DNA of 60,294 nucleotides, from the IMG/VR virus record IMGVR_UViG_3300030328_000938, positions 1 to 60,294 of that record; one strand, given 5' to 3'. The position numbers were made by a program, and so were the translations under genes. Positions 1 through 60,294 of the stretch are shown here, piece by piece. How positions within the stretch are numbered: position 1 is the stretch's first letter; each line of letters starts with the position of its first letter. Source of the DNA: a virus. The notes below the pieces were generated by a model. It ran no database searches, was not told where the DNA came from, and was given only the letters and a program-made list of their open reading frames with translations.

Positions 1-336
1 AAATGCATTAGGTTTATCAATCGGTTGATTGCGATTATCTAATACAGGATGTATCTGAGTTCTACTTACAGGCTCACTATCTCCTGTTGGCACAGTCACA
101 GTAACTTGAACAAAACAACCCGCTTCAGTTTGCATATATGGTTGTTTAGCACCTTCAAGTCCCCATTCATGTATAGTCCATGTAGCGTCTGGAGCAACTT
201 TAAGAAACTCTCTAACTGCCCACGCCCAACTAAGATAAGTGAAGTTACCTTTCTTCTTAGTAAACTCATTTACATTTAATTCGTTCAACTGGTCAAATAT
301 GTCTTGTATTCTACTCTTTGTTTTCTTTGTTGGCAT
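1..336 (-). CDS. Single-strand annealing protein, Sak3/DUF1071 type (N-terminal part, cut by window end)
   Basis: The first 112 residues of a recombinase that anneals complementary single strands during phage recombination and replication. It begins MPTKKTK behind a GGAGAG ribosome site. It carries the DUF1071 signature: YLSWAWAVREFL near residues 39-50, PDATW shortly after, and PVLDNRNQPIDKPNAF running off the window. The C-terminal half is the open frame at 60014-60294, which begins SIQRCLTKAIGLHGLGIY, exactly what follows in this family. The joined protein would be about 209 residues, normal for the family. The codon phase at both ends requires 1, 4, 7 or 10 missing bases. The family spacing fits 10 bases (Asp-Ile-Asn plus one base of Thr). 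It overlaps the upstream AbrB-like gene by 26 bases. Confidence 0.88.
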   Translation of the reverse strand, partial: MPTKKTKSRIQDIFDQLNELNVNEFTKKKGNFTYLSWAWAVREFLKVAPDATWTIHEWGLEGAKQPYMQTEAGCFVQVTVTVPTGDSEPVSRTQIHPVLDNRNQPIDKPNAF

Positions 337-502
337 CTTTGCTCTCCTCGTTTTCAAATACCATTTTTACTGCATTAGTAGTGTTGTAAGCACTCTGTAT
401 GTACACTTTGGTGTATTTAGTTAAGTTATTAGCTTTTAGAAAAGACTTCGGTAAAGTAATCCTTCCTCTTTCATCAATATTACACTCAGCTATCCACATC
501 AT
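311..502 (-). CDS. Small SpoVT/AbrB-like DNA-binding protein
   Basis: A 63-residue protein whose N-terminus, AECNIDERGRITLPKSF, matches the swapped-hairpin AbrB/MazE fold (consensus D-x-x-G-R-I-x-L-P-K). Such proteins dimerise and bind DNA as repressors or antitoxins. No toxin gene is adjacent, so a phage transcription regulator is more likely than an antitoxin. The C-terminus is charged and low in complexity. It overlaps the start of the annealing-protein gene (26 bases) and the end of the 74-residue gene upstream, so it belongs to the same leftward operon. Confidence 0.7.
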   Translation of the reverse strand: MMWIAECNIDERGRITLPKSFLKANNLTKYTKVYIQSAYNTTNAVKMVFENEESKDANKENKE

Positions 503-710
503 CTTTCTTCTTCTCCTTTTTCAATGTAAACTGATACATCCAAGCAGAGACTAGTTTTCTAGCCATATGTTTATCTACTCCCATTTCTTCTATTATGAAA
601 TCAGGTGCTTGAAACATATTTATACTTCCTGACTCTCTTAACTCATCCAAAAAGGGAAAAGCCTCTTCTGCTAGTTTGTCAAATAATACATCATGTTCTG
701 TTGTTGCCAC
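486..710 (-). CDS. Conserved small phage protein, unknown function
   Basis: A 74-residue acidic protein starting at GTG (GTGGCAACAACAGAACATG) behind GGAGG. The body reads SINMFQAPDFIIEEMG followed by ARKLVSAWMYQF and a lysine-rich tail. This arrangement (Asn-Met-Phe, a short amphipathic helix, then a helix ending in WM) is one I associate with small hypothetical proteins of many tailed phages, with no known function. It overlaps both neighbours, which supports expression in the early operon. Confidence 0.6.
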   Translation of the reverse strand: MATTEHDVLFDKLAEEAFPFLDELRESGSINMFQAPDFIIEEMGVDKHMARKLVSAWMYQFTLKKEKKKDDVDS

Positions 711-834
711 GATATTCCTCCATTCTATTCATTAACATTAAAAACAAATGCAATGATACAAATACAAGTATACTTATTAATAAATACGCTATGCATTGCA
801 TCATCCAATTAGGTAAATCAATCATTATTATCAT
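691..834 (-). CDS. Small single-pass membrane protein
   Basis: A 47-residue frame starting MIIMIDLPNWMMQ. A hydrophobic stretch of about 22 residues (CIAYLLISILVFVSLHLFL) is followed by a charged tail (NRMEEYRGNNRT). Its ATG overlaps the stop of the upstream nuclease gene (ATGA) and its end overlaps the start of the next gene by 20 bases, typical of translational coupling here. The predicted topology is one membrane segment with the basic tail inside. The function is unknown; membrane proteins this small in early operons sometimes act on host envelope or entry, but nothing in the sequence proves that. Confidence 0.5.
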   Translation of the reverse strand: MIIMIDLPNWMMQCIAYLLISILVFVSLHLFLMLMNRMEEYRGNNRT

Positions 835-1577
835 CTCGTCAATCCCTCACAATATTTTCCTTGATAATCACAATATTTACACTCCCAATTCTCAAAAGGA
901 ACACCAACATCTCCAACTTGTAAATCTTCAGGTTCATCTGTGTCTTCTTTTATTTCATACAACTCTGTCCAATATTCATACGCTTCATCAAACCATACAT
1001 CAGGGATATATTCCTTCCTAACTGTACTAGTGTCTTTGTTATACCACAACAATCCAAGTGTTGCAGTATTTACTTGTAATTCATTACAAATACCCATTCC
1101 ATAAGTAGCTACTTGCATAGCATATCGTCTATCAATCTTATTGACAGCACCTCTGCCATACTTTAGTCTCCACTTATATGAGCCTGCCGTCTTGTAATCC
1201 CATACTTCAACATTACTTATGTCACCATTTACTTCTCTGTATGTGCATAAATCTAAATGACCTAATACATTTAAATCTTCTAGCTCAATACGATGCTCAA
1301 GTAATACTTTGAGATTGTCAGGCTTATTGTCTTCCATATACTTATTAACTGCTAGTTCTAAATCATTATGAACTATAGTACCAAGTCTTAGAAGTCTCAT
1401 ATTTCTAGGTTTTAATTCCTTCTTTTCATCGCCTCTTATCTTATGTAATTGCTTACGATAGCAACTACCCGCTGATGATGCACCAAACATAGATTCAACA
1501 CCTTTGTATTTCTTTTGGTTCTCATCTTGTTCAGATTGCAGAAAAGAATGGTAAACTTGCTCAATGTCAAGATTCAT
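831..1577 (-). CDS. Cas4/RecB-type PD-(D/E)XK nuclease with iron-sulfur cysteines
   Basis: A 248-residue exonuclease-family protein. Visible motifs in order are a cysteine in SAGSCYRKQLHK, the motif I histidine in LGTIVHNDLELA, the metal-binding aspartate in VLGHLDLCTY, the core VWDYKTAG (D-x-K) and the downstream glutamine in YAMQVATYG. Three C-terminal cysteines in CKYCDYQGKYC, together with the N-terminal one, make the four-cysteine set that holds a 4Fe-4S cluster in Cas4 and AddB-like enzymes. In phages such proteins process DNA ends for recombination, which fits the nearby annealing protein. There is no cas1, cas2 or repeat array, so CRISPR adaptation is not indicated. Confidence 0.85.
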   Translation of the reverse strand: MNLDIEQVYHSFLQSEQDENQKKYKGVESMFGASSAGSCYRKQLHKIRGDEKKELKPRNMRLLRLGTIVHNDLELAVNKYMEDNKPDNLKVLLEHRIELEDLNVLGHLDLCTYREVNGDISNVEVWDYKTAGSYKWRLKYGRGAVNKIDRRYAMQVATYGMGICNELQVNTATLGLLWYNKDTSTVRKEYIPDVWFDEAYEYWTELYEIKEDTDEPEDLQVGDVGVPFENWECKYCDYQGKYCEGLTR

Positions 1578-1625
1578 GTTTTACTCCTTCGCACAGGTCT
1601 AAATTTAACAATATCAATAGATAAA

Positions 1626-1671
1626 GACAAGAAGGAAGGACAATGGAGCTACTCAAAACCTCCCTTCTGTC
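1626..1671 (-). other. Nested stem-loop in the spacer before the nuclease gene
   Basis: Read on the minus strand, GACAGAAGG pairs with CCTTCTTGTC (one bulged base) across a loop that itself contains GGAG and CTCC. The distal arm is followed by TTTAT. It lies between the helix-turn-helix gene and the nuclease gene. It could be a weak terminator, a processing site or a control of the nuclease start. No further evidence is visible. Confidence 0.35.
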
Positions 1672-1694
1672 TTATGGCGTACTCCTAAAGGCTA

Positions 1695-1907
1695 TCAGGG
1701 TACAAGTCTATATTCTGCGTATTTCTTCTTACCAGTGCTGTTCTTATTAATAATTGTGTAGCCTTCATCTCTTAATTCAAAGATGATAGCCGCGAGTCTC
1801 ATACTTCTTATGTCTGGATTCTGCATAGCGTCAAGTGGAGTCAATGATTGTCCTGTCTTTAAATAGTCTAAGACATTATCTTTTTTACTCTTCTTCTTTC
1901 TTACCAT
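1695..1907 (-). CDS. Helix-turn-helix protein (HTH_39-like)
   Basis: A 70-residue protein with a basic start (MVRKKKSKK) and a winged-helix-like body: VLDYLKTGQSLTPLDAM, then SMRLAAIIFELRDEGYTI. The pattern of a short helix, L-T/S-P-x-x-A, R-L-A-A-x-I-F-x-L-R-x-x-G matches the small phage HTH_39 family, whose members are likely DNA-binding. The Ala-Ala pair is written GCG GCT, as in most genes here. It overlaps the upstream zinc-motif gene by 7 bases. It probably acts as an early regulator or accessory replication factor; its target is unknown. Confidence 0.72.
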   Translation of the reverse strand: MVRKKKSKKDNVLDYLKTGQSLTPLDAMQNPDIRSMRLAAIIFELRDEGYTIINKNSTGKKKYAEYRLVP

Positions 1908-2458
1908 ACCTGAAATCCTCCTGAAGACTCAACAAACAATCTCCATCTCTTAGCTACATCAGTTTTAAATGGATAACTAGCCATAAAGTTTCTAGTTTTA
2001 CCTGTTCCCTTACAAGGGTTACAAGATTTCTTATCACTATTATGTATTCCAGTTCCATTGCAACCAACACACTCTTCATCTTCAAGTTTGTCTTGCCATT
2101 CTTTATAGCTCTTCTCGTACTTCTCTAAAGTTCCATCTTCCTCTGCCTTCCTTAGTAGTCTCGCCATTCTTATTGCAGTAGTCTTAGGCACTTTAATACC
2201 ATCATTAGACATACCTGCATCAATGTGTTTATCTGACATTACATTAAGACACACATCGACTGTATAAGACCACAATCCTCTCCACCACCAGACATTACTT
2301 CTCCAATAGTCTCCGGGGACTGCTTCCTCATACGCTGACACTCTTGCCCAATGGTCTTCTTGCTCATGTTTCTTGAGCTTATTGAAGTTATCAGGATAGA
2401 GTGGTTTCTCGATACCTAAGTGATTGATTGGACTTAATCCATACACATCATATCCCAT
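1901..2458 (-). CDS. Phage protein with a DnaJ-type zinc motif
   Basis: A 185-residue protein. The first half is tryptophan-rich (GDYWRSNVWWWRGLW). A later CVGCNGTG...CNPCKGTGKT pair forms a DnaJ-like CxxCxGxG zinc-binding unit at about residues 131-155. The C-terminus (RLFVESSGGFQVW) is the ending I associate with a family of uncharacterised early phage proteins. There is no J domain, so this is not a chaperone. The start is supported by AGGAGGATACT just upstream of ATG. It is probably a single-zinc binding module for protein or nucleic acid; the exact role is unknown. Confidence 0.6.
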   Translation of the reverse strand: MGYDVYGLSPINHLGIEKPLYPDNFNKLKKHEQEDHWARVSAYEEAVPGDYWRSNVWWWRGLWSYTVDVCLNVMSDKHIDAGMSNDGIKVPKTTAIRMARLLRKAEEDGTLEKYEKSYKEWQDKLEDEECVGCNGTGIHNSDKKSCNPCKGTGKTRNFMASYPFKTDVAKRWRLFVESSGGFQVW

Positions 2459-2724
2459 AGTATCCTCCTTATCTTGCTTGTTATAGGAAATTTAGAGGCA
2501 ACTACAATCTTCGGTGACTCCCATCGTGTTAGCCACATTACTGCGCAGTTGGGAACGAACTTGTTATCATTGCCTCTTTAAAGTTTTGGGGGAACTGGTT
2601 CGCCAACCATATACATTTGTCATCCTCTTCTCTTTTGTTCCAAGTATTCTCAGCTAATGCTTCATTGTCTACTCTTTACTCAAGTCAAACTTTGACTAAT
2701 TCTGTCCCCCCATTTACAGGAGTT
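2459..2724 (-). other. 266-base gene-free spacer with a nested inverted repeat and possible gene remnants
   Basis: The outer arms AGAGGCAA (2494-2501) and TTGCCTCT (2570-2577) are perfect over 8 bases, and a second pair TCCCA/TGGGA lies inside. Between the inner arms on the minus strand sit CTGCGCAG and GTGGCTAACAC, each able to form a small hairpin. A minus-strand frame from 2675 to 2538 stays open for 45 codons with protein-like composition (WNKREEDDKCIWLANQF) but has no usable start. This could be a decayed gene. I see no complete gene in this spacer. Confidence 0.35.
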
Positions 2725-3054
2725 TTAATCCAAGCCGTACTCTTGTTGTATACGACTAATGTGTTCACCTTCAAGGTATAGGTCATAGTTATAACCACAC
2801 ATTTGCTTTAATAAATCATAAGCATCTGTCAATTCATCACGATATTCTTCTTCCTTCATCATATCCATTGATGTATCATAATCAAACATTCCTTCGTGAA
2901 CATGGTAATTTTCATACCTATTTGGCTTATTTTGGGTATTCTTCATATCAAGAGTATCCTTAATAAGTCTAGGTATTGGTAGCTCTTTGCCATACTTCTT
3001 TTGATTGAAGTTTAGAGCTTTATAATAACTGTGTACTGGTTTGTTTTGTTTCAT
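2725..3054 (-). CDS. Hypothetical early phage protein
   Basis: A 109-residue protein, not recognised. It is rich in Tyr, Asn, Lys and acidic residues: a basic, tyrosine-containing N-terminus (HSYYKALNFNQKKYG) and an acidic helical C-terminal half (MKEEEYRDELTDAYDLLKQM). There is no membrane segment and no cysteine cluster. A ribosome site (AGGAGAC) precedes the ATG, and the gene lies in the leftward early operon 30 bases after the 194-residue gene. Confidence 0.55.
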   Translation of the reverse strand: MKQNKPVHSYYKALNFNQKKYGKELPIPRLIKDTLDMKNTQNKPNRYENYHVHEGMFDYDTSMDMMKEEEYRDELTDAYDLLKQMCGYNYDLYLEGEHISRIQQEYGLD

Positions 3055-3083
3055 AACTGTCTCCTAAAGTTATTAGTATGTGT

Positions 3084-3668
3084 TTAACTTTCCAACTCTT
3101 TCATATTGCAATAGTCGTAATAACTACCTTTGTCTGTCCAAACATCCCAATATCCAACCCATCTAACTAGTTCAGGGAAGCGTACAAATCCGTACATATC
3201 AGGGTCTTCGTTCATCCAAGAGTTCTTGATATATTGTTTCAACTTCAATCCTGTATCAACAGGACTAACGCTATTAATATCTCCAACTTTTAGTAGTTTA
3301 TTTTGATTTCTGTCAATTCTAAGGTCAGCCTTCCAACCACAGTTTAATGTTATGTGTAGAGGTGTATCAGAGTTGTGCTGAAATTTATACTGTTTACCCA
3401 CAATACAATCTCTAGTCAAGTGTCCTTTAAGGTCTTTAGTGTTAATATAACAAGCATAAGCACTCATCTCTTCTAATGCAACCATTCCATAAATGAATAC
3501 TTCTTGCAATGGTTTACCTTCACCCCACTTATAACCTTCACCTATCTCAGGTGGTAATATAGGTTCTCTCTCCCCACTTCCTGCGTAATCATATGTCACA
3601 TGAAGTCCATTATGTGGGAAGAATATACCAGAGTATAATTGATTTAAATCTTTTCCATGTATATCCAT
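3084..3668 (-). CDS. Hypothetical early phage protein (194 residues)
   Basis: A soluble mixed-fold protein I do not recognise. It starts MDIHGKDLNQLYSG behind GAGG, with its ATG overlapping the stop of the tiny basic gene upstream (TAATG). Aromatic residues are abundant at the end (RWVGYWDVWTDKGSYYDYC). There are several cysteines but no paired CxxC motif. There are no catalytic signatures I can name. Length, frame and translational coupling make it a real gene. Confidence 0.6.
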   Translation of the reverse strand: MDIHGKDLNQLYSGIFFPHNGLHVTYDYAGSGEREPILPPEIGEGYKWGEGKPLQEVFIYGMVALEEMSAYACYINTKDLKGHLTRDCIVGKQYKFQHNSDTPLHITLNCGWKADLRIDRNQNKLLKVGDINSVSPVDTGLKLKQYIKNSWMNEDPDMYGFVRFPELVRWVGYWDVWTDKGSYYDYCNMKELES

Positions 3669-3772
3669 TATTTCCTCGCCTCTTTCTTTCTCTTCTTCTC
3701 TTCACGCTTTCTTCTTTTAATGTCCTCGTTCTTCTTTCGTCTATTTATTTTATTTTGTTTAGCCTGTCTCAT
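3668..3772 (-). CDS. Tiny, strongly basic peptide gene
   Basis: A 34-residue frame, MRQAKQNKINRRKKNED followed by an almost pure Lys/Arg/Glu tail. It starts behind AGGAGA and its stop overlaps the next ATG (TAATG), so it is positioned as the first gene after the leftward promoter at 3881-3889. It may be a nucleic-acid-binding peptide or a leader that couples translation into the 194-residue gene. The composition alone cannot distinguish these. Confidence 0.45.
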   Translation of the reverse strand: MRQAKQNKINRRKKNEDIKRRKREEKKRKKEARK

Positions 3773-3880
3773 TTGTCTCTCCTGTTAGTTAATGTTTAAA
3801 AGTATGTGGTCACTCTTTCTCGCTTGATTAGAGTTGTCTATCACAGACTTCAATAGATTATGGATAGCGGTTTTGAACAC

Positions 3881-3889
3881 ATTATACCA
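3881..3889 (-). promoter_or_regulatory. Leftward extended -10 promoter
   Basis: On the minus strand the sequence reads TGGTATAAT: a perfect TATAAT with the TG extension one base upstream, as in extended -10 sigma-70-type promoters that need little -35 contact. I see no good -35 element at the normal distance. Transcripts would start near 3874 and read into the tiny basic gene and the 194-residue gene. It sits just downstream, in transcription order, of the structured region. Confidence 0.5.
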
Positions 3890-3905
3890 TAAGTACACCA
3901 AGATA

Positions 3906-3984
3906 ACCATAATTCTGAGGAGCTACCTACTGATTAGAATGGCATCTTCTTGCCGATGCCCACAAGGTTCTTCAACCTCATGGT
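3906..3984 (-). other. Compact four-way-junction (cloverleaf-like) element
   Basis: Four perfect stems fit in 79 bases: ACCAT/ATGGT closing (3906-3910 with 3980-3984), ATTCT/AGAAT (3912-3916 with 3936-3940), GGCATC/GATGCC (3941-3946 with 3955-3960) and AGGTT/AACCT (3965-3969 with 3974-3978). The second and third stems abut with no unpaired base. The last stem has only a four-base loop and no T-loop or anticodon-loop consensus, so it is not an ordinary tRNA on either strand. It could be an RNA structure or a DNA cruciform. Confidence 0.45.
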
Positions 3985-4352
3985 AAGATTCCGTCCTATG
4001 CCTTGCAACGCCTTAACACATTGCTAAGATGACATACGATGACCTGATAAGTCTTGAGTGCTTTCATACCTTTAGGGATAGCAGTAAGACCACTCTATGA
4101 TACTACATCATATCGTATTTGTATCGAAGTCTAGGATAACTTCATAGATACAGTCAAATGTACTCAACTAAGTTTAGTTTAGTTATTTAACGGTTTCCTC
4201 TATTGATGATTAGTCACTATCTACTCAAAGTGACCACAATTAAAGTTTAGGCTCTGCATATCTATCACAAGAAGGATAAGATAGAAGGAACAGATGCGGA
4301 GTCCCTACAGAGCCTTTAAGTCGCATTGCCAGTTTCTGTCTCCCGGTACTGG
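3906..4352 (-). ncRNA. Candidate structured non-coding RNA region
   Basis: About 530 bases (3773-4304) have no convincing gene, and the stretch 3906-4352 is full of paired arms: the four-way junction at 3906-3984, a possible pseudoknot at 4051-4095, GTATCGAAGT with ACTTC and GATAC at 4121-4151, GTCACT/AGTGAC at 4213-4234, AGGCTCTG/CAGAGCCT at 4249-4315 and CCAGT/ACTGG at 4329-4352. The flanking genes read leftward, so a minus-strand RNA is assumed; a TATACT box at 4363-4368 could start it. Size and density recall the large ornate phage RNAs GOLLD and ROOL, but I cannot match either. It overlaps the 34-residue frame at 4305-4409. Confidence 0.3.
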
Positions 4353-4409
4353 TAACCCATAGAGTATAATTTCTTTTAATTTTGGTAAATACTCATTTAA
4401 CCTCACCAT
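4305..4409 (-). CDS. Tiny putative gene coupled to an upstream membrane peptide
   Basis: A 34-residue frame, MVRLNEYLPKLKEIILYG then LPVPGDRNWQCDLKAL. Its ATG overlaps the TGA of the upstream membrane peptide, which would give translational coupling. Against it, the 3-prime end runs into the AGGCTCTG/CAGAGCCT stem, so this DNA may be structured RNA rather than coding. No family is recognised. Confidence 0.3.
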   Translation of the reverse strand: MVRLNEYLPKLKEIILYGLPVPGDRNWQCDLKAL

Positions 4410-4507
4410 ATCTCTGGACTAGTGATTATAAGCCACCATATAAATGTAGCAAACATCATAAGTACACAAAGAAATTCACCTATAAATCTTTTGGTTGATT
4501 CTCGCAT
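4403..4507 (-). CDS. Tiny single-pass membrane peptide
   Basis: A 34-residue frame starting MRESTKRFIGEFL with one hydrophobic segment (FLCVLMMFATFIWWLIIT) and a short acidic end. A GAGG sequence lies 8 bases before the ATG. It resembles the other miniature membrane proteins of this phage in size and layout. It is probably real but its function is unknown. Confidence 0.4.
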   Translation of the reverse strand: MRESTKRFIGEFLCVLMMFATFIWWLIITSPEIW

Positions 4508-4564
4508 TTTCTTACCTCTAGGTTGTGACAAGTGGACATTTCTGCCCACCTGTCGTTGCAACAA

Positions 4565-4801
4565 CTACTCTGCCAAGAATGACTCTAGGATTAAACTCCC
4601 TTCATCATCTGTTATACAGAGCATAGCCTTTAGTTTATCGTAAGAGACATCTAGCATTTCAGATGCTTTACTACACGCTTTAGATGAATTAGATGCCTTA
4701 ACAAAGCCACCAAATCTCACCTTGCGTGAGGTATTCATTCCATGTTCACCATACAGTAATGATGTACTAGGAACTTCAACCAATATCATATACTTGTGCA
4801 T
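4565..4801 (-). CDS. Small early protein, unknown function
   Basis: A 78-residue protein. I place the start at MHKYMILVEVPS because AGGAGG lies at the right distance before it, while the ATG ten codons upstream has no ribosome site. The body has a beta-like start followed by RKVRFGGFVKASNSSKACSK and two helices (MLDVSYDKLKAML, EGSLILESF). The layout (short strand, F-V-x-A-x-s-s-x-x-A, helix) is seen in small phage proteins of unknown role. It is the second gene of the leftward operon. Confidence 0.55.
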   Translation of the reverse strand: MHKYMILVEVPSTSLLYGEHGMNTSRKVRFGGFVKASNSSKACSKASEMLDVSYDKLKAMLCITDDEGSLILESFLAE

Positions 4802-5069
4802 ACGATACCTCCTGTTCTGTTGTTGATTCATTCGTTATTTTACAACATACAAGAGTATTATAAGTTAATGCCCATGTTATCCCAATAGAACTATATATAA
4901 ATGGGAGTGAGTGAGCGTATATGTATCATAATTGTACCACTTTATACAAATATACGACTTTATATAAATATATGTTAATTGTACTACTTAATTAATAAAT
5001 CAAGGTAGGAAAGTGGATACATTGCATACCCACTCTCCCCTGAAGACTCCTTAGTATCTTCAATAAACC
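4802..5069. promoter_or_regulatory. AT-rich intergenic region with direct repeats and two hairpins
   Basis: 268 bases without a gene. Three imperfect copies of a TAATTGTACYACTTTATA-like element start at 4929, 4947 and 4976, with cores GTACCACTT, ATACGACTT and GTACTACTT. Nearby on the minus strand are several TATAAA-like boxes. Two hairpins follow the stop of the first early gene: TGAAGA/TCTTCA (5041-5062) and AGTGGATA/TACCCACT with one wobble (5012-5034). The hairpins may end or slow the first early transcript, and the repeats may be an operator, promoter array or origin iterons. These roles are inference. Confidence 0.4.
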
Positions 5070-5411
5070 TTACTTAGGATTGATTGCCTCTCGTACTGCC
5101 TCTGCAATGATTGGAGCCATTAGTGTAGCTGTTTCTGTAAGCATATCAGTCTGTGCCTGCTTCTGCTTCTTCATCGCTTTCTTTAGCTTCTTCTCACTCT
5201 TGCCTCTGCGTGCTGATGGATGCTCAGTTTCTGTTATTATAGATACAGCGTGTTCCATAGTTTCAAACATCTGTGAGTACGACCTATCTATACTTCTATC
5301 ACTAAGTGGAAACCTACGACTACGCTTCTGCCTCGCTGAGGTGTATGTAGCGTGTATGTCATCGATAACGAACTCTGCGTTCATCCACTTACCTAATCCG
5401 ACAAATTCCAT
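5070..5411 (-). CDS. First gene of the leftward block, unknown function
   Basis: A 113-residue protein starting MEFVGLGKWMNAEF behind AAGGAG. The middle is Arg- and Ser-rich (RQKRSRRFPLSDRSIDRS), followed by a basic region (RRGKSEKKLKKAMKKQ) and an alanine-rich C-terminal helix (LMAPIIAEAVREAI). The charge suggests contact with nucleic acid. As the gene nearest the divergent promoter region it would be among the first expressed after infection, which makes a host-takeover role plausible but unproven. Confidence 0.5.
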   Translation of the reverse strand: MEFVGLGKWMNAEFVIDDIHATYTSARQKRSRRFPLSDRSIDRSYSQMFETMEHAVSIITETEHPSARRGKSEKKLKKAMKKQKQAQTDMLTETATLMAPIIAEAVREAINPK

Positions 5412-5530
5412 GTTTATTCTCCTTATTAAGTTTACGATTCGATTACAACTAAAAAGTCATAATCAAAAAACCCAAAAAGACCGGGGTAGGGTGTGTATGT
5501 GGTTGCCTATCAAAATACTACAATTTTTTC

Positions 5531-5560
5531 TTGTAAATAACCTGGGCATAGGTATATATT
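5531..5560 (+). promoter_or_regulatory. Rightward sigma-70-like promoter for the packaging/virion block
   Basis: TTGTAA (5531-5536) is followed after 16-18 bases by the overlapping boxes TATATA and TATATT (5553-5560), 20-25 bases before the first rightward ATG at 5585. It lies in the only divergent intergenic region of the map (5412-5584), so it is the natural start of the 48-kb rightward unit. I found no equally good leftward promoter in the same gap. Confidence 0.5.
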
Positions 5561-5584
5561 CTAGATAATTGGAGGAATAATATT

Positions 5585-5755
5585 ATGACAATTACATCAA
5601 AACAGTTAACAGGAAATGAAGCCTTTACAGGAGTAGCTAGAACAGAGCATGATAATGCTATGAGGGAAAAGGAAAAATTGATTGCAGAGCTTGAAGAAGT
5701 GAAAGCAAAAGTGGATGCGAAGTCTAAAAAGAAAAGTAAGCAAAAGAAAAAGTAA
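5585..5755 (+). CDS. Small charged protein opening the rightward block
   Basis: A 56-residue protein behind GGAGG (TTGGAGGAATAATATTATG). The N-terminus is MTITSKQLTGNEAF. The rest is one charged helix (REKEKLIAELEEVKAK) ending in a lysine tail (KSKKKSKQKKK). It is probably a coiled-coil or nucleic-acid-associated protein. No family is recognised. It is followed by 50 bases of almost pure A/T. Confidence 0.55.
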   Translation: MTITSKQLTGNEAFTGVARTEHDNAMREKEKLIAELEEVKAKVDAKSKKKSKQKKK

Positions 5756-5808
5756 TAGTATATTAATATATATATAATATATAATATATATATGTAATAG
5801 GCTGTGGC
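5756..5808. other. A/T-only spacer
   Basis: About 40 consecutive bases (roughly 5756-5795) are A and T apart from one G near 5793, with alternating TATA steps. The spacer separates the first rightward gene from the rest of the block. Such DNA melts and bends easily; it may hold a secondary promoter, but no spaced -35/-10 pair stands out. Confidence 0.3.
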
Positions 5809-6054
5809 ATGAATCTTATGGCAGTTGAAATACCTCATTTATCTAATTTCCCATTGGAAGAACAAGAGAGAATCTTGGAAAAGATGGTAACAAACTATGC
5901 TTCTGAAATGATAGCTCAAGAAAAGGCTGAAAAAGAAAAATGGACTTATATAGAAATTGATGGAGAAACTTTTCGGATACATGATAAGGTAAATGATTTA
6001 CTAAATAGCGTTTATCGGATGTATGAAAAGGAAGTCAAAAAAGAGAAGAGTTAA
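5809..6054 (+). CDS. Hypothetical protein before the small terminase
   Basis: An 81-residue acidic protein. The start MNLMAVEIPHLSNF has no strong ribosome site, and the second methionine (5818) is an alternative start. The body is helical (LEEQERILEKMVTNYASEMI) with a short strand pair (WTYIEIDGETFRIHD) and a helical end. Its stop overlaps the next ATG (TAATG), so it is coupled to the small terminase-like gene. The function is unknown. Confidence 0.55.
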   Translation: MNLMAVEIPHLSNFPLEEQERILEKMVTNYASEMIAQEKAEKEKWTYIEIDGETFRIHDKVNDLLNSVYRMYEKEVKKEKS

Positions 6055-6824
6055 TGGAGTATAGAGAGATAAAGAGGGTAAAGCATTATGTTTACGATAA
6101 CATTGAAGAGTTTCACAAAGACCACCCTCGTATTACACCCGTGGATGATTGGAAAAAAGGAAAAGAGGGCGATTGGGTGTATTCAAGTGACAATAGGATA
6201 GTTCAACTTCTAAAAGTAAAAGAAGACCTTAAACATCCGAATGACCGACCAAACTATAGTCATAGTAAAGGTTATGTTAGGACTATTGTTGGCACATTTC
6301 TGCGTAATGATAAAACTGAAATGGATACCAACTTTGAAGAGCATCCTAACAGATACACTTTCTCGAAGAAAATTAAAAACACCAATTCACGAATTAGAGA
6401 AAGAAAGAACCCAACGAATAAAGAAAAGCTATTTGCGACAACTGTTGCAATCGGAACCGACGCAGTTAAAGCGTACATGGATGCTTTTCAAGAAACTGAT
6501 AGAGATAAGGCTAGGAAAAAAGCCGTAGTCTTACTTAAACAGAGGAGAGTTATGGAAGAAGTAGAAAAAAATGTGAACGATGTGGCTAAAAAATTAGGCA
6601 TCGACCACGATTATATCCTTAGGTCACTAAAACACCTAGCCGATTATAGTGACGACCAAAATATAGCATTGCAATCCCTAAAGGAGCTTGGTAAGGCAGT
6701 AGGGACTCTAGGTACTGGTACTAAAAAAGTAGAGACTGGAGTGATTGGAATGTTTCAAGGCTTCTCCCCTGAGCAATTACAGGGTGCTAGAAGAGAACTT
6801 AACGAAGAAAACGAGGTAAAATAG
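6054..6824 (+). CDS. Putative terminase small subunit
   Basis: A 256-residue protein. Its C-terminal half follows the small-terminase layout: a helix-turn-helix-like start (NKEKLFATTVAIGTDAVKAY), then AFQETDRDKARKKAVVLL, QRRVMEEVEKNVNDVAKKLG and a helical oligomerisation stretch (ILRSLKHLADYSDDQNIAL). Small terminases recognise phage DNA and hand it to the large subunit. The N-terminal 120 residues are unlike common members and may bind DNA or replace a separate protein. Position, two genes plus small frames before the large terminase, supports the call; a related regulator cannot be excluded. Confidence 0.62.
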   Translation: MEYREIKRVKHYVYDNIEEFHKDHPRITPVDDWKKGKEGDWVYSSDNRIVQLLKVKEDLKHPNDRPNYSHSKGYVRTIVGTFLRNDKTEMDTNFEEHPNRYTFSKKIKNTNSRIRERKNPTNKEKLFATTVAIGTDAVKAYMDAFQETDRDKARKKAVVLLKQRRVMEEVEKNVNDVAKKLGIDHDYILRSLKHLADYSDDQNIALQSLKELGKAVGTLGTGTKKVETGVIGMFQGFSPEQLQGARRELNEENEVK

Positions 6825-7915
6825 TGGCAAAAAGCAAGAAGGAAGAGTTAGACCCATCGATTCACTTTGATGAAGAGGCGTTTACTACAGATAACGATGG
6901 TAATATCATCAGTTGTCCTCATTGTGGTACTAAACATCTAAGGAGAGATGGTTGGAATTACTATAAAAATAGTCAAAAGCAGATGTGGCTTTGCTATGGT
7001 TGTCATAGGAAGACATTAAAACCTGAAATAGTAAAAGCATCACCATTTACCAAAGAAACACCTGAACCAGAAGACCTACCAGTGCCTGAAATCATAGAGC
7101 ATAGGAAGAAAATGTATGCTCAGAAGGTCAAAGGTCGTAATAGTAAAAAACTCATCAATTTGGACATCCATATGGACGGACCGATAGGGATAGCACACTT
7201 TGGTGACCCTCATGTAGACGATGATGGTACTAATATTGGCGACATTCTTCAGAAATGTGATATTATAAACAACACCGAAGGCTTGTTTGCTGGGAATCTA
7301 GGAGATATTCAAAATAATTGGGTAGGTAGACTAGGTTTTCTTTATGGTCAGCAATCAATGTCAGCTAAAGAGTCTTGGAGACTTACTGAATACTTCGTTA
7401 ATAAAATGGATTGGCTTTATCTGATAGCAGGTAACCACGATGTATGGAGTGGAGATGGTGACCCTCTAGATTTTCTTATGAGAGACACAAAAGGAGTCTA
7501 TGAGAAATGGGGAGCTAGGATGAATATGCGATTCCCTAATGGAAAAGAAATCAGAATAAACGCTAGACACACCTTTAAAGGCAACTCAATTTGGAATACT
7601 GCTCATGGAGTATCTAGAGCAATCCAAACAGGTTGGCGTGACCATATCCTTACTTGTGGACATACTCATGTCTCAGGATACCAAGTGCTTAAAGACCCTT
7701 CAACTGGTCTAATAAGCCACGGATTACAAGTTGCAAGTTTTAAGATATTAGATAACTATGCCGACAAGCTAGGTTTAGATTGTAAGAATATCTTTAATTG
7801 TCCTGTTACCATTATAGACCCTCGATATGATGATGATGATAATAGGCTTATAACAACAATATTCAGTTTAGAGAAGGGTGCTGAATATCTAAATTATCTA
7901 AGGAGTCAAAAATGA
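6824..7915 (+). CDS. Zinc-ribbon metallophosphoesterase
   Basis: A 363-residue enzyme of the calcineurin-like phosphoesterase superfamily, starting at GTG that overlaps the previous stop (TAGTG). An N-terminal zinc ribbon (SCPHCGTKHLRRDG then MWLCYGCHRKT) resembles transposase-type DNA-binding ribbons. The two-metal core follows in order: GDPHVDDDG (about residue 127), GNLGDI (about 155), AGNHDVW (about 203) and CGHTHVSG (about 278). It should hydrolyse phosphomono- or diesters; with its zinc ribbon, DNA is the likely substrate. Similar genes sit next to terminases in other phages, suggesting a role in DNA-end processing or packaging. That role is inferred. Confidence 0.82.
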   Translation: MAKSKKEELDPSIHFDEEAFTTDNDGNIISCPHCGTKHLRRDGWNYYKNSQKQMWLCYGCHRKTLKPEIVKASPFTKETPEPEDLPVPEIIEHRKKMYAQKVKGRNSKKLINLDIHMDGPIGIAHFGDPHVDDDGTNIGDILQKCDIINNTEGLFAGNLGDIQNNWVGRLGFLYGQQSMSAKESWRLTEYFVNKMDWLYLIAGNHDVWSGDGDPLDFLMRDTKGVYEKWGARMNMRFPNGKEIRINARHTFKGNSIWNTAHGVSRAIQTGWRDHILTCGHTHVSGYQVLKDPSTGLISHGLQVASFKILDNYADKLGLDCKNIFNCPVTIIDPRYDDDDNRLITTIFSLEKGAEYLNYLRSQK

Positions 7916-8019
7916 TAGAAATTTCAATGCTATTGTGTCTTGTCTTGGTTTGTTATAATTCATACCTATGGCGAGAAGGGGAATGGAAGAAAGGTAAATA
8001 TTTTTATAGGAGGAGATAA
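7912..8019 (+). CDS. Tiny membrane peptide 1
   Basis: A 35-residue frame, MIEISMLLCLVLVCYNSYL then a basic tail (WREGEWKKGKYFYRRR). Its ATG overlaps the phosphoesterase stop (ATGA) and its end carries AGGAGGAG, the ribosome site of the next gene. It has one membrane segment with the positive end inside. It may be part of a lysis or membrane function shared with the next gene. Confidence 0.5.
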   Translation: MIEISMLLCLVLVCYNSYLWREGEWKKGKYFYRRR

Positions 8020-8168
8020 TGTGGTTCTGGATACAAACATTTATAGATGAACATTATTTTCCTTTTGTGGAATTTATCTTAACTATGTTTTTAGTGCTTT
8101 TCTGGTCTATAATTAGTAGGCTAAGAAGAATAGAAAAAAAGATAGATGGAAGTTGGTGGCAAAATTAA
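8019..8168 (+). CDS. Tiny membrane peptide 2
   Basis: A 49-residue frame behind AGGAGGAG: MWFWIQTFIDEHYFPFVEF, a hydrophobic core (ILTMFLVLFWSIIS), then a basic amphipathic helix (RLRRIEKKIDG) ending SWWQN. Start and stop overlap both neighbours by one base. A membrane segment plus charged helix is the shape of small holins and of short tail-associated membrane peptides. It is one of several holin candidates in this genome. Confidence 0.5.
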   Translation: MWFWIQTFIDEHYFPFVEFILTMFLVLFWSIISRLRRIEKKIDGSWWQN

Positions 8169-8389
8169 TGCCGACTCCATTTATGTGTCACGATTGTGAT
8201 TCACCAACAATGAATAGTCATGGAGTTTGTGATGGTTGTATAGAACCAACGACTGCTGACGAATACAACAAGGAGTTATATGAAAAACCCAAAGAGAAAG
8301 GGAATTACCAAAGGGGATTTGGTAAGAGCCATAAAAGATATAGGCGAGAGACAAGAAACGCTTATGAAGTTAATAAGACAATTAAATGA
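8168..8389 (+). CDS. Small zinc-finger protein
   Basis: A 73-residue protein. I choose ATG 8168 because it overlaps the preceding stop (TAATG). The first 30 residues contain MCHDCDSPTMNSHGVCDGC, a four-cysteine zinc site. The rest is basic (GFGKSHKRYRRETRNAY). The last 110 bases also encode the start of the next gene in another frame, so the tail may be under dual constraint. It could bind DNA or a terminase/portal partner; no family is recognised. Confidence 0.5.
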   Translation: MPTPFMCHDCDSPTMNSHGVCDGCIEPTTADEYNKELYEKPKEKGNYQRGFGKSHKRYRRETRNAYEVNKTIK

Positions 8390-8537
8390 GAAGATTACTA
8401 TAGTTGATAATATTCTTGGCATTTATGTAGATTTTAACGGAGATACTGAAAAACTAAAGGAAAGAATAAAAGAAGTTAATGAAACACAAGCAAAAGAGAA
8501 TACTAGTAGTAATCCCGTATCTGAAGAAGAAGAGTAA
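8280..8537 (+). CDS. Small coiled-coil protein
   Basis: An 85-residue protein starting MKNPKRKGITKGDLVRAI behind AAGGAG. Its core is a single long helix (RQETLMKLIRQLNEKITI) followed by a linker and an acidic end (NPVSEEEE). It overlaps the zinc-finger gene by 110 bases. The strong ribosome site argues that it is genuine. Small coiled-coil proteins just before the large terminase are common in phages; the function is unknown. Confidence 0.55.
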   Translation: MKNPKRKGITKGDLVRAIKDIGERQETLMKLIRQLNEKITIVDNILGIYVDFNGDTEKLKERIKEVNETQAKENTSSNPVSEEEE

Positions 8538-8564
8538 CACTACTGTGACATCTTATCCCGGTCC

Positions 8565-10124
8565 GTGGCGAACATAAACACACAAAATGTAAACGCTGCG
8601 GAGGAAGCTCTTCATCTAGCTAGTAAGGACTTAATTGCCTTTGGTAAATTATTCCTGCCTGATGATTTCTTACGAAGTGAGACTCCGTTCTTTCATCTTG
8701 AGATGGCTGATTACATTGACAATAAAGAAACAAAGCAATTAGCAATTATCCTACCTAGAGGACATGGCAAAACTGTTCTAACGAAAGCAAGTATCATTAA
8801 AGACTTTTGCTTTTTAGATACCGATATGCATTTCTATGCTTGGGTGTCAGCTACACAAAGGCTATCCGTAGGTAATATGGATTACATCAAACACCACTTT
8901 GAGTACAATGAGAAAATCATTTATTACTTTGGTAAACTTAAAGGAAAGAAGTGGACAGAGGAGGATATAGAATTAACAAATGGTTGCAAACTCATTTCCA
9001 AGAGTAATGTCGCTGGGATTAGGGGAGGAGCAAAGCTCCACAAAAGATACGACCTCATCATCCTTGACGACTTTGAACATGAACAGAACACAATCACACA
9101 AGAAGCTAGAGCAAAAAACGCCAATCTGGTTACTGCCGTTGTTTACCCTGCTCTTGAGCCTCATACTGGTCGCCTTCGTGTCAATGGGACTCCTGTTCAT
9201 TATGATTCTTTCATTAATAACCTTCTTACTTCAAATGAAAAAGCTATTAAAGGGAACAAAGACTTCGCTTGGAAGGTTATAACCTATAAAGCCATATTGC
9301 CTGATGGGAGTCCATTGTGGGCAAGTTGGTTTCCTACTTCAAAACTAGAAGAAAAGAAGAAGTTCTATAGAGACTCAGGAACTCCTTCTAAGTTCTATCA
9401 AGAATATATGATGGAGGTACAAAGTGAAGAAGATGCAGTCTGGACTTACAAACATATTAAATACTATGAAGGATTTTATACCCACGAAGATGGAGTTAAC
9501 TACATTTCTATCGATGGGGAAAGAACTCCTGTTAATACCTTTATTGGCTGTGACCCTGCTACTGATATTGATACTAAGGAGTCTGACTTTAGTGTTATCA
9601 TGGTTGTTGCGGTTGATGTAAATAATAATTTATATGTATTAGAATATGAAAGACATAGAAGTATTCCTACATTAGGTGCGAAAGATAGTTCCAATAAAAT
9701 CATCGACAAGAAAGGTGTTGTGGATTTTATTATGGAACTTCACGAGAAGTACCATTGTACATCTTCCTGTGTCGAAGATGTGGCAATGAACAGGTCTATC
9801 TTTCAAGCCTTAAATGATGAAAGAAGAAGACTTAATAAATTTAGTATAGCAGTTATACCTGAAAAACCTGGGGGAACACAAAAGAGAAATCGTATCTATA
9901 GTGGTCTTTCTGGTCGTTTTTCAATGGGTGCAGTATATGTAAGAGAAAACCAGTTTGATTTAATAAACGAAATTGTTACATTTGGACCGAGAATGGCACA
10001 TGATGACACCATTGAGGCACTTTATTATGCAAATTTATTCGCTTTTCCCGCTAATTTATCGCAAAATAAGGAAAAAAAGTGGTATAAAAAGAAAAGAAAA
10101 GCAAAAAGTTGGCTTATTGCATGA
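8565..10124 (+). CDS. Terminase large subunit
   Basis: The packaging motor ATPase and nuclease, 519 residues, acting at the portal of empty capsids. Walker A is PRGHGKT at residues 64-70. The Walker B acids are in LIILDDFEHE at about 165-174, with a coupling motif after it (LRVNGTPVHYDSF). The RNase-H-like nuclease holds GCDPATDIDTKESDFS at about 328 and AHDDTIEALYYA at about 477. The start is GTG (GTGGCGAACATAAAC), the only in-frame candidate after a stop ten codons upstream, with no clear ribosome site. The length is normal for the family. Confidence 0.95.
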   Translation: MANINTQNVNAAEEALHLASKDLIAFGKLFLPDDFLRSETPFFHLEMADYIDNKETKQLAIILPRGHGKTVLTKASIIKDFCFLDTDMHFYAWVSATQRLSVGNMDYIKHHFEYNEKIIYYFGKLKGKKWTEEDIELTNGCKLISKSNVAGIRGGAKLHKRYDLIILDDFEHEQNTITQEARAKNANLVTAVVYPALEPHTGRLRVNGTPVHYDSFINNLLTSNEKAIKGNKDFAWKVITYKAILPDGSPLWASWFPTSKLEEKKKFYRDSGTPSKFYQEYMMEVQSEEDAVWTYKHIKYYEGFYTHEDGVNYISIDGERTPVNTFIGCDPATDIDTKESDFSVIMVVAVDVNNNLYVLEYERHRSIPTLGAKDSSNKIIDKKGVVDFIMELHEKYHCTSSCVEDVAMNRSIFQALNDERRRLNKFSIAVIPEKPGGTQKRNRIYSGLSGRFSMGAVYVRENQFDLINEIVTFGPRMAHDDTIEALYYANLFAFPANLSQNKEKKWYKKKRKAKSWLIA

Positions 10125-10597
10125 GATTTGAAGAAATTATAGAACATACTTTAAAGCATGAAGGAGGATATGTTGACGACCCTAAGGATTTAGGGGGAGA
10201 AACTAATATGGGAATTGCTAAAAGATTCTATCCTGATGTTGACATAAAGAATCTCACAAAAGAAGAAGCCATAGAAATTTATAAAGAAGATTATTGGGAC
10301 AAAAATAAAGTAGAGCAAGTCCCTGAAGAGTTAAGACATATTTATTTTGATATGTGTGTTAATCAAGGTAGGCGAACTGCTGTTAAGATATTGCAAATGG
10401 CTATCAATGGAAAAGGTGCTAATCTAGAAATAGATGGAGGCTTTGGACCAGCGACAAGAGGAGCTTTGAACCAATATACACCTTCGGCAAATAGAGTTCG
10501 GTGCTATAGATTAAAGCATTATTATGATTTAGTTAATCGAAAACCAGAGCAAGAAAGATTTTTGTATGGTTGGTATAGAAGGACAATAGCAGTATAA
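10121..10597 (+). CDS. Endolysin, GH108 lysozyme
   Basis: A 158-residue muramidase that cleaves peptidoglycan at lysis. The start ATG overlaps the terminase stop (ATGA). The family signature is HEGGYVDDPKDLGGETNMGI, where Glu14 of EGGY is the catalytic acid, followed by YWDKNKVEQVP and FDMCVNQGRRTAVKIL. The C-terminal part (LEIDGGFGPATRGAL) is the peptidoglycan-binding region of this family. It has no signal peptide, so it needs a holin. Its place between terminase and portal, far from the membrane-protein cluster at 26-28 kb, is unusual; a virion-associated role is an alternative. Confidence 0.9.
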   Translation: MRFEEIIEHTLKHEGGYVDDPKDLGGETNMGIAKRFYPDVDIKNLTKEEAIEIYKEDYWDKNKVEQVPEELRHIYFDMCVNQGRRTAVKILQMAINGKGANLEIDGGFGPATRGALNQYTPSANRVRCYRLKHYYDLVNRKPEQERFLYGWYRRTIAV

Positions 10598-12834
10598 TGG
10601 CTAGAAAAGGTAGACCTAAAAAGGCTGAAATTGTTAGAGACTTATATAAGAAGACGAATACTTTTCATAGAAGAAAGTGGTATAACGATAGTCAGCAATC
10701 AGTAGATTTTTATTTAAACGACCAGTTATCACAAGCTGAAAGAGATGCATTAGTAGAGTCAGGTATGCCTGATTTTATTATTAATAGAATAACTCCAGCT
10801 ATAGACATAATGAAATACTTTGTTACTGCTAATAACCCTAGATGGCAAGCAGTAGGAGTAGATGGAAGTGACTCAGATATTGCTCATTTACATGGAACTA
10901 TTTCAGAATATTGTTGGCATTTATCAAATGGTAAATCATTATTTGGTCAAGTTATTCACGATGCTCTTACAAAAGGAATGGGTATTTTTGCTATATCAGT
11001 AGATACCAATGCTGATAAAGGGAAAGGGGAAGTTAGATTTACAAGTGTAGACCCTTATGATGTTTATGTAGACCCAACATCTAGAGACATTCAATTCAGA
11101 GATGCTAATTATATTATCATTCAAAAGAATATGACTAAAGAGGCATTGAAGAAATTGATGCCTAAATATAAAAGAAAAATCTCAATAGCAAGTGCTAGTC
11201 CAGAGGCTAAGCAAACATCTAATAGAGATAAAGATGCTAGTTATTCTATTCAACATACAGATATAGATTTTGCTGATAGTTATAAACCTGATACTGCTGA
11301 GAGAGATGAGACAGTAGATTTTTATGAACTCTACGAAAGAATTAGAGTTGAATTTGTAAGCGCAGTTATTAAAACGCCTCCTACTCCTTCTGAGATAAAA
11401 GCAATACAAATGCAGATTGAACAAGAGATGGAAATGAATCAACAAGAGATTCAAGTCTCGTTAATGGAGAAACAACAAGAAATACAACAAGCTGTTCAAG
11501 AAGGAGAAATGATTCAAGAAAGAGCAGAACTTGAAATGCAAAAAGCACAACAAGAGGCAGAGGCTACTATTCAGGAAATGCAAAGAAGTCTTGAGGCTAG
11601 GCTTGTGGAAGCTAAGACATCTACAGAACAAGTTATTGTTGAGAAAGCAGTATTCGATGAATTTATGAAAGACGATGAGTATGCCTCGAATGTTATAGAT
11701 GCAGTTGATTTCTCAGAACAAAGAATTAAATTATCTTGTGTTGCAGGAGACCAGTTTCTATATGAGCAAACATTAGAAGTTGATAATTTTCCAATAGTCC
11801 CTATTTGTTATACACACACAGGAACACCTTATCCAATGAGTGCAGTAACACCTATGATAGGTAAACAACAAGAATTAAATAAAGCTCATCAAGTTATGCT
11901 TCATAATGCAAACCTCGCTTCTAATCTAAGGTTTGTTTATACTGAAGGTTCTATTGATGAAGATGAGTGGGAACAATATTCATCTGCTCCCGGTGCATTG
12001 CTAAAGCATAGACAAGGATTTGAACCTCCAACGATTGTTAATCCTCAGCCTATTAATAATGCATTTTTCACTATCACTCAACAAGGGAAAGAGGATATAG
12101 AGCATATATCTGGAGTTGCATCTCAAATGCAAGGTGTTGGTGAACCTCAACATGAAACTTATAGAGGTATGTTAGCATTAGATGAATATGGTACTAGAAG
12201 AATTAGACAATGGACTAATAATGTAGTTGAACCAGCTTTGGAATCACTTGGTAAAGTATTTATGCAAGTATCTCAGTTGGTCTACACATCAAACAAAGTA
12301 TTTAGAATTGTTCAACCTGAAGCAGGGCAACAAGATTCAGAAATACAACAAGCTGAAATAAACATTCCTGTTTATAATGATTTTGGTGAGGTTATAAAAA
12401 GATGGAACGATTATGAAAGTGCTAAGTTTGATATTAGAATAGTAGCAGGTTCTACACAACCTATCAATAGATGGGCATTATTAGATGAATATTTTAAATG
12501 GTTTGAAGCTGGTCTTATAGATGATATAGCAATGCTTGGAGAAACTGACATAAGGAATAAGAAACAAATTATGCAAAGAAAGTCTCTTTATTCTCAGTTG
12601 GAATCAACTATATCGCAATTACAAACAACTGTTAAAGACCAACAAGGAACTATACAAACACTTCAAAGGCAAGTAGTTCAAAGTGCAATTAAAGATAAAG
12701 TGAACGAAGCAGATAAAACAATACACAAGGCAACCACAGAGACAACTCAACAACAAAGATTGATACAGAATATAATGAGGTCAGACCTGCAAGGTGCTAA
12801 GAAAGAACAGGTTGCAAAAGAAGGTGAAAAATAA
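10597..12834 (+). CDS. Portal protein, P22-like
   Basis: A 745-residue portal that forms the dodecameric DNA channel. The N-terminal part matches P22-type portals: HRRKWYNDSQQSVDFY, ESGMPDFIINRITPAID and VDPYDVYVDPTSRD. A glutamine- and glutamate-rich coiled coil (about residues 275-355) is inserted in the middle, and another helix follows at the end (YSQLESTISQLQTTVKDQQ). The long C-terminal helix would form the barrel. It overlaps the lysozyme stop by one base and precedes scaffold and capsid, the classical order. Confidence 0.9.
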   Translation: MARKGRPKKAEIVRDLYKKTNTFHRRKWYNDSQQSVDFYLNDQLSQAERDALVESGMPDFIINRITPAIDIMKYFVTANNPRWQAVGVDGSDSDIAHLHGTISEYCWHLSNGKSLFGQVIHDALTKGMGIFAISVDTNADKGKGEVRFTSVDPYDVYVDPTSRDIQFRDANYIIIQKNMTKEALKKLMPKYKRKISIASASPEAKQTSNRDKDASYSIQHTDIDFADSYKPDTAERDETVDFYELYERIRVEFVSAVIKTPPTPSEIKAIQMQIEQEMEMNQQEIQVSLMEKQQEIQQAVQEGEMIQERAELEMQKAQQEAEATIQEMQRSLEARLVEAKTSTEQVIVEKAVFDEFMKDDEYASNVIDAVDFSEQRIKLSCVAGDQFLYEQTLEVDNFPIVPICYTHTGTPYPMSAVTPMIGKQQELNKAHQVMLHNANLASNLRFVYTEGSIDEDEWEQYSSAPGALLKHRQGFEPPTIVNPQPINNAFFTITQQGKEDIEHISGVASQMQGVGEPQHETYRGMLALDEYGTRRIRQWTNNVVEPALESLGKVFMQVSQLVYTSNKVFRIVQPEAGQQDSEIQQAEINIPVYNDFGEVIKRWNDYESAKFDIRIVAGSTQPINRWALLDEYFKWFEAGLIDDIAMLGETDIRNKKQIMQRKSLYSQLESTISQLQTTVKDQQGTIQTLQRQVVQSAIKDKVNEADKTIHKATTETTQQQRLIQNIMRSDLQGAKKEQVAKEGEK

Positions 12835-12855
12835 TTATATTAAAAGGAGAGAAAT

Positions 12856-13758
12856 ATGAGTGAAAATACAAATAATGCTAACCCGCCTAAAGGAAACGAT
12901 GTGGACTTAAGTCAACATGAAGCTCCTTCGGTGGCTGCAGATTTAGAAGGCACTCCTAAAACGGATGATTTTTTCGACCAGCTTGATAAACAAGTTATGG
13001 GTTCGGTTCTTACTAATGAAGAGCCTAGCGCAGAAACATCGGTGGCAACTAGCCAAGAAGCAGTAACTCCATTGCAGGACTCTGTAGAAGGCGATGGCGT
13101 TGATTACGCCAAACTTGAGAAAAGGTATAGTGATTCTTCTCGTGAAGCACAGCGACTTAACCATCGCTTGAAAGAGTTAGAACCATATATGCCAGTTCTT
13201 GAGGCAATGAAAGAAGACCCTAATTTAGTTTCTCATGTGAGAGGCTACTTTGAGGGTGGTGGCTCAGCACCACAAGACCTAAAAACAGAACTCGGATTAG
13301 ATGAGGACTTTATGTTTGATTATGATGATGCAGTAGCAGACCCAAAATCTGATAGTGGAAAATTATTTCAAGCTACGGTTGATGGAGTTGTCCAACGAAG
13401 AATAAGTGAATTTGCACAAACACAAGCGAAGCAAAATGCTCAGAAGGCAGAGGAGAAATCTTTTAGAGCCTCCTACAATATTGACGATACTGAGTATAAC
13501 GACCTTGTGAACTATGCAAAATCAAAAAAACTTACTCTTGAAGATGTTTATTACTTGAAGAATAGAAACTCTCGTGACCAAAAGGTTGCTGAGAATGTTC
13601 AGAAAAGCAATATGGAACAAATGAGGAAAGCAAGAGAGGGTACTCCACAGAGTATCGCTAGTGTTGGAAATCAAGTTCCTGTTGAAACATCAGTTGATGA
13701 CGCAGTATTTGACCAGTTATTAGGTGTTGGTGATAAGTTGAGCGACCTCGGACTTTAG
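12856..13758 (+). CDS. Scaffold protein
   Basis: A 300-residue acidic, helical protein between portal and major capsid, the standard place for the assembly scaffold. The N-terminus is disordered and acidic, the middle predicts coiled coil (YAKLEKRYSDSSREAQRLNH), and the C-terminus is a helical region (VDDAVFDQLLGVGDKL). Scaffold proteins fill the procapsid and leave or are cleaved during maturation. No protease motif is visible. The start has AAAGGAGAG. Confidence 0.8.
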   Translation: MSENTNNANPPKGNDVDLSQHEAPSVAADLEGTPKTDDFFDQLDKQVMGSVLTNEEPSAETSVATSQEAVTPLQDSVEGDGVDYAKLEKRYSDSSREAQRLNHRLKELEPYMPVLEAMKEDPNLVSHVRGYFEGGGSAPQDLKTELGLDEDFMFDYDDAVADPKSDSGKLFQATVDGVVQRRISEFAQTQAKQNAQKAEEKSFRASYNIDDTEYNDLVNYAKSKKLTLEDVYYLKNRNSRDQKVAENVQKSNMEQMRKAREGTPQSIASVGNQVPVETSVDDAVFDQLLGVGDKLSDLGL

Positions 13759-13802
13759 CAAACAACAATAACAACGGGTAAATCCCGTAAAGGAAAAGTA
13801 AA

Positions 13803-15323
13803 ATGGCTGACACAAGTTATCCTCAGAATACACCTCTGAAATTAGCAACTGCCTCAGGACTTTCCGAATCAAGTAAAGCTATTGCCGCGTCTGGTTTATC
13901 AACTGGTGACCTTAGGAGAAGATATGACTTCTCTGAGAGGTTTGCAGAATTAGCTATTGACCAAACACCATTCTTTAGATTGGTATCTGGTCTAGCAAAA
14001 GCTCCAGTAGACGACCCACAGTTTAAGTTCACAGAAAAGAGACAATCTTGGATGAAGCGTTATGCTTATGTCGTAGGTTGTATCAACTCTGGTTCTACTG
14101 ATGTCTTTAATGACGCGACAGTAACTGCTCATGGTGGAGACGCTTCAATGGCTCTTCAAGACACTTTGAAAGTGTACATGGCTACTGATTACAAGTCTGC
14201 AGGCAATCTTCAAAACATCTCCGGTCAAGCGAACGGAGCGATTGCAATAGGTGCGGCAGGAACAGCACCTGAATTTCTAATGCCTAACCAAATACTTCGT
14301 ATTAATGTCTCTGACACCGCTGGTGGTGGAGTTGCAATTAGCGATTATTTGCTACTAAAAGTAACATCTGTTGGTGCAGAAGCTACTAAGAATGGTATGC
14401 AAGTAAAGTTAGTTACAGGCGAAGTGGTAAGAGCTGCGAGTGGAGAGTATGCCTCATATTCGAGTAATGCTCCCGTTTCTCAGGCTTATGACAAAGACAT
14501 CGCAACCTCATTAGAGGCTATGAGGTCTTATGTTGTAGGTACTTCTTATGAAGAAGGAAGCTCACTACTTGGTAAATCATGGAAAGATAATCCATATAGT
14601 ACTGGTTATGGACAAACTCAGATTTTTAGGTCTGAATTTGGTATGACTAATACTGCAAGAGCAACTGCACTAAAGTATGAGCCTAATGAATGGGCAAGAG
14701 TATGGCGTGATAAGTTGATTGAACACAAATGGGAAATTGAATACGCAGGACTTTTTGGTTCTCAAGTTTCTGATTCCAATGCTGTTGGTCACACGCAGGG
14801 TGCAGTCGATTACATCTTGAAATATGGAAACATCTTTTCTTGGAGTACATCTAAAACTTTAGATGATTTCCTTGATGATATGTCTAAGTATTGTGACCCT
14901 CGTTACAATCAATCAAAAGCAACCGTATACTTCTGTAGTACTGATGTATATAATTGGTTACACAAACTTGGTGGTTTCTTTGCTAAGAACATCAGTATTG
15001 ATGACCAATTCCGTGCAGACTTAGCTATTACAGGTCGTAAGAAAGTTATGGGTCTAGATGTTACTACTATTAGTACTGTCTATGGCGACATGAATGTCTC
15101 ACGATGTATTGCTCTTGATGGTTCTAATGTAAAAATCTTAGGTATCAATATGAATCATGTTAAATACAGACCATTGGTCGGTAATGGCGTGAATCGTGAT
15201 ACTGCTATCTACGCAGGAGTACAATCACTAGAGAACTCTGGTATTGATAAAAGAGTAGATATGATTCTTACTGAGGCAGGCTTTGAATGGCAAATGCCTG
15301 AAGCACACGCAGTTTGGAAATAA
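13803..15323 (+). CDS. Major capsid protein
   Basis: A 506-residue shell protein, assigned by position after the scaffold, by size and by composition. Features are RRYDFSERFAELAIDQTPFF near the N-terminus, a long central domain containing RSEFGMTNTARATALKYE and EWARVWRDKLIEHKWEIEYA (spine-helix-like), and an ending in GIDKRVDMILTEAGFEWQMP. The codon choice contains more C-ending and common codons than neighbouring genes, as expected for the most abundant product. A HK97-type fold is expected from the family but cannot be shown by eye. Confidence 0.88.
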   Translation: MADTSYPQNTPLKLATASGLSESSKAIAASGLSTGDLRRRYDFSERFAELAIDQTPFFRLVSGLAKAPVDDPQFKFTEKRQSWMKRYAYVVGCINSGSTDVFNDATVTAHGGDASMALQDTLKVYMATDYKSAGNLQNISGQANGAIAIGAAGTAPEFLMPNQILRINVSDTAGGGVAISDYLLLKVTSVGAEATKNGMQVKLVTGEVVRAASGEYASYSSNAPVSQAYDKDIATSLEAMRSYVVGTSYEEGSSLLGKSWKDNPYSTGYGQTQIFRSEFGMTNTARATALKYEPNEWARVWRDKLIEHKWEIEYAGLFGSQVSDSNAVGHTQGAVDYILKYGNIFSWSTSKTLDDFLDDMSKYCDPRYNQSKATVYFCSTDVYNWLHKLGGFFAKNISIDDQFRADLAITGRKKVMGLDVTTISTVYGDMNVSRCIALDGSNVKILGINMNHVKYRPLVGNGVNRDTAIYAGVQSLENSGIDKRVDMILTEAGFEWQMPEAHAVWK

Positions 15324-15347
15324 TCTAAACTAAAAATAGATGGCAAC

Positions 15348-15388
15348 GCTTCCTTCCGCTTTTAACCCTCCTTTCTCCGGTTGGAAGC
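15348..15388 (+). terminator. Nested stem-loop after the capsid gene
   Basis: GCTTCC (15348-15353) pairs with GGAAGC (15383-15388), and AACC with GGTT inside. The 88-base spacer is more GC-rich than its surroundings. There is no U-run, so it may be a partial terminator or RNA-stability element that sets capsid against tail expression. The same bases form a 23-codon frame (15340-15411, MATLPSAFNPPFSGWKL...) that ends one base before the next ATG. That frame has no ribosome site, so I favour the structure. Confidence 0.4.
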
Positions 15389-15411
15389 TGCGCCGTCTTG
15401 TAAGGAATTAA

Positions 15412-18400
15412 ATGAGACTTTGGGAAAAAGTAAATAATGTAACTGGACATAAGTCTAAGTCTAGGTATCTTGTAGAATATATAAATGCAGGTGCAAAGTT
15501 TATTCTTAGTTCATTACCTGAAAAGTTTTTATGGACTGTGGCTAATGAGACAACTATAAATGGTTGGAACTCAAGTGATACTAATAATGATAATTTAGGT
15601 GCAGGTTCTAGTGTAGCCTATGATAAGATATTAGCAGTCTATAGATATGATAATGGGAAGAAAAGAGTGTGTGCAGAAGCACCTGATAATTCTATACACA
15701 TCTTTGATGAAGAAGGTAGTTTATTAACTGCAACTGAAATGTTCCCTAAGTTTTACAAGTTATCAGGAAAGATTTTTATAAAACCTGACCCTGACTATAA
15801 TGCTAGTAGTAGTAATAAGACTTATGTCCCTCTTGGTGGTACTTCTACTACATTAGCTAGTGGTGCAGGAGATAAAGGAATTGTTGTTTATTCTGCTCCT
15901 CCAGTAATTGACGAGAATACTGATAATTGGATATTGGTTGAGTATGAAAATATAGCATTAATGTACGCAGCGTCACTTGATTGCCTAAGACTTGTTACTC
16001 ATTATAGAGATTTATGTGAGTCAGAGATAGAAACAATCAATACTGCTACTACAGGTCTATTTGCTCAATTTAGAAATAAAGTACCTACTTTATCACTAAC
16101 TACAGATACTAATGGAAACAATATATCAATACCTATATTAGCATTAAATTGGAATCCAAGTGGTTCTTTACCTAGTTATAACTTTAATGAAACACTTCCA
16201 AGTTGGAATTTTAATGATAGTTTACCCTCTCCTTTGAGTGTGTCTACCAATTTACCAACTTTTGATAATAGTGCATTAACTGCTCCTAGTGCAATATCGG
16301 TATCAACGGCATTGCCTACTGCTATAAATCTATCAACATCATTACCTAATTGGTCTGGAATGGGAACTTTGGATACTGAAGTACCTGATTTTAGTGTAAG
16401 TACACCAGTACCAACTTTTGCATTTGCTAAAGAAGTTCCTGATAAAATTAATATAACTAAGGATTTACCCGGAGATTTTGAACTATCAAGACCTTTTCCA
16501 GTTCCAATTACTATTTCAGCTGATTTTCCTGCTGATATGGAAATAACTGTTGACTTTCCTGAGTTTTCTTTTACAGGAGTTCCACCTCAGCCAGTTACAA
16601 CATCAAAGCAATTACCTAATAGTATGTCTGCTGATATGACAACAGTACTTCCTACTTGGGATTTATCAACTGTTTTACCTAGTGAGGTGAATGTAACGGC
16701 TAGTTTACCTAGTGCATTTAACTTAACAAGTAATTTCCCTACTGATTTAGCAGTTGGTTCAAGACTTCCTAGTGATTTTAGCGTGAGTGCTACATTGCCT
16801 GAAGGGTTCAGTATTGATAGAACCTTACCTACATTTAGAGATGAGATATTTAATTTAGACCATTCTGAAGTAGATGAGGCTTTAGTAGAGGTAGACCAAA
16901 CATTAAAGACTGGTTTATTAGGTGCTAAGGATGATGCTGATTCAAGTAGTGGTGGACCAGAGAATACTTTTCCTAAGTCTCTAGCATATTGGCTAACTGA
17001 TGAAGACCCTGACATGGTTACTTCTACTACTCAAGCCGCGAACATTCAAATAAATAGAGCAAATGCTGAGATTCAGAAACAACAACAAAGATTAGATTCA
17101 TTCTCTAAGAAGATAAATACTGAGGTATCAAGGTTTAGTGGGTTAATTAATGCTTATAACGCAGATGCTCAGAATGAAAGAACAAGAGTTGAAACAGATG
17201 CTAACCTTTATAAAACATCAGTTGAGTCTGAAAGAACTAGAATTAATGCAGAAATAGAGAAATACAATGGTGATTTAAGTGCTGAGTCTAAGAGAATTGA
17301 TAGTCAGCTACAAAGATACTCTATGGAGTCTCAATCAGAGCAAACTAGGATTAATGCTGAATCGACTAAGTATCAATTAGAATTAGATAAAGAGAAAACA
17401 AGAATTAATACAGAATTAACAAGGCTTAAAACTGATGTTGAAAAAGAATCTACTAGGGTTACTACTGAGTTAGGTAAGTATCAGGCTGAAGTTCAGTTCT
17501 TAGGTACAAAATCTCAACAAGATATTGATATTTACTTAGGTGAATTAAATGGAGAGAGAACAAGAATAGAGGCTGAAACTACTAGATATACAAAAGAATT
17601 AGAGGCTGCGGTGGCAGTTAATAAGACAGAAGCTGAGAATTACTCTCTTGAGATACAAAAAGAGACTGCTCGTATTGAGAATGGTGTTAAAAGATACCAA
17701 ATAGAAATGGAAACTGAAGTATCTAGATACAGAGAAGAATTAAATGCATATAGCGCAGAGGTAAGTAAAGAAGCTGCGAGGTCTAATGTAGATGTTCAAG
17801 CGTATAATGCAGAGTTGCAAAAAGAAACTACTAGGATTAATGCAGATTTAAGTATATGGACTAATGAATTTCAAAAAGCAGTTCAAGAGTATCAGGCTAA
17901 ACTTCAAGGCTATCAAGCAGATGTAGCTCTCGAAACCACTACATTTAATTCAAATCTTGGTAAATGGAACGCAGATGTTGCATCAAGAGTTCAAGATTAT
18001 CAAATGGGTGTTACTAAATACTCTACTGAATTAGGTAAAGAGGGACAAAGACATCAATCTGAGACTGCTAAATATAATTTAGAACTTCAAAAAGAAATAA
18101 ATAGGATACAAAGTGATATAAATATCTTTCAAACAAATCTAAATAAGTTAGATGCTCAGTTTAAAAATGATTTAGCTAAGTATTCTACTGAGTTACAAAA
18201 AGATATTAATAGGGTAAATAGTGAAGTCGCTAAGTATAATGCATCTCTAGGTAAGTCAGCTCAAGAGTTTCAAGCCAATTTAAGTAAGTATACGAATGAA
18301 TTACAAAGAGAGGGTGCTAGATTTAACGGAGAAATAAGTAAGTACAATGCTCAAATTGGAGAAGAAGTCCAATCAATGAATAAAGATGTTGCTCAATTTA

Positions 18401-18669
18401 CTCAGGATATGGGTAAATACACTCAACTAGTACAAGCAAAGGCTTTAAAGTTTAACTCAGACCACGGTGAAGCAAAGACATATCTAGATGAAGCTACTAT
18501 GAGATTACAAACTAGTGGAAGTTATATGAATAAAAGTGGTTCTCTTTTTCAAGATTCTAGAGATTATTACCAAAGAGCAATGAATGAGTTAAGTGCAATA
18601 AGTGGAGCAATAACTGCACCAGCTCAGCAACAAAAAACACAAAGACAAGAACAAGGAGCTACTTCATAA
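15412..18669 (+). CDS. Tail adaptor domain fused to proline repeats and an 18-residue-repeat helical rod
   Basis: A 1085-residue virion protein in three parts. Residues 1 to about 215 resemble the gp11-type head-to-tail adaptor (VEYINAGAKFILSSLPE, KFYKLSGKIFIKPDPDY, VEYENIALMYAASLD). Residues about 245-475 are a run of roughly ten-residue units beginning Leu/Phe-Pro (LPSAFNLTSN, FPTDLAVGSR, LPSDFSVSAT). Residues 582-1031 (17155-18504) are 25 uninterrupted units of exactly 18 residues of the form Y-x-x-E-L-x-K-E-x-x-R-I-N-x-E-L-x-K, all but one starting with Tyr, Trp or Phe. Eighteen residues make five turns at 3.6 per turn, a straight helical rod. A short C-terminal region follows. Adaptor function is likely; the rod could be a whisker, collar fibre or internal strut. 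Confidence 0.72.
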   Translation: MRLWEKVNNVTGHKSKSRYLVEYINAGAKFILSSLPEKFLWTVANETTINGWNSSDTNNDNLGAGSSVAYDKILAVYRYDNGKKRVCAEAPDNSIHIFDEEGSLLTATEMFPKFYKLSGKIFIKPDPDYNASSSNKTYVPLGGTSTTLASGAGDKGIVVYSAPPVIDENTDNWILVEYENIALMYAASLDCLRLVTHYRDLCESEIETINTATTGLFAQFRNKVPTLSLTTDTNGNNISIPILALNWNPSGSLPSYNFNETLPSWNFNDSLPSPLSVSTNLPTFDNSALTAPSAISVSTALPTAINLSTSLPNWSGMGTLDTEVPDFSVSTPVPTFAFAKEVPDKINITKDLPGDFELSRPFPVPITISADFPADMEITVDFPEFSFTGVPPQPVTTSKQLPNSMSADMTTVLPTWDLSTVLPSEVNVTASLPSAFNLTSNFPTDLAVGSRLPSDFSVSATLPEGFSIDRTLPTFRDEIFNLDHSEVDEALVEVDQTLKTGLLGAKDDADSSSGGPENTFPKSLAYWLTDEDPDMVTSTTQAANIQINRANAEIQKQQQRLDSFSKKINTEVSRFSGLINAYNADAQNERTRVETDANLYKTSVESERTRINAEIEKYNGDLSAESKRIDSQLQRYSMESQSEQTRINAESTKYQLELDKEKTRINTELTRLKTDVEKESTRVTTELGKYQAEVQFLGTKSQQDIDIYLGELNGERTRIEAETTRYTKELEAAVAVNKTEAENYSLEIQKETARIENGVKRYQIEMETEVSRYREELNAYSAEVSKEAARSNVDVQAYNAELQKETTRINADLSIWTNEFQKAVQEYQAKLQGYQADVALETTTFNSNLGKWNADVASRVQDYQMGVTKYSTELGKEGQRHQSETAKYNLELQKEINRIQSDINIFQTNLNKLDAQFKNDLAKYSTELQKDINRVNSEVAKYNASLGKSAQEFQANLSKYTNELQREGARFNGEISKYNAQIGEEVQSMNKDVAQFTQDMGKYTQLVQAKALKFNSDHGEAKTYLDEATMRLQTSGSYMNKSGSLFQDSRDYYQRAMNELSAISGAITAPAQQQKTQRQEQGATS

Positions 18670-18941
18670 TGACTATATTAGAGATGATGGAAAGAGCAAA
18701 TACTAGAGAAACGAATCTTTCTATTGCCTTTATTAAGGATGCAATAGCTAAAATTCAAAGTTCTAATGAAATTGTTTTAAAGGTTGATAAGCAAAATATC
18801 ACTAAAGACCAAAGAGATTATTATTTACCAGTTGATATTATAGCACTTGATAGTGTTTCAATACTTGATACTGAAGATGGTAATAAATATAAGAAGATTA
18901 GAAGAATAATGGATGACCCTGTTGTAACAGAGGATGTATAA
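18669..18941 (+). CDS. Small connector-like virion protein
   Basis: A 90-residue protein with a helical start (LEMMERANTRETNLSIAFIK) and a strand-rich second half (ITKDQRDYYLPVDIIAL, SVSILDTEDGNKYKKIRR). The pattern of a helix, then a -YxLP- loop and strands is one I know from head-completion and adaptor-like proteins of podoviruses. It overlaps both neighbours by one base. Head-tail joining is the likely role; a specific gene equivalence cannot be assigned. Confidence 0.5.
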   Translation: MTILEMMERANTRETNLSIAFIKDAIAKIQSSNEIVLKVDKQNITKDQRDYYLPVDIIALDSVSILDTEDGNKYKKIRRIMDDPVVTEDV

Positions 18942-19402
18942 TGAGTTGGGATACACAAAAGAATTATTTTTATAAGAGACATGGTAAGGTATTAAGACTT
19001 TATAGGTTAAGAAAGAACTCTCATAGGACAATAGATAATGAGGGAAGAGTCCCTCCTTCGTCAAATGATGATTTAATATACCCTGATGAAACCATTACTA
19101 ATGGTCTAAGAGTAGAATTTACTGCTCTAGTTAAGCCTTTTGTTCAACAAGACCCTGAGCAAACTGCATACGAAAGTTTAACAGAAATAGATAAACCAAC
19201 AGAATTAACTCATGTAAGTCTAAATAGGACTCTGTCCCTAGCAGTTGTTGAATATCTTAAGGCTATGTTCGCAGAGCGTAAGGGAGATATACAGGCAAAA
19301 GAGTACTTTATGAGAGAATTTTATAATAAATTAGCGGATAATGAAAGCAATCGAAATGATGTTTTCGTGGTAACGCCAATGTCACCATTCGCAGTAAAAT
19401 AG
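18941..19402 (+). CDS. Probable head-tail joining or structural protein
   Basis: A 153-residue protein starting MSWDTQKNYFYKRHGKVLRL. A proline- and acid-rich loop (GRVPPSSNDDLIYPDE) is followed by helical segments (LNRTLSLAVVEYLKAMFAER, EYFMREFYNKLADNES). It is coupled by overlap to the connector-like gene upstream. Position between adaptor and decoration genes suggests a tail-completion role. No family is recognised. Confidence 0.5.
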   Translation: MSWDTQKNYFYKRHGKVLRLYRLRKNSHRTIDNEGRVPPSSNDDLIYPDETITNGLRVEFTALVKPFVQQDPEQTAYESLTEIDKPTELTHVSLNRTLSLAVVEYLKAMFAERKGDIQAKEYFMREFYNKLADNESNRNDVFVVTPMSPFAVK

Positions 19403-19411
19403 GAGTAAAAT

Positions 19412-19927
19412 ATGGCAACAAGTATAAAAGCAAGGGTTGATGTAAGTGTCTCTCCCTATATGGAAATAACAGGAGCGGGTGGTAATCAACCTGATATAAC
19501 TACTGGATTGACTTCAGCCACTTTCCCAACAGGCTATTTTGGAGGTGGAAGCTACTTAGCAACCATAGACAATGATAATGATGTAGAGGCTGTAGCTTGT
19601 CACCAAACTTTAGAATCAAACGCAGGAAGTACATACACACAATTAAAGGCTGAAAATGATAATGGAGTCTTAATTATCAAGCATAGTGGTTTTACAAGTA
19701 GTGCAAAGTCTACCGCGGCAGATGCAGGTTCTAGTGTTTCAGTATATGTTAGGATAGCGTCTACTACTAATTATGCAAAAGTGTGTAGCTTGTCAGTAGC
19801 GAATAAGGATGTATTTGTAATACCTTTTACATCAAATGGTGCTAAACAATATTATGTGCAAAATGATAATGCAACGGCTTCCAAACCTGCTTATCTAGAA
19901 GCATTTTTAATTCATAGTGAAGAATAG
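19412..19927 (+). CDS. Putative capsid decoration or structural protein
   Basis: A 171-residue Ser/Thr/Ala/Gly-rich beta protein starting MATSIKARVDVSVSPYM. The composition (GGGSYLATIDNDND, DAGSSVSVYVRIAS) and lack of charge clusters fit a virion surface protein with an immunoglobulin-like or jelly-roll fold. It may form trimers on the capsid or tail. The next small gene has the same style. The function is inferred from composition and position only. Confidence 0.45.
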   Translation: MATSIKARVDVSVSPYMEITGAGGNQPDITTGLTSATFPTGYFGGGSYLATIDNDNDVEAVACHQTLESNAGSTYTQLKAENDNGVLIIKHSGFTSSAKSTAADAGSSVSVYVRIASTTNYAKVCSLSVANKDVFVIPFTSNGAKQYYVQNDNATASKPAYLEAFLIHSEE

Positions 19928-19937
19928 GGAGTAATAT

Positions 19938-20174
19938 ATGCCTAAAAATATACAAGATTATACAATAGCTGAAAGTGTAGCTCCATACATTAAAGCAGTA
20001 GTAGCAACTGGTAATGACATGGATGCTTGTAGAGCAGTTCATATGAAGGGAACTTCTGCTGATGTTGCACTTACTATTGATGATGTAGCAGTCACTTTTC
20101 ATCTATTAAAAGGTCATACATATAAAATATGTGCGACAAAATCTAATTCAACAAGTGTAGTATTTTTATATTAA
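19938..20174 (+). CDS. Small beta-rich virion protein
   Basis: A 78-residue protein, MPKNIQDYTIAESVAPYI followed by strands (ADVALTIDDVAVTFHLLKG) and ending CATKSNSTSVVFLY. It resembles small decoration or baseplate-type beta barrels in length and in alternating hydrophobic residues. It abuts the next gene without a gap. No family is recognised. Confidence 0.45.
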   Translation: MPKNIQDYTIAESVAPYIKAVVATGNDMDACRAVHMKGTSADVALTIDDVAVTFHLLKGHTYKICATKSNSTSVVFLY

Positions 20175-20567
20175 ATGATAACTAACGAAGCATATCAAGA
20201 CATTCAGATACTTCAGGATAGTGATTTTGAAAATGTAGTAACATTTGACTCATCTCACGATATGACAGGTAAATCATACAAGGCTTATATATCTAAGGAT
20301 TATGTGCCTACTGCTTTTACTGGTCCAAAATATGAGAGTAATTCTTGGTCATCGGCTAATGATGTAACTAGAATACCTTTGACAACTGTGGTATCAGGTC
20401 AAAGTGTAACAATATCATTGCCTGCTGAGGCTACTACATTTTTTACTGATGGATGGGAAGGAGTATGGGATTTATTAGAAAAAGATTCTGATAATACTTC
20501 TTACGCTAGACAATTACAAGGTGATGTCGTAGTTTCTAATTCAATAGCAAAGGTAAGTGATTTTTAA
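20175..20567 (+). CDS. Beta-sandwich virion protein, fibre-attachment candidate
   Basis: A 130-residue protein whose start (ITNEAYQDIQILQDSDFEN) and core (SSHDMTGKSYKAYISKDY, WEGVWDLLEKDSDNTSYARQLQGDVVV) match the small beta-sandwich layout found at the base of phage tail fibres (BppU N-terminal-like: strand, 'dl-TG-y-a-i', strands, 'G-x-W-x-l'). It would anchor or brace fibres. The call rests on pattern similarity and position. Confidence 0.45.
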   Translation: MITNEAYQDIQILQDSDFENVVTFDSSHDMTGKSYKAYISKDYVPTAFTGPKYESNSWSSANDVTRIPLTTVVSGQSVTISLPAEATTFFTDGWEGVWDLLEKDSDNTSYARQLQGDVVVSNSIAKVSDF

Positions 20568-20902
20568 TGGCAATTACCACAAAAGTAACAAATAATTCAG
20601 CAACCAAGACTTTTGGTACTCAGGTTGCTTCTAAGACGGCAGAAAGTTTTAGTATAAGTGCAAGTGAAATTCCTGTAACTCTAAGTTCTCAACCTGACAA
20701 AAAGAATGTACAAGATGCATTAGAAGCGATGGGAACAGGACAAGGAGTCACAGTTCAAATCAATGAACCATCAAGTCCAACAGAAGGAGACTTATGGTTT
20801 AAATCAAATACAGATACTCTTTTCGTAAGAGGAGATAATGCTTGGGCAGAAATAACTGATACTTCTGACCAAAACAATGTAGACGGGGGGACATTTACAT
20901 AA
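20567..20902 (+). CDS. Fibre-associated structural protein
   Basis: A 111-residue protein starting MAITTKVTNNSATKTFG. Its middle contains KKNVQDALEAMGTGQG and then EPSSPTEGDLWFKSNTDTLF. The phrase 'P-x-x-x-x-x-G-D-L-W-x-x-x-x-x-x-x-L-x-V-x' recurs in fibre and collar proteins of marine phages as a small beta unit. It probably forms part of the fibre cassette that follows. Confidence 0.5.
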   Translation: MAITTKVTNNSATKTFGTQVASKTAESFSISASEIPVTLSSQPDKKNVQDALEAMGTGQGVTVQINEPSSPTEGDLWFKSNTDTLFVRGDNAWAEITDTSDQNNVDGGTFT

Positions 20903-20921
20903 CTAGTAAAGGGCAATTAAT

Positions 20922-22022
20922 ATGGCTATTCAAATAAAAAGAAACGCTAACAACGCCTCGACAGACCTTCCGGGTTCACTGTTAAGTGGAGAAATGGCAC
21001 TTGTCCAAGCAGACAAGAAACTATTTATAGGTAGGCATAATAATTCTAGTGTGGAAGTATTCCACTTGTCGAGTTTGTTAGATTTAACAGGTGGTAATGG
21101 TGTAACTGCAACAGTCGCAAGTGGCTCAACTGATAATTCAGTCTCACTAGCAGTCGATGTAGCTGATTCAAATATATTCGGCTCAACTTCAGCGAAAGGT
21201 ATACTACAAGCCGACTCTGATGTATTTCAAGTCACATCAGGTGTAATTGACATCAAAGCAGATGCTATTGATGAAACTCACATAGATTGGGGAACTGGCT
21301 CAGGTCAAGTATCAAGTGCTGATGTTCCTGAAGAAACAAATTTATATTACACAAATGCAAGAGCAAGAGCTTCAGTATCGGCAACAGACTCAGGTGGTGA
21401 TGGTTCATTTGCTTACAATAGCTCAACAGGTGCTTTTACATACACTGGTCCATCAGCCGCGGAAGTCCGTGCCCACTTCTCAGGAGGTACAGGAGTAACA
21501 ATAACTAATGGTAGTGTTGCTATAGGTCAATCAGTAGCAAGTAGTGACTCTCCTCAGTTCGCAGGTTTAGATATTAATGGTAGTATGACTATCACAGGAG
21601 ACATTACTGGAGATAATGGCAACTTAACGGTTTCATCAAGTAGTGGTAATACTCTTGTAGAGGGAACAACTTTTAATGCAAATGATGTTACTATTGCAGG
21701 TAATTTAACTGTTCAAGGGACAACCACGACAGTTGAATCAAATACCGTTGTAATAGATGACCCTATATTTACATTAGGAGCTGTGAGTGGCGCAGCACCT
21801 TCATCAGATGACAATAAAGATAGAGGTATATTAGCACATTATCACGATGGCTCAAATGCTAAGACTGCTTTCTTTGGATATAATGACAACGACTCACGAT
21901 TTGTCTTTATCCCAGATGCTACTGAATCAAGTGGTGTAATGAGTGGTACTTTAGGACACGCTGAGTTTGCAGAGGTAACGGCTACAACATTTCATGGAAC
22001 TATTGATGGAGGCTCATTTTAA
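20922..22022 (+). CDS. Tail fibre-like structural protein
   Basis: A 366-residue protein. The N-terminus MAIQIKRNANNASTDLPG and SGEMALVQADKKLFIGR is the attachment module of many marine phage fibres. Beta-helix-type repeats follow, including VPEETNLYYTNARARASV, SSTGAFTYTGPSAAEV and paired NGSMTITGDITGD and TIAGNLTVQGTTTTVES units. The repeats suggest a slender trimeric shaft. It overlaps the next fibre gene by one base. It is a virion surface protein involved in host contact or in supporting other fibres. Confidence 0.7.
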   Translation: MAIQIKRNANNASTDLPGSLLSGEMALVQADKKLFIGRHNNSSVEVFHLSSLLDLTGGNGVTATVASGSTDNSVSLAVDVADSNIFGSTSAKGILQADSDVFQVTSGVIDIKADAIDETHIDWGTGSGQVSSADVPEETNLYYTNARARASVSATDSGGDGSFAYNSSTGAFTYTGPSAAEVRAHFSGGTGVTITNGSVAIGQSVASSDSPQFAGLDINGSMTITGDITGDNGNLTVSSSSGNTLVEGTTFNANDVTIAGNLTVQGTTTTVESNTVVIDDPIFTLGAVSGAAPSSDDNKDRGILAHYHDGSNAKTAFFGYNDNDSRFVFIPDATESSGVMSGTLGHAEFAEVTATTFHGTIDGGSF

Positions 22023-22393
22023 TGGCAACCATTAAACATTATCGCTCAGGTACGGAAAATGCAACTCCAACGGCAGGTAATCTAGACCACGGAGTATTAG
22101 CTATCAATTATAATGATGGAAAAATATTCTATAAAAATGCTAGTAACACCGTTTCTGAGTTTAGTAGTGCAGGTACTTTATCTAGCCAAACTAGTGATAG
22201 TAATGGTTGGTTGCAATTTGCATCTACTGGTGCAGTTTCAAGTGGTTCTTTGTTAAAAATAAAAAATCAAAGTGATGAGAAATTTGCAGTAGAATATGAT
22301 GGTCAATTACAATTAGCATCAGTTAGTAGTAAGGGGACTGCCGGAACTGGAAAGTTTGTTTTCGATGGCACAAACCTTTATATAGGAGTCTAG
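22022..22393 (+). CDS. Short fibre-cassette protein
   Basis: A 123-residue protein, MATIKHYRSGTENATPTAG then LDHGVLAINYNDGKIFYKN, a second copy of the attachment motif seen in the previous fibre (hydrophobic-A-N/V-x-x-D-K/G-x-F-x). The remainder is beta-rich (GWLQFASTGAVSSGSLL, GTGKFVFDGTNLYIGV). It probably forms a head-only fibre domain. Role inferred. Confidence 0.55.
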   Translation: MATIKHYRSGTENATPTAGNLDHGVLAINYNDGKIFYKNASNTVSEFSSAGTLSSQTSDSNGWLQFASTGAVSSGSLLKIKNQSDEKFAVEYDGQLQLASVSSKGTAGTGKFVFDGTNLYIGV

Positions 22394-22414
22394 TAATGAG
22401 AAAAGGAGAGACAT

Positions 22415-22615
22415 ATGTCTTTAATAGAAAAGATAACAAAGGTTAATGAATATCCTAAACATACAAATAATTTATCGCCAAAGGAGATTGGTTTCTTGAT
22501 TAATATGATTGAAGAAATGGCTATCTCAGGCAAAGTACTTGAACTTGCATATTCTGTCAAGACTAAATTACAGGGCAAGTTAAATCAAATCGCAAATAAA
22601 ACAGAGGAGTTTTAA
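22415..22615 (+). CDS. Small helical protein between fibre genes (copy 1)
   Basis: A 66-residue, all-helical, soluble protein behind AAAGGAGAG: NNLSPKEIGFLINMIEEMAI then SGKVLELAYSVKTKLQGKL. It lies just before a fibre whose start is MATWKR. A similar small helical protein precedes the next MATWKK fibre (23821-23991), so the pair looks like a duplicated unit. It may be an assembly chaperone or a small virion protein. Confidence 0.5.
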   Translation: MSLIEKITKVNEYPKHTNNLSPKEIGFLINMIEEMAISGKVLELAYSVKTKLQGKLNQIANKTEEF

Positions 22616-23803
22616 ATGGCAACATGGAAAAGAGTCCTGACAGATGCAGACATTGGAACTAATGTCAATGGTCAAATAGGGACAGATACCGACTTAGATA
22701 CATCTACTGCTGAAGTAGTAGACCAGATTAATGTAACTGATGGTGTAATATCATCAATGAGTAAGAGAACCCTTACTCTTGCAAACTTAGGGTACACAGG
22801 AGCGACTAACGCTAATGCCTATACTCACCCTACTTTTGATGGAGATGATATTAACATCGACACAGGTGCTTTAACAGGTCAAACAGTAATATCTGATTTA
22901 GATTTCAATGTTACAACAAATGGCGATGGTCATGTTACAGACGCTAACGCTAGTATCGCTACTAGAGAGTTAACATTATCTGACTTAGGTTATACGGGTG
23001 CAACCAACGCTCAAGCGGGTACGGTTACATCAGTAGGCTCAGGAACTGGATTGACTGGAACAGTTACAGGAAGTGGAAGCATTAGTCTTAATTTTGGTGC
23101 TTTAGGAACTGTTACTACTTGGCAAAAAGGTGATGCTAGTAATGACTTAGATTCTCTTATAGTATATGATGACTCAGCAGGTGCAGCGAAACAAGCCTTT
23201 TTTGGAGACATTCCAGTATCAATGTTTAACAATGATGCAAACTATGGCGTAGGTTCAGGTGACATCACAGGAGTAACAATTACAACTGACACAGGTGGTG
23301 CTTCTAAGATGAATGACACTGGTGGAAGTGCTGATTTTACAATAGTCGGTGGTGGTGGAGTAGGTGTAACTAATCTTGGTAATACTGCAACCGTTGCAGT
23401 TGATACTTCAGTAGTAAGAACATCAGGAACTCAAACTATAGCAGGTAACAAATCATTTTCAAATAATGTAGTTATAAGTGGTAACTTAACAGTTAGTGGA
23501 ACTTCAACATCGATAAATACTGAAACCATTGAATTGGCTGATAACAATATCGTATTAAATAGTAACGCTTCAGGTACTCCTAGTGAGGATTGTGGTATTA
23601 CTGTTGAAAGAGGTAGTAGTTCTAATGTAGAATTACATTGGGATGAAAGTGAAGACTATTGGGCAATCAAAGGTACAGGTGTTACTGCAAGAGTAATGGA
23701 AGCACAAGTCGCAAGTGGTGTACCAAGTGGTGATGCAAATGGTGTTGGTTCTTTTTACATGAACTCAGGGAGTAGTCACGACTTATACATAAGAACAGCG
23801 TAA
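22616..23803 (+). CDS. Tail fibre-like structural protein (MATWK family)
   Basis: A 395-residue protein starting MATWKRVLTDADIGTNVNG. It has internal repeats (LTLANLGYTGATNANAY and LTLSDLGYTGATNAQAG) and a C-terminal unit shared with other fibres here (NNVVISGNLTVSGTSTSINT, ELADNNIVLNSNASGTPSED). It ends in a strand-rich domain (YWAIKGTGVTARVMEAQV). The shared N-terminus with the 383-residue protein suggests a common docking site on the tail. Confidence 0.68.
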   Translation: MATWKRVLTDADIGTNVNGQIGTDTDLDTSTAEVVDQINVTDGVISSMSKRTLTLANLGYTGATNANAYTHPTFDGDDINIDTGALTGQTVISDLDFNVTTNGDGHVTDANASIATRELTLSDLGYTGATNAQAGTVTSVGSGTGLTGTVTGSGSISLNFGALGTVTTWQKGDASNDLDSLIVYDDSAGAAKQAFFGDIPVSMFNNDANYGVGSGDITGVTITTDTGGASKMNDTGGSADFTIVGGGGVGVTNLGNTATVAVDTSVVRTSGTQTIAGNKSFSNNVVISGNLTVSGTSTSINTETIELADNNIVLNSNASGTPSEDCGITVERGSSSNVELHWDESEDYWAIKGTGVTARVMEAQVASGVPSGDANGVGSFYMNSGSSHDLYIRTA

Positions 23804-23820
23804 AATAAAAAGGAGGGGAA

Positions 23821-23991
23821 ATGAAGAAGAAGTTAGAGGCAAGTGAATGGATGTTCATAATCAAATCTTTACAAGCAATTAGCATAACAGGAAAAGATGC
23901 TAGAGGATTTGTAAACATATTAGATAAAGTAGAACACCAATGCCAACTTTCAATCGAAAGAGAAAATAAAGAAGCACAAGGTAAAGAGTAA
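23821..23991 (+). CDS. Small helical protein between fibre genes (copy 2)
   Basis: A 56-residue protein behind AGGAGG: MKKKLEASEWMFIIKSLQAI then SITGKDARGFVNILDKVEHQ. It aligns by eye with the 66-residue protein at 22415 (hydrophobic helix, A-I-S-x-x-GK turn, second helix with I/L-x-x-K), although identity is low. Its stop overlaps the next fibre ATG (TAATGG). Confidence 0.5.
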   Translation: MKKKLEASEWMFIIKSLQAISITGKDARGFVNILDKVEHQCQLSIERENKEAQGKE

Positions 23992-25142
23992 TGGCAACAT
24001 GGAAAAAAATACTTACTAAGGGTTCGAGTAATGAGATTACTTCAACCGAGTTAGCAAGTGGATGTATAGACCATCCTTCTTTTCTAGCTTCTAATGTTGT
24101 AGGTGCTGACGCGATAGACGCTAACGCAGTTGGAGCATCTGAATTAAAAGTAAGTGGGAATGGTAGTAGTTCTCAGTTTTTAAGGTCTGATGGAGATGGA
24201 ACATTTACTTGGGCAACTCCTAGTAATGATAATACAACTTATAGTTTATCAGCGGGAGATAATTCACCTGCAGCGTATGTTACTTTAACTCCAAGTTCAG
24301 GTTCTGCACAAAATGTAGAACTTACTGAAGGAGATTTGCATTATTCAGTAAGTGGTAATAGTATTACTGCGAGTATCGCAGGTAATGCAATAGGCTCATC
24401 TGAGATTGCTAGTGGAGCAGTTGGATTATCTGAAATGGCAGATGACTCAGTTAGGTCAGATGAATTAGATACTTCAAATACACCTACTAGTGGCTACTTT
24501 CTACAATTTGCACCAACATCAACTGGAATCCATTGGATGCCAATTAATAATGGAGTTTGGAGTGGAACAGATTTAGCAATAACTAATGGTGGTACTGGTG
24601 CTTCTTCTGCTATAGACGCTAGAACTAATCTTGGTTTAGGAGGAATGGCAACAAAAGATGAAATCAAATTTATTTTATTCCAAAAAAGTGCAAGATTCTA
24701 TCTAAAGTATGGTAATTATTATGTTCCTTCAACATCATACGGACCAGATTATTACCAATACTCTCAAACTTTTAGTTCTACGAGTCCGACTACTGCTTGG
24801 TTAGCAACTTATCATCCTATGATATATGTACCTTTTACTTGTACAATAGAACAAGTTTATATGACTGGATATATAACTAATACTGAAACCGTACAAATGT
24901 CCTTAATGAAAGGCACTCCTAGTTGGAATGGTACTGGTACTACAACATTGACTGCTCATTCATGTATTAATACTTCGTTTACAACAGGTCAAATAACTAG
25001 AAGAGGAGCGAGTAATTTAAATCTTTCTTGTGCTAAAGGAGATATACTAGTGCCTACTTGGAGAAAATCCACAAATACCTTTTCAAGTACTACGAGGTAC
25101 TTTTATGGTAATTTAGTTATAACGGCAAAGAAAAACGCTTAG
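23991..25142 (+). CDS. Tail fibre-like structural protein with distinct C-terminal head
   Basis: A 383-residue protein starting MATWKKILTKGSSNEITST. Residues to about 220 are shaft-like (SSSQFLRSDGDGTFTWATP, GEGDLHYS-type units, GGTGASSAIDARTNLGLGG). From about residue 225 a different, aromatic-rich domain begins (SARFYLKYGNYYVPSTSYG, WLATYHPMIYVPFTCTIEQV) and ends in SSTTRYFYGNLVITAKKNA, a beta-sandwich-like head. A receptor- or polysaccharide-binding role is plausible. Confidence 0.65.
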   Translation: MATWKKILTKGSSNEITSTELASGCIDHPSFLASNVVGADAIDANAVGASELKVSGNGSSSQFLRSDGDGTFTWATPSNDNTTYSLSAGDNSPAAYVTLTPSSGSAQNVELTEGDLHYSVSGNSITASIAGNAIGSSEIASGAVGLSEMADDSVRSDELDTSNTPTSGYFLQFAPTSTGIHWMPINNGVWSGTDLAITNGGTGASSAIDARTNLGLGGMATKDEIKFILFQKSARFYLKYGNYYVPSTSYGPDYYQYSQTFSSTSPTTAWLATYHPMIYVPFTCTIEQVYMTGYITNTETVQMSLMKGTPSWNGTGTTTLTAHSCINTSFTTGQITRRGASNLNLSCAKGDILVPTWRKSTNTFSSTTRYFYGNLVITAKKNA

Positions 25143-25152
25143 GAGTTATTAA

Positions 25153-26013
25153 ATGGCTAGACCTACAAAATTTTCAGGAATAAAGAAATCATCTATTAGT
25201 GAAATAGCAGATACCGATATAGAAAATAAGATTACTGAGTTTGAGTCTTTTAGAAGTAAGCACGATGACGACTATGTTACTGCTTTAGTACATAAGTTAA
25301 TGACAAAATGCGATGAGATTGTAGATGATGTAGATACTATTTCATTGACACCCGGTCCAAAGGGAGATACTGGAAATACTGGTGCAAAAGGCGATACTGG
25401 AAGTCAAGGAATACAAGGAATACAAGGACCAGCAGGTGCTAAGGGCGACACTGGTGATACAGGCGCGGCAGGTTCAGATGGTTCAAATGGTTCACAAGGT
25501 ATTCAAGGAGTTAAGGGAGACAAGGGAGATACTGGCGATACTGGTCCACAAGGTGCTACCGGTCCACAGGGAGCGACTGGTGCTACAGGTGCTGCGGGAG
25601 CAGACGGAAGTGATGGTTCTGATGGTGCTGATGGCTCTGATGGTGCAACTGGTGCGACTGGTCCACAAGGAGCTACTGGCTCACAAGGTCCGAAGGGTGA
25701 TAAAGGAGATACTGGAGATACAGGTGCCGCAGGTTCTAATGGAACTAATGGTACTAATGGTAGCAATGGTGCAAAAGGGGACAAAGGAGATAAAGGAGAC
25801 ACGGGTGCTACGGGAGCAACTGGTCCTCAAGGTGCAACTGGTCCCGCCGGAGCTGATGGAGCAGACGGAGCTGATGGCTCAGATGCCTCGGTAAGTGGTT
25901 ACTCAGGAAAGCTAACAGTTGTTGTATCAGCAAGTTATAGTAGTAAAACTGGATTAAGCACCACTACAAAAGAATTAACAATAGCCAATGGCTTAATATC
26001 AGGTATTAAATAA
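25153..26013 (+). CDS. Collagen-like fibre protein
   Basis: A 286-residue protein. After a helical N-terminus (ISEIADTDIENKITEFESF) come about 180 residues of Gly-X-Y triplets (GPKGDTGNTGAKGDTG, GPQGATGPQGATG) and a short beta C-terminus that could nucleate trimers. Gly-X-Y runs in phages form collagen-type triple helices in fibres. The triplets use GGT, GGA and GGC interchangeably, which limits DNA-level recombination. Lys/Asp and Gln/Ala patterns repeat, giving internal near-repeats of 9-18 residues. Confidence 0.85.
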   Translation: MARPTKFSGIKKSSISEIADTDIENKITEFESFRSKHDDDYVTALVHKLMTKCDEIVDDVDTISLTPGPKGDTGNTGAKGDTGSQGIQGIQGPAGAKGDTGDTGAAGSDGSNGSQGIQGVKGDKGDTGDTGPQGATGPQGATGATGAAGADGSDGSDGADGSDGATGATGPQGATGSQGPKGDKGDTGDTGAAGSNGTNGTNGSNGAKGDKGDKGDTGATGATGPQGATGPAGADGADGADGSDASVSGYSGKLTVVVSASYSSKTGLSTTTKELTIANGLISGIK

Positions 26014-26032
26014 AGGAGTAGGGAGATAAATT

Positions 26033-26242
26033 ATGGCAACACATAAAGTAAAATCAGGTCAAGATGGTATTGACTGGAAAGATAAAGTAATCACTAGAGG
26101 GGATTCATCTGAAGAGGAATTAACTTATAATCAAGTTGAGGAACAATTAAACCAAGAAAAAGTATGGTTGAAGATGAATCAGGATAAGATTAAAGATTTA
26201 GAAGAAAAATTAAAAAGAATACAAGCAGTAGCAGATAAGTAA
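26033..26242 (+). CDS. Small coiled-coil protein
   Basis: A 69-residue protein, MATHKVKSGQDGIDWKDKV then an acidic-basic coiled coil (NQEKVWLKMNQDKIKDLEEK). It lies between the collagen-like gene and the membrane-protein cluster. It is possibly a fibre chaperone or minor structural component. No family is recognised. Confidence 0.5.
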   Translation: MATHKVKSGQDGIDWKDKVITRGDSSEEELTYNQVEEQLNQEKVWLKMNQDKIKDLEEKLKRIQAVADK

Positions 26243-26247
26243 GGATA

Positions 26248-26517
26248 ATGGCACACAAGAAGGATGAAACAGCACTAAGAGATATAGGAATAATAATTGG
26301 AATATTCGTAGTCCTATTTTTCTTATTAGTACCACTAGGGTGTTCTGGTTGGTCAATCATGGGTTACGACATATCGCCTAATGATAGCACCTCAGTAGCA
26401 ATCATAGACCAAGATAGTATAATTCATAGATATTTACACCCAGTATTAATCTTAGAAGATAACTGGTGTGAAGAGCATAAGATTTGGGAAAGAGTCGAAA
26501 GGTTGGTAGGTGAGTGA
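26248..26517 (+). CDS. Single-pass membrane protein, lysis-module candidate
   Basis: An 89-residue protein. After a charged start (MAHKKDETALRDIG) comes a strong hydrophobic segment (IIIGIFVVLFFLLVPLGCSG), then a soluble domain of about 60 residues. The cysteine after LVPLG is lipobox-like but has proline at -3, so lipid modification is uncertain. The topology could be that of an outer spanin or an inner-membrane lysis protein. It overlaps the next gene. Confidence 0.45.
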   Translation: MAHKKDETALRDIGIIIGIFVVLFFLLVPLGCSGWSIMGYDISPNDSTSVAIIDQDSIIHRYLHPVLILEDNWCEEHKIWERVERLVGE

Positions 26518-26812
26518 GCAAGACAAACCTAAGACGGCAAGGAGCTATCGTGGAACTATGGTCGATGACAACGCTGTTATATCTATCAATATTAAGTGGC
26601 TTATCCAGATGTTTGTGGCTCTCGGTGGACTTATTTATTCGTACTATCAAGTTATCACGAGGATTGACGACCTTGAACGAAGACTTAATGAGGCTGATAC
26701 CACAATTACAGAACTTGTCGAAAAACATATAAAAGAAGAAGAGGAGAGATTTACAGAAATGGAAGAGGAACTGAAATGGCATCAGAAACTCTTAAAAAAG
26801 AAGAAGAAATGA
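26510..26812 (+). CDS. Membrane-anchored coiled-coil protein (spanin/holin candidate)
   Basis: A 100-residue protein starting at GTG within the previous gene's end. A short cytoplasmic part precedes one membrane segment (IKWLIQMFVALGGLIYSYY) and a long charged coiled coil (DDLERRLNEADTTITELVEK, then KKKK at the end). N-terminal anchor plus periplasmic coiled coil is the i-spanin shape. Many podovirus holin-like proteins share it, so function is not decided. Confidence 0.5.
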   Translation: MSEQDKPKTARSYRGTMVDDNAVISINIKWLIQMFVALGGLIYSYYQVITRIDDLERRLNEADTTITELVEKHIKEEEERFTEMEEELKWHQKLLKKKKK

Positions 26813-26813
26813 T

Positions 26814-27131
26814 ATGGAAGAATTTTTAGCACTATACTCAGAAGCAGGAATGATAGGCGTTGTTGGAGCAATGTTTGTCTTCATGGTATATCAAAATGCA
26901 AAACGAGCAGAGAGACAAGAAGAAGCTCTTGCATCTCTTAAGGTAGAAAACGAGGGACAGTCAAAAGATTTAGAGAATATTGAATCTATTGTGCTTAAAT
27001 TCTTAGATAGATGGAACAGGTCTGATGAGACACGAGACAGAAGGCACGAAGAAATGGTAAGAGAAATTAATGACCTAAGTGATGTTCTAATGGAAATCAA
27101 AGGGTCTGTATCTAGAATAAATGGAAAGTAA
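26814..27131 (+). CDS. Membrane-anchored coiled-coil protein (second copy of the type)
   Basis: A 105-residue protein: short acidic start (MEEFLALYSEAG), one membrane segment (MIGVVGAMFVFMVYQ), then a helix (KRAERQEEALASLKVEN) and further coiled coil (ESIVLKFLDRWNRSDETRDR). It is the same architecture as the preceding gene without clear sequence identity. Candidate holin, spanin or tail-channel peptide. Confidence 0.5.
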   Translation: MEEFLALYSEAGMIGVVGAMFVFMVYQNAKRAERQEEALASLKVENEGQSKDLENIESIVLKFLDRWNRSDETRDRRHEEMVREINDLSDVLMEIKGSVSRINGK

Positions 27132-27142
27132 AGGAGAGTAAA

Positions 27143-27325
27143 ATGAAACAAGATAAATCAAAAGATGAACTAAAACAAGTAGAAGCAAGGGATATAAACC
27201 TAGATGAGCAAATGAAACAGATAGAAACACAAATTGCTGAATTAAGAGGTGTACATAATTACTTGAAATCTCTACAATCAAATGGTGCATCTGTTGTAAT
27301 GAAAGTAGAAGATGACAAGAAATAA
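27143..27325 (+). CDS. Small soluble coiled-coil protein
   Basis: A 60-residue charged helix (INLDEQMKQIETQIAELRG) with no membrane segment, behind AAAGGAGAG. It overlaps the next gene by 14 bases. It may pair with the membrane-anchored coiled coils on either side. No family is recognised. Confidence 0.5.
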   Translation: MKQDKSKDELKQVEARDINLDEQMKQIETQIAELRGVHNYLKSLQSNGASVVMKVEDDKK

Positions 27326-27548
27326 AGACTGCGAATGGTGTACTAATGTTCAGCAAACTCTTGGAGAGTTGAACGCTCACCACAAGAATATATATCATCA
27401 TATTAAAAGAATCGATGACCACCTTCGAGGTATCAATGGTTCTGTTCATAGGCATGATGTTATATTGTCTAAATGGAAAGGCATTTCTATTGGAGTAATT
27501 GGAATGTCTACTGCTATCTCTACAGTTATTAGTTATCTTATTAAATAG
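27312..27548 (+). CDS. XhlA-like membrane protein (holin/haemolysin candidate)
   Basis: A 78-residue protein with a CEWC pair at the start, a His-rich amphipathic helix (HHKNIYHHIKRIDDHLRG), RHDVILSKWKG, then a C-terminal membrane segment (ISIGVIGMSTAISTVISYLI). A soluble coiled coil followed by one C-terminal transmembrane helix is the layout of XhlA-type proteins that assist holins. A tail or fibre-associated membrane role is the alternative. Confidence 0.5.
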   Translation: MTRNKDCEWCTNVQQTLGELNAHHKNIYHHIKRIDDHLRGINGSVHRHDVILSKWKGISIGVIGMSTAISTVISYLIK

Positions 27549-27556
27549 GAGTGAAT

Positions 27557-27718
27557 ATGGATATTTCACAATGGTTAATGGAAAACTGGGAGTATGTAGC
27601 TATCGCTATTCTTCTGCTAGATAAAGCAGTAGCACTTTCTCCAATGAAACAAGATGACCTAATCTGGGCATCTGTAAAAGGTGCAATAATGAAACTAGCA
27701 GGAAAGGATAAGAAGTAA
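27557..27718 (+). CDS. Small hydrophobic protein
   Basis: A 53-residue protein behind AGGAG: MDISQWLMENWEYVAIAILL, then LDKAVALSPMKQDDLIWASV and a basic end. It has one weak membrane helix at the N-terminus. Small proteins of this shape (LxENWxxVxxxxxxxxKxVxxTPxxxDD) occur beside lysis and tail genes in many phages. The stop overlaps the next ATG. Confidence 0.5.
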   Translation: MDISQWLMENWEYVAIAILLLDKAVALSPMKQDDLIWASVKGAIMKLAGKDKK

Positions 27719-27957
27719 TGATAAGCTCATATAAACTACTTGGTAAATTTATCAAGAGACAAAAGCATAATGTTGGAATTGCTAAAGCAGTTGTAGATTT
27801 TGCTAAGTTCGCGGCTAAACTAACTCCTTCTAAGAAAGATGATAAGTTCGTTGCAGACTTAGAGAAGTTCGTTATGAAAGCAGATAAATCAGTTTCTAAA
27901 GCATCTTCAGTTAAAAAAGAAGTTGATGATGTTGTTAAAGCAGTTAAAAAGAAGTAA
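27718..27957 (+). CDS. Small basic helical protein
   Basis: A 79-residue lysine-rich protein (MISSYKLLGKFIKRQKHNVG, AVVDFAKFAAKLTPSKKDD, EVDDVVKAVKKK). Amphipathic helices alternate charge and valine/alanine. It could bind DNA or membrane. It is the last small gene before the tail nozzle. No family is recognised. Confidence 0.5.
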   Translation: MISSYKLLGKFIKRQKHNVGIAKAVVDFAKFAAKLTPSKKDDKFVADLEKFVMKADKSVSKASSVKKEVDDVVKAVKKK

Positions 27958-27960
27958 TAA

Positions 27961-29607
27961 GTGGCAAATCGCTCCCAAAAGCTAAGTGCTTTTCATGGAG
28001 GCTTAAATGACAATAGTGATTCTAGGGACATAGCTGAAGATGAATTAGCAAGTTCAATAGACTTAGCAATTAATCGGATAGGTAGAGTAGGAGTTATAGG
28101 CTCTGAAGGAACTGCCTTAACGAATCTTGCTTCTGTAGATATTAAGCCTTTAACTGGCTATGGTATGTTTTACTTTAGCACAGATAGAGATAAAAATGGT
28201 AATTTAAATTCTGAAGATTGGATTGCCATATATAACTCTGCTGATGGTAAAATGCAATTCTACTATAGAGACAAGTCCTCAGCTAGTCCTAGTCCTAATT
28301 TATGGACATATGTAGATGCTTGGATTAATTTCTCCTCTTATCAACCACTCGCTATACCTAATTTCTATATAGCAGATGGTATACTTAGATATTCAGATGG
28401 AAATTTTGAAGCTGGTAATAATAATAAAGTTCATTATCATGTTGATAACAAATTATTCCAAAGGTCAAGTGCTAATACTACTGTTGATGTTACATCTGTA
28501 TTAACTAAATACAAGGATGAAATAACTGCTCCTGCTAGTGCAGGATATGGGAATATAGTTGTAGGTATGACTGCAGTTCAAAATGAATTTGGAAATGGTC
28601 TTCCTTCTGGCACAACTGTTCATACTGTTGATACATCATCAGACCCTCATATTGTTAAATTAAATCAAGGAGTTAATCAAAACGCAGGTTTCTCTGGTCA
28701 AAACACAACAATAACTGCTGAAGTTAGATTTACTTTAGACAATGTAGTTACTAGAAATGCTTGGGTAAATCGTGAGCAAGAATTAAAAAGTTTTGATGAT
28801 TTAGGAGTATCTATGGCATTAGATGATTCTCAATCAGAAGGTCCAGATGATACTGCTTTAGGAAGCACTGCAGGTAAGATTATACTATCATATTGGAAGG
28901 GTACTGGAGATGACAATGGTAATTGGAATGGTTCTTTTTCATTCGCGGCTTCACCTATATATAAACAAGGAGGTGTCGGACCGATTAGTGAGTTTGATGG
29001 TATAACAAATTTTCATAACGATATGGTTTCGTTTCAAATGCATATAGCAATGGGTAGTACTATCAATGCCACGGCTCATCCTTTTGTAGATGATAGAATA
29101 GAGGGAGTTAGAGTTTGGTTTAGAAGTCACGGTGCTGATAAATGGCACAAGTTAAAAGATTTTGATTTAAAGAAAGGTGGTAAGCATAGGTGGGAAACTT
29201 ATGATGGGAACACTAATAAGGCTTATGGAATATTTGATGGAGCTATTTCTAATCCTGCTGTTGCTGAGTCAGATAGAGAGAGCTATAAAGAAGTTAATAT
29301 GACATTTACTATTACAAATTCTGCACAAGGCTTTAGTGGTCGAAAAGGTTTTATCAGAGTTTGGGGAGTATATAATGAACCTCAATGGTTAAATACATTT
29401 AATAATAACCCTATTGATTTATCATCTTCATCTACGGCTTATACTATGGTAGTTACTATGCCCGGAAATGGAGATAGGGAATTTAGAGTTGAGTTACTTG
29501 ATGAAAGTTTTAATGTTATTAAAAAATCTAGTAAAACTACTATCACTATCGGAGATTCAGGAGACACACCTCCTCCAACTTACAGCGATGACACAAGCTC
29601 TAGTTAA
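27961..29607 (+). CDS. Tail nozzle-like protein, N-terminal part
   Basis: A 548-residue protein starting at GTG. The opening (LSAFHGGLNDNSDSRDIAED, ASSIDLAINRIGRVGVIGSE) is the classic start of tail-nozzle proteins that fold as a beta-propeller below the adaptor. Later come WIAIYNSADGKMQFYY and an inserted immunoglobulin-like domain ending in PTYSDDTSSS. The propeller half that normally follows is missing here and matches the separate protein at 30028-31173. It forms the tail tube exit with the adaptor. The call is based on recognisable family sequence. Confidence 0.68.
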   Translation: MANRSQKLSAFHGGLNDNSDSRDIAEDELASSIDLAINRIGRVGVIGSEGTALTNLASVDIKPLTGYGMFYFSTDRDKNGNLNSEDWIAIYNSADGKMQFYYRDKSSASPSPNLWTYVDAWINFSSYQPLAIPNFYIADGILRYSDGNFEAGNNNKVHYHVDNKLFQRSSANTTVDVTSVLTKYKDEITAPASAGYGNIVVGMTAVQNEFGNGLPSGTTVHTVDTSSDPHIVKLNQGVNQNAGFSGQNTTITAEVRFTLDNVVTRNAWVNREQELKSFDDLGVSMALDDSQSEGPDDTALGSTAGKIILSYWKGTGDDNGNWNGSFSFAASPIYKQGGVGPISEFDGITNFHNDMVSFQMHIAMGSTINATAHPFVDDRIEGVRVWFRSHGADKWHKLKDFDLKKGGKHRWETYDGNTNKAYGIFDGAISNPAVAESDRESYKEVNMTFTITNSAQGFSGRKGFIRVWGVYNEPQWLNTFNNNPIDLSSSSTAYTMVVTMPGNGDREFRVELLDESFNVIKKSSKTTITIGDSGDTPPPTYSDDTSSS

Positions 29608-30028
29608 TGAAGCAAAGGATAAGTTTCCAGACTATGAGTTCTATCTTGTAGGTTCTCTGACTAGAAATAATCCAAAGCCAAACGATATTGATATTGGAAT
29701 AATCCCACCCAAAGGGAGAGCTATGTTAAGTGCATGGGAAAAGGTATTAGAATTTTTTCATAATAAAAAGATAGATAATTTAAGAGTAGATGCTCAAATA
29801 GTACCTGCTTATAGAAGGTTGTTTAGATTAAGTGGACAGGCAGTTAAGCAACTAGCTAATAGTAAAATTTATAGATATGTTTACCATACTGAAATTCCAC
29901 CAAACAAATTAAATACAAAATACTCAAGAGCTTGTGGTAATCTCTGGAGAAAGAAAGTAAATGTAGTCTCTGATAAATATAAAGCAAGAGGATTGCTTGG
30001 TATGGAGTTTACGAATAGGAGATTATAA
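29588..30028 (+). CDS. Minimal nucleotidyltransferase inserted among tail genes
   Basis: A 146-residue protein; I choose ATG 29588 because a longer upstream reading would lie inside the nozzle gene. It has the polymerase-beta-fold signature: helix, LVGSLTRNNPKPNDIDIGII (Gly22-Ser23, Asp33, Asp35) and a third acid in RVDAQIV (Asp68). It would transfer nucleotides to a protein, RNA or small molecule. It overlaps the nozzle part before it (20 bases) and the one after it (1 base), so all three are translated together. Substrate unknown. Confidence 0.72.
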   Translation: MTQALVNEAKDKFPDYEFYLVGSLTRNNPKPNDIDIGIIPPKGRAMLSAWEKVLEFFHNKKIDNLRVDAQIVPAYRRLFRLSGQAVKQLANSKIYRYVYHTEIPPNKLNTKYSRACGNLWRKKVNVVSDKYKARGLLGMEFTNRRL

Positions 30029-31173
30029 TGGCTAAAAAATCAGTAATAAATCCAGGAAAATTTCATTTAGGATATGCATTTGACTTCCCTCCTTATCAGA
30101 ATGAGGAGTATAATGAAGAACATGAAATAAAACAATTAAGATGGAAATCTTCTTGTGTTATGAATAGAAGAGCATATGTAGGCAATGTTAAGATTACAGA
30201 ATACGATGGAACTACTTACACTTTATCTGATTCTGTTTTTAAGTCTAGGACTAATAAGTTTGATTCATTTACCAAAACTAGAAGAATTGATGTAGCAGTT
30301 GGGGACGGAGAAGATATTATTGCATTAGCAGGTTTTGCTGATATGCTTCTTCAGTTTAAACAAACTACATTACACATTATTAATTGTGCAGGAGCATCTG
30401 AGTTCTTAGAAGGTACTTATAAATTTAAAGGAGTTGAACATCCAGCCTCTGTATGTAGTACTGACTTTGGGATTGCTTGGGCAAATAAACATGGAGTATT
30501 TTTCTTTGATGGAAGACAAGTTGAAGATTGCTTTATTAAAAGAGGCGTAAGAAGAATTAAGCCTTCTACATGGTCTACTTTCGCAGGTTCTGATATTTTA
30601 AGAGTTGGCTATCTCCCAGACGAAAGACTCATAATGGTTATCAATGATGATGGAGATACATTTATATATGATATGACTACTAAGTCTTTTACTCAAGGAA
30701 AAACACGAATTAGCGTACATGAAAAGACAAACTTAATTAATATATGGGATGGTACTCTAGTTCTAGGTTCAAATGATGGAACTGGTGATGAGGACTTAGA
30801 TGTTAAACCTATTGAGGCTGTTTCAAGTGCTACTGATAGTGGTAATTTTTATCTCTTAACAAGGCAAGTAGATGGGACATCTCCTACTCAAGAGAAGAAA
30901 TGGAAGAAAGTTTATGTAACATATAGAAACGCAGGTTCGGCTAAAGTAGAATTATCTTATAAAGGCATTAGTAAGAAGGATGGAGAAAGTGCTTTTATTC
31001 CTGTTACTGAGGCTTTTGAAAATAGTGGAAATTGGGAAACAACAGGATTTAAAATTGGTACAAATGCCTATACTATGCAAATTGAAATAAAGCCTAAGTC
31101 TGGTCAACAGATACCTTACAATTTTGAAATTAATGATATAACATTGGTCTATAGAGATAAGAGTGTAAAGTAA
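30028..31173 (+). CDS. Tail nozzle-like protein, C-terminal part
   Basis: A 381-residue beta-propeller protein. MNRRAYVGNVKITEYDG, RIDVAVGDGEDIIALAGFAD, LLQFKQTTLHIINCAGASEF, VCSTDFGIAWANKHGVFFFD and RVGYLPDERLIMVI are blade motifs found in the C-terminal half of podovirus nozzle proteins. It starts cleanly with its own ATG (TAATGG), so it is expressed as a separate chain and must assemble with the 548-residue part. It ends overlapping the large fibre. Confidence 0.7.
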   Translation: MAKKSVINPGKFHLGYAFDFPPYQNEEYNEEHEIKQLRWKSSCVMNRRAYVGNVKITEYDGTTYTLSDSVFKSRTNKFDSFTKTRRIDVAVGDGEDIIALAGFADMLLQFKQTTLHIINCAGASEFLEGTYKFKGVEHPASVCSTDFGIAWANKHGVFFFDGRQVEDCFIKRGVRRIKPSTWSTFAGSDILRVGYLPDERLIMVINDDGDTFIYDMTTKSFTQGKTRISVHEKTNLINIWDGTLVLGSNDGTGDEDLDVKPIEAVSSATDSGNFYLLTRQVDGTSPTQEKKWKKVYVTYRNAGSAKVELSYKGISKKDGESAFIPVTEAFENSGNWETTGFKIGTNAYTMQIEIKPKSGQQIPYNFEINDITLVYRDKSVK

Positions 31174-34100
31174 TGCCATTTGATAGACCTGATAGAAGAC
31201 TCAGGCAATTAAGTCAGCCTGTTACATTAACATACATTCCTTCTGATGATTACGGAAAGAATGGAGATAGAGTTTTCTTTAGAGATGAAGGCTCTAATAG
31301 TATTGAAGAATTATTCAAAAGAGATGGAAGATGGTACTCTGTTACAACTGGAAGACCAGCTAATGATTCAAAGAGAAGAGCAGGTAAAAAAGGAACTAGT
31401 GATGCAGTAGCAACAACTACTGTTCAGAATATTACTGTTAACCAAGATGGCTCAGGTGGAACTGGTACAGGTGGAGGTACTAGCGACCATTCCTTATTAG
31501 AGAACTTAAACCAAGATAATCATTCTCAGTATGTTCATAATACTAATGTAAGAACAGTTTCAGCCTCTCATGTATTTAGTGGCAATCCTTCTTTTACATC
31601 AAATCCCGTTTTTTCTAATACTCCTCAGTTTACTAAAGCAGATGGGAATACTCCATTTACTGTTACATCAACTACTAAGGTTGCTAACCTACATTCAGAT
31701 AATAGTGATAAATGGGATGGTTATCAATTTTCTGACTATTTAGACCAAGCAGTTAAAACAACTAGTGATGTTACTTTTGGTACTATTACTGCTACTGAAT
31801 TATCAGCTGTTCAAGGAGGTATTCACGAACACGATTCAGGAAATACTTACTCAACAGAATTAAGAATGACTCCTACTTCATTGAGTGCTAATAGAACTTT
31901 ATCGATATTGAATGGAGATGCTGATAGGACTATTACTGTTGATGGTAATTTAAATATTGAAAGTGCATCTATTATTAATCAAGATGTTACAACTGATTCT
32001 GATACAACATTTGGGAGTACTACATTAAGCAATCTTACTTCTACTAGACTTATAGCATCTGATGGTAGTAAAAAAGCAGTATCAACAAGTATATCAAGTT
32101 GGGTAGCAGGTACTACTAATCAAATAACGGTTACCGATGATACTGATGGTACAGCTACTTTATCGACTCCTCAAGATATACATACCTCAGCTACTCCTAC
32201 ATTTGCTAGTGCTACATTAGGAACTGTTAATGCAGGTGCTTCAGCGGGGACAGTAACTACTACTACTGGTGACTTGGTTCTTGACTCAGCATCTAATACT
32301 TTAAAGATAAATGCCGATTTAGATGTAGAATCTTCAGTAGATGTGGGTACAAACCTTAATGTTTTAGGCAATACGATATTAGGTGATACTACTGATTTTT
32401 CAGGTTCGGCTGATACTGTTGAGATGAAAGCCAATGTTACTATCAAAGGTGGCTTAACTGTTGATGGAACTACTACGACTATTAATAGTACTACTCTTTC
32501 AGTTGATGATAAGAATATTGAACTAGGAACTGTTGATTCTCCTAGCAATACAACGGCTGATGGTGGAGGAATAACTCTTAAGGGAGCTACTGATAAAACT
32601 ATTAATTGGATTAATTCAACAGGCTCTTGGACTTCTAATCAACCTTTTGAAGTAAGCAATCAATCAAGTCAGCTTAAATTAAGCTATGATAATTCCAATG
32701 CGAGTACTCTAGGAGTAGATAGTGGTGGAATACTCACAATAGGTGCAAGTGATATAAGATTTAATGCAAGTGGTCAAAATGTAGACCCTTCAGCTACCGT
32801 TCATACCGACTTAGGTGCATACAATAGAATGTGGAGAAGTCTATATGCTGCGGAACTTTATGTTGAAAATTTAGTTGCTCAAGATGTTATGGCTACTATG
32901 GGTGGTCGTATTATAGTTGCTCCTACTACAAAGCTAATAGCAAATGTAACTAATAATGCTACAACGATAGATGTTGAACACAATAATATAACTGGTGCAT
33001 ATATAAAACTACAAACTGCTCCTGCAGGTGTTGCTCAAATTGAAATTATGAAAGTAAATACTGGGAGTCCTACTACAATAACTGGTGGATTTAGATACAC
33101 AGTTACAAGAAATGCAGATGGCTCAGGTGCTAATAGTTGGGTAGAAGGAGATGCAGTTGTCAATTTTGGAGCTTCGAGTGGAGAAGGGTTTATAGATTTA
33201 ACATCTACTACTACATCATTAAATCATCTCGGTCCGAATATGACAATCTATTCAAGAAAAGATATGAACGCTTGGGATAGAATGGATGCCACGGTTTCAA
33301 TAGGTAACCTAGAAAGTTGGGTTGATTATAGTTCAGATGAGTTTGGAATTGCTATTGGTATGAATATGCTTAATTCTCCAAATGCTAACTCTGGTCCTTT
33401 TACAGGACTAACTGCTGATAGAACTAATGGTCTTAGACTATTTAATACTCCTATTGAGATGTATAGAGCAGGCGTAAAGAAAGTTAAGATTACTTCTTCT
33501 GGTGGTATAAAATTAGGTGACCAAATAGATGGTGGTAGTGAGGATGTAAAATTTGATTGGGATGAGGATAATGATAAATTAACCATATCAGGTATTATCC
33601 ATGTTCAAGATGGAAGTACTGGAATGGGAGACGATATAAGCGAAGGAACAACAATATCATCAGGGGGAGTTTATGTTAATAGTGGTACAGGAAAGTTTAC
33701 AATATCTAATACTTCAAATAGTATTAGTTATGGTGATGCTAGTGCTATATTTCTTGGACTTGATTCTGCTACTCCTAAACTATCTCTAAAGGGTGCAGGA
33801 ACAGAGGGATTAACTTGGGATGGAAGTAGTTTAAGTGTAACTGGAACAATCAATGTTCAGAATCCAGGTGACTTTGCAGGTGCATCTTTACAAGAGCAGT
33901 TTGGAGGTAGTTCATTAGATTTAACTACTTGGACAATTAATTACGGACTTGTTACTATTGCTAATCAATCTATGACTTTTAGTGGTACAACAGATGAACA
34001 ATGGAATGTAGTTAGTGGTGATTCAATTTTTAAAAGAGCGAATAGACCAGTTTTTGAATGGGATGTAGAAATAACAGGTGCGAATCCTAATTATGTACTT

Positions 34101-36314
34101 GGTCTTTGGAACGCTGATGTTAGTATTACATCTCATTATTATTCACACTATGGTGTTATTTTTAGAAAGTCTAGTGCAAGTAGTACTAAATATATAGAAG
34201 CTAGATGGGAACAGAATGGGGGTTATAGTACTCACCAAGATTTAGTTGGTTCATCTACTGCATGGGATATTGGTGATGTATTTAGATGTAGAATAAGTTT
34301 ACTTGCTACTGGTGGTTATTTAGAGATATTTAAAAATGGTAACTACACATCTCCTCTTTATACACATACTTATACTTATAATACATTTGAAAATATTAAA
34401 GTAATTATGAAAGCATATAAGCAATCTAACTATACTATTGATGGTATAAAATTTCTTGGAGTAACTGCTAATGGTCACTTACCAATGGGTACTCGTATTG
34501 ATGGTAATATGATTAGCACAGGTCAAATAGAAAGTAATAATTGGAGTTCAAGTGCAGGTTCTAGATTAAACTTAGATGATGGCTCTATGACTATGGGTGG
34601 CTCTAGCTCTCCTACTCTTAGTGTTCATGCTAATGGTGATGTAACTATGACAGGAACCGTTACTGCAAACGCAGGTTCTATTGCAGGGTGGACTATAGAC
34701 TCTGATAAGTTATTTAAAGATGGTATGTGGTTAGGTAAAACTGGTGCAAGTGGTCAAAATGCTACTGTTAGAGAATTAAGAGTAAGTTCAGATGAGACTG
34801 GAACTGGAAATTCTAATTTTGTTAGGATGTATATAGATTCTGGTACTGATGATACTTGGGGAATAGAAGGATACGCAGATGGTAATGAGCAATTTCATTT
34901 AGGTGAAATAACAGGAACTGCTACTAATCGTATAGCAGGTTGGACTTTTGATAATACTAATTTTTATAAAGTTCAAGATAGTAAATATATTGGATTAACA
35001 ACAAATGCTCATAGCGACATAGCAGATGAAAGTCAAACCCTATCTTCTGTTTTCGCAGGTGGTACTGGTTCCACAGGTGCAGGTTCTACAATATCTATAT
35101 CTTCAGATGGTAAATTTAGAGGGAATGGTATTTATAGAAGAGGTGGTAAAGATTGGACTATTGAATCTAGTAGACTATTTGGAGATGGTGCTGATGGTTC
35201 TTGGGTACTTAAGGCTGAAGATGGTCGTTATCAAGTTAAATCAGTAGGACATCCTCAACAAAGTCTAGATGCTTATAATGGCATTAATCAAAACTCTACA
35301 GATGCTTCAAATAATGGTACTGCGGGAGGTCTAGGTTCTTGGGAAGATGCTGATGATTGGGGACAGATATTTTATGATTCATCTCAGCAAGATGGATATA
35401 GGTATCAAATAAAATTATTAAGAGATGTTTATTTAGAAAAACTTGAATTTGAACAAGCTAGTAACGACTATCCCGTAATTCAAACTAATGGATATAGAAT
35501 GTTTGTTAGAGATAGAATACATATAGGAAGTGGTTTTTCTTCTAGTGAGTATGTAAGATTTAGAAATAGAGGGGAGGCAGGGACAGGAGGTTCATCAGGT
35601 TCTGTTGGATATTCAAATGATGATGGTTCTACTATAGCTGGTCCAAGTGGTACTACTGGTGGTGGAATCGGTGGAACAGGGGGAGCTGGTGGTACTTTAA
35701 GAGGAGGAAGAGATGGAAGAAATGGTGGTAATGGTGGCGCGGCAGGTGGAGTTTCTAGTCAAAATGGTACAAGTGGAACAACAGGCTCTGGTAGTTCGAG
35801 TGGACTTGGCTCATATAGTGTTACATTAGAAGGTAAGACTGGTGCGCAGGGAGGCAATGGAGGTACGGGTGGAGATATGTCAGGAGGTAATAATGGTGGT
35901 TCTTCAGGTCCAGCAGGTACTTCTTATAATGGTGGTACTGCTACTCAAGCAAAAACTAGAATACAACACGCTGACCCTCACTTATTAACAATGTTTAGAG
36001 ATGTATATAGTGAAGCAGATGATTCAGATAGAATATCTCCTTCAGCTGGTTCCTCTGGTGGAGGGGGAGGCGGTGGAGGCGGTGGTGCTTACTTCCAACA
36101 AGATACTGAAGCTATCACAGGAGGCTCAGGTGGAGAAGGAGGAGGAGCAGGAGGCTCAGGTGGAACTATATTAATATGTTGTAGGTTATTTACATCAGAT
36201 GGTGGAAAGTTTAATTTTGATGCTCGTGGTGGAGATGGTGGTAATGGTGGCGATGGTGGATATAGAGGTTATACTGATGATTTTGGTGGTGGTGGCTCAG
36301 GTGGACCTCCATAA
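31173..36314 (+). CDS. Giant tail fibre with glycine-rich adhesin tip
   Basis: A 1713-residue fibre. The N-terminus (MPFDRPDRRLRQLSQPVTLT) is the attachment part. Long beta-repeat shaft regions follow, including DHSLLENLNQDNHSQYVHN, ATFASATLGTVNAGASAGT-like units and a C-NLTV unit shared with other fibres (ATIKGGLTVDGTTTTINS type). A galactose-binding-like sandwich lies at about residues 905-1105 (LTTWTINYGLVTIANQSM). From about 1465 the chain becomes glycine-rich with GGTGGAGG, a ten-glycine run and GGEGGGAGGSGG. Such motifs form polyglycine-II helix bundles in gp38-type phage adhesins, which contact the host receptor. Confidence 0.75.
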   Translation: MPFDRPDRRLRQLSQPVTLTYIPSDDYGKNGDRVFFRDEGSNSIEELFKRDGRWYSVTTGRPANDSKRRAGKKGTSDAVATTTVQNITVNQDGSGGTGTGGGTSDHSLLENLNQDNHSQYVHNTNVRTVSASHVFSGNPSFTSNPVFSNTPQFTKADGNTPFTVTSTTKVANLHSDNSDKWDGYQFSDYLDQAVKTTSDVTFGTITATELSAVQGGIHEHDSGNTYSTELRMTPTSLSANRTLSILNGDADRTITVDGNLNIESASIINQDVTTDSDTTFGSTTLSNLTSTRLIASDGSKKAVSTSISSWVAGTTNQITVTDDTDGTATLSTPQDIHTSATPTFASATLGTVNAGASAGTVTTTTGDLVLDSASNTLKINADLDVESSVDVGTNLNVLGNTILGDTTDFSGSADTVEMKANVTIKGGLTVDGTTTTINSTTLSVDDKNIELGTVDSPSNTTADGGGITLKGATDKTINWINSTGSWTSNQPFEVSNQSSQLKLSYDNSNASTLGVDSGGILTIGASDIRFNASGQNVDPSATVHTDLGAYNRMWRSLYAAELYVENLVAQDVMATMGGRIIVAPTTKLIANVTNNATTIDVEHNNITGAYIKLQTAPAGVAQIEIMKVNTGSPTTITGGFRYTVTRNADGSGANSWVEGDAVVNFGASSGEGFIDLTSTTTSLNHLGPNMTIYSRKDMNAWDRMDATVSIGNLESWVDYSSDEFGIAIGMNMLNSPNANSGPFTGLTADRTNGLRLFNTPIEMYRAGVKKVKITSSGGIKLGDQIDGGSEDVKFDWDEDNDKLTISGIIHVQDGSTGMGDDISEGTTISSGGVYVNSGTGKFTISNTSNSISYGDASAIFLGLDSATPKLSLKGAGTEGLTWDGSSLSVTGTINVQNPGDFAGASLQEQFGGSSLDLTTWTINYGLVTIANQSMTFSGTTDEQWNVVSGDSIFKRANRPVFEWDVEITGANPNYVLGLWNADVSITSHYYSHYGVIFRKSSASSTKYIEARWEQNGGYSTHQDLVGSSTAWDIGDVFRCRISLLATGGYLEIFKNGNYTSPLYTHTYTYNTFENIKVIMKAYKQSNYTIDGIKFLGVTANGHLPMGTRIDGNMISTGQIESNNWSSSAGSRLNLDDGSMTMGGSSSPTLSVHANGDVTMTGTVTANAGSIAGWTIDSDKLFKDGMWLGKTGASGQNATVRELRVSSDETGTGNSNFVRMYIDSGTDDTWGIEGYADGNEQFHLGEITGTATNRIAGWTFDNTNFYKVQDSKYIGLTTNAHSDIADESQTLSSVFAGGTGSTGAGSTISISSDGKFRGNGIYRRGGKDWTIESSRLFGDGADGSWVLKAEDGRYQVKSVGHPQQSLDAYNGINQNSTDASNNGTAGGLGSWEDADDWGQIFYDSSQQDGYRYQIKLLRDVYLEKLEFEQASNDYPVIQTNGYRMFVRDRIHIGSGFSSSEYVRFRNRGEAGTGGSSGSVGYSNDDGSTIAGPSGTTGGGIGGTGGAGGTLRGGRDGRNGGNGGAAGGVSSQNGTSGTTGSGSSSGLGSYSVTLEGKTGAQGGNGGTGGDMSGGNNGGSSGPAGTSYNGGTATQAKTRIQHADPHLLTMFRDVYSEADDSDRISPSAGSSGGGGGGGGGGAYFQQDTEAITGGSGGEGGGAGGSGGTILICCRLFTSDGGKFNFDARGGDGGNGGDGGYRGYTDDFGGGGSGGPP

Positions 36315-36341
36315 AAATAAAATTAAAATAGGAGTAATCTT

Positions 36342-36617
36342 ATGGCTATAGCCAATTATGCAGGAGATGGTGGAGGAGGCGGAGGTGGTGCCGGAGGTAA
36401 TGGTGGCAATGTTGTTATCATTACATCTCAGCTAACTAAAGATATGGGATTTTTACATAGTAATTATTGGAATATTGTTATCACAGGTGGGGATAAGGGT
36501 GTTCATGGTGACCCCGGAGAAGTAGGTAGACCTCAAGGTGAGTCTGGTAGTAATGGACAGCCAGGCTCTGATGGTAACGATGGACAGGATGGAAAATATA
36601 TATTAGTATTAATATGA
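36342..36617 (+). CDS. Small glycine-rich adhesin-like protein
   Basis: A 91-residue protein, MAIANYAGDGGGGGGGAGG then GNVVIITSQLTKDMG, VITGGDKGVHGDPGEVG and a glycine-rich end. It repeats the layout of the last 70 residues of the large fibre (Gly run, G-T-I-L-I-C-C-R-L, strand, Gly runs). It looks like a spare or variant tip module translated separately behind AGGAG. It could form a heteromeric tip or be a reservoir for exchange. Confidence 0.55.
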   Translation: MAIANYAGDGGGGGGGAGGNGGNVVIITSQLTKDMGFLHSNYWNIVITGGDKGVHGDPGEVGRPQGESGSNGQPGSDGNDGQDGKYILVLI

Positions 36618-36660
36618 TAAAACAGTTAAAATTGAATGGTAAAATAGGTATATTTATATT

Positions 36661-38787
36661 ATGGCAAGTTCATTAAGAAGACAAGCCGCGAAGACCTCTG
36701 TAGCTTATCAAAAGCACCAACATCAAAGCGCGGCAGAAGCATCTATACAAAAACTCTCTGACCAAGCCTCACAAAAAGCTCAAGAGAGAAGTGACCAAAT
36801 GTTTGGCTTTTTAACTCAAGCAGTTGGCGTTATGGATAAGATGATGGCTAAGAAGAAGACTGATACTAAGATTGAGAAAGCCGTTAATCAAAGAGCTAAA
36901 GAAATGGGTGGGGAAAAAGGAGGAGAGGTATTTTATAAGAAGAATACTCTATCTGATTGGTTAAAAGGAGATGCAAAGCTCTCTGATGTTGGTAAAGAAA
37001 GTTGGGAGATTAGTGGTGGTGGAAAGACGGAAACATTTGATAGAGCAGATATGATTGCCTATGGTAAATACTCAGAAAAGAATAAATGGAAAGATAAGGT
37101 AGGAAAAAAATTAGGTGGTGAAGATAGTAGTCTTGACAAGATGGATGAGTTATACAACAAAACTGTCCAGAATAGTACTGGAGCTGATGGCGTTGACCCT
37201 GAGTCTATTAGGGATAGGGGAGTAAATGATTACGCAGAGACTTCTGATGCTAAGCATACAGGTGATAAGACTGCTATGAATCAAGAGATTGACTATGATT
37301 CTTTACCTTCTCCTACTGTTGAGGGTATGGAATATGTTACTAGAGACAGGGAATATAGAACAGAGCATTTTGGTAAAGACTTCACTAAAAAGAGACATCA
37401 ATTTGATGAGGGTTGGTCTTATAAGAAAGCTAAAGCTATAAGTCGTTCTCAGAGAAGAGAAAATTTTAGAAGAGTAGACCAAGACCATTTCGGTGGATTA
37501 CTACCGGGTGGTCAAGCATACAATGAAGCATCTGCTCAAAGGAAACATAAGGCAACAACTAAAAGTTTCATAAACGAAGTAAAGGCAGTATCTGGCTCTC
37601 CTTCTCAATATAGTCCTGCACAATCTGATAACTATAGGAATGATGCTAGAAGTTTACTAGCAGAGATTAAGAGTGGCAAATTTGAGACATCTACTACAAA
37701 TAATAAAGATATAATGGATGCTCTTAATAATATGGATGCAAGTGTTGGCAATATGGAGAACTCAGCCGATAATATTCGGATGAATACAGATAAATCATTA
37801 AGTAAAGCTGAAGATACATTAAGAATTGGAGGCGAAGAGCAAAAAGGTACAGGTAGAAGTTGGGTTGAAAAAGGAGAAATGGCTAGTTTAATGCCTGATA
37901 ATGATTTAGAAATGGCAGATACTATTGTTCAATCTAGAGTTGGAGACCAGATGGTTGGCATGATGGATGAACCAAAAGGATTTAATAAGCTATGGAAAGC
38001 CGCGAAGCGTGAATGGGGAGATAAAGTAGATAAGATTTTCGGTAAACAGAAGAAAGCATTTGAAGGTAAGGGTTATCAAAAAGGTGATGAATTGCCTTCT
38101 CCTGATAAATTAGATAGAATAACTGCTGATACTCAAGACTTTGACCCAATCAATCCAATGGACATCGCAGCAAAAGCGTCAAGAAGAACTGATAATCAAC
38201 ATCCTTTATTTGATGCTATCAATCCTGATGGTGAAGTTGGTCAGTTAATGCAAAATCAAATTCCTCAAGAATCAGAACCATTCACTCCATTAGAGGTTCC
38301 AGACATTACTGCAGAAGGTCAAGAAGATATGAGTGATTATATTGATGCAGAAACTGGACAATCTGCGGCAGATACTGATTATGAAAAATCTAGAAGTAGA
38401 CCTGATTTGTATGCTATAGGTCAAGAAAATGCAATAGAAGGTGACATTGCACAACAATATCTTGATGGAACTCCTTCATTCGCAGGTACAACTGAGCAAA
38501 ATATAAACTTAATGAACGCTGTAGTTCAAGATACAATCGGATATGATTTTGATTTTAACAAAGCTCAGAAAGGTGAATATGATAGTGAAGGTTTTACACT
38601 TAGAGGGCAAAATGAGAATTTAGATAGCTTAAGCACTCCTGAACTTGCTGAAAAAGGAATAACATTAGATTATCCACCAGTTTCTTTAAAGGGACAAGGA
38701 TTAAAAGAAATGTGGGATACTCTTGGAATAGGTGATTGGGATAATAGAGATACTCTATGGAATAAATATATGGCAAGTGAGAAATAA
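36661..38787 (+). CDS. Probable internal virion (ejection) protein
   Basis: A 708-residue hydrophilic, helical protein starting MASSLRRQAAKTSVAYQKHQ. It is rich in Lys, Glu, Asp, Gln and Met, with helical runs (KLSDQASQKAQERSDQMFGF) and no membrane segment. It opens the block of large proteins downstream of the tail fibre. This is where podoviruses encode proteins that leave the capsid ahead of the DNA. Its short upstream gap (36618-36660) has no obvious ribosome site. Confidence 0.5.
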   Translation: MASSLRRQAAKTSVAYQKHQHQSAAEASIQKLSDQASQKAQERSDQMFGFLTQAVGVMDKMMAKKKTDTKIEKAVNQRAKEMGGEKGGEVFYKKNTLSDWLKGDAKLSDVGKESWEISGGGKTETFDRADMIAYGKYSEKNKWKDKVGKKLGGEDSSLDKMDELYNKTVQNSTGADGVDPESIRDRGVNDYAETSDAKHTGDKTAMNQEIDYDSLPSPTVEGMEYVTRDREYRTEHFGKDFTKKRHQFDEGWSYKKAKAISRSQRRENFRRVDQDHFGGLLPGGQAYNEASAQRKHKATTKSFINEVKAVSGSPSQYSPAQSDNYRNDARSLLAEIKSGKFETSTTNNKDIMDALNNMDASVGNMENSADNIRMNTDKSLSKAEDTLRIGGEEQKGTGRSWVEKGEMASLMPDNDLEMADTIVQSRVGDQMVGMMDEPKGFNKLWKAAKREWGDKVDKIFGKQKKAFEGKGYQKGDELPSPDKLDRITADTQDFDPINPMDIAAKASRRTDNQHPLFDAINPDGEVGQLMQNQIPQESEPFTPLEVPDITAEGQEDMSDYIDAETGQSAADTDYEKSRSRPDLYAIGQENAIEGDIAQQYLDGTPSFAGTTEQNINLMNAVVQDTIGYDFDFNKAQKGEYDSEGFTLRGQNENLDSLSTPELAEKGITLDYPPVSLKGQGLKEMWDTLGIGDWDNRDTLWNKYMASEK

Positions 38788-39344
38788 TGGATAAAAAGTC
38801 TGCTAAAAGACAATTTAATCAATTAACTAAAGATTTAGATATTGAACATACTTTTAGTTTTGATGAGGCTTGGGATTTCTTAAGTTATAAAAGAGCTATG
38901 AATCTTGTTAAAGACCCTACTGCTTCTTATCCTGTTGATTATACTAAAGAACAATTCAGGAATGGAGTTTTTAAAGTTCAAGAAATAATGCTAGACAATA
39001 TAGAAAGAGTTAAGGACATACATAAATTTAATCCAGTTAAGAATATCTTCACAGATGGTCAACTCGTAAGAGAGATATTTAATCCAGCAGGAGAATTAAT
39101 AGTAACTGCGATACATAAGATTAGTCACCCTTACTTTCTTTTAAAAGGAGAGATGTCTATTATGACGGAGGATGGTGAAGAGCGTATTACTGCTCCTCAT
39201 TATGGTATTACTAAAGCGGGAACAAAGCGTATCATTTATGCTCATACAGATTGTATATTCATTACTGTGCATCCGACCGATAAAGACAATCCTGATGAAG
39301 TATTGAAAGATGTAACCGTTGAATCATATGAGGAATTAGTATGA
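38787..39344 (+). CDS. Cupin-fold protein in the ejection-protein block
   Basis: A 185-residue protein with a helical N-terminal half and a cupin-type beta barrel after residue 105: HKISHPYFLLKGEMSIMTED, then ERITAPHYGITKAGTKRIIY and HTDCIFITVHPTDKD. The order 'H-P-Y-F-x-L-x-G-x-x-x-I-M-T' and 'P-x-x-x-x-x-x-A-G-x-K-R-x-x-Y-A-H-x-D-x-x-F-x-T-x-H' is the two-motif cupin arrangement and keeps several His residues for metal. Enzyme or binding role unknown. Confidence 0.68.
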   Translation: MDKKSAKRQFNQLTKDLDIEHTFSFDEAWDFLSYKRAMNLVKDPTASYPVDYTKEQFRNGVFKVQEIMLDNIERVKDIHKFNPVKNIFTDGQLVREIFNPAGELIVTAIHKISHPYFLLKGEMSIMTEDGEERITAPHYGITKAGTKRIIYAHTDCIFITVHPTDKDNPDEVLKDVTVESYEELV

Positions 39345-39850
39345 GTGTAGTAGTAGCCGCAGTAGGCGTAGGATTAACTGCAACTTCAATGATTGGAGGT
39401 GCTAGAAGAAATAGTAAGCAAAGTAGACTTCAAAAAGCATCTGCTCGTAGGCAGTTAGGAAGTATTAATCAGGCTCTAGGAGAGCTAGATACATTAGCAG
39501 GTCAAAAATCTGATATTGCTAATAGCGATTTTCAATCATCATTAGTTAGTGAAGCTAAAACTATAGGTAGAACTAAATCAAAGATGATAGAGAAGGGAGA
39601 GGATGCAATGACATCTTTTGCATTTTCAGGTGAAGCTGAAGAAACCCTTTCTCAAGCAACAGAAGAAATGGATTTTACATTTGATGAATCAAAAAGACAA
39701 AAAGAAGTAGAATTAGATAAAACATTATCAGCCATTGATGAATGGAAAGGTGGAGAGGCTTCAAGATTAAACGCAGAGAAAGATGTATTAAACGAACAAA
39801 TAAAGGTAGCAAGTACTACCGATTCCTTTTGGGAAAACATTTTTGGATAG
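39341..39850 (+). CDS. Internal virion protein with N-terminal membrane segment
   Basis: A 169-residue protein starting MSVVVAAVGVGLTATSMIGG, a hydrophobic helix with alanine/glycine. A basic stretch (ARRNSKQSRLQKASARRQL) and a long helical, acidic region follow. This shape (short membrane helix followed by coiled coil) resembles gp14-like ejection proteins that enter the outer membrane. It overlaps the cupin gene by 4 bases. Confidence 0.5.
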   Translation: MSVVVAAVGVGLTATSMIGGARRNSKQSRLQKASARRQLGSINQALGELDTLAGQKSDIANSDFQSSLVSEAKTIGRTKSKMIEKGEDAMTSFAFSGEAEETLSQATEEMDFTFDESKRQKEVELDKTLSAIDEWKGGEASRLNAEKDVLNEQIKVASTTDSFWENIFG

Positions 39851-39859
39851 GATATAATT

Positions 39860-41620
39860 ATGGCTGCAGCACAAGTATTACAAGCACTTAATATGATTCT
39901 AGACGACAGGTCTAGGAGAGAACAAAGAGATGTTCAATCTTCATTGGGAGCTATGGAATTAGCATTGAAAGAAAAGAAGATGGAAGAAGATGCTATTCAT
40001 AGAAGGTTTAGTAGAAAGAAAGCATTAGTTGAAACCGAAGATGCATTGAAAACATCTAAGGCGAAAAGAGGTCAAATAGCTCAATCAATAAGAACAAGTA
40101 GAACTGTTGAAGAAAAGAACAGACAAGATATATTCTTAAAGGCTTGGGAGGGTATGAACGAATCATACGAAGAGTCTCAAATGATGTTAGCTAATCAGAT
40201 ATGGTCAGACTTTGGCTTTTCTGCACTATGGACATATATGGAAGTAGGTGAAGGTAAGCCAGTTACTGTTTCAAACATGACTAGACTTCGTACACATCTA
40301 GAAAAGAATGGAATGGATAAGGCATCTGCTCAGTTTATTACTAAGAAGGTTGCTCAAATTGGAGCGCAGGAAAAGAAACCTGCTTCAACTGTTATTGGTC
40401 TAGGTCGTTTTGTTAGGAATAGATTAGTTTCAATACAAAATTTAAAAGGCAATGAGAAGAATCAAAAATTAAAAGACTTTGTTGACGCTGGTTATAATGT
40501 TGGCATCTTTACAGACCCTTTCAATTCTGAGTATAGCAATAAGCAGGAAATGGTTGAAAAGAACATGGGATTGATGAATGATATAGGTAAGCTAAATAAG
40601 ATAGCAGTATTAGATGATATTAAAGCCAAGCTAACTCAAGAGAGATATGAAATGTCTTATCAAGATGATGATTCTTCTACAACATCAGATGAGGAACTTG
40701 GAATTAGATATGAGTTTCAGAATGATAATAGGAATAAAATTAATAATAGTCTTCGAGGCTTTGGTGAGCAATTAACTCAAGAAGAAAAAGACCAGAATAA
40801 AAAAGTATATACCAAAAGAGAAATAGAGGAGGCACAAAATAAGTATTGGTCACAAATTCGTGCAGGTTCACAATGGGTTGATAACTTTAGAAATCTGAAG
40901 TCAGAAGCTCAAGATGAATTAAGAGCAAGTGGTGACTTAGGATACGCCCAGTCAGTTGAAGGAGTACTTGGACCGACAGGTACAAACATAACTTCTCTAC
41001 CTAATCTTCAATTAACACTACCTACTAATATGGTAGGAAAGACTCCTAATGAGATAGAAAACTATTGGGAGAATATGAGAGGAGGCGTAGATGCAGAGTT
41101 GTTTAAAGTCCAAACTGCAATACAAAACCATAATGCTGAAACATCTGCTATTGCTACTAATCTTGCTAATATGAGACAATCAGGTATAAGTGTTACAAAT
41201 GCAGAAGAATTAACAAGGCAAGATGAAAAAAGAAATATTGATTTATATAGGCTTCAAGAACAACAAAGAGCATTAGAGAATTGGATGAGCAATCTAAATA
41301 AAACAATGTCTGCAATACCAGTAGATGAATCACATGGTTTGTCTTCATTGCCTTATAAAGATATTAATCAAGACCAAAAACAACAAAGATATGATGAACT
41401 CGCTCTTAGGCAAATGAATCCTATTGGTAATGTTTTAATGGATTGGTTCGGAGGGACATCTGAGGAACAAAGATTTGATAAGGTAAATACTTCTAACGAT
41501 GAGAAATATGTAGACCCTATGGGAGATGGTTTAGACCCTATTAAGAAGAAGAAAACTGATGATTTAAAGTTAAATACTATGAAATGGAATATGATATTTA
41601 GAGGTTTAGGAGGGTACTAA
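39860..41620 (+). CDS. Large helical internal virion protein
   Basis: A 586-residue, highly charged, helical protein starting MAAAQVLQALNMILDDRSRR, with coiled-coil stretches (GAMELALKEKKMEEDAIHRR, LRASGDLGYAQSVEGVL-type loops). It has no membrane segment and no enzymatic motif I recognise. It is coupled to the giant gene by a one-base overlap. Its place among large proteins after the tail genes makes an ejected or capsid-internal protein likely. Confidence 0.5.
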   Translation: MAAAQVLQALNMILDDRSRREQRDVQSSLGAMELALKEKKMEEDAIHRRFSRKKALVETEDALKTSKAKRGQIAQSIRTSRTVEEKNRQDIFLKAWEGMNESYEESQMMLANQIWSDFGFSALWTYMEVGEGKPVTVSNMTRLRTHLEKNGMDKASAQFITKKVAQIGAQEKKPASTVIGLGRFVRNRLVSIQNLKGNEKNQKLKDFVDAGYNVGIFTDPFNSEYSNKQEMVEKNMGLMNDIGKLNKIAVLDDIKAKLTQERYEMSYQDDDSSTTSDEELGIRYEFQNDNRNKINNSLRGFGEQLTQEEKDQNKKVYTKREIEEAQNKYWSQIRAGSQWVDNFRNLKSEAQDELRASGDLGYAQSVEGVLGPTGTNITSLPNLQLTLPTNMVGKTPNEIENYWENMRGGVDAELFKVQTAIQNHNAETSAIATNLANMRQSGISVTNAEELTRQDEKRNIDLYRLQEQQRALENWMSNLNKTMSAIPVDESHGLSSLPYKDINQDQKQQRYDELALRQMNPIGNVLMDWFGGTSEEQRFDKVNTSNDEKYVDPMGDGLDPIKKKKTDDLKLNTMKWNMIFRGLGGY

Positions 41621-44600
41621 TGGCTGAGAATATGTTATTCGGGAAAAGTCTAGAGCAATTCTTAGATGAAGAATTAAAAGGAATTAATACATCAACAGAG
41701 TATGCAGACCCTTCAGGGGGAGCATCAGGTATAGTAAGTGATAGTCAGTATCGAGGAAGAGGTGCTGTTCCTTCTCCTATGGTAACAGATAGAGAGCCTT
41801 TTATAGATACTAATAATTTATTTGCTCAATTACAACATGAACCTGAACATTTCCCAGCTCACCTAAGACCTGATTCAGATAAGTCTATGATGGCTCATTT
41901 AGGAAGAGGTATTGTATCAGCTTTAGACTCAGCTAGTATGAATGTTGGTAGATTATTTATCCCGGGTAAAGGCTCGGTTGCTGAAACCTTGCCTGATATG
42001 TTTGAGAGTGGAAAACTTGATTGGTTAAAGAGTGATAACTCTTGGCAAACTAAAGTATCTGACTCTCTTGGTGAAACTGTCGGTTTTCTAGGTTCATTTT
42101 CAATAGCAGGTGCGGCAGAGAAAGCAATTATAAAGAATATCCCTAGAGTAGGTTCTAAATCTATTGCAAAAAGCATAAAGAAAAAGGTTGCAGACCAACT
42201 TGAAAAAGGTGGACAGATAAAATGGATGTCCAATCAGGGTACTACGAAAGCAGAAAGAGAACTTTTAACCGAGGCTAGTGCAAAGTCTACATTTCAAAAG
42301 ATATATAAAGATGTATGGGATACACCTTTGTCTAATTATTCTCATGGATTTAGAAATGCATCTAAGCAAAACTCATTTAAACAAAAGGTTGAAGCAGGAT
42401 TTGCAGACGAATTTAATAAAGTATTAAATCAGAATGGTCTTGAGGCTTCAGATGACTTAGCTAAACTTGTAGGCGATGAATTTATGAGGTGGTATGGTAA
42501 GAATACTAAGCCTCCTGTAAGTGATATAGCTACTGCTATTCAAAGAATAATGGCTAAAGGTGGATTGCCCGGCTTGTCTAACCCAGCTTTTGGTGCGGCA
42601 GTAGGTGTAATTGGTCAAGAGGCTATTACATTCTCAATGGTTGAAATGTTAATGGAAGCAGTACAAGCGACAGATGAAGAAAGAGAAGCACATATAGGAG
42701 ATGTTGGTTTTCACGCGGCAGGTATGGGTATGTTACTTGGTGGTATAAGACTTATTCCGGGTGGTAAAACAAAGGCTAATACATTATTTCCTAATCCTTT
42801 TGGTGGCAAAGATGGTGGATTTTCTATGTTTAGAAAGCTAATCTTAGGAAGGAAACCATATAAAGGTAGAGTTGATTTCACAAAAAATTCAGAAAGAATG
42901 GCATTATTAAATGTTTGGGAGTATCTATCTAGTAGGAATCTAGGTACTGGTGCTTTAGGAAAGATAATGCAAGACTCTGCAAAGAGACATAAGCATCATT
43001 TAAATAAAGTTTTTGGAGGAAGAACAGGAAAGAACTCTACTAAAGTACATGATTATACTCTTAAAGAACTAGAAGCAGTTCTTAATCAATCTGGCTCTGG
43101 CATAAGAATGATTAATGGAAAGAAAGTAAATCAGAAAGAGGCTATAGCAGAGATAATGGCTGATGCATTAGATGATGTATATTCACAGTTTAGAGGAAGG
43201 TGGGTAAAAGATTTCTTTAGAGAGTACGCTACTGATTTTACAATGTCAACTCCTAGAATGTTATTAGGTTCTATGGCTATGGGAGGCGGTCCGAAGATGT
43301 TGGTAGACCCTGATATTCCTTTTGAAGACAAAGTACTTGGCTTTGGTCTTGGTGGCTTTATGATGAAGAGAGGTAAGTCCCTTAAGTATTACAATAAAAA
43401 GGGACAGGCAATGGAACATGAAGGATGGATAGGTGGAAAAAGAAAAGAATTTTATTCTAAGTCAAAATTAGGTGAATCTCATTTAAAAGAATTATCCTCA
43501 ACAATGAAACTTATGGGTGCTAATCCTAAAGAGCATTGGCATTGGGGAAATATGGCTGACAATTTAGATATAGACCCTCGTATGCCGTGGGTTTCTAGCT
43601 TTAAGGATACAGAGACTAGAGAGAGTAGTAAGGTTAGAGAAGAGTTTCTTAGAGAAGAAAATGGTAAGCGTGTCTACACAACAGAGAAAGAACCGGGAGA
43701 GAAGCAGATAAGAAAAGAAGGTAAGAATGACCCCGGTGACCATATTAAAAAATTATACAAGCACTTCGTTGTTTACTCAGGGAATAAGCACTTTCAACAT
43801 CATGTAGAAGGTAAAGAACAATTCGTAAAGGATTGGGAACATCTAACAAGTAAAGAGAAGAAGCAGTTTGAGAAAAATATGGAAGACGCTGGTATTAGGG
43901 AAGTAAATGACTTTCTTGATGTGATGATGGAAACTAAGATGGCAGGTCTTGACCAAACAGCTATAGAGGTTGCAAGTAATCTTCGTAATGCTGTTGAGCA
44001 ATTACAGAAAGTATTACCTGAGGGTAGTAAGCGTTTGATGAAAGTTATTGAGGGTGATAGATTAAAATTTGTAAGACTCGACTCTAGAAGAGATGGTGAC
44101 TCTAAATTAACTACAGACCAAGCTAATATGATTGAGAGATATAATTCTTATGTCGAGTTCTTAGTTAGGTCAGGTAAGGCTGAATTAATAAACAGAAGTC
44201 CTTCCGATATTGGAACTATCATAGATTCAAAAACTCCTGGCGTTAAAGAATTTATGACACAGATGGAAGCAACTCATATAGGATTCAATAAGGCATTTGG
44301 TGGTAGAGAAGGTGAAATTCTTCTAGAGCCAACAGATGGTGTTTTTATTGATTACCATAGATTTGCAATGATGCATAAGAATGTTAAAATGGGAAGTGCT
44401 TTTTTATCTTCAATCTTTGAATCAGGTTACAAAACAAAGCATCAATTTAATAAACAAGAATTACAAAAAGCTGGGGAGTTAATTCGAGAGATATTCCAAT
44501 CCGAAAAAGGATTTCCAATACAAAAAATTGAGGCAGGTAAAGGTCAGCAACTATTTGCTGAGACTATGCTTGAAGTTTTAAAGCCTTACTTGGCTACTCC

Positions 44601-47600
44601 TACTCCAGTTAAAGGTGGGGAGTTTACTGGTAATAGAAGTGGTGCTAAGTGGAGAGAAAAGATAAAGACACTAGACTTAATACTTCAAAAGAATGGTGTT
44701 ACTTTAGTGGGGGACAGGTATCAAAATGTTAGGATGGATTTCATTGCTAATATGAGAAGAGAGTCTTTGATTCACAAAATAAGACATGGAAATGTTTTCA
44801 ACCCAAAGACAGGTAAGATTGAAAAAATAAATGCTGGTCATGTCGAACAAGTTGTTGCATTGGTTGAAGATGGATTTGTTAATAAAGATATGACATTGCA
44901 TAATGTTACTGATATTATGGATGGTCTTGGTAGAATGAAAGCTGACCCTAGACAAAGACTATTTGTTGATTGGGCAAATGAAAGATTAAATCTTAGAGAA
45001 CTAGATACTCCAAAGAAATTTAATGAAAAGGTTGCTCGTGAATATGGATTAGTAGAAAAACCTGAAAGCGTTAAGCAGTTATTTGAGAACCTTGAGCAGT
45101 CAGCTCAGAGTATGGTTACTGAAGGTAATGTAAAGAATATAAAGGAAGCTAGACAGCGTATAACTGAATCATGGGGAGATGTTCTGCATCTATATAAAGA
45201 TGTTGTTATGCCACTTGTAAAGACTACTAGGGTGATTAATGGTAAAAATGTTACATCTGGTATATTGAATCTAGATAAGAGTCAAAATCAAGCTAGAGAT
45301 ATAGGGGACTTATGGTCTATAACTCATAAGTTAAAATTGTTACAGAAAAAGAAGACTAGTTATAGTGTTGAAAAATTTATGGAAAAGATAAAGGAAGTCT
45401 CTCAAGACCCTAAGTCTGAATACTATGAAATATTAAACTTTGCATTAGAAGAGATAGCAATCAATCCTAATAATAGTCAAAGAGTAATGGAGTTAGCTCA
45501 AAGACATCTTAAGTATAAACCTGAGACTAATGAATTTGAGATGAAGTCTGAAACTCCTACAAGAAATATAGAAGAGTTTATTGAAGGTTTATCAAGACCT
45601 GAGTGGGGCGGTAAGGAACATATGGAAGCTCACTTCAGGCAGTATCAAAGAAGATTGCAAGAACAAAGTGCAGATGGTGGATATAAAACTGAATCACTAT
45701 CTGATATTGTAAAGAAAAATGCTCTTTATGATATGAGCTTTTCAGAAGGTGGAACTGTCCAGAGAAAGCATCCTACATTAACTGTTGAGAAGCAGATTCA
45801 AAATATGTATGATAAGTATACTGGTATGGGTAAGAGGGAGCAATTTAAAAAAGAACTTATACAACAAGCCGAGCAAAAGAATCCTGAGTTGGATGTTGTG
45901 GAGTTTGGTGAGAAAATGGATTCATTATTTCTTCAGTTGGATTCATCTATAAGAGTTACTAAGCAAAAAATTAATTTACAAGACCAACATAAATGGACAA
46001 GAGATGATAACCATGCTATAAGAAAAACTAGCGTATGGGATATAATGCACTCAGCTATTGGTTCTCCTATGGGTAAGAGAAATTTCCTACCTCAAATAAC
46101 AATGATTGACCAACAGATTATTAATGCTAATGGAAGAAAGTCTTCTTTAAGTAATAATGCTGAACTGGTTAATGAGCATCTATATAATGGAGACAGGGTT
46201 AATGTTAGAGAAAGTGCTAAGATAGCAGAAGGAAAGGGAGCAAAAGACCTTATAACTGAACCTGAACAAAGAGTTCTTTATAGGTTTGGCTCTAATCAAT
46301 ATGGATATGGTGTCAAAGCAGATACTAAGTCTTTGAATAGATTGGCTAATAGATACGCAGAGTATGTAATAAACAATGTTAAGAGTAAGGAAGCTCAAAC
46401 TGAAATTCTTGCAGAAGCTGGTGTTAGGTACAATGAAAAAACTAAGATGTATGAGGTAAATAGAGATGTAGATAATAACTATGTCGTAGAAAATATAGCC
46501 TCAGGTAATAGAGATTTCGTCAAAAGAGTTATGGATGATATGATTTATGGTGAGCTATGGGGACAAAGTTATTGGAATGAGATGAGAGCTTACGATACTC
46601 AAAGTAAAACAGATTGGCATAAGAGACTTAATTTATATAATAATGTATCTACTATTAAGTTAAGAACAGATAGCATTATGGATATATATAAAAGAAGGCA
46701 ATCTAGTGGGTTATATAAAAACGCAGAAGGACTTAGAGCTAACGAATCATTAAGAAAGTGGGCATCTGGTGATTACAGGCAGATGACAATAAGAGATGAG
46801 AAGGGTGGTTTTGATTCAATATTTAAAACTATTCAAAAACAACATGAACTAGAGATAGGGAAGCTACCTGATGGTGCTAAAAGAGATGCATTAGTTTCAG
46901 AGTATAATCAAATTAAAGATTTGCTTTCTGATAAAAGTAAATTCGATGGAATGACTATACTTAGAGATGAGTTGTTTGATGGTATGGCTAGTTTAATGGG
47001 TGCTTCAGGAGAGGGAGTTGGAGCTATAAAGCCTATAGTTATGAGAATAGGTGAACAACATTTTATTAATAAGACTGCATTTCAAAAGGATGCTACTTTA
47101 AAAGCAATGTGGGAAGCTAACCCTAACTTAGGTTCTATAACTTTTACTAGTGCAAGTAAAACTGTTATGAAGGATGGGAAGTATCACGAGTGGATGGAGA
47201 ATAGAATATTTGATGCTCCAGCAGACTTTAATCTACTTGCTATAGAGCCTTCCATGTATGGTAAAGGCATAGGCATAACTATGAAGCCTGAAGATGTTCA
47301 GCTACTTAGTGTTAAAGCAGAGAAGAAAAAGGCAACACTTAGTCCATTGCATACATCTGGTATGACTAGAGAAGGGCAGAGACAATTTATAGAAACTCAT
47401 GTAGAAAGAAAATATGATTTAGCTGAAAAAGATATTAATTCTCTTTACAATCCTCAGCAATTTAGTCAAGCAGTTGCATTTAATAGGGCGAACTTCCACG
47501 ATATGTATCAGGGAATGACTCTTGAAAGTAGCACAATGGGAGTACATCAAATGTTGGCTGAGGTTGGTGCTATTCCTCATATTTTTCAAGGTAAACAATT

Positions 47601-50600
47601 TGATAACATGATTAAAAAGAGACTTATTGATGATATTATATCATTGAAAGTTGATGGAGTATCAGCAGTAGTATCACCAGATGCTACAGGTGAATTGAAA
47701 TCTAGTATAATGTATAGTGAAGGAGGTAGAAGTAAAATTGCAGAGATTGGAGAATTAAAGCTCCCTCGTTATGCAAAAGATATGCCTTTCGATAGTAAAT
47801 TAACATCTGTTGTCCTTAAGTCTAGGAAAGATTTAAGTGTTGATGTGACTACTAAAGATATGAAAACAGTTCAAGAGATGGGATGGAAAGACCTTAACAC
47901 TCTTGGCGAATTACATTTCTTTGCTAACCAAAAAGGTTATGATGTATTAGTTGCATTAGAAAGAAACCCACATACTAAGCCAGACTCAGCTACTATACTA
48001 AGACTGCACAGCTTCAAGTCTAAGACCGATGGTGCAAACGCTACTGTTAATGCTGTTGACTTTAGAAGAGCGCAGGAAGGTGACCATGATTTAGATACAT
48101 CATCTTTTTATTGGGATACTGGCAATGAGGTTAGAAACTCTTATCTTAAACAAAGAGGTACTGTTCCTGATTCTGTTCCTACTGGAAGTAAGAATAATAA
48201 ATGGTCTACAAATGATATTGATGTGAATACAACCTCAGGACACGACAAGTATTTATCTAATGTTGAAAAAGGTGATATGTTAAAAGGTAAGGTTATGTCT
48301 TACCAACCTGTTATAGATGCATTAGAACATTATGTAGGTGCGAAAAAAGCAAATTCATCAGGCAATGAAACTATTATAAGAGTTGGTGCTGATTCATATA
48401 TAAAATTTAATGCTGATAAATTAGTTCAAATAAGACAACGACTTAGTAATGATATTCAAGGAATACTAGATGCTAAGGGTGGATTTGATGAGGCTATGTA
48501 TAGAAATTGGGAGAATAATTTCTTATTTGGCGAAGCTAATGGGCAACAACAAAGTGTTTTTAGTTACGCTAACAAGTCAGATACTAGAATGAAAGATGTC
48601 TATCAAGATGGAGGGTTTGTTAGTAATCCAGTACATCAAAGAATAATTAGAGACTTATTAATTACTCCTTATAGAGAATTTTCTAGACTAACATCAGGTA
48701 ATTGGGAAACAGGTGTGAGAGAAAGTGTTGGGATGGCTGAGTTTATGACTGGAGTTGAGTTGTATAATTCTAGATTAAGACGCTCTAAAGATAAAGTAAA
48801 AGAAATTATTAGAGAAGAATATGAAGGTCAGCAAAAAAGAGATGAATTAGATGCCATAGAGACTGGCTTTTTTGATGGTGGATTAACAAAGCAAATGCAA
48901 ATTTTAAGTAAGAACTATAGAGCAGAGCTAGACCATCTTACATCAAGAGATAGGCAGATGAGAAAAGCATACAAGCTAATGGAAAAGTCTAAGGTTATGG
49001 GTAATCTAGATAGGCGTAATCACGAAGCAGAATGGATGGACCAGGTATATAGTTGGTCTGGTAATTCAAATGTTCAGAACTTTTGGAGAGAACATAATTC
49101 TCATATGCAATCAAATGCTCAGAAGATTGAGTATGTTAGTTGGTTAACTTCAAAGCATAGAGATTTAGTTAAGCTAAGAAAAAATATAGTTCGTGAAGGT
49201 GACTTGATAGCCGCGAAGTCTTATGATAGGCAGATAGCAAATGTTAGAGAGATGAAAGATAGAGCATTAGGTGAGATGCAATATAAGTTTGACATGGATG
49301 GAAAGTTTTATAAGAAAAGTTGGAACAAAGATAGTCAGCAATTTGAATGGAAAAAATCTAAGCCTAAGGGAAAGAATAAAAAGAAGCAAAAACTATGGGA
49401 AGATATTATTCAGCATAAAAAAGATGCTATGAAGTGGGAATATATTCGCAAGATAAAGGGTAAAGAAGAGAGATTTAAAGCTGCGGCTAAGTTTGAGAGG
49501 AACTGGGAAAAGAAACATAGAAAGCAAGTCTATGAAGATTTACAAAAGAATGGTGTTCACTTCACCGATGTAAAAGACTTTGAAGCAGTACAAGCTCTCA
49601 TATTCCATGATGTATTTAGCTCTAAGGCTAATATGGAATTATTTGAAACAGGTAGTGGAAGTTTTGGCTCTAAGGATTTTCAAAACATATCCTATACTGC
49701 TACTAAAGCCGCGAAGAGAATAAATAAGATGATTAATAAGGCTTGGAGTGACTTCCTAGACCCTAAGAATGATAGGTATCCTAATCAAGAATTTGTAAAT
49801 GAACAAATATTTAGAGAAATAGAACATAGATATAATAATTTTGCAGAACAAAATAGCTTACTTGCTGAACAATTTTTATATAAGATTGCTACTCCTGAGA
49901 TAGATATATCTAGAAGAATGAGAATAGGGGAGAATTATTACCCAGCAGTTAAAGAGGGTAATCATCAGACACAAATAAATGCAGTTATGAAATTCATAAT
50001 GCACCCTGAAAGTCCATACACTCCTGAAATGAAAAGACAAATATTTCAAGATATAGCAGATGCATCAGGCAGGTCTTTCTTAGACTACTATGGAGTTACA
50101 TCGAATCAGGCTTTCAATGGTGGAGAACTAAGATTAAGTCCAAGTGGTAAGATGTTGGAGTATGGAGGTAGGGATTATTATGGTGATGTAGCTACTACAA
50201 TAAAAGACAAGGTATTGTTTTATGATAGACCTAATCCTTTTCAGTATGGAAGAGGTGGAACAGTTAAGGATTTACTATATGAGATGTCTCCTCAAGTAGC
50301 ACAGCAATTAGAATTAGATGGTTTAAGTAAGCTATCTCAATATGATTCAATGAGAATGTTGTACGGAATGGGTTCAGTAAGAGATATTGTGGCAAATAGA
50401 AATTTAAGTTTCATACCTCAAGGAATGACAAGAACTAAAAACGGAGCATATTACTCAATAAATGGATACAAGGATTATCTTAGGCAGATGGATATAGAAA
50501 TGAGTGGTGTTGTTGGTAACAATAGAACAAGTATGTGGAGAGAAGGTCCGATGAACAATATTAATTTAAAAGAACCTGCTACTAAGCAAAAAAAGGCACA

Positions 50601-50649
50601 AGAAAGCGTATTAGAGTTTATGAATAATTGTCCAGAGGGATTACAATAA
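41620..50649 (+). CDS. Giant internal protein (3009 residues) with DxDxD motif; candidate virion RNA polymerase
   Basis: By far the largest gene. The N-terminal 400 residues contain hydrophobic segments (ETVGFLGSFSIAGAAEKAI; GFHAAGMGMLLGGIRLI). The middle has no recognised motif. Around residues 2120-2170 the order is ERNPHTKPDSATILRLHSFK, then RRAQEGDHDLDTSSFYWDT, with acids at 2155, 2157 and 2159. I know this Arg-x-Pro...Ser...Leu...EGDxDxD...Y context from giant proteins of other phages. DxDxD is the catalytic-metal signature of two-barrel RNA polymerases such as crAss-like gp66 (DFDID). Charged coiled coils follow (RSKDKVKEIIREEYEGQQKR). It is probably packaged and injected. The polymerase call rests on one motif; a polyvalent toxin-like protein is the alternative. 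Confidence 0.5.
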   Translation: MAENMLFGKSLEQFLDEELKGINTSTEYADPSGGASGIVSDSQYRGRGAVPSPMVTDREPFIDTNNLFAQLQHEPEHFPAHLRPDSDKSMMAHLGRGIVSALDSASMNVGRLFIPGKGSVAETLPDMFESGKLDWLKSDNSWQTKVSDSLGETVGFLGSFSIAGAAEKAIIKNIPRVGSKSIAKSIKKKVADQLEKGGQIKWMSNQGTTKAERELLTEASAKSTFQKIYKDVWDTPLSNYSHGFRNASKQNSFKQKVEAGFADEFNKVLNQNGLEASDDLAKLVGDEFMRWYGKNTKPPVSDIATAIQRIMAKGGLPGLSNPAFGAAVGVIGQEAITFSMVEMLMEAVQATDEEREAHIGDVGFHAAGMGMLLGGIRLIPGGKTKANTLFPNPFGGKDGGFSMFRKLILGRKPYKGRVDFTKNSERMALLNVWEYLSSRNLGTGALGKIMQDSAKRHKHHLNKVFGGRTGKNSTKVHDYTLKELEAVLNQSGSGIRMINGKKVNQKEAIAEIMADALDDVYSQFRGRWVKDFFREYATDFTMSTPRMLLGSMAMGGGPKMLVDPDIPFEDKVLGFGLGGFMMKRGKSLKYYNKKGQAMEHEGWIGGKRKEFYSKSKLGESHLKELSSTMKLMGANPKEHWHWGNMADNLDIDPRMPWVSSFKDTETRESSKVREEFLREENGKRVYTTEKEPGEKQIRKEGKNDPGDHIKKLYKHFVVYSGNKHFQHHVEGKEQFVKDWEHLTSKEKKQFEKNMEDAGIREVNDFLDVMMETKMAGLDQTAIEVASNLRNAVEQLQKVLPEGSKRLMKVIEGDRLKFVRLDSRRDGDSKLTTDQANMIERYNSYVEFLVRSGKAELINRSPSDIGTIIDSKTPGVKEFMTQMEATHIGFNKAFGGREGEILLEPTDGVFIDYHRFAMMHKNVKMGSAFLSSIFESGYKTKHQFNKQELQKAGELIREIFQSEKGFPIQKIEAGKGQQLFAETMLEVLKPYLATPTPVKGGEFTGNRSGAKWREKIKTLDLILQKNGVTLVGDRYQNVRMDFIANMRRESLIHKIRHGNVFNPKTGKIEKINAGHVEQVVALVEDGFVNKDMTLHNVTDIMDGLGRMKADPRQRLFVDWANERLNLRELDTPKKFNEKVAREYGLVEKPESVKQLFENLEQSAQSMVTEGNVKNIKEARQRITESWGDVLHLYKDVVMPLVKTTRVINGKNVTSGILNLDKSQNQARDIGDLWSITHKLKLLQKKKTSYSVEKFMEKIKEVSQDPKSEYYEILNFALEEIAINPNNSQRVMELAQRHLKYKPETNEFEMKSETPTRNIEEFIEGLSRPEWGGKEHMEAHFRQYQRRLQEQSADGGYKTESLSDIVKKNALYDMSFSEGGTVQRKHPTLTVEKQIQNMYDKYTGMGKREQFKKELIQQAEQKNPELDVVEFGEKMDSLFLQLDSSIRVTKQKINLQDQHKWTRDDNHAIRKTSVWDIMHSAIGSPMGKRNFLPQITMIDQQIINANGRKSSLSNNAELVNEHLYNGDRVNVRESAKIAEGKGAKDLITEPEQRVLYRFGSNQYGYGVKADTKSLNRLANRYAEYVINNVKSKEAQTEILAEAGVRYNEKTKMYEVNRDVDNNYVVENIASGNRDFVKRVMDDMIYGELWGQSYWNEMRAYDTQSKTDWHKRLNLYNNVSTIKLRTDSIMDIYKRRQSSGLYKNAEGLRANESLRKWASGDYRQMTIRDEKGGFDSIFKTIQKQHELEIGKLPDGAKRDALVSEYNQIKDLLSDKSKFDGMTILRDELFDGMASLMGASGEGVGAIKPIVMRIGEQHFINKTAFQKDATLKAMWEANPNLGSITFTSASKTVMKDGKYHEWMENRIFDAPADFNLLAIEPSMYGKGIGITMKPEDVQLLSVKAEKKKATLSPLHTSGMTREGQRQFIETHVERKYDLAEKDINSLYNPQQFSQAVAFNRANFHDMYQGMTLESSTMGVHQMLAEVGAIPHIFQGKQFDNMIKKRLIDDIISLKVDGVSAVVSPDATGELKSSIMYSEGGRSKIAEIGELKLPRYAKDMPFDSKLTSVVLKSRKDLSVDVTTKDMKTVQEMGWKDLNTLGELHFFANQKGYDVLVALERNPHTKPDSATILRLHSFKSKTDGANATVNAVDFRRAQEGDHDLDTSSFYWDTGNEVRNSYLKQRGTVPDSVPTGSKNNKWSTNDIDVNTTSGHDKYLSNVEKGDMLKGKVMSYQPVIDALEHYVGAKKANSSGNETIIRVGADSYIKFNADKLVQIRQRLSNDIQGILDAKGGFDEAMYRNWENNFLFGEANGQQQSVFSYANKSDTRMKDVYQDGGFVSNPVHQRIIRDLLITPYREFSRLTSGNWETGVRESVGMAEFMTGVELYNSRLRRSKDKVKEIIREEYEGQQKRDELDAIETGFFDGGLTKQMQILSKNYRAELDHLTSRDRQMRKAYKLMEKSKVMGNLDRRNHEAEWMDQVYSWSGNSNVQNFWREHNSHMQSNAQKIEYVSWLTSKHRDLVKLRKNIVREGDLIAAKSYDRQIANVREMKDRALGEMQYKFDMDGKFYKKSWNKDSQQFEWKKSKPKGKNKKKQKLWEDIIQHKKDAMKWEYIRKIKGKEERFKAAAKFERNWEKKHRKQVYEDLQKNGVHFTDVKDFEAVQALIFHDVFSSKANMELFETGSGSFGSKDFQNISYTATKAAKRINKMINKAWSDFLDPKNDRYPNQEFVNEQIFREIEHRYNNFAEQNSLLAEQFLYKIATPEIDISRRMRIGENYYPAVKEGNHQTQINAVMKFIMHPESPYTPEMKRQIFQDIADASGRSFLDYYGVTSNQAFNGGELRLSPSGKMLEYGGRDYYGDVATTIKDKVLFYDRPNPFQYGRGGTVKDLLYEMSPQVAQQLELDGLSKLSQYDSMRMLYGMGSVRDIVANRNLSFIPQGMTRTKNGAYYSINGYKDYLRQMDIEMSGVVGNNRTSMWREGPMNNINLKEPATKQKKAQESVLEFMNNCPEGLQ

Positions 50650-53345
50650 TGGCAAAATTAAAAATATGTATTCCAAAGAACGCAGCGAACCCTGAAAGAT
50701 TAAAGTCTCTATATAAGATTGCTAAAGAATATGATGGGCATAGAGCCGTTGAACAATTTGGATTAGGAGATGGTCAGTTTAAGAAGCTATACAAAGCCTC
50801 AACTGGACATCACTTTGGTGAAGCAATACCTTCTGTTGAACAATTAAAATTATTAAATAAACAGGTTCAGCAGTTCACTAGTAAACTTGAAAAGGGCAAT
50901 ATAAGTGCTGCGGAAAGTTTGTTCTATCTACCTAAAGAACTAGCTGAAAGATTTCCTGCGTCAGGTCAATGGTATAAAGAATCACAAAGGTCACTTCAGC
51001 ATTTCAAGGGAAACACTCAAGCATTTCAACAGATGGCTAATGATATATCCAGATTACTCAGTCGGGAGGCAGGAGAAGGTGGTATAACACGCCTACTAGG
51101 CAGAGGGATGTCAGCTAATAGAGAGATAGCAATGAGGGAAGCTGAATATAGAAAATTAGTAAATGAAGGTAGGATGGATGATGCTTTATTATATAAACAA
51201 ACTAAAATTGAACCATATATAAAAGAAGGTGAGGGTTTAGTATTTAAACAATTCCATGATTTAGTAACTGCTGATAAGATTGATTCGGCTATGGCAAGTA
51301 AATACCCGGGAAAAGTAGTTGAAGCCGCGAAGATATGGAGAGAACAGATGATGCCAAGACTAGATAAGATGCTAGTCAATGGTATAGCTAACTATAAATA
51401 TGGCTTTAAAAGGACTAAGGGAACATTTGGTGATGATGTTGGCTTTGGTGAGATGGGTAAAAAAATAGAGATTATTGAATCATACATCAATAAAATGGTT
51501 AAAAAAGGTGGTGGATTCCCTATAAAAAATTTAGATATAGTTCCAACATTAGGTAAAACCTCTGAATTGTATCATACTGGTACAAAAGAATCAATGAGAG
51601 AAGCAAATGAATTACTTGATAGCTTAGTAAAGAATGTTGTAGAAAGCGATATAAACATTAACAATGTAATGAGAAGTGGAGATGGTGCTAAAGGTGAAAT
51701 ATCATACAATATAATAGACGCTATAGATAGCTATACTAGGTCTGTTTCTAGATTTAATATGGTATCTGGTCAAACTAATGCTTATTTAAAAGGTATTCGT
51801 GGAATGAAGAATATGGCAGAGAAGGTAAGTGATGCTGATTTACAAGCAGGTGTTGACTCTATGGTTGAATATATGGCTGATTCTTATTCACATAATGTTG
51901 GGTTAAGTAATTCTCAGGTAGGTAGTAAAATAGCAAGAGCATTAACTAGTTGGCAGGCTATTGGTAAAATGGGATTTCCTAACTTAAGAACTCCTGTTAG
52001 AAATGCTGGTCAGTATTTGCAAAATGTAGTTTGGTTTGGATTTAAAGGTATGAGGGATTTAAAATCAGAATTACAGAATACTCGAATGTTAAATAGGGTG
52101 AATGAAGGACTTGCTGATAATGGTATACTATTTCCTGAGATAACAGAGATTTATCAGAACTATGCACCTAAAAGAAAAAGAGATGATGCTACTGGATTAT
52201 ATATGGAAGATGTCTCTTTAGGAGCTTCTGATTTTGTACTAGGTGGATTAGAAAAGATAGCAAAAGCAGTTAATAAGCCAATGACTGAAATTGAGAACAA
52301 TCTTAATAGGCGTACAACATTTCAGCTTGGATATATAAAAGAATGGAAAGCTCAATCACAAGCTCTTGATTATCATATGAAAAACTTTGAAAGAAAAGTT
52401 ATGAATAATCCAAAAAAATATGGTGTCACTAAGGATAATCCAATAGAAGCATTAAGGAAAGAAAAATTACCATTACATGATGAGATGGTAGATGCTTACG
52501 ATTACCACTTTGAGCAGTATCGTAAAAAAATGGCTACCAATGTAGCAAATGAAACTGTTGTAGAATTACATTATGACTATGATGCCTCTGCTAAGCCTAG
52601 AATAATGAGAGGAGCAACTGGTTCAGTAGCAACTCAGTTTCAAACATTTTCAGTAAACTTTTTTAATTATCAAAGAAAGATAATAAATAATGGTACAAAT
52701 GAAATAATGGCTGGAATGTGGGGAGGTGAGAACGCTTGGAGAATGTATAGATTAGGTAGTCTATATTTAGGAATATCAGGATTAAGTGCTATTACAAATA
52801 CTGACTTAACTGGTTTAGTTAATAATGATACATATGAAAGATTAACTCAATGGTATAAATATGCTAATGGTGATAAAGAAGATAGAGAAAGAGCTATGTT
52901 TGGAAGAGGTATTAGTACCTTAGCTGGTCCAACTATTAGTGACGCTGTTAGATTAGGTCAGATAGCAGGATTTATGCAAATGGATGAAGATGATTGGAAA
53001 AGTTATATGTTTGGATATGGTGATTTTGCTTCAGCTACAGATGATGATAAAACTAAAGAATTAGTAAGAACATTGAATGTAGGTATGGGTAGGATGGTTT
53101 ATGGTCATATGCCAAGAATGATTAATGGTGCTAATTTAAGTTCTCATATTGGATTAGAGTTTGGCTTATATAATAGCAAGGAAAATAAAAAGAGACAAGA
53201 ATGGGTTCAAGGAAGTAAATATTCTCCATTAAAGTGGGTATATGATAAATGGAAGAAACCTACTAAGAAACAGCAGAAACTTGCTAAAGGAAGAAGAGAG
53301 CCAGTTATGGCTACACTAGATGCAATGGAAAGAGGTTTCATATAG
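50649..53345 (+). CDS. Large internal protein, last gene of the rightward block
   Basis: An 898-residue protein; ATG 50649 overlaps the giant gene's stop (TAATGG). The start (MAKLKICIPKNAANPERLKS) and the C-terminal region are the recognisable parts. Toward the end, GSVATQFQTFSVNFFNYQRK, MYRLGSLYLGISGLSAITN, a short loop and LAGPTISDAVRLGQIAGF match the hydrophobic tail of polyvalent ejection proteins, predicting membrane insertion or translocation. Like the giant protein it is probably ejected. No enzymatic motif was seen. Confidence 0.6.
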   Translation: MAKLKICIPKNAANPERLKSLYKIAKEYDGHRAVEQFGLGDGQFKKLYKASTGHHFGEAIPSVEQLKLLNKQVQQFTSKLEKGNISAAESLFYLPKELAERFPASGQWYKESQRSLQHFKGNTQAFQQMANDISRLLSREAGEGGITRLLGRGMSANREIAMREAEYRKLVNEGRMDDALLYKQTKIEPYIKEGEGLVFKQFHDLVTADKIDSAMASKYPGKVVEAAKIWREQMMPRLDKMLVNGIANYKYGFKRTKGTFGDDVGFGEMGKKIEIIESYINKMVKKGGGFPIKNLDIVPTLGKTSELYHTGTKESMREANELLDSLVKNVVESDININNVMRSGDGAKGEISYNIIDAIDSYTRSVSRFNMVSGQTNAYLKGIRGMKNMAEKVSDADLQAGVDSMVEYMADSYSHNVGLSNSQVGSKIARALTSWQAIGKMGFPNLRTPVRNAGQYLQNVVWFGFKGMRDLKSELQNTRMLNRVNEGLADNGILFPEITEIYQNYAPKRKRDDATGLYMEDVSLGASDFVLGGLEKIAKAVNKPMTEIENNLNRRTTFQLGYIKEWKAQSQALDYHMKNFERKVMNNPKKYGVTKDNPIEALRKEKLPLHDEMVDAYDYHFEQYRKKMATNVANETVVELHYDYDASAKPRIMRGATGSVATQFQTFSVNFFNYQRKIINNGTNEIMAGMWGGENAWRMYRLGSLYLGISGLSAITNTDLTGLVNNDTYERLTQWYKYANGDKEDRERAMFGRGISTLAGPTISDAVRLGQIAGFMQMDEDDWKSYMFGYGDFASATDDDKTKELVRTLNVGMGRMVYGHMPRMINGANLSSHIGLEFGLYNSKENKKRQEWVQGSKYSPLKWVYDKWKKPTKKQQKLAKGRREPVMATLDAMERGFI

Positions 53346-53430
53346 AAGGAGAGAGGTCTGACCTTTTTCATAGCTCTCAGGTACCAGTAGCTATTACTCC
53401 CCTTCCATACTCATCGTAACCTAATTAAGG
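53346..53430. terminator. Convergent junction between the two transcription blocks
   Basis: 85 bases separate the ends of opposing genes. On the plus strand AGGTCTGACCT is followed by TTTTTC (53354-53369), a short terminator-like hairpin with a run of five T. ACCTAATTAAGGT nearby (about 53420-53432) is another small palindrome. The stems are short, so termination may be inefficient and the two transcripts may overlap. Confidence 0.45.
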
Positions 53431-53643
53431 TCAATTCCATCCATTATTTTTATGGTACATTTTAATTTCATCAAATGTTGGTAGTCCACTTTTTTCAATT
53501 TGCCTTTTCGCATCATTAACTTGGTCTTCCATCATTTTCATTCCTGTTATTAAATCCATAAATTTCAATTTTCTTTCTTCAGGCAAGTTTAAATATTTTC
53601 TTATCTTTTTTGTTTCTCTTATAGATTCTTTTTTGGATACCAT
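53431..53643 (-). CDS. Small charged protein after the resolvase gene
   Basis: A 70-residue protein. I choose ATG 53643 (MVSKKESIRETKKIRKYLNL) because AGGAGAGG precedes it; upstream codons lie inside the resolvase gene. The body is helical and charged (EERKLKFMDLITGMKMMEDQ) with an aromatic end (FDEIKMYHKNNGW). No family is recognised. It is the last gene of the leftward block. Confidence 0.5.
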   Translation of the reverse strand: MVSKKESIRETKKIRKYLNLPEERKLKFMDLITGMKMMEDQVNDAKRQIEKSGLPTFDEIKMYHKNNGWN

Positions 53644-54098
53644 TGTTCCTCTCCTATTCCTTTGTCGATATACCATTGTCCTATGCATATCGCATCTGCA
53701 TTTTGTAAGGTCACCTTAACCCTACCTTCTGATATTTCCATTGCTTTCTGTTTCAAGAAGTTCTTCCTGTCTTTCTTGTCTTTAGGTACATCTTTCCAAT
53801 TAGCCTGCCACATCTTAGGTGGTACTAACATCGTCTCTTTAGATGCAGTTGCTAACATTCCATTCCACATTCCATAATTATATCCAAATTTGAAAGTACT
53901 AGCCACTCCTTGTCCGGGCATACTATGTACCCATTCTAAAACTGCTATACTTGCTCTATGAATATCCTTTCCACATAACTCCCAAGTCTCCGTTGATGTT
54001 GGCATACACTTATGAGTTGTAATTAATTGTCCATCTGTGAATACTGCCATTGCTCCTGACCAACCGGGGTCTATAGCTATAACTGTTCCTTTCATCAT
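53619..54098 (-). CDS. RuvC-like Holliday junction resolvase
   Basis: A 159-residue endonuclease that would cut branched DNA before packaging or during recombination. Its RNase-H fold is seen in GTVIAIDPGWSGAMAVF (first Asp), IAVLEWVHSMPGQGVASTF (Glu), GYNYGMWNGML and a C-terminal LQNADAICIGQWYIDKG (last Asp). The length is typical. RuvC-type enzymes act as dimers. It lies at the end of the DNA-metabolism operon and overlaps the next gene by 25 bases. Confidence 0.82.
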   Translation of the reverse strand: MMKGTVIAIDPGWSGAMAVFTDGQLITTHKCMPTSTETWELCGKDIHRASIAVLEWVHSMPGQGVASTFKFGYNYGMWNGMLATASKETMLVPPKMWQANWKDVPKDKKDRKNFLKQKAMEISEGRVKVTLQNADAICIGQWYIDKGIGEEQWYPKKNL

Positions 54099-54298
54099 AT
54101 TAATTCTCCTTTGAAGATATTTATAATATCTGCGACAATTCCTTTTGGTTCATATCCTGCATATCTTGATTTTCTATACTTGCAACCTTTGTTGAATGTA
54201 TCCTTTGGTATTATTCTAGGATATTCAAACCAATTACATTTATTGCCACTTCTTAAAGAACACCCTGCACAAGTCGTAAACTCCTTTACCTTCTGCAC
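54095..54298 (-). CDS. Small cysteine-motif protein
   Basis: A 67-residue protein with TTCAGCSLRSGNKCNWFEY and a fourth cysteine in FNKGCKYRKSRYAGY, a possible zinc site, then a hydrophobic helix (GIVADIINIFKGELI). It overlaps the resolvase start by 4 bases. Similar small Cys proteins are common between helicase and nuclease genes of phages; the function is unknown. Confidence 0.55.
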   Translation of the reverse strand: MQKVKEFTTCAGCSLRSGNKCNWFEYPRIIPKDTFNKGCKYRKSRYAGYEPKGIVADIINIFKGELI

Positions 54299-54310
54299 AG
54301 GGTGACCTAT

Positions 54311-55648
54311 TTATGAGGATACTGGTTTCAGATTCTTAGATGCAACCTTAACTGCGTCTGCTCTGCTATAGTACATACGACACTTGTCGCCATTAAATCC
54401 CATAACATAAGAGCCTAATTGACCATACCTAGATTTCTGACATATTATCTCAGTTTCATAAGGGTCATTGTCTTCATCATCTACTGCATATCCATAATAT
54501 ACAAAGAACGCTGATTCTGCCGTTTGTTCAATAACTCCACTTTCAGCGAAGTCACTTAACTTAGGCTTTCCATCTATCCTTCTCTCGATTTCTCGATTTA
54601 ACTGACTAACGAGTATAGCTGAACAATTTAACTTCTTACAAAGCCATTTATAGTCCAACATTATCTCTTCCAATTCAAATCGTCTATCGCTTTTTGCTTC
54701 ATCTAGTTGTATCAGTTGAATATAATCGTCAATAACAACATCAGGTTGCTCACGACTTAACTCTTTCATAGCATCAGCCAATGTTCGAATATCATCATAC
54801 ATGACAAGATTCTTGTACTTTTCCTTCAGCTTATCTAGGTTCATTTCAACCATAGTAAGTTCGCCATTAAGTTTATCGGCTTTTCTAACTGCACCATAAG
54901 AGAGTTCTTCATGTTCCATAACTATTATCTTCTTGAACATTTCAGTATTACTCATTTCTCTATTAAACAGACACACCTTGTATCCTTGTTCAATTAATCT
55001 ACGAGCTATATTGATTACAAGAGTGGTTTTACCATGTCCCGGTCTACCACCAATAACAGTTATCTCCTTTCTTGTCATCCCTCCTGCTGATTCATCTAGT
55101 TGTTCTAATCCAAATGGTATTAGATTTGTTTGAGATTTCAAAGCATGGATAGTATCATCTATAATATCTGATGTATCTTGCTTTAATGAAGGTGAAATCT
55201 CTTTCAATTCTTCTATTATTCTTTCATGTTCGTGTAGTATTTCTGTTATATCTTTATTTTCTTCTAATGAGTGGTCATATAGTTTATGTGCTGACTTCAC
55301 TGCTTCTCTTTGTATGAATCTGTGCCATACAATCCTACACCATTCTTCTACATGAGCATTAGTTGGTGAGCTATCAGGAAGTCCTGTTATATAATAACTA
55401 TTTAATGTTTGGTCATATTGGTCTTTTAATTCAGATGTTAGTATTATTATATCTATTGGTTCATTTTGTCTATGCAGTTTCTTCATGCATTGCCATACTC
55501 TTTTATTGGCTGATGAATAAAATGCTTCATCATCCCTAATCCACGCTTCAACAGTAGGAACTACTGAATTATCGTTGATTATTGAACCAAGTATAGCCTC
55601 TTCTGCGTCAACCGCATTTGGTTGCACTTTTAGTTTGGGCATATCCAC
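54311..55648 (-). CDS. Replicative DNA helicase, DnaB type
   Basis: A 445-residue hexameric helicase that unwinds DNA at the fork. The N-terminal domain reads NAVDAEEAILGSIINDNSVV. The RecA-type core has Walker A VIGGRPGHGKTTLVIN (about residue 198), an NREMSN motif, Walker B QPDVVIDDYIQLIQLDEAKS and the DnaB C-terminal ILVSQLNREIERRIDGKPKL followed by SGVIEQTAESAFFVYY. There is no fused primase. With no phage primase or polymerase gene visible, it presumably recruits host proteins. The length is normal. Confidence 0.93.
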   Translation of the reverse strand: MDMPKLKVQPNAVDAEEAILGSIINDNSVVPTVEAWIRDDEAFYSSANKRVWQCMKKLHRQNEPIDIIILTSELKDQYDQTLNSYYITGLPDSSPTNAHVEEWCRIVWHRFIQREAVKSAHKLYDHSLEENKDITEILHEHERIIEELKEISPSLKQDTSDIIDDTIHALKSQTNLIPFGLEQLDESAGGMTRKEITVIGGRPGHGKTTLVINIARRLIEQGYKVCLFNREMSNTEMFKKIIVMEHEELSYGAVRKADKLNGELTMVEMNLDKLKEKYKNLVMYDDIRTLADAMKELSREQPDVVIDDYIQLIQLDEAKSDRRFELEEIMLDYKWLCKKLNCSAILVSQLNREIERRIDGKPKLSDFAESGVIEQTAESAFFVYYGYAVDDEDNDPYETEIICQKSRYGQLGSYVMGFNGDKCRMYYSRADAVKVASKNLKPVSS

Positions 55649-55650
55649 TC

Positions 55651-56472
55651 CTAAAATAGACTAGCTTGAATACTAGCTGGTTCGTAGTTAGTAATTACCA
55701 ATTCGTTCTTTACATCCTTTGCGAATAATTGTCCTGCATATCTACACGGTATTTTATGTATATTATATTCTTTAAAAGCATCTGTAACTTCCTTCCTGTC
55801 ATCATAAGAAACCATAAAGTTACCACCTGATTGGTGTATGGTGTGACATAAATTTACGAAATCTTCATGGTCTTTCTCATTAAAATCGTAAAAGTAGTAG
55901 TCTTTCCTTTCCCCTGCAATTACATATGGAGGGTCTAAGTACCAAAAATCAGTTTCTTTAATAGGGTATCTTGTAGGTAAGTCTCTGAAGTCCAAATTTT
56001 CTATCATTACATTGTCTAATGCTTTCCTAGAATACTCAAGGTCTTTCAACATATTAACATTCCAATCTGCTTGTTTGGCAATAGGATTATTAAAATTGTT
56101 ATTGAAAGCACACTTTATTACATAATAGTAAACTGCTGCTCGCTTAGGGTCTGGTAATTCAAATGTTTTATCTTGTAATTCCTTTCTATATCTGTCAAAT
56201 AGTTCTCTTGATTTAACTAGCCATTTAGCATAGTCGCAAAACTCTTCATAATGTCCACCAACACTCAAATATAGATTGACAACATCATTATCTTTATCAT
56301 TTAGTACATTCTCTTTTACCTTCTGTTTGCGAAAGAACATAGAGGCACCTCCTGCGAATACCTCTATGTATCTCTCATGGTCTGGTATCATTGGTACTAA
56401 TTGTCTAGATAATTCAAATTTACCACCCATATAAGGAATGATGACTGGACATTGTAGCCATCTAAAATCCAT
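55651..56472 (-). CDS. DNA adenine methylase, Dam/D12 class
   Basis: A 273-residue N6-adenine methyltransferase. I choose ATG 56472, which overlaps the upstream stop (TAATG) and follows GGAG. Motifs in order are PYMGGKFELSRQLVPMIP (cofactor and target-loop start), RYIEVFAGGASMFF, the catalytic DPPY in WYLDPPYVIAGERKDYY (about residue 178) and GNFMVSYDDRKEV with a C-terminal KNELVITNY. It would methylate GATC-like sites for protection from host restriction or for replication timing. The exact target is not deducible. Confidence 0.9.
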   Translation of the reverse strand: MDFRWLQCPVIIPYMGGKFELSRQLVPMIPDHERYIEVFAGGASMFFRKQKVKENVLNDKDNDVVNLYLSVGGHYEEFCDYAKWLVKSRELFDRYRKELQDKTFELPDPKRAAVYYYVIKCAFNNNFNNPIAKQADWNVNMLKDLEYSRKALDNVMIENLDFRDLPTRYPIKETDFWYLDPPYVIAGERKDYYFYDFNEKDHEDFVNLCHTIHQSGGNFMVSYDDRKEVTDAFKEYNIHKIPCRYAGQLFAKDVKNELVITNYEPASIQASLF

Positions 56473-57281
56473 TAAGCAACTCCTGCCCATTTAGTTATTG
56501 TAGGATATATACTCTGTTCTAACTTATGAGTCGCTTCATTACTTCTTTTCATGCTATGTGTAGCAATCCAAGTAGCTGAATTAAGCAAATCCCAATAGTT
56601 CTCAGGCTTATCTTTCATTAGATATTGAGTAAATGCCTCCATTTGATTACTTGGCATCATATCAATTAATCCAACAATATGTTTTTCTTGCAGTTTAGTG
56701 TTCTTTAACTTTGGTAAATCTTTATTGAATATACCATCAGTTGATAAGACAGTTTCTTGTATGGAAGGTTCGATGTCCTTTAAATCCATATTATAGATAC
56801 TATGCTTATAGCTTTTCCTTGATATAACAGTCCCTATTACAAGACCATTAGAACACAAGATTCTAAATGCACCTGCTAATATGTGTAATCCCCATTGTCC
56901 ATTATAAGAATTTCTCAAAGTAATCTCAGGAGATACTACATCACCATCTCCTAAATCTACCTTAGTTCCTCTTAAAGTCCATTTGAATTGGGTCTTAGCA
57001 CCATTAGAGAATGATTCTACTTCTGATAATTGTGCATCTACATTCAAATTTGTCATAACTTCACTAGCTGTTTCATATATATCTTTATTTTCTATTAGTT
57101 TATATTCATCTGTCATACAACTAAGTACTTCATTGTTATCTTCCCTAACTACAAATTTATAACCTGTTGTTTGTTCTCTAACACTAGTACCATTTCCTTT
57201 ATTCTTATTTGTTGTTTCCCAATAAGCTGGAACTGTTTTGACTGGAACAAGTGCTTCATTTAAAGTGACATTAGCCATCAT
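56472..57281 (-). CDS. DUF932 family protein
   Basis: A 269-residue protein of the DUF932/phage-plasmid family. Recognisable parts are TTGYKFVVREDNNEVLSCMT, EYKLIENKDIYETASEVM, ETQFKWTLRGTKV-like strands and the centre PEITLRNSYNGQWGLHILAG then FRILCSNGLV. The family is widespread in phages and plasmids, with no proven activity. It lies between the methylase and a zinc-containing gene in the early operon. The start is supported by GGAGTATA. Confidence 0.75.
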   Translation of the reverse strand: MMANVTLNEALVPVKTVPAYWETTNKNKGNGTSVREQTTGYKFVVREDNNEVLSCMTDEYKLIENKDIYETASEVMTNLNVDAQLSEVESFSNGAKTQFKWTLRGTKVDLGDGDVVSPEITLRNSYNGQWGLHILAGAFRILCSNGLVIGTVISRKSYKHSIYNMDLKDIEPSIQETVLSTDGIFNKDLPKLKNTKLQEKHIVGLIDMMPSNQMEAFTQYLMKDKPENYWDLLNSATWIATHSMKRSNEATHKLEQSIYPTITKWAGVA

Positions 57282-57663
57282 TATACTCCTTTTTCTTAAC
57301 TTCTTTTAATTTAGGTGTCCTACCATATCGTTTTATTTCATTTTCTAATTGTCTATCAGCATTGGTATCAGTTCGCCTTATTACACCGCCTAAGTAAGCA
57401 AAACCTCTTTGATGTTCGTGAGCCTTGCTATGTAAATAGTTCTCAATCCCTTTTCTTACCATTTTATCATCAATGCCTGATATTCCCTGAAGAAACCTGA
57501 AATAAATCAGTATAGTCTCACTAGGACAATGTTCAAGTATTATTTTCTTTGTGTCTTTAATTGCTTTTCTAGTATTCTTACTTCTCTCTCTTAATAGAGC
57601 TTGTATTTGCTTTGAAGGATTAAACTCTAATCTTTCACTCCAACCACAGCAAGGACATTTCAA
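57271..57663 (-). CDS. Zinc-binding early protein, replication-associated candidate
   Basis: A 130-residue protein with an N-terminal CPCC pair (MKCPCCGWSERLEF) and helical segments (IQALLRERSKNTRKAIKDTK). A later part reads VRKGIENYLHSKAHEHQRGF then AYLGGVIRRTDTNADRQLE, a layout I associate with small helical replication proteins. It overlaps the DUF932 gene. Helicase loader and transcription regulator are both possible. Confidence 0.45.
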   Translation of the reverse strand: MKCPCCGWSERLEFNPSKQIQALLRERSKNTRKAIKDTKKIILEHCPSETILIYFRFLQGISGIDDKMVRKGIENYLHSKAHEHQRGFAYLGGVIRRTDTNADRQLENEIKRYGRTPKLKEVKKKEYNDG

Positions 57664-57875
57664 TCCTCTCCTCTATATCCTATAGAAGTAATCATTCCAC
57701 CCATCTTATCATGTATTTTATTCAGTTCTTTATATTCAGCTTTGTCTTTATTGTCTCGCATTTCCTTGTGTGCATCAATGAACCCTTGAGCTACTTCTTC
57801 ACTTCCAACTTCTTCAGTTAGCTCTTTTAAGTTTCCATCTGCTGCCAACTTTGCTATCCACGGCATCCTACTCAC
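57660..57875 (-). CDS. Small hypothetical early protein
   Basis: A 71-residue protein. I choose GTG 57875 because AAGGAGG lies just before it; an ATG five codons upstream (57890), overlapping the previous stop, is the alternative. The body is acidic and helical (KLAADGNLKELTEEVGSEEV, DAHKEMRDNKDKAEYKELNK). No family is recognised. Confidence 0.5.
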   Translation of the reverse strand: MSRMPWIAKLAADGNLKELTEEVGSEEVAQGFIDAHKEMRDNKDKAEYKELNKIHDKMGGMITSIGYRGED

Positions 57876-57886
57876 GATTCCCTCCT

Positions 57887-58186
57887 TCATACTTTAACCT
57901 CTGTTTGATTTCCCCAGTATCTCTTACCAAGACCTGTCTTATCAGGACATTCAGTTACTATAACTGTGGTTTGACCTGGATTTGTTACAATTTTAATAGC
58001 CTCTAATCCACAACTAGGAATCTTTACTACTTCTCCAACTTCACAATCTTCTAAGTATTTGTATCCCTTGCTTGGTTTCCACTTAGGCTTATCCTTTAGA
58101 GCTTTAGTCGCAAGTCGCTTGACCTTTGACATTACACTCTTGAGGGTTTTGTGTCCCGTATTGTTCTGTTTCTTGTTGCTTTTCAT
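57887..58186 (-). CDS. Small basic early protein with beta core
   Basis: A 99-residue protein. The start MKSNKKQNNTGHKTLKS has a strong ribosome site (AAGGAGAC) although it lies inside the previous gene. The N-terminal third is very basic (KVKRLATKALKDKPKWKPSKG). A small beta region follows (EVGEVVKIPSCGLEAIKIVT) with a cysteine pair. It could bind nucleic acid. It overlaps the upstream gene by 83 bases. Confidence 0.5.
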   Translation of the reverse strand: MKSNKKQNNTGHKTLKSVMSKVKRLATKALKDKPKWKPSKGYKYLEDCEVGEVVKIPSCGLEAIKIVTNPGQTTVIVTECPDKTGLGKRYWGNQTEVKV

Positions 58187-58367
58187 AAGCAGTCTCCTTT
58201 TCTCTAATATCTTTCTGAATTTTCTTTAAATCTTTTAAGAGTGCTTCGTAAGGCTTCTTCCATCTACCATTATCTTCTGTTGGTACTTGGGTACTACAAG
58301 TCATAACTAGACTATTGATTAATATTTCCAATTCACCTGTTGAATATTTTATTTGAACAGTACTCAT
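58104..58367 (-). CDS. Hypothetical early protein
   Basis: An 87-residue helical protein (MSTVQIKYSTGELEILINSL, PYEALLKDLKKIQKDIREKE) with a Gln/Glu-rich C-terminus. The last 83 bases also code for the start of the next gene. Its ATG overlaps the upstream stop. No family is recognised. Confidence 0.5.
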   Translation of the reverse strand: MSTVQIKYSTGELEILINSLVMTCSTQVPTEDNGRWKKPYEALLKDLKKIQKDIREKETAYEKQQETEQYGTQNPQECNVKGQATCD

Positions 58368-58561
58368 TTTCTCTCCTTATCATAAATTTCTAATAATGTT
58401 GCACTTAAATACACCAATAAATCTAACATCTCTTCAATGGATTCTTTGAAATTATCTCTGCCTCCCTCTCCTGCTAGTGGTATATCTTGTCCATATCTTT
58501 TCTGACCTAATTCTAATCGTTCTTTAACTAACTCAAGAACTCTTTCATTACTCTTCTTCAT
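58364..58561 (-). CDS. MazG-like small helical protein
   Basis: A 65-residue protein, RVLELVKERLELGQKRYGQ then GGRDNFKESIEEMLDLLVYL. The pattern R-x-x-x-G-x-x-x-Y-G ... E-x-x-E-E-x-x-D-x-x-x-Y-L is that of short MazG-like or dATP/dGTP-pyrophosphohydrolase-like phage proteins, whose glutamates bind magnesium and nucleotide. It is shorter than a full MazG domain, so activity is uncertain. It may alter host nucleotide pools. Confidence 0.6.
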   Translation of the reverse strand: MKKSNERVLELVKERLELGQKRYGQDIPLAGEGGRDNFKESIEEMLDLLVYLSATLLEIYDKERK

Positions 58562-58763
58562 CGTTTTTCCATAAGTTTATATGTGTTACTTGGTCAGTAT
58601 CTCCAGACATTCCATCATAGTTCTTGTAGTCTTCGTCTGCTTGTTGTTTAAGTATTTCAACTACTTCTTTACTTCTAAAACCATCATCACCTATTACAAT
58701 ATCAACTGCATTTCTGATAGTTTCTAAATCAAATACTTGTGTTATTTTTTTTGCTGATTTCAT
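58548..58763 (-). CDS. Small hypothetical early protein
   Basis: A 71-residue acidic protein (ITQVFDLETIRNAVDIVIGD, FRSKEVVEILKQQADEDYKN). The sequence lacks Cys pairs and membrane segments. Its ATG follows AAGGAATAGGAT and lies just downstream of the alternative stem-loop at 58781-58852, so its translation could be controlled by that structure. Confidence 0.5.
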   Translation of the reverse strand: MKSAKKITQVFDLETIRNAVDIVIGDDGFRSKEVVEILKQQADEDYKNYDGMSGDTDQVTHINLWKNDEEE

Positions 58764-58780
58764 ATCCTATTCCTTAAAGT

Positions 58781-58852
58781 TATGGGGAGATACCTGCTGA
58801 TGCGAGTTTGCTTTGTGGAAGGATATGTATGGAGGATAAGCACCTCCCCATA
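58781..58852 (-). promoter_or_regulatory. Mutually exclusive stem-loops in a 150-base leader
   Basis: A perfect nine-base inverted repeat TATGGGGAG/CTCCCCATA spans 72 bases. On the minus strand the same GGGGAGG can instead pair locally with CCTCC twelve bases later (loop TGCTTAT). The two pairings cannot form together, the pattern of an attenuator or switch. It lies between the single-strand-binding-protein gene and the next gene. A ligand or role is unknown. Confidence 0.4.
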
Positions 58853-58865
58853 CCCTAATTTAGTA

Positions 58866-58895
58866 AAAGGAGAAGTATATTTCAACTCCTCCTTT
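58866..58895 (-). terminator. Terminator-like hairpin after the SSB gene
   Basis: On the minus strand AAAGGAG pairs with CTCCTTT over a 16-base loop and is followed by one more T (CTCCTTTT). It lies 18 bases after the SSB-like stop. The U-run is short, so partial termination is more likely than complete. Confidence 0.45.
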
Positions 58896-58913
58896 CACTT
58901 TATCAATCAACTC

Positions 58914-59486
58914 CTAGAATGGCACATCATCAGATGATAATTCATCTGCAGATAATCTAGTTCCATCATTCCACGGGAATACCGAAGTTACTTTCATTGC
59001 TGTCCGTTCTTCGCCCTCCTTATTCTTGAATGATTGTTGCTTGATGTCAATTAGACAAGGCAATCCGATAACATCTGACTCTTCAACTTCAGCTAATGAT
59101 ACCTTACCATCTTTAGAAGGAAATTCAACTCCTAGAGCCTCGAAGAACTCTTTATAGCGTCTATTTTTCCAACTCTCACCTGCTTTAGGTTTAGGAGTTA
59201 GCCAAACACCATTGTTCTTGAATTTCTTTCCAACCATATACTCACCTGATATAGTTACTGAGCCATTGTCATCTTGTTGTTGGACAAAGCCACCATTACC
59301 ATCAGAAGACATCTTTGGAATCTTTAAATTCTTAGCTTCTTCTGCTATAGTAAAGGTTAGATTGAAGATTTTACTATCATTCCAATCATTTACTGCGAAC
59401 TCATTGCAATGTGCAGGGTAAGTTCCTTCAGCGATTGGTGTAAATCCATCAACTGCTTCATCGAATGTTGCATCAACTTGTTTCAT
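58914..59486 (-). CDS. Single-stranded DNA-binding protein (DUF669-like)
   Basis: A 190-residue protein with a beta-rich core (GTYPAHCNEFAVNDWNDSKI, SGEYMVGKKFKNNG, KAGESWKNRRYKEFFEALGV) and a C-terminus ending LSSDDVPF. The acidic tip with a final Phe is the hallmark of SSB proteins, used to recruit partner enzymes. It lies close to the annealing protein, consistent with DNA recombination. The DUF669 link is from pattern memory. Confidence 0.7.
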   Translation of the reverse strand: MKQVDATFDEAVDGFTPIAEGTYPAHCNEFAVNDWNDSKIFNLTFTIAEEAKNLKIPKMSSDGNGGFVQQQDDNGSVTISGEYMVGKKFKNNGVWLTPKPKAGESWKNRRYKEFFEALGVEFPSKDGKVSLAEVEESDVIGLPCLIDIKQQSFKNKEGEERTAMKVTSVFPWNDGTRLSADELSSDDVPF

Positions 59487-59496
59487 ACTGGTTCTC

Positions 59497-59772
59497 CTAT
59501 TTTGTTGTCTGTTTTGTTACTGTGTGCTTTCTTATCACTTCATTTACTGCTTGTCTCAAAGTATTCATATCGTCTGAGTAAGACTTTCCATTTAAACCTT
59601 GAAAGTATAACTGAGGTGATACCCAAGTTCCTTCCTTAGTCTTAATGAATCTCTTTTCTCCTCTTTTACGAGTACCTACAAGTCCATCTTCTTGCATTTT
59701 ATTAAATGCTTTCTTAGATAGAACACCTTGCTTTACAAGACCTTCAGCTTCTGTTAGTGTAATTTTACCCAT
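59497..59772 (-). CDS. Hypothetical early protein, possible DNA-binding
   Basis: A 91-residue basic protein: MGKITLTEAEGLVKQGVLSK, FNKMQEDGLVGTRKRGEKRF, WVSPQLYFQGLNGKSYSDD and a helical end. The first half resembles a small winged-helix (helix, turn, helix, beta wing GTRKRGEKRFI). It lies between the annealing protein and SSB genes. No family is recognised. Confidence 0.5.
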   Translation of the reverse strand: MGKITLTEAEGLVKQGVLSKKAFNKMQEDGLVGTRKRGEKRFIKTKEGTWVSPQLYFQGLNGKSYSDDMNTLRQAVNEVIRKHTVTKQTTK

Positions 59773-60039
59773 TTATTCCTCCGTAGATTGTATGTCACCT
59801 TCCAAATAAAGAACTTCAGGGTTCTCTAGTGTGAATGAATGGTAACTAGGGTTTATTGTTAGTTGTTGTTTATTTTGTGTTGTGAAAACCATAATCTGTT
59901 TGCCATTATAGTTCTTAGTGCCTTTATACTTGACATTTTTGAACTGACAACCATCATTAGTTCCCACAGTATATTCCTGCCCTTCGGCTAGAACGCTTTG
60001 CTCATAACTTCCATCATTTGCTTTTGGTAGTGGCTTCAT
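59773..60039 (-). CDS. Small beta-rich early protein
   Basis: An 88-residue beta-rich protein (EYTVGTNDGCQFKNVKYKGT, NGKQIMVFTTQNKQQLTINP). The start overlaps the annealing-protein end by 26 bases (MKPLPKANDG). It may be an accessory factor of the recombination genes; no family is recognised. Confidence 0.5.
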   Translation of the reverse strand: MKPLPKANDGSYEQSVLAEGQEYTVGTNDGCQFKNVKYKGTKNYNGKQIMVFTTQNKQQLTINPSYHSFTLENPEVLYLEGDIQSTEE

Positions 60040-60294
60040 TTTCCTTCTCCTTAACTAATCGTTCAAGTTTAGCTTTGCTCGCAGCGTAATTGCTGCGGTT
60101 AATCTGACCACTATCAATCATATCAGCGATACTCTTCACCTTACTATCATCACCTGTAGCATCAGCAAGATGTAACATCTCTTTGATTTCAGCATTAGTT
60201 ATTGGGTCATCCACTGGTAAATCCTCACCTGCATAGATATATATACCTAAGCCATGTAAACCTATAGCTTTAGTTAAACATCTTTGTATCGAAG
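60014..60294 (-). CDS. Single-strand annealing protein, Sak3/DUF1071 type (C-terminal part, cut by window end)
   Basis: The rest of the gene that begins at base 336 and runs off the left end. The open frame enters at base 60292 reading SIQRCLTKAIGLHGLGIY, then YAGEDLPVDDPITNAE, the conserved 'QRC-x-x-K-A-I-x-x-H-G-L-G-x-Y-I-Y-A-G-E-D-L-P' block of this family, and ends about 90 residues in. The last part is a helical, charged C-terminus (KAKLERLVKEKENEATTKS). Only two bases of the first codon (CT) are inside the window. Confidence 0.88.
   Translation of the reverse strand, partial: SIQRCLTKAIGLHGLGIYIYAGEDLPVDDPITNAEIKEMLHLADATGDDSKVKSIADMIDSGQINRSNYAASKAKLERLVKEKENEATTKSK

Follow-up and report, generated by a model that had tools for sequence, protein, structure and literature searches.

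A large structured non-coding RNA of a new family at the GOLLD cassette site of related phages

Inspection of the genome of a marine phage (the window analysed is the whole 60,294-base virus record) showed the minus strand between positions 4238 and 3805 to encode a large structured non-coding phage RNA that represents a new family, here named RNA-1. It lies at the site at which sister phages carry a GOLLD cassette. This is supported by covariation among homologues, by the absence of any conserved reading frame found in them and by the lack of a match in Rfam. A first-pass annotation of the region had also proposed a new large structured RNA on the minus strand, which these results bear out, although the extent it gave (about 580 bases, 3773-4352) needs correction: the actual core is ∼434 nt long and is accompanied by a 67-nt upstream element (4315-4249), while the 580-base segment also extends over the ribosome-binding site that belongs to the following gene and over a portion of a possible 34-aa ORF. 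For the complete explanation, in which the new RNA would be transcribed within an operon, processed and have a GOLLD-like role as a particle, we estimate a probability of about 0.62.

The genes to the left of ∼5440 are on the minus strand and indicate leftward transcription; rightward genes begin at 5585 and include the terminase genes at 6054 and 8565. A terminator-like hairpin was predicted at 5007-5039 (minus strand), between gene 5411-5070 and the operon bearing the RNA. The first gene of this operon codes for an 88-aa protein (4565-4831, minus strand) and is followed, directly upstream of the RNA region, by a gene for a 34-aa membrane protein (4403-4507, minus strand) with a homologue in L002, the closest contig; small membrane ORFs resembling its product are present in L004 and L128 as well. 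The first gene on the 3′ side of the RNA codes for a very basic 34-aa protein (3668-3772, minus strand). As anticipated in the first-pass annotation, no convincing gene was found between ORF 4403-4507 and position 3772. The largest minus-strand ORFs inside this stretch code for only 41 and 34 aa, and tblastn searches with the translations of ORFs 3785-3910 and 4305-4409 found no relatives in L128 or L129. The ATG of the 34-aa ORF 4305-4409 (minus strand) overlaps the stop codon of the membrane-protein gene (ATGGTGA), and the ORF extends into the upstream element; it is missing from L002, and whether it is real is unknown. A tRNA search of the window itself called none.

Related phages were gathered by IMG/VR scans for the terminase, plus an alignment of the Cas4-like exonuclease. 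Single-sequence protein scans with the neighbouring genes 3084-3668 and 831-1577 gave no matches. The L002 contig (94% identity in the terminase) is truncated within the RNA region. A full-length homologue of RNA-1 was found in L128 (70% identity in Cas4) and another in L180 (40% in Cas4), the latter with a two-sequence profile (E 1e-24). A pattern for the 3′-end detected two further contigs: L208, a near-identical copy of the L180 type, and L210, one of the L128 type. The homologues thus represent two further lineages in four contigs, 50-54% identical to the window, with core lengths across members of 434-477 nt. The genes located 3′ of RNA-1 differ among the window, L128 and L180. A blastn search of 50,697 phage records with the region and two homologues gave no match, and none of the 30 matches to an RNA-1 pattern in bacterial genomes was confirmed by the profile.

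A covariation test on relatives, which the first-pass annotation had recommended together with a scan of Rfam covariance models, was performed on sequence-only MAFFT alignments of the three lineages; these replaced a structure-informed three-sequence alignment that was partly misaligned. The consensus energy was -220 to -232, versus -144 to -152 after the columns were shuffled (z -11.0 to -11.7). Between 30 and 38 pairs had changed on both sides and yet could pair in all three lineages, a number that fell to 0-5 when the partner was slid by 1-3 columns. A separate MAFFT alignment analysed with RNAalifold showed both-side changes in 29 of 84 pairs. With only three lineages available, shuffling and sliding took the place of R-scape in the assessment of covariation. 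No conserved reading frame, one of the coding signatures that would count against an RNA, was found among the homologues. Folded alone, the window sequence was only mildly unusual (-161.5 kcal/mol and z -1.95 for the minus strand; z -1.1 for the plus strand); the L128 and L180 RNAs, folded singly, were 4.3 and 3.3 standard deviations below their shuffles. Counting hairpins in the window would therefore not prove an RNA by itself, while the comparative evidence does.

The RNA-1 core (3805-4238, minus strand; profile match 4239-3795) is closed by a long-range stem, P1, whose 5′ strand occupies 4238-4227 (the UGUGGUCACUUU side) and whose 3′ strand occupies 3816-3805 (the AGAGUGACCACA side). P1 has 12 bp in the window and 13 pairs in the consensus helix; five pairs changed on both sides with pairing kept in the three lineages. 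It provides the clearest case of covariation, reading GUGGUCACUUU/AGAGUGACCAC in the window versus GAGAGUUGCUUU/AGAGCAACUCUC in L128. The perfect stem pairs noticed at first inspection are real: a 10-bp pair within P1 (3805-3814 with 4229-4238, the halves lying 414 nt apart) and another at 4249-4256 with 4308-4315 are examples. Inside P1, a second long-range helix (3986-4198, minus strand) joins the conserved 5′ motif ACCGUU (4198-4189) to a GGACGG motif (3995-3986); all eight pairs are kept in the three lineages, two of them changed on both sides. The 3′ domain (3858-3983, minus strand), defined by a covariance model (R1) and the helix table, comprises a hairpin (3983-3960), a GGCAUC/GGUGU helix (3959-3955 with 3899-3895), a long arm (3948-3900) and a final hairpin (3892-3858).

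The 67-nt segment just upstream of the core, element A (4249-4315, minus strand), forms a three-way junction with loops CUCCGCAUC and, in the second hairpin, AUCCUUCUUG. It is kept in L002, where the loops are conserved and one hairpin has three of its six pairs changed on both sides. Many family members also have, between early genes and on the sense strand, a small hairpin with the loop GACUCCGCAU whose stem varies but still pairs (window 4249-4315, minus strand; L077 ∼435-520, minus strand; L116, L117, L075, L188, L202 and others). The hairpin next to it lies on its 3′ side in the window and L002, and on its 5′ side in several others. A scan with the element A pattern found several loci within the family, the remaining matches being apparently due to chance in unrelated contexts.

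No Rfam family was detected in the window at gathering thresholds, and permissive thresholds revealed no relevant one. In particular, the GOLLD (RF02032) and ROOL models gave no match at E≤10 in the window, nor at E≤5 in L128 or L180, in agreement with the initial view that the RNA is recognisable as neither. The comparison with GOLLD was nonetheless apt. In sister phages, marine like the host of the window RNA, the equivalent slot of the operon holds a conserved, ORF-poor region of ∼800 nt, which in L137, L175, L144, L135, L134, L141 and L147 matches Rfam GOLLD with E values from 4e-16 to 4e-55. Only the L175 copy (2205-2619, plus strand) exceeds the curated Rfam cut-off; the other six fall below it, and would therefore be missed by default Rfam annotation. 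GOLLD phages often carry a tRNA nearby, and a tRNA-like sequence was seen just upstream of GOLLD in L175 (1664-1735).

RNA-3, the third type of large, conserved and structured RNA, occupies the slot in L179 (2942-3618), L174 (4304-4858) and L167 (1703-2377), in all cases on the plus strand, and its consensus fold is 13.6 standard deviations below column shuffles (z -13.6). A partial copy was seen in L186 (1214-1321). RNA-3 resembles RNA-1 in locus, strand, similar size, strong structure and the absence of a relevant Rfam match (E≤0.5), but its closing stem and loops are different. L179 had been considered a remote RNA-1 on the basis of a match to R1 (E 2.6; 0.11 unfiltered), a proposal rejected once the region proved to be RNA-3. 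The GOLLD, RNA-1 and RNA-3 profiles did not cross-match, and no contig carries two of the types. Two closer relatives of the window, L004 and L129, have neither RNA-1 nor GOLLD at the slot, where a tRNA(CAU)-like sequence is found together with a small ORF. The RNA thus looks like an exchangeable accessory module, and its job is dispensable in some phages. The tRNA(CAU)-like sequence (L129 ∼3477-3577, plus strand; the minus-strand equivalent in L004) has an enlarged D-loop and sits at the position of element A in the window; ARAGORN called no tRNA in the relatives, this sequence included.

A promoter-like motif, ATAACATGGGCA, at 4869-4880 (minus strand) lies in the region where the leftward transcript containing the RNA probably begins. 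The window has only two exact copies of ATAACMTGGGCA, at 4869-4880 (minus strand) and 5537-5548 (plus strand), which lie ahead of the two divergent operons at a distance of 37-38 nt from the first start codon of each, and this element is probably an early promoter or operator of the phage family. A motif of the ATAACATGGG[CG]A type was found 60-2083 nt upstream, on the same strand as the RNA, at all 18 loci examined, so that one type of upstream motif is common to GOLLD, RNA-1 and RNA-3 loci; the scan tolerated up to two mismatches, and lone weak matches may be due to chance. L208 lacks the gene and the hairpin that separate the motif from the RNA in L180, but retains the RNA, which begins ∼60 nt past the motif; like the differing genes on the 3′ side, this speaks for an RNA that does not depend on its neighbours. 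The idea that RNA-1 is framed by a promoter of its own found no support, since promoter-like matches in the region numbered 10 versus 12.1 in shuffles. The extended -10 sequence earlier pointed out at ∼3889-3881 (minus strand) is indeed present, but a conserved RNA-1 hairpin encloses it, and neither L128 nor L180 preserves it. More likely, transcription starts at the operon promoter near 4870 and the RNA is excised from a polycistronic product.

The main rival to a free RNA is that RNA-1 acts in cis on its operon, as an antitermination or attenuation element or as a riboswitch-like leader. Its location within the operon, immediately ahead of the next gene's ribosome-binding site, would suit such a role, as would the element A-type hairpins that precede genes in several relatives. 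The downstream genes, however, are not the same in the three RNA-1 lineages, which makes this less likely; in addition, ∼430 nt under a single closing stem is large for a leader, and GOLLD, which uses this slot in sister phages, is a free-standing class of RNA. We therefore regard a cis-acting element as unlikely, although it deserves consideration. That RNA-1 is an extremely diverged GOLLD seems less probable still. The operon slot, strand and upstream motif are common to both, and the short string CGUUAAAUAA occurs in the 5′ part of each, but the failure of RNA-1 to match the Rfam model contrasts with the E values of 4e-16 to 4e-55 for the seven sister RNAs, the nucleotide profiles and the RNA-1 covariance model do not cross-match (R1 found no confident match in GOLLD loci), and RNA-1 is about half as long.

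The large size and patchy distribution of RNA-1 might also recall a ribozyme, an intron or the guide or RNA component of a mobile element. At E≤10, however, it matched none of the ribozyme families of Rfam, introns and HEARO included, none of the ORFs alongside was recognised as an endonuclease, a reverse transcriptase or TnpB-like, and RNA-1 splits no gene, all of which leaves very little room for this explanation. Least credible is that the hairpins arose by chance or conceal an undetected gene. The weak single-sequence fold of the window is all that speaks for this, while the comparative tests, the lack of a conserved frame and the maintenance of homologues of ∼52% identity by compensatory changes speak against it; unless the alignment is wrong, the covariation in P1 has already refuted it.

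RNA-1, as a member of a new RNA family, meets the general criteria of a large ornate phage RNA: it spans several hundred nucleotides, has many covarying helices and no conserved ORF, and resides in a phage genome. GOLLD is likewise a large multi-helix phage RNA in which no conserved ORF was found; it has a variable 5′ region and a conserved 3′ region, the latter being the basis of the Rfam model, and forms an RNA-only cage of 14 subunits. Within this phage group the two RNAs have in common the operon slot, the strand and the promoter-like motif, and RNA-1 meets the criterion of a phage or prophage location, since phage family and locus are shared with GOLLD. It does not meet the length criterion (∼434 nt versus ∼800 nt), has no detectable similarity to GOLLD in sequence or covariance model, and has conserved loops of its own. 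ROOL is similar in its size class (∼500-660 nt), phage origin, ornate secondary structure and unknown function, but its Rfam model does not match RNA-1. OLE RNA is also a large ornate RNA located within an operon; it shows no match to RNA-1 and belongs to chromosomes of Gram-positive extremophiles (PMC12054373), not being known from phages.

GOLLD and ROOL assemble RNA-only cages, and GOLLD increases during lysis (PMC12286853); ROOL can rival 16S rRNA in abundance (PMC12286853; PMC5643018). By analogy, and in the absence of transcript data, RNA-1 would be transcribed within the leftward operon from the promoter near 4870, and host RNases would probably free it from the polycistronic RNA; the 12-bp P1 stem presumably closes and protects its ends. 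The RNA so released would be a stable, abundant structural RNA made during infection, as GOLLD is for its phage, and would fold into an RNA-only, probably homo-oligomeric particle. Because the two RNAs share an operon slot, the role of RNA-1 is most likely GOLLD-like; this presumed equivalence rests on position, without any sequence relation to GOLLD or ROOL.

To our knowledge, few phage or bacterial RNAs so large and elaborate have been described, and the functions of GOLLD and ROOL remain unknown. A more tentative proposal, which we consider possible but do not favour, is that three or more unrelated large RNAs, GOLLD, RNA-1 and RNA-3 among them, interchange at the cassette site, each forming an RNA-only particle and all performing one common job. 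If this were true, RNA-1 and RNA-3 would each be a new class of natural RNA nanostructure, and it would be convergence, not sequence, that defines the job. Both RNAs offer new, smaller targets for cryo-EM. The exchange observed at the slot suggests that several unrelated large RNAs may serve one unknown job in these phages, and the GOLLD exchange locus provides a direct handle on that function, since whatever RNA-1, RNA-3 and GOLLD have in common in operon, timing, neighbours and assembly must be what counts.
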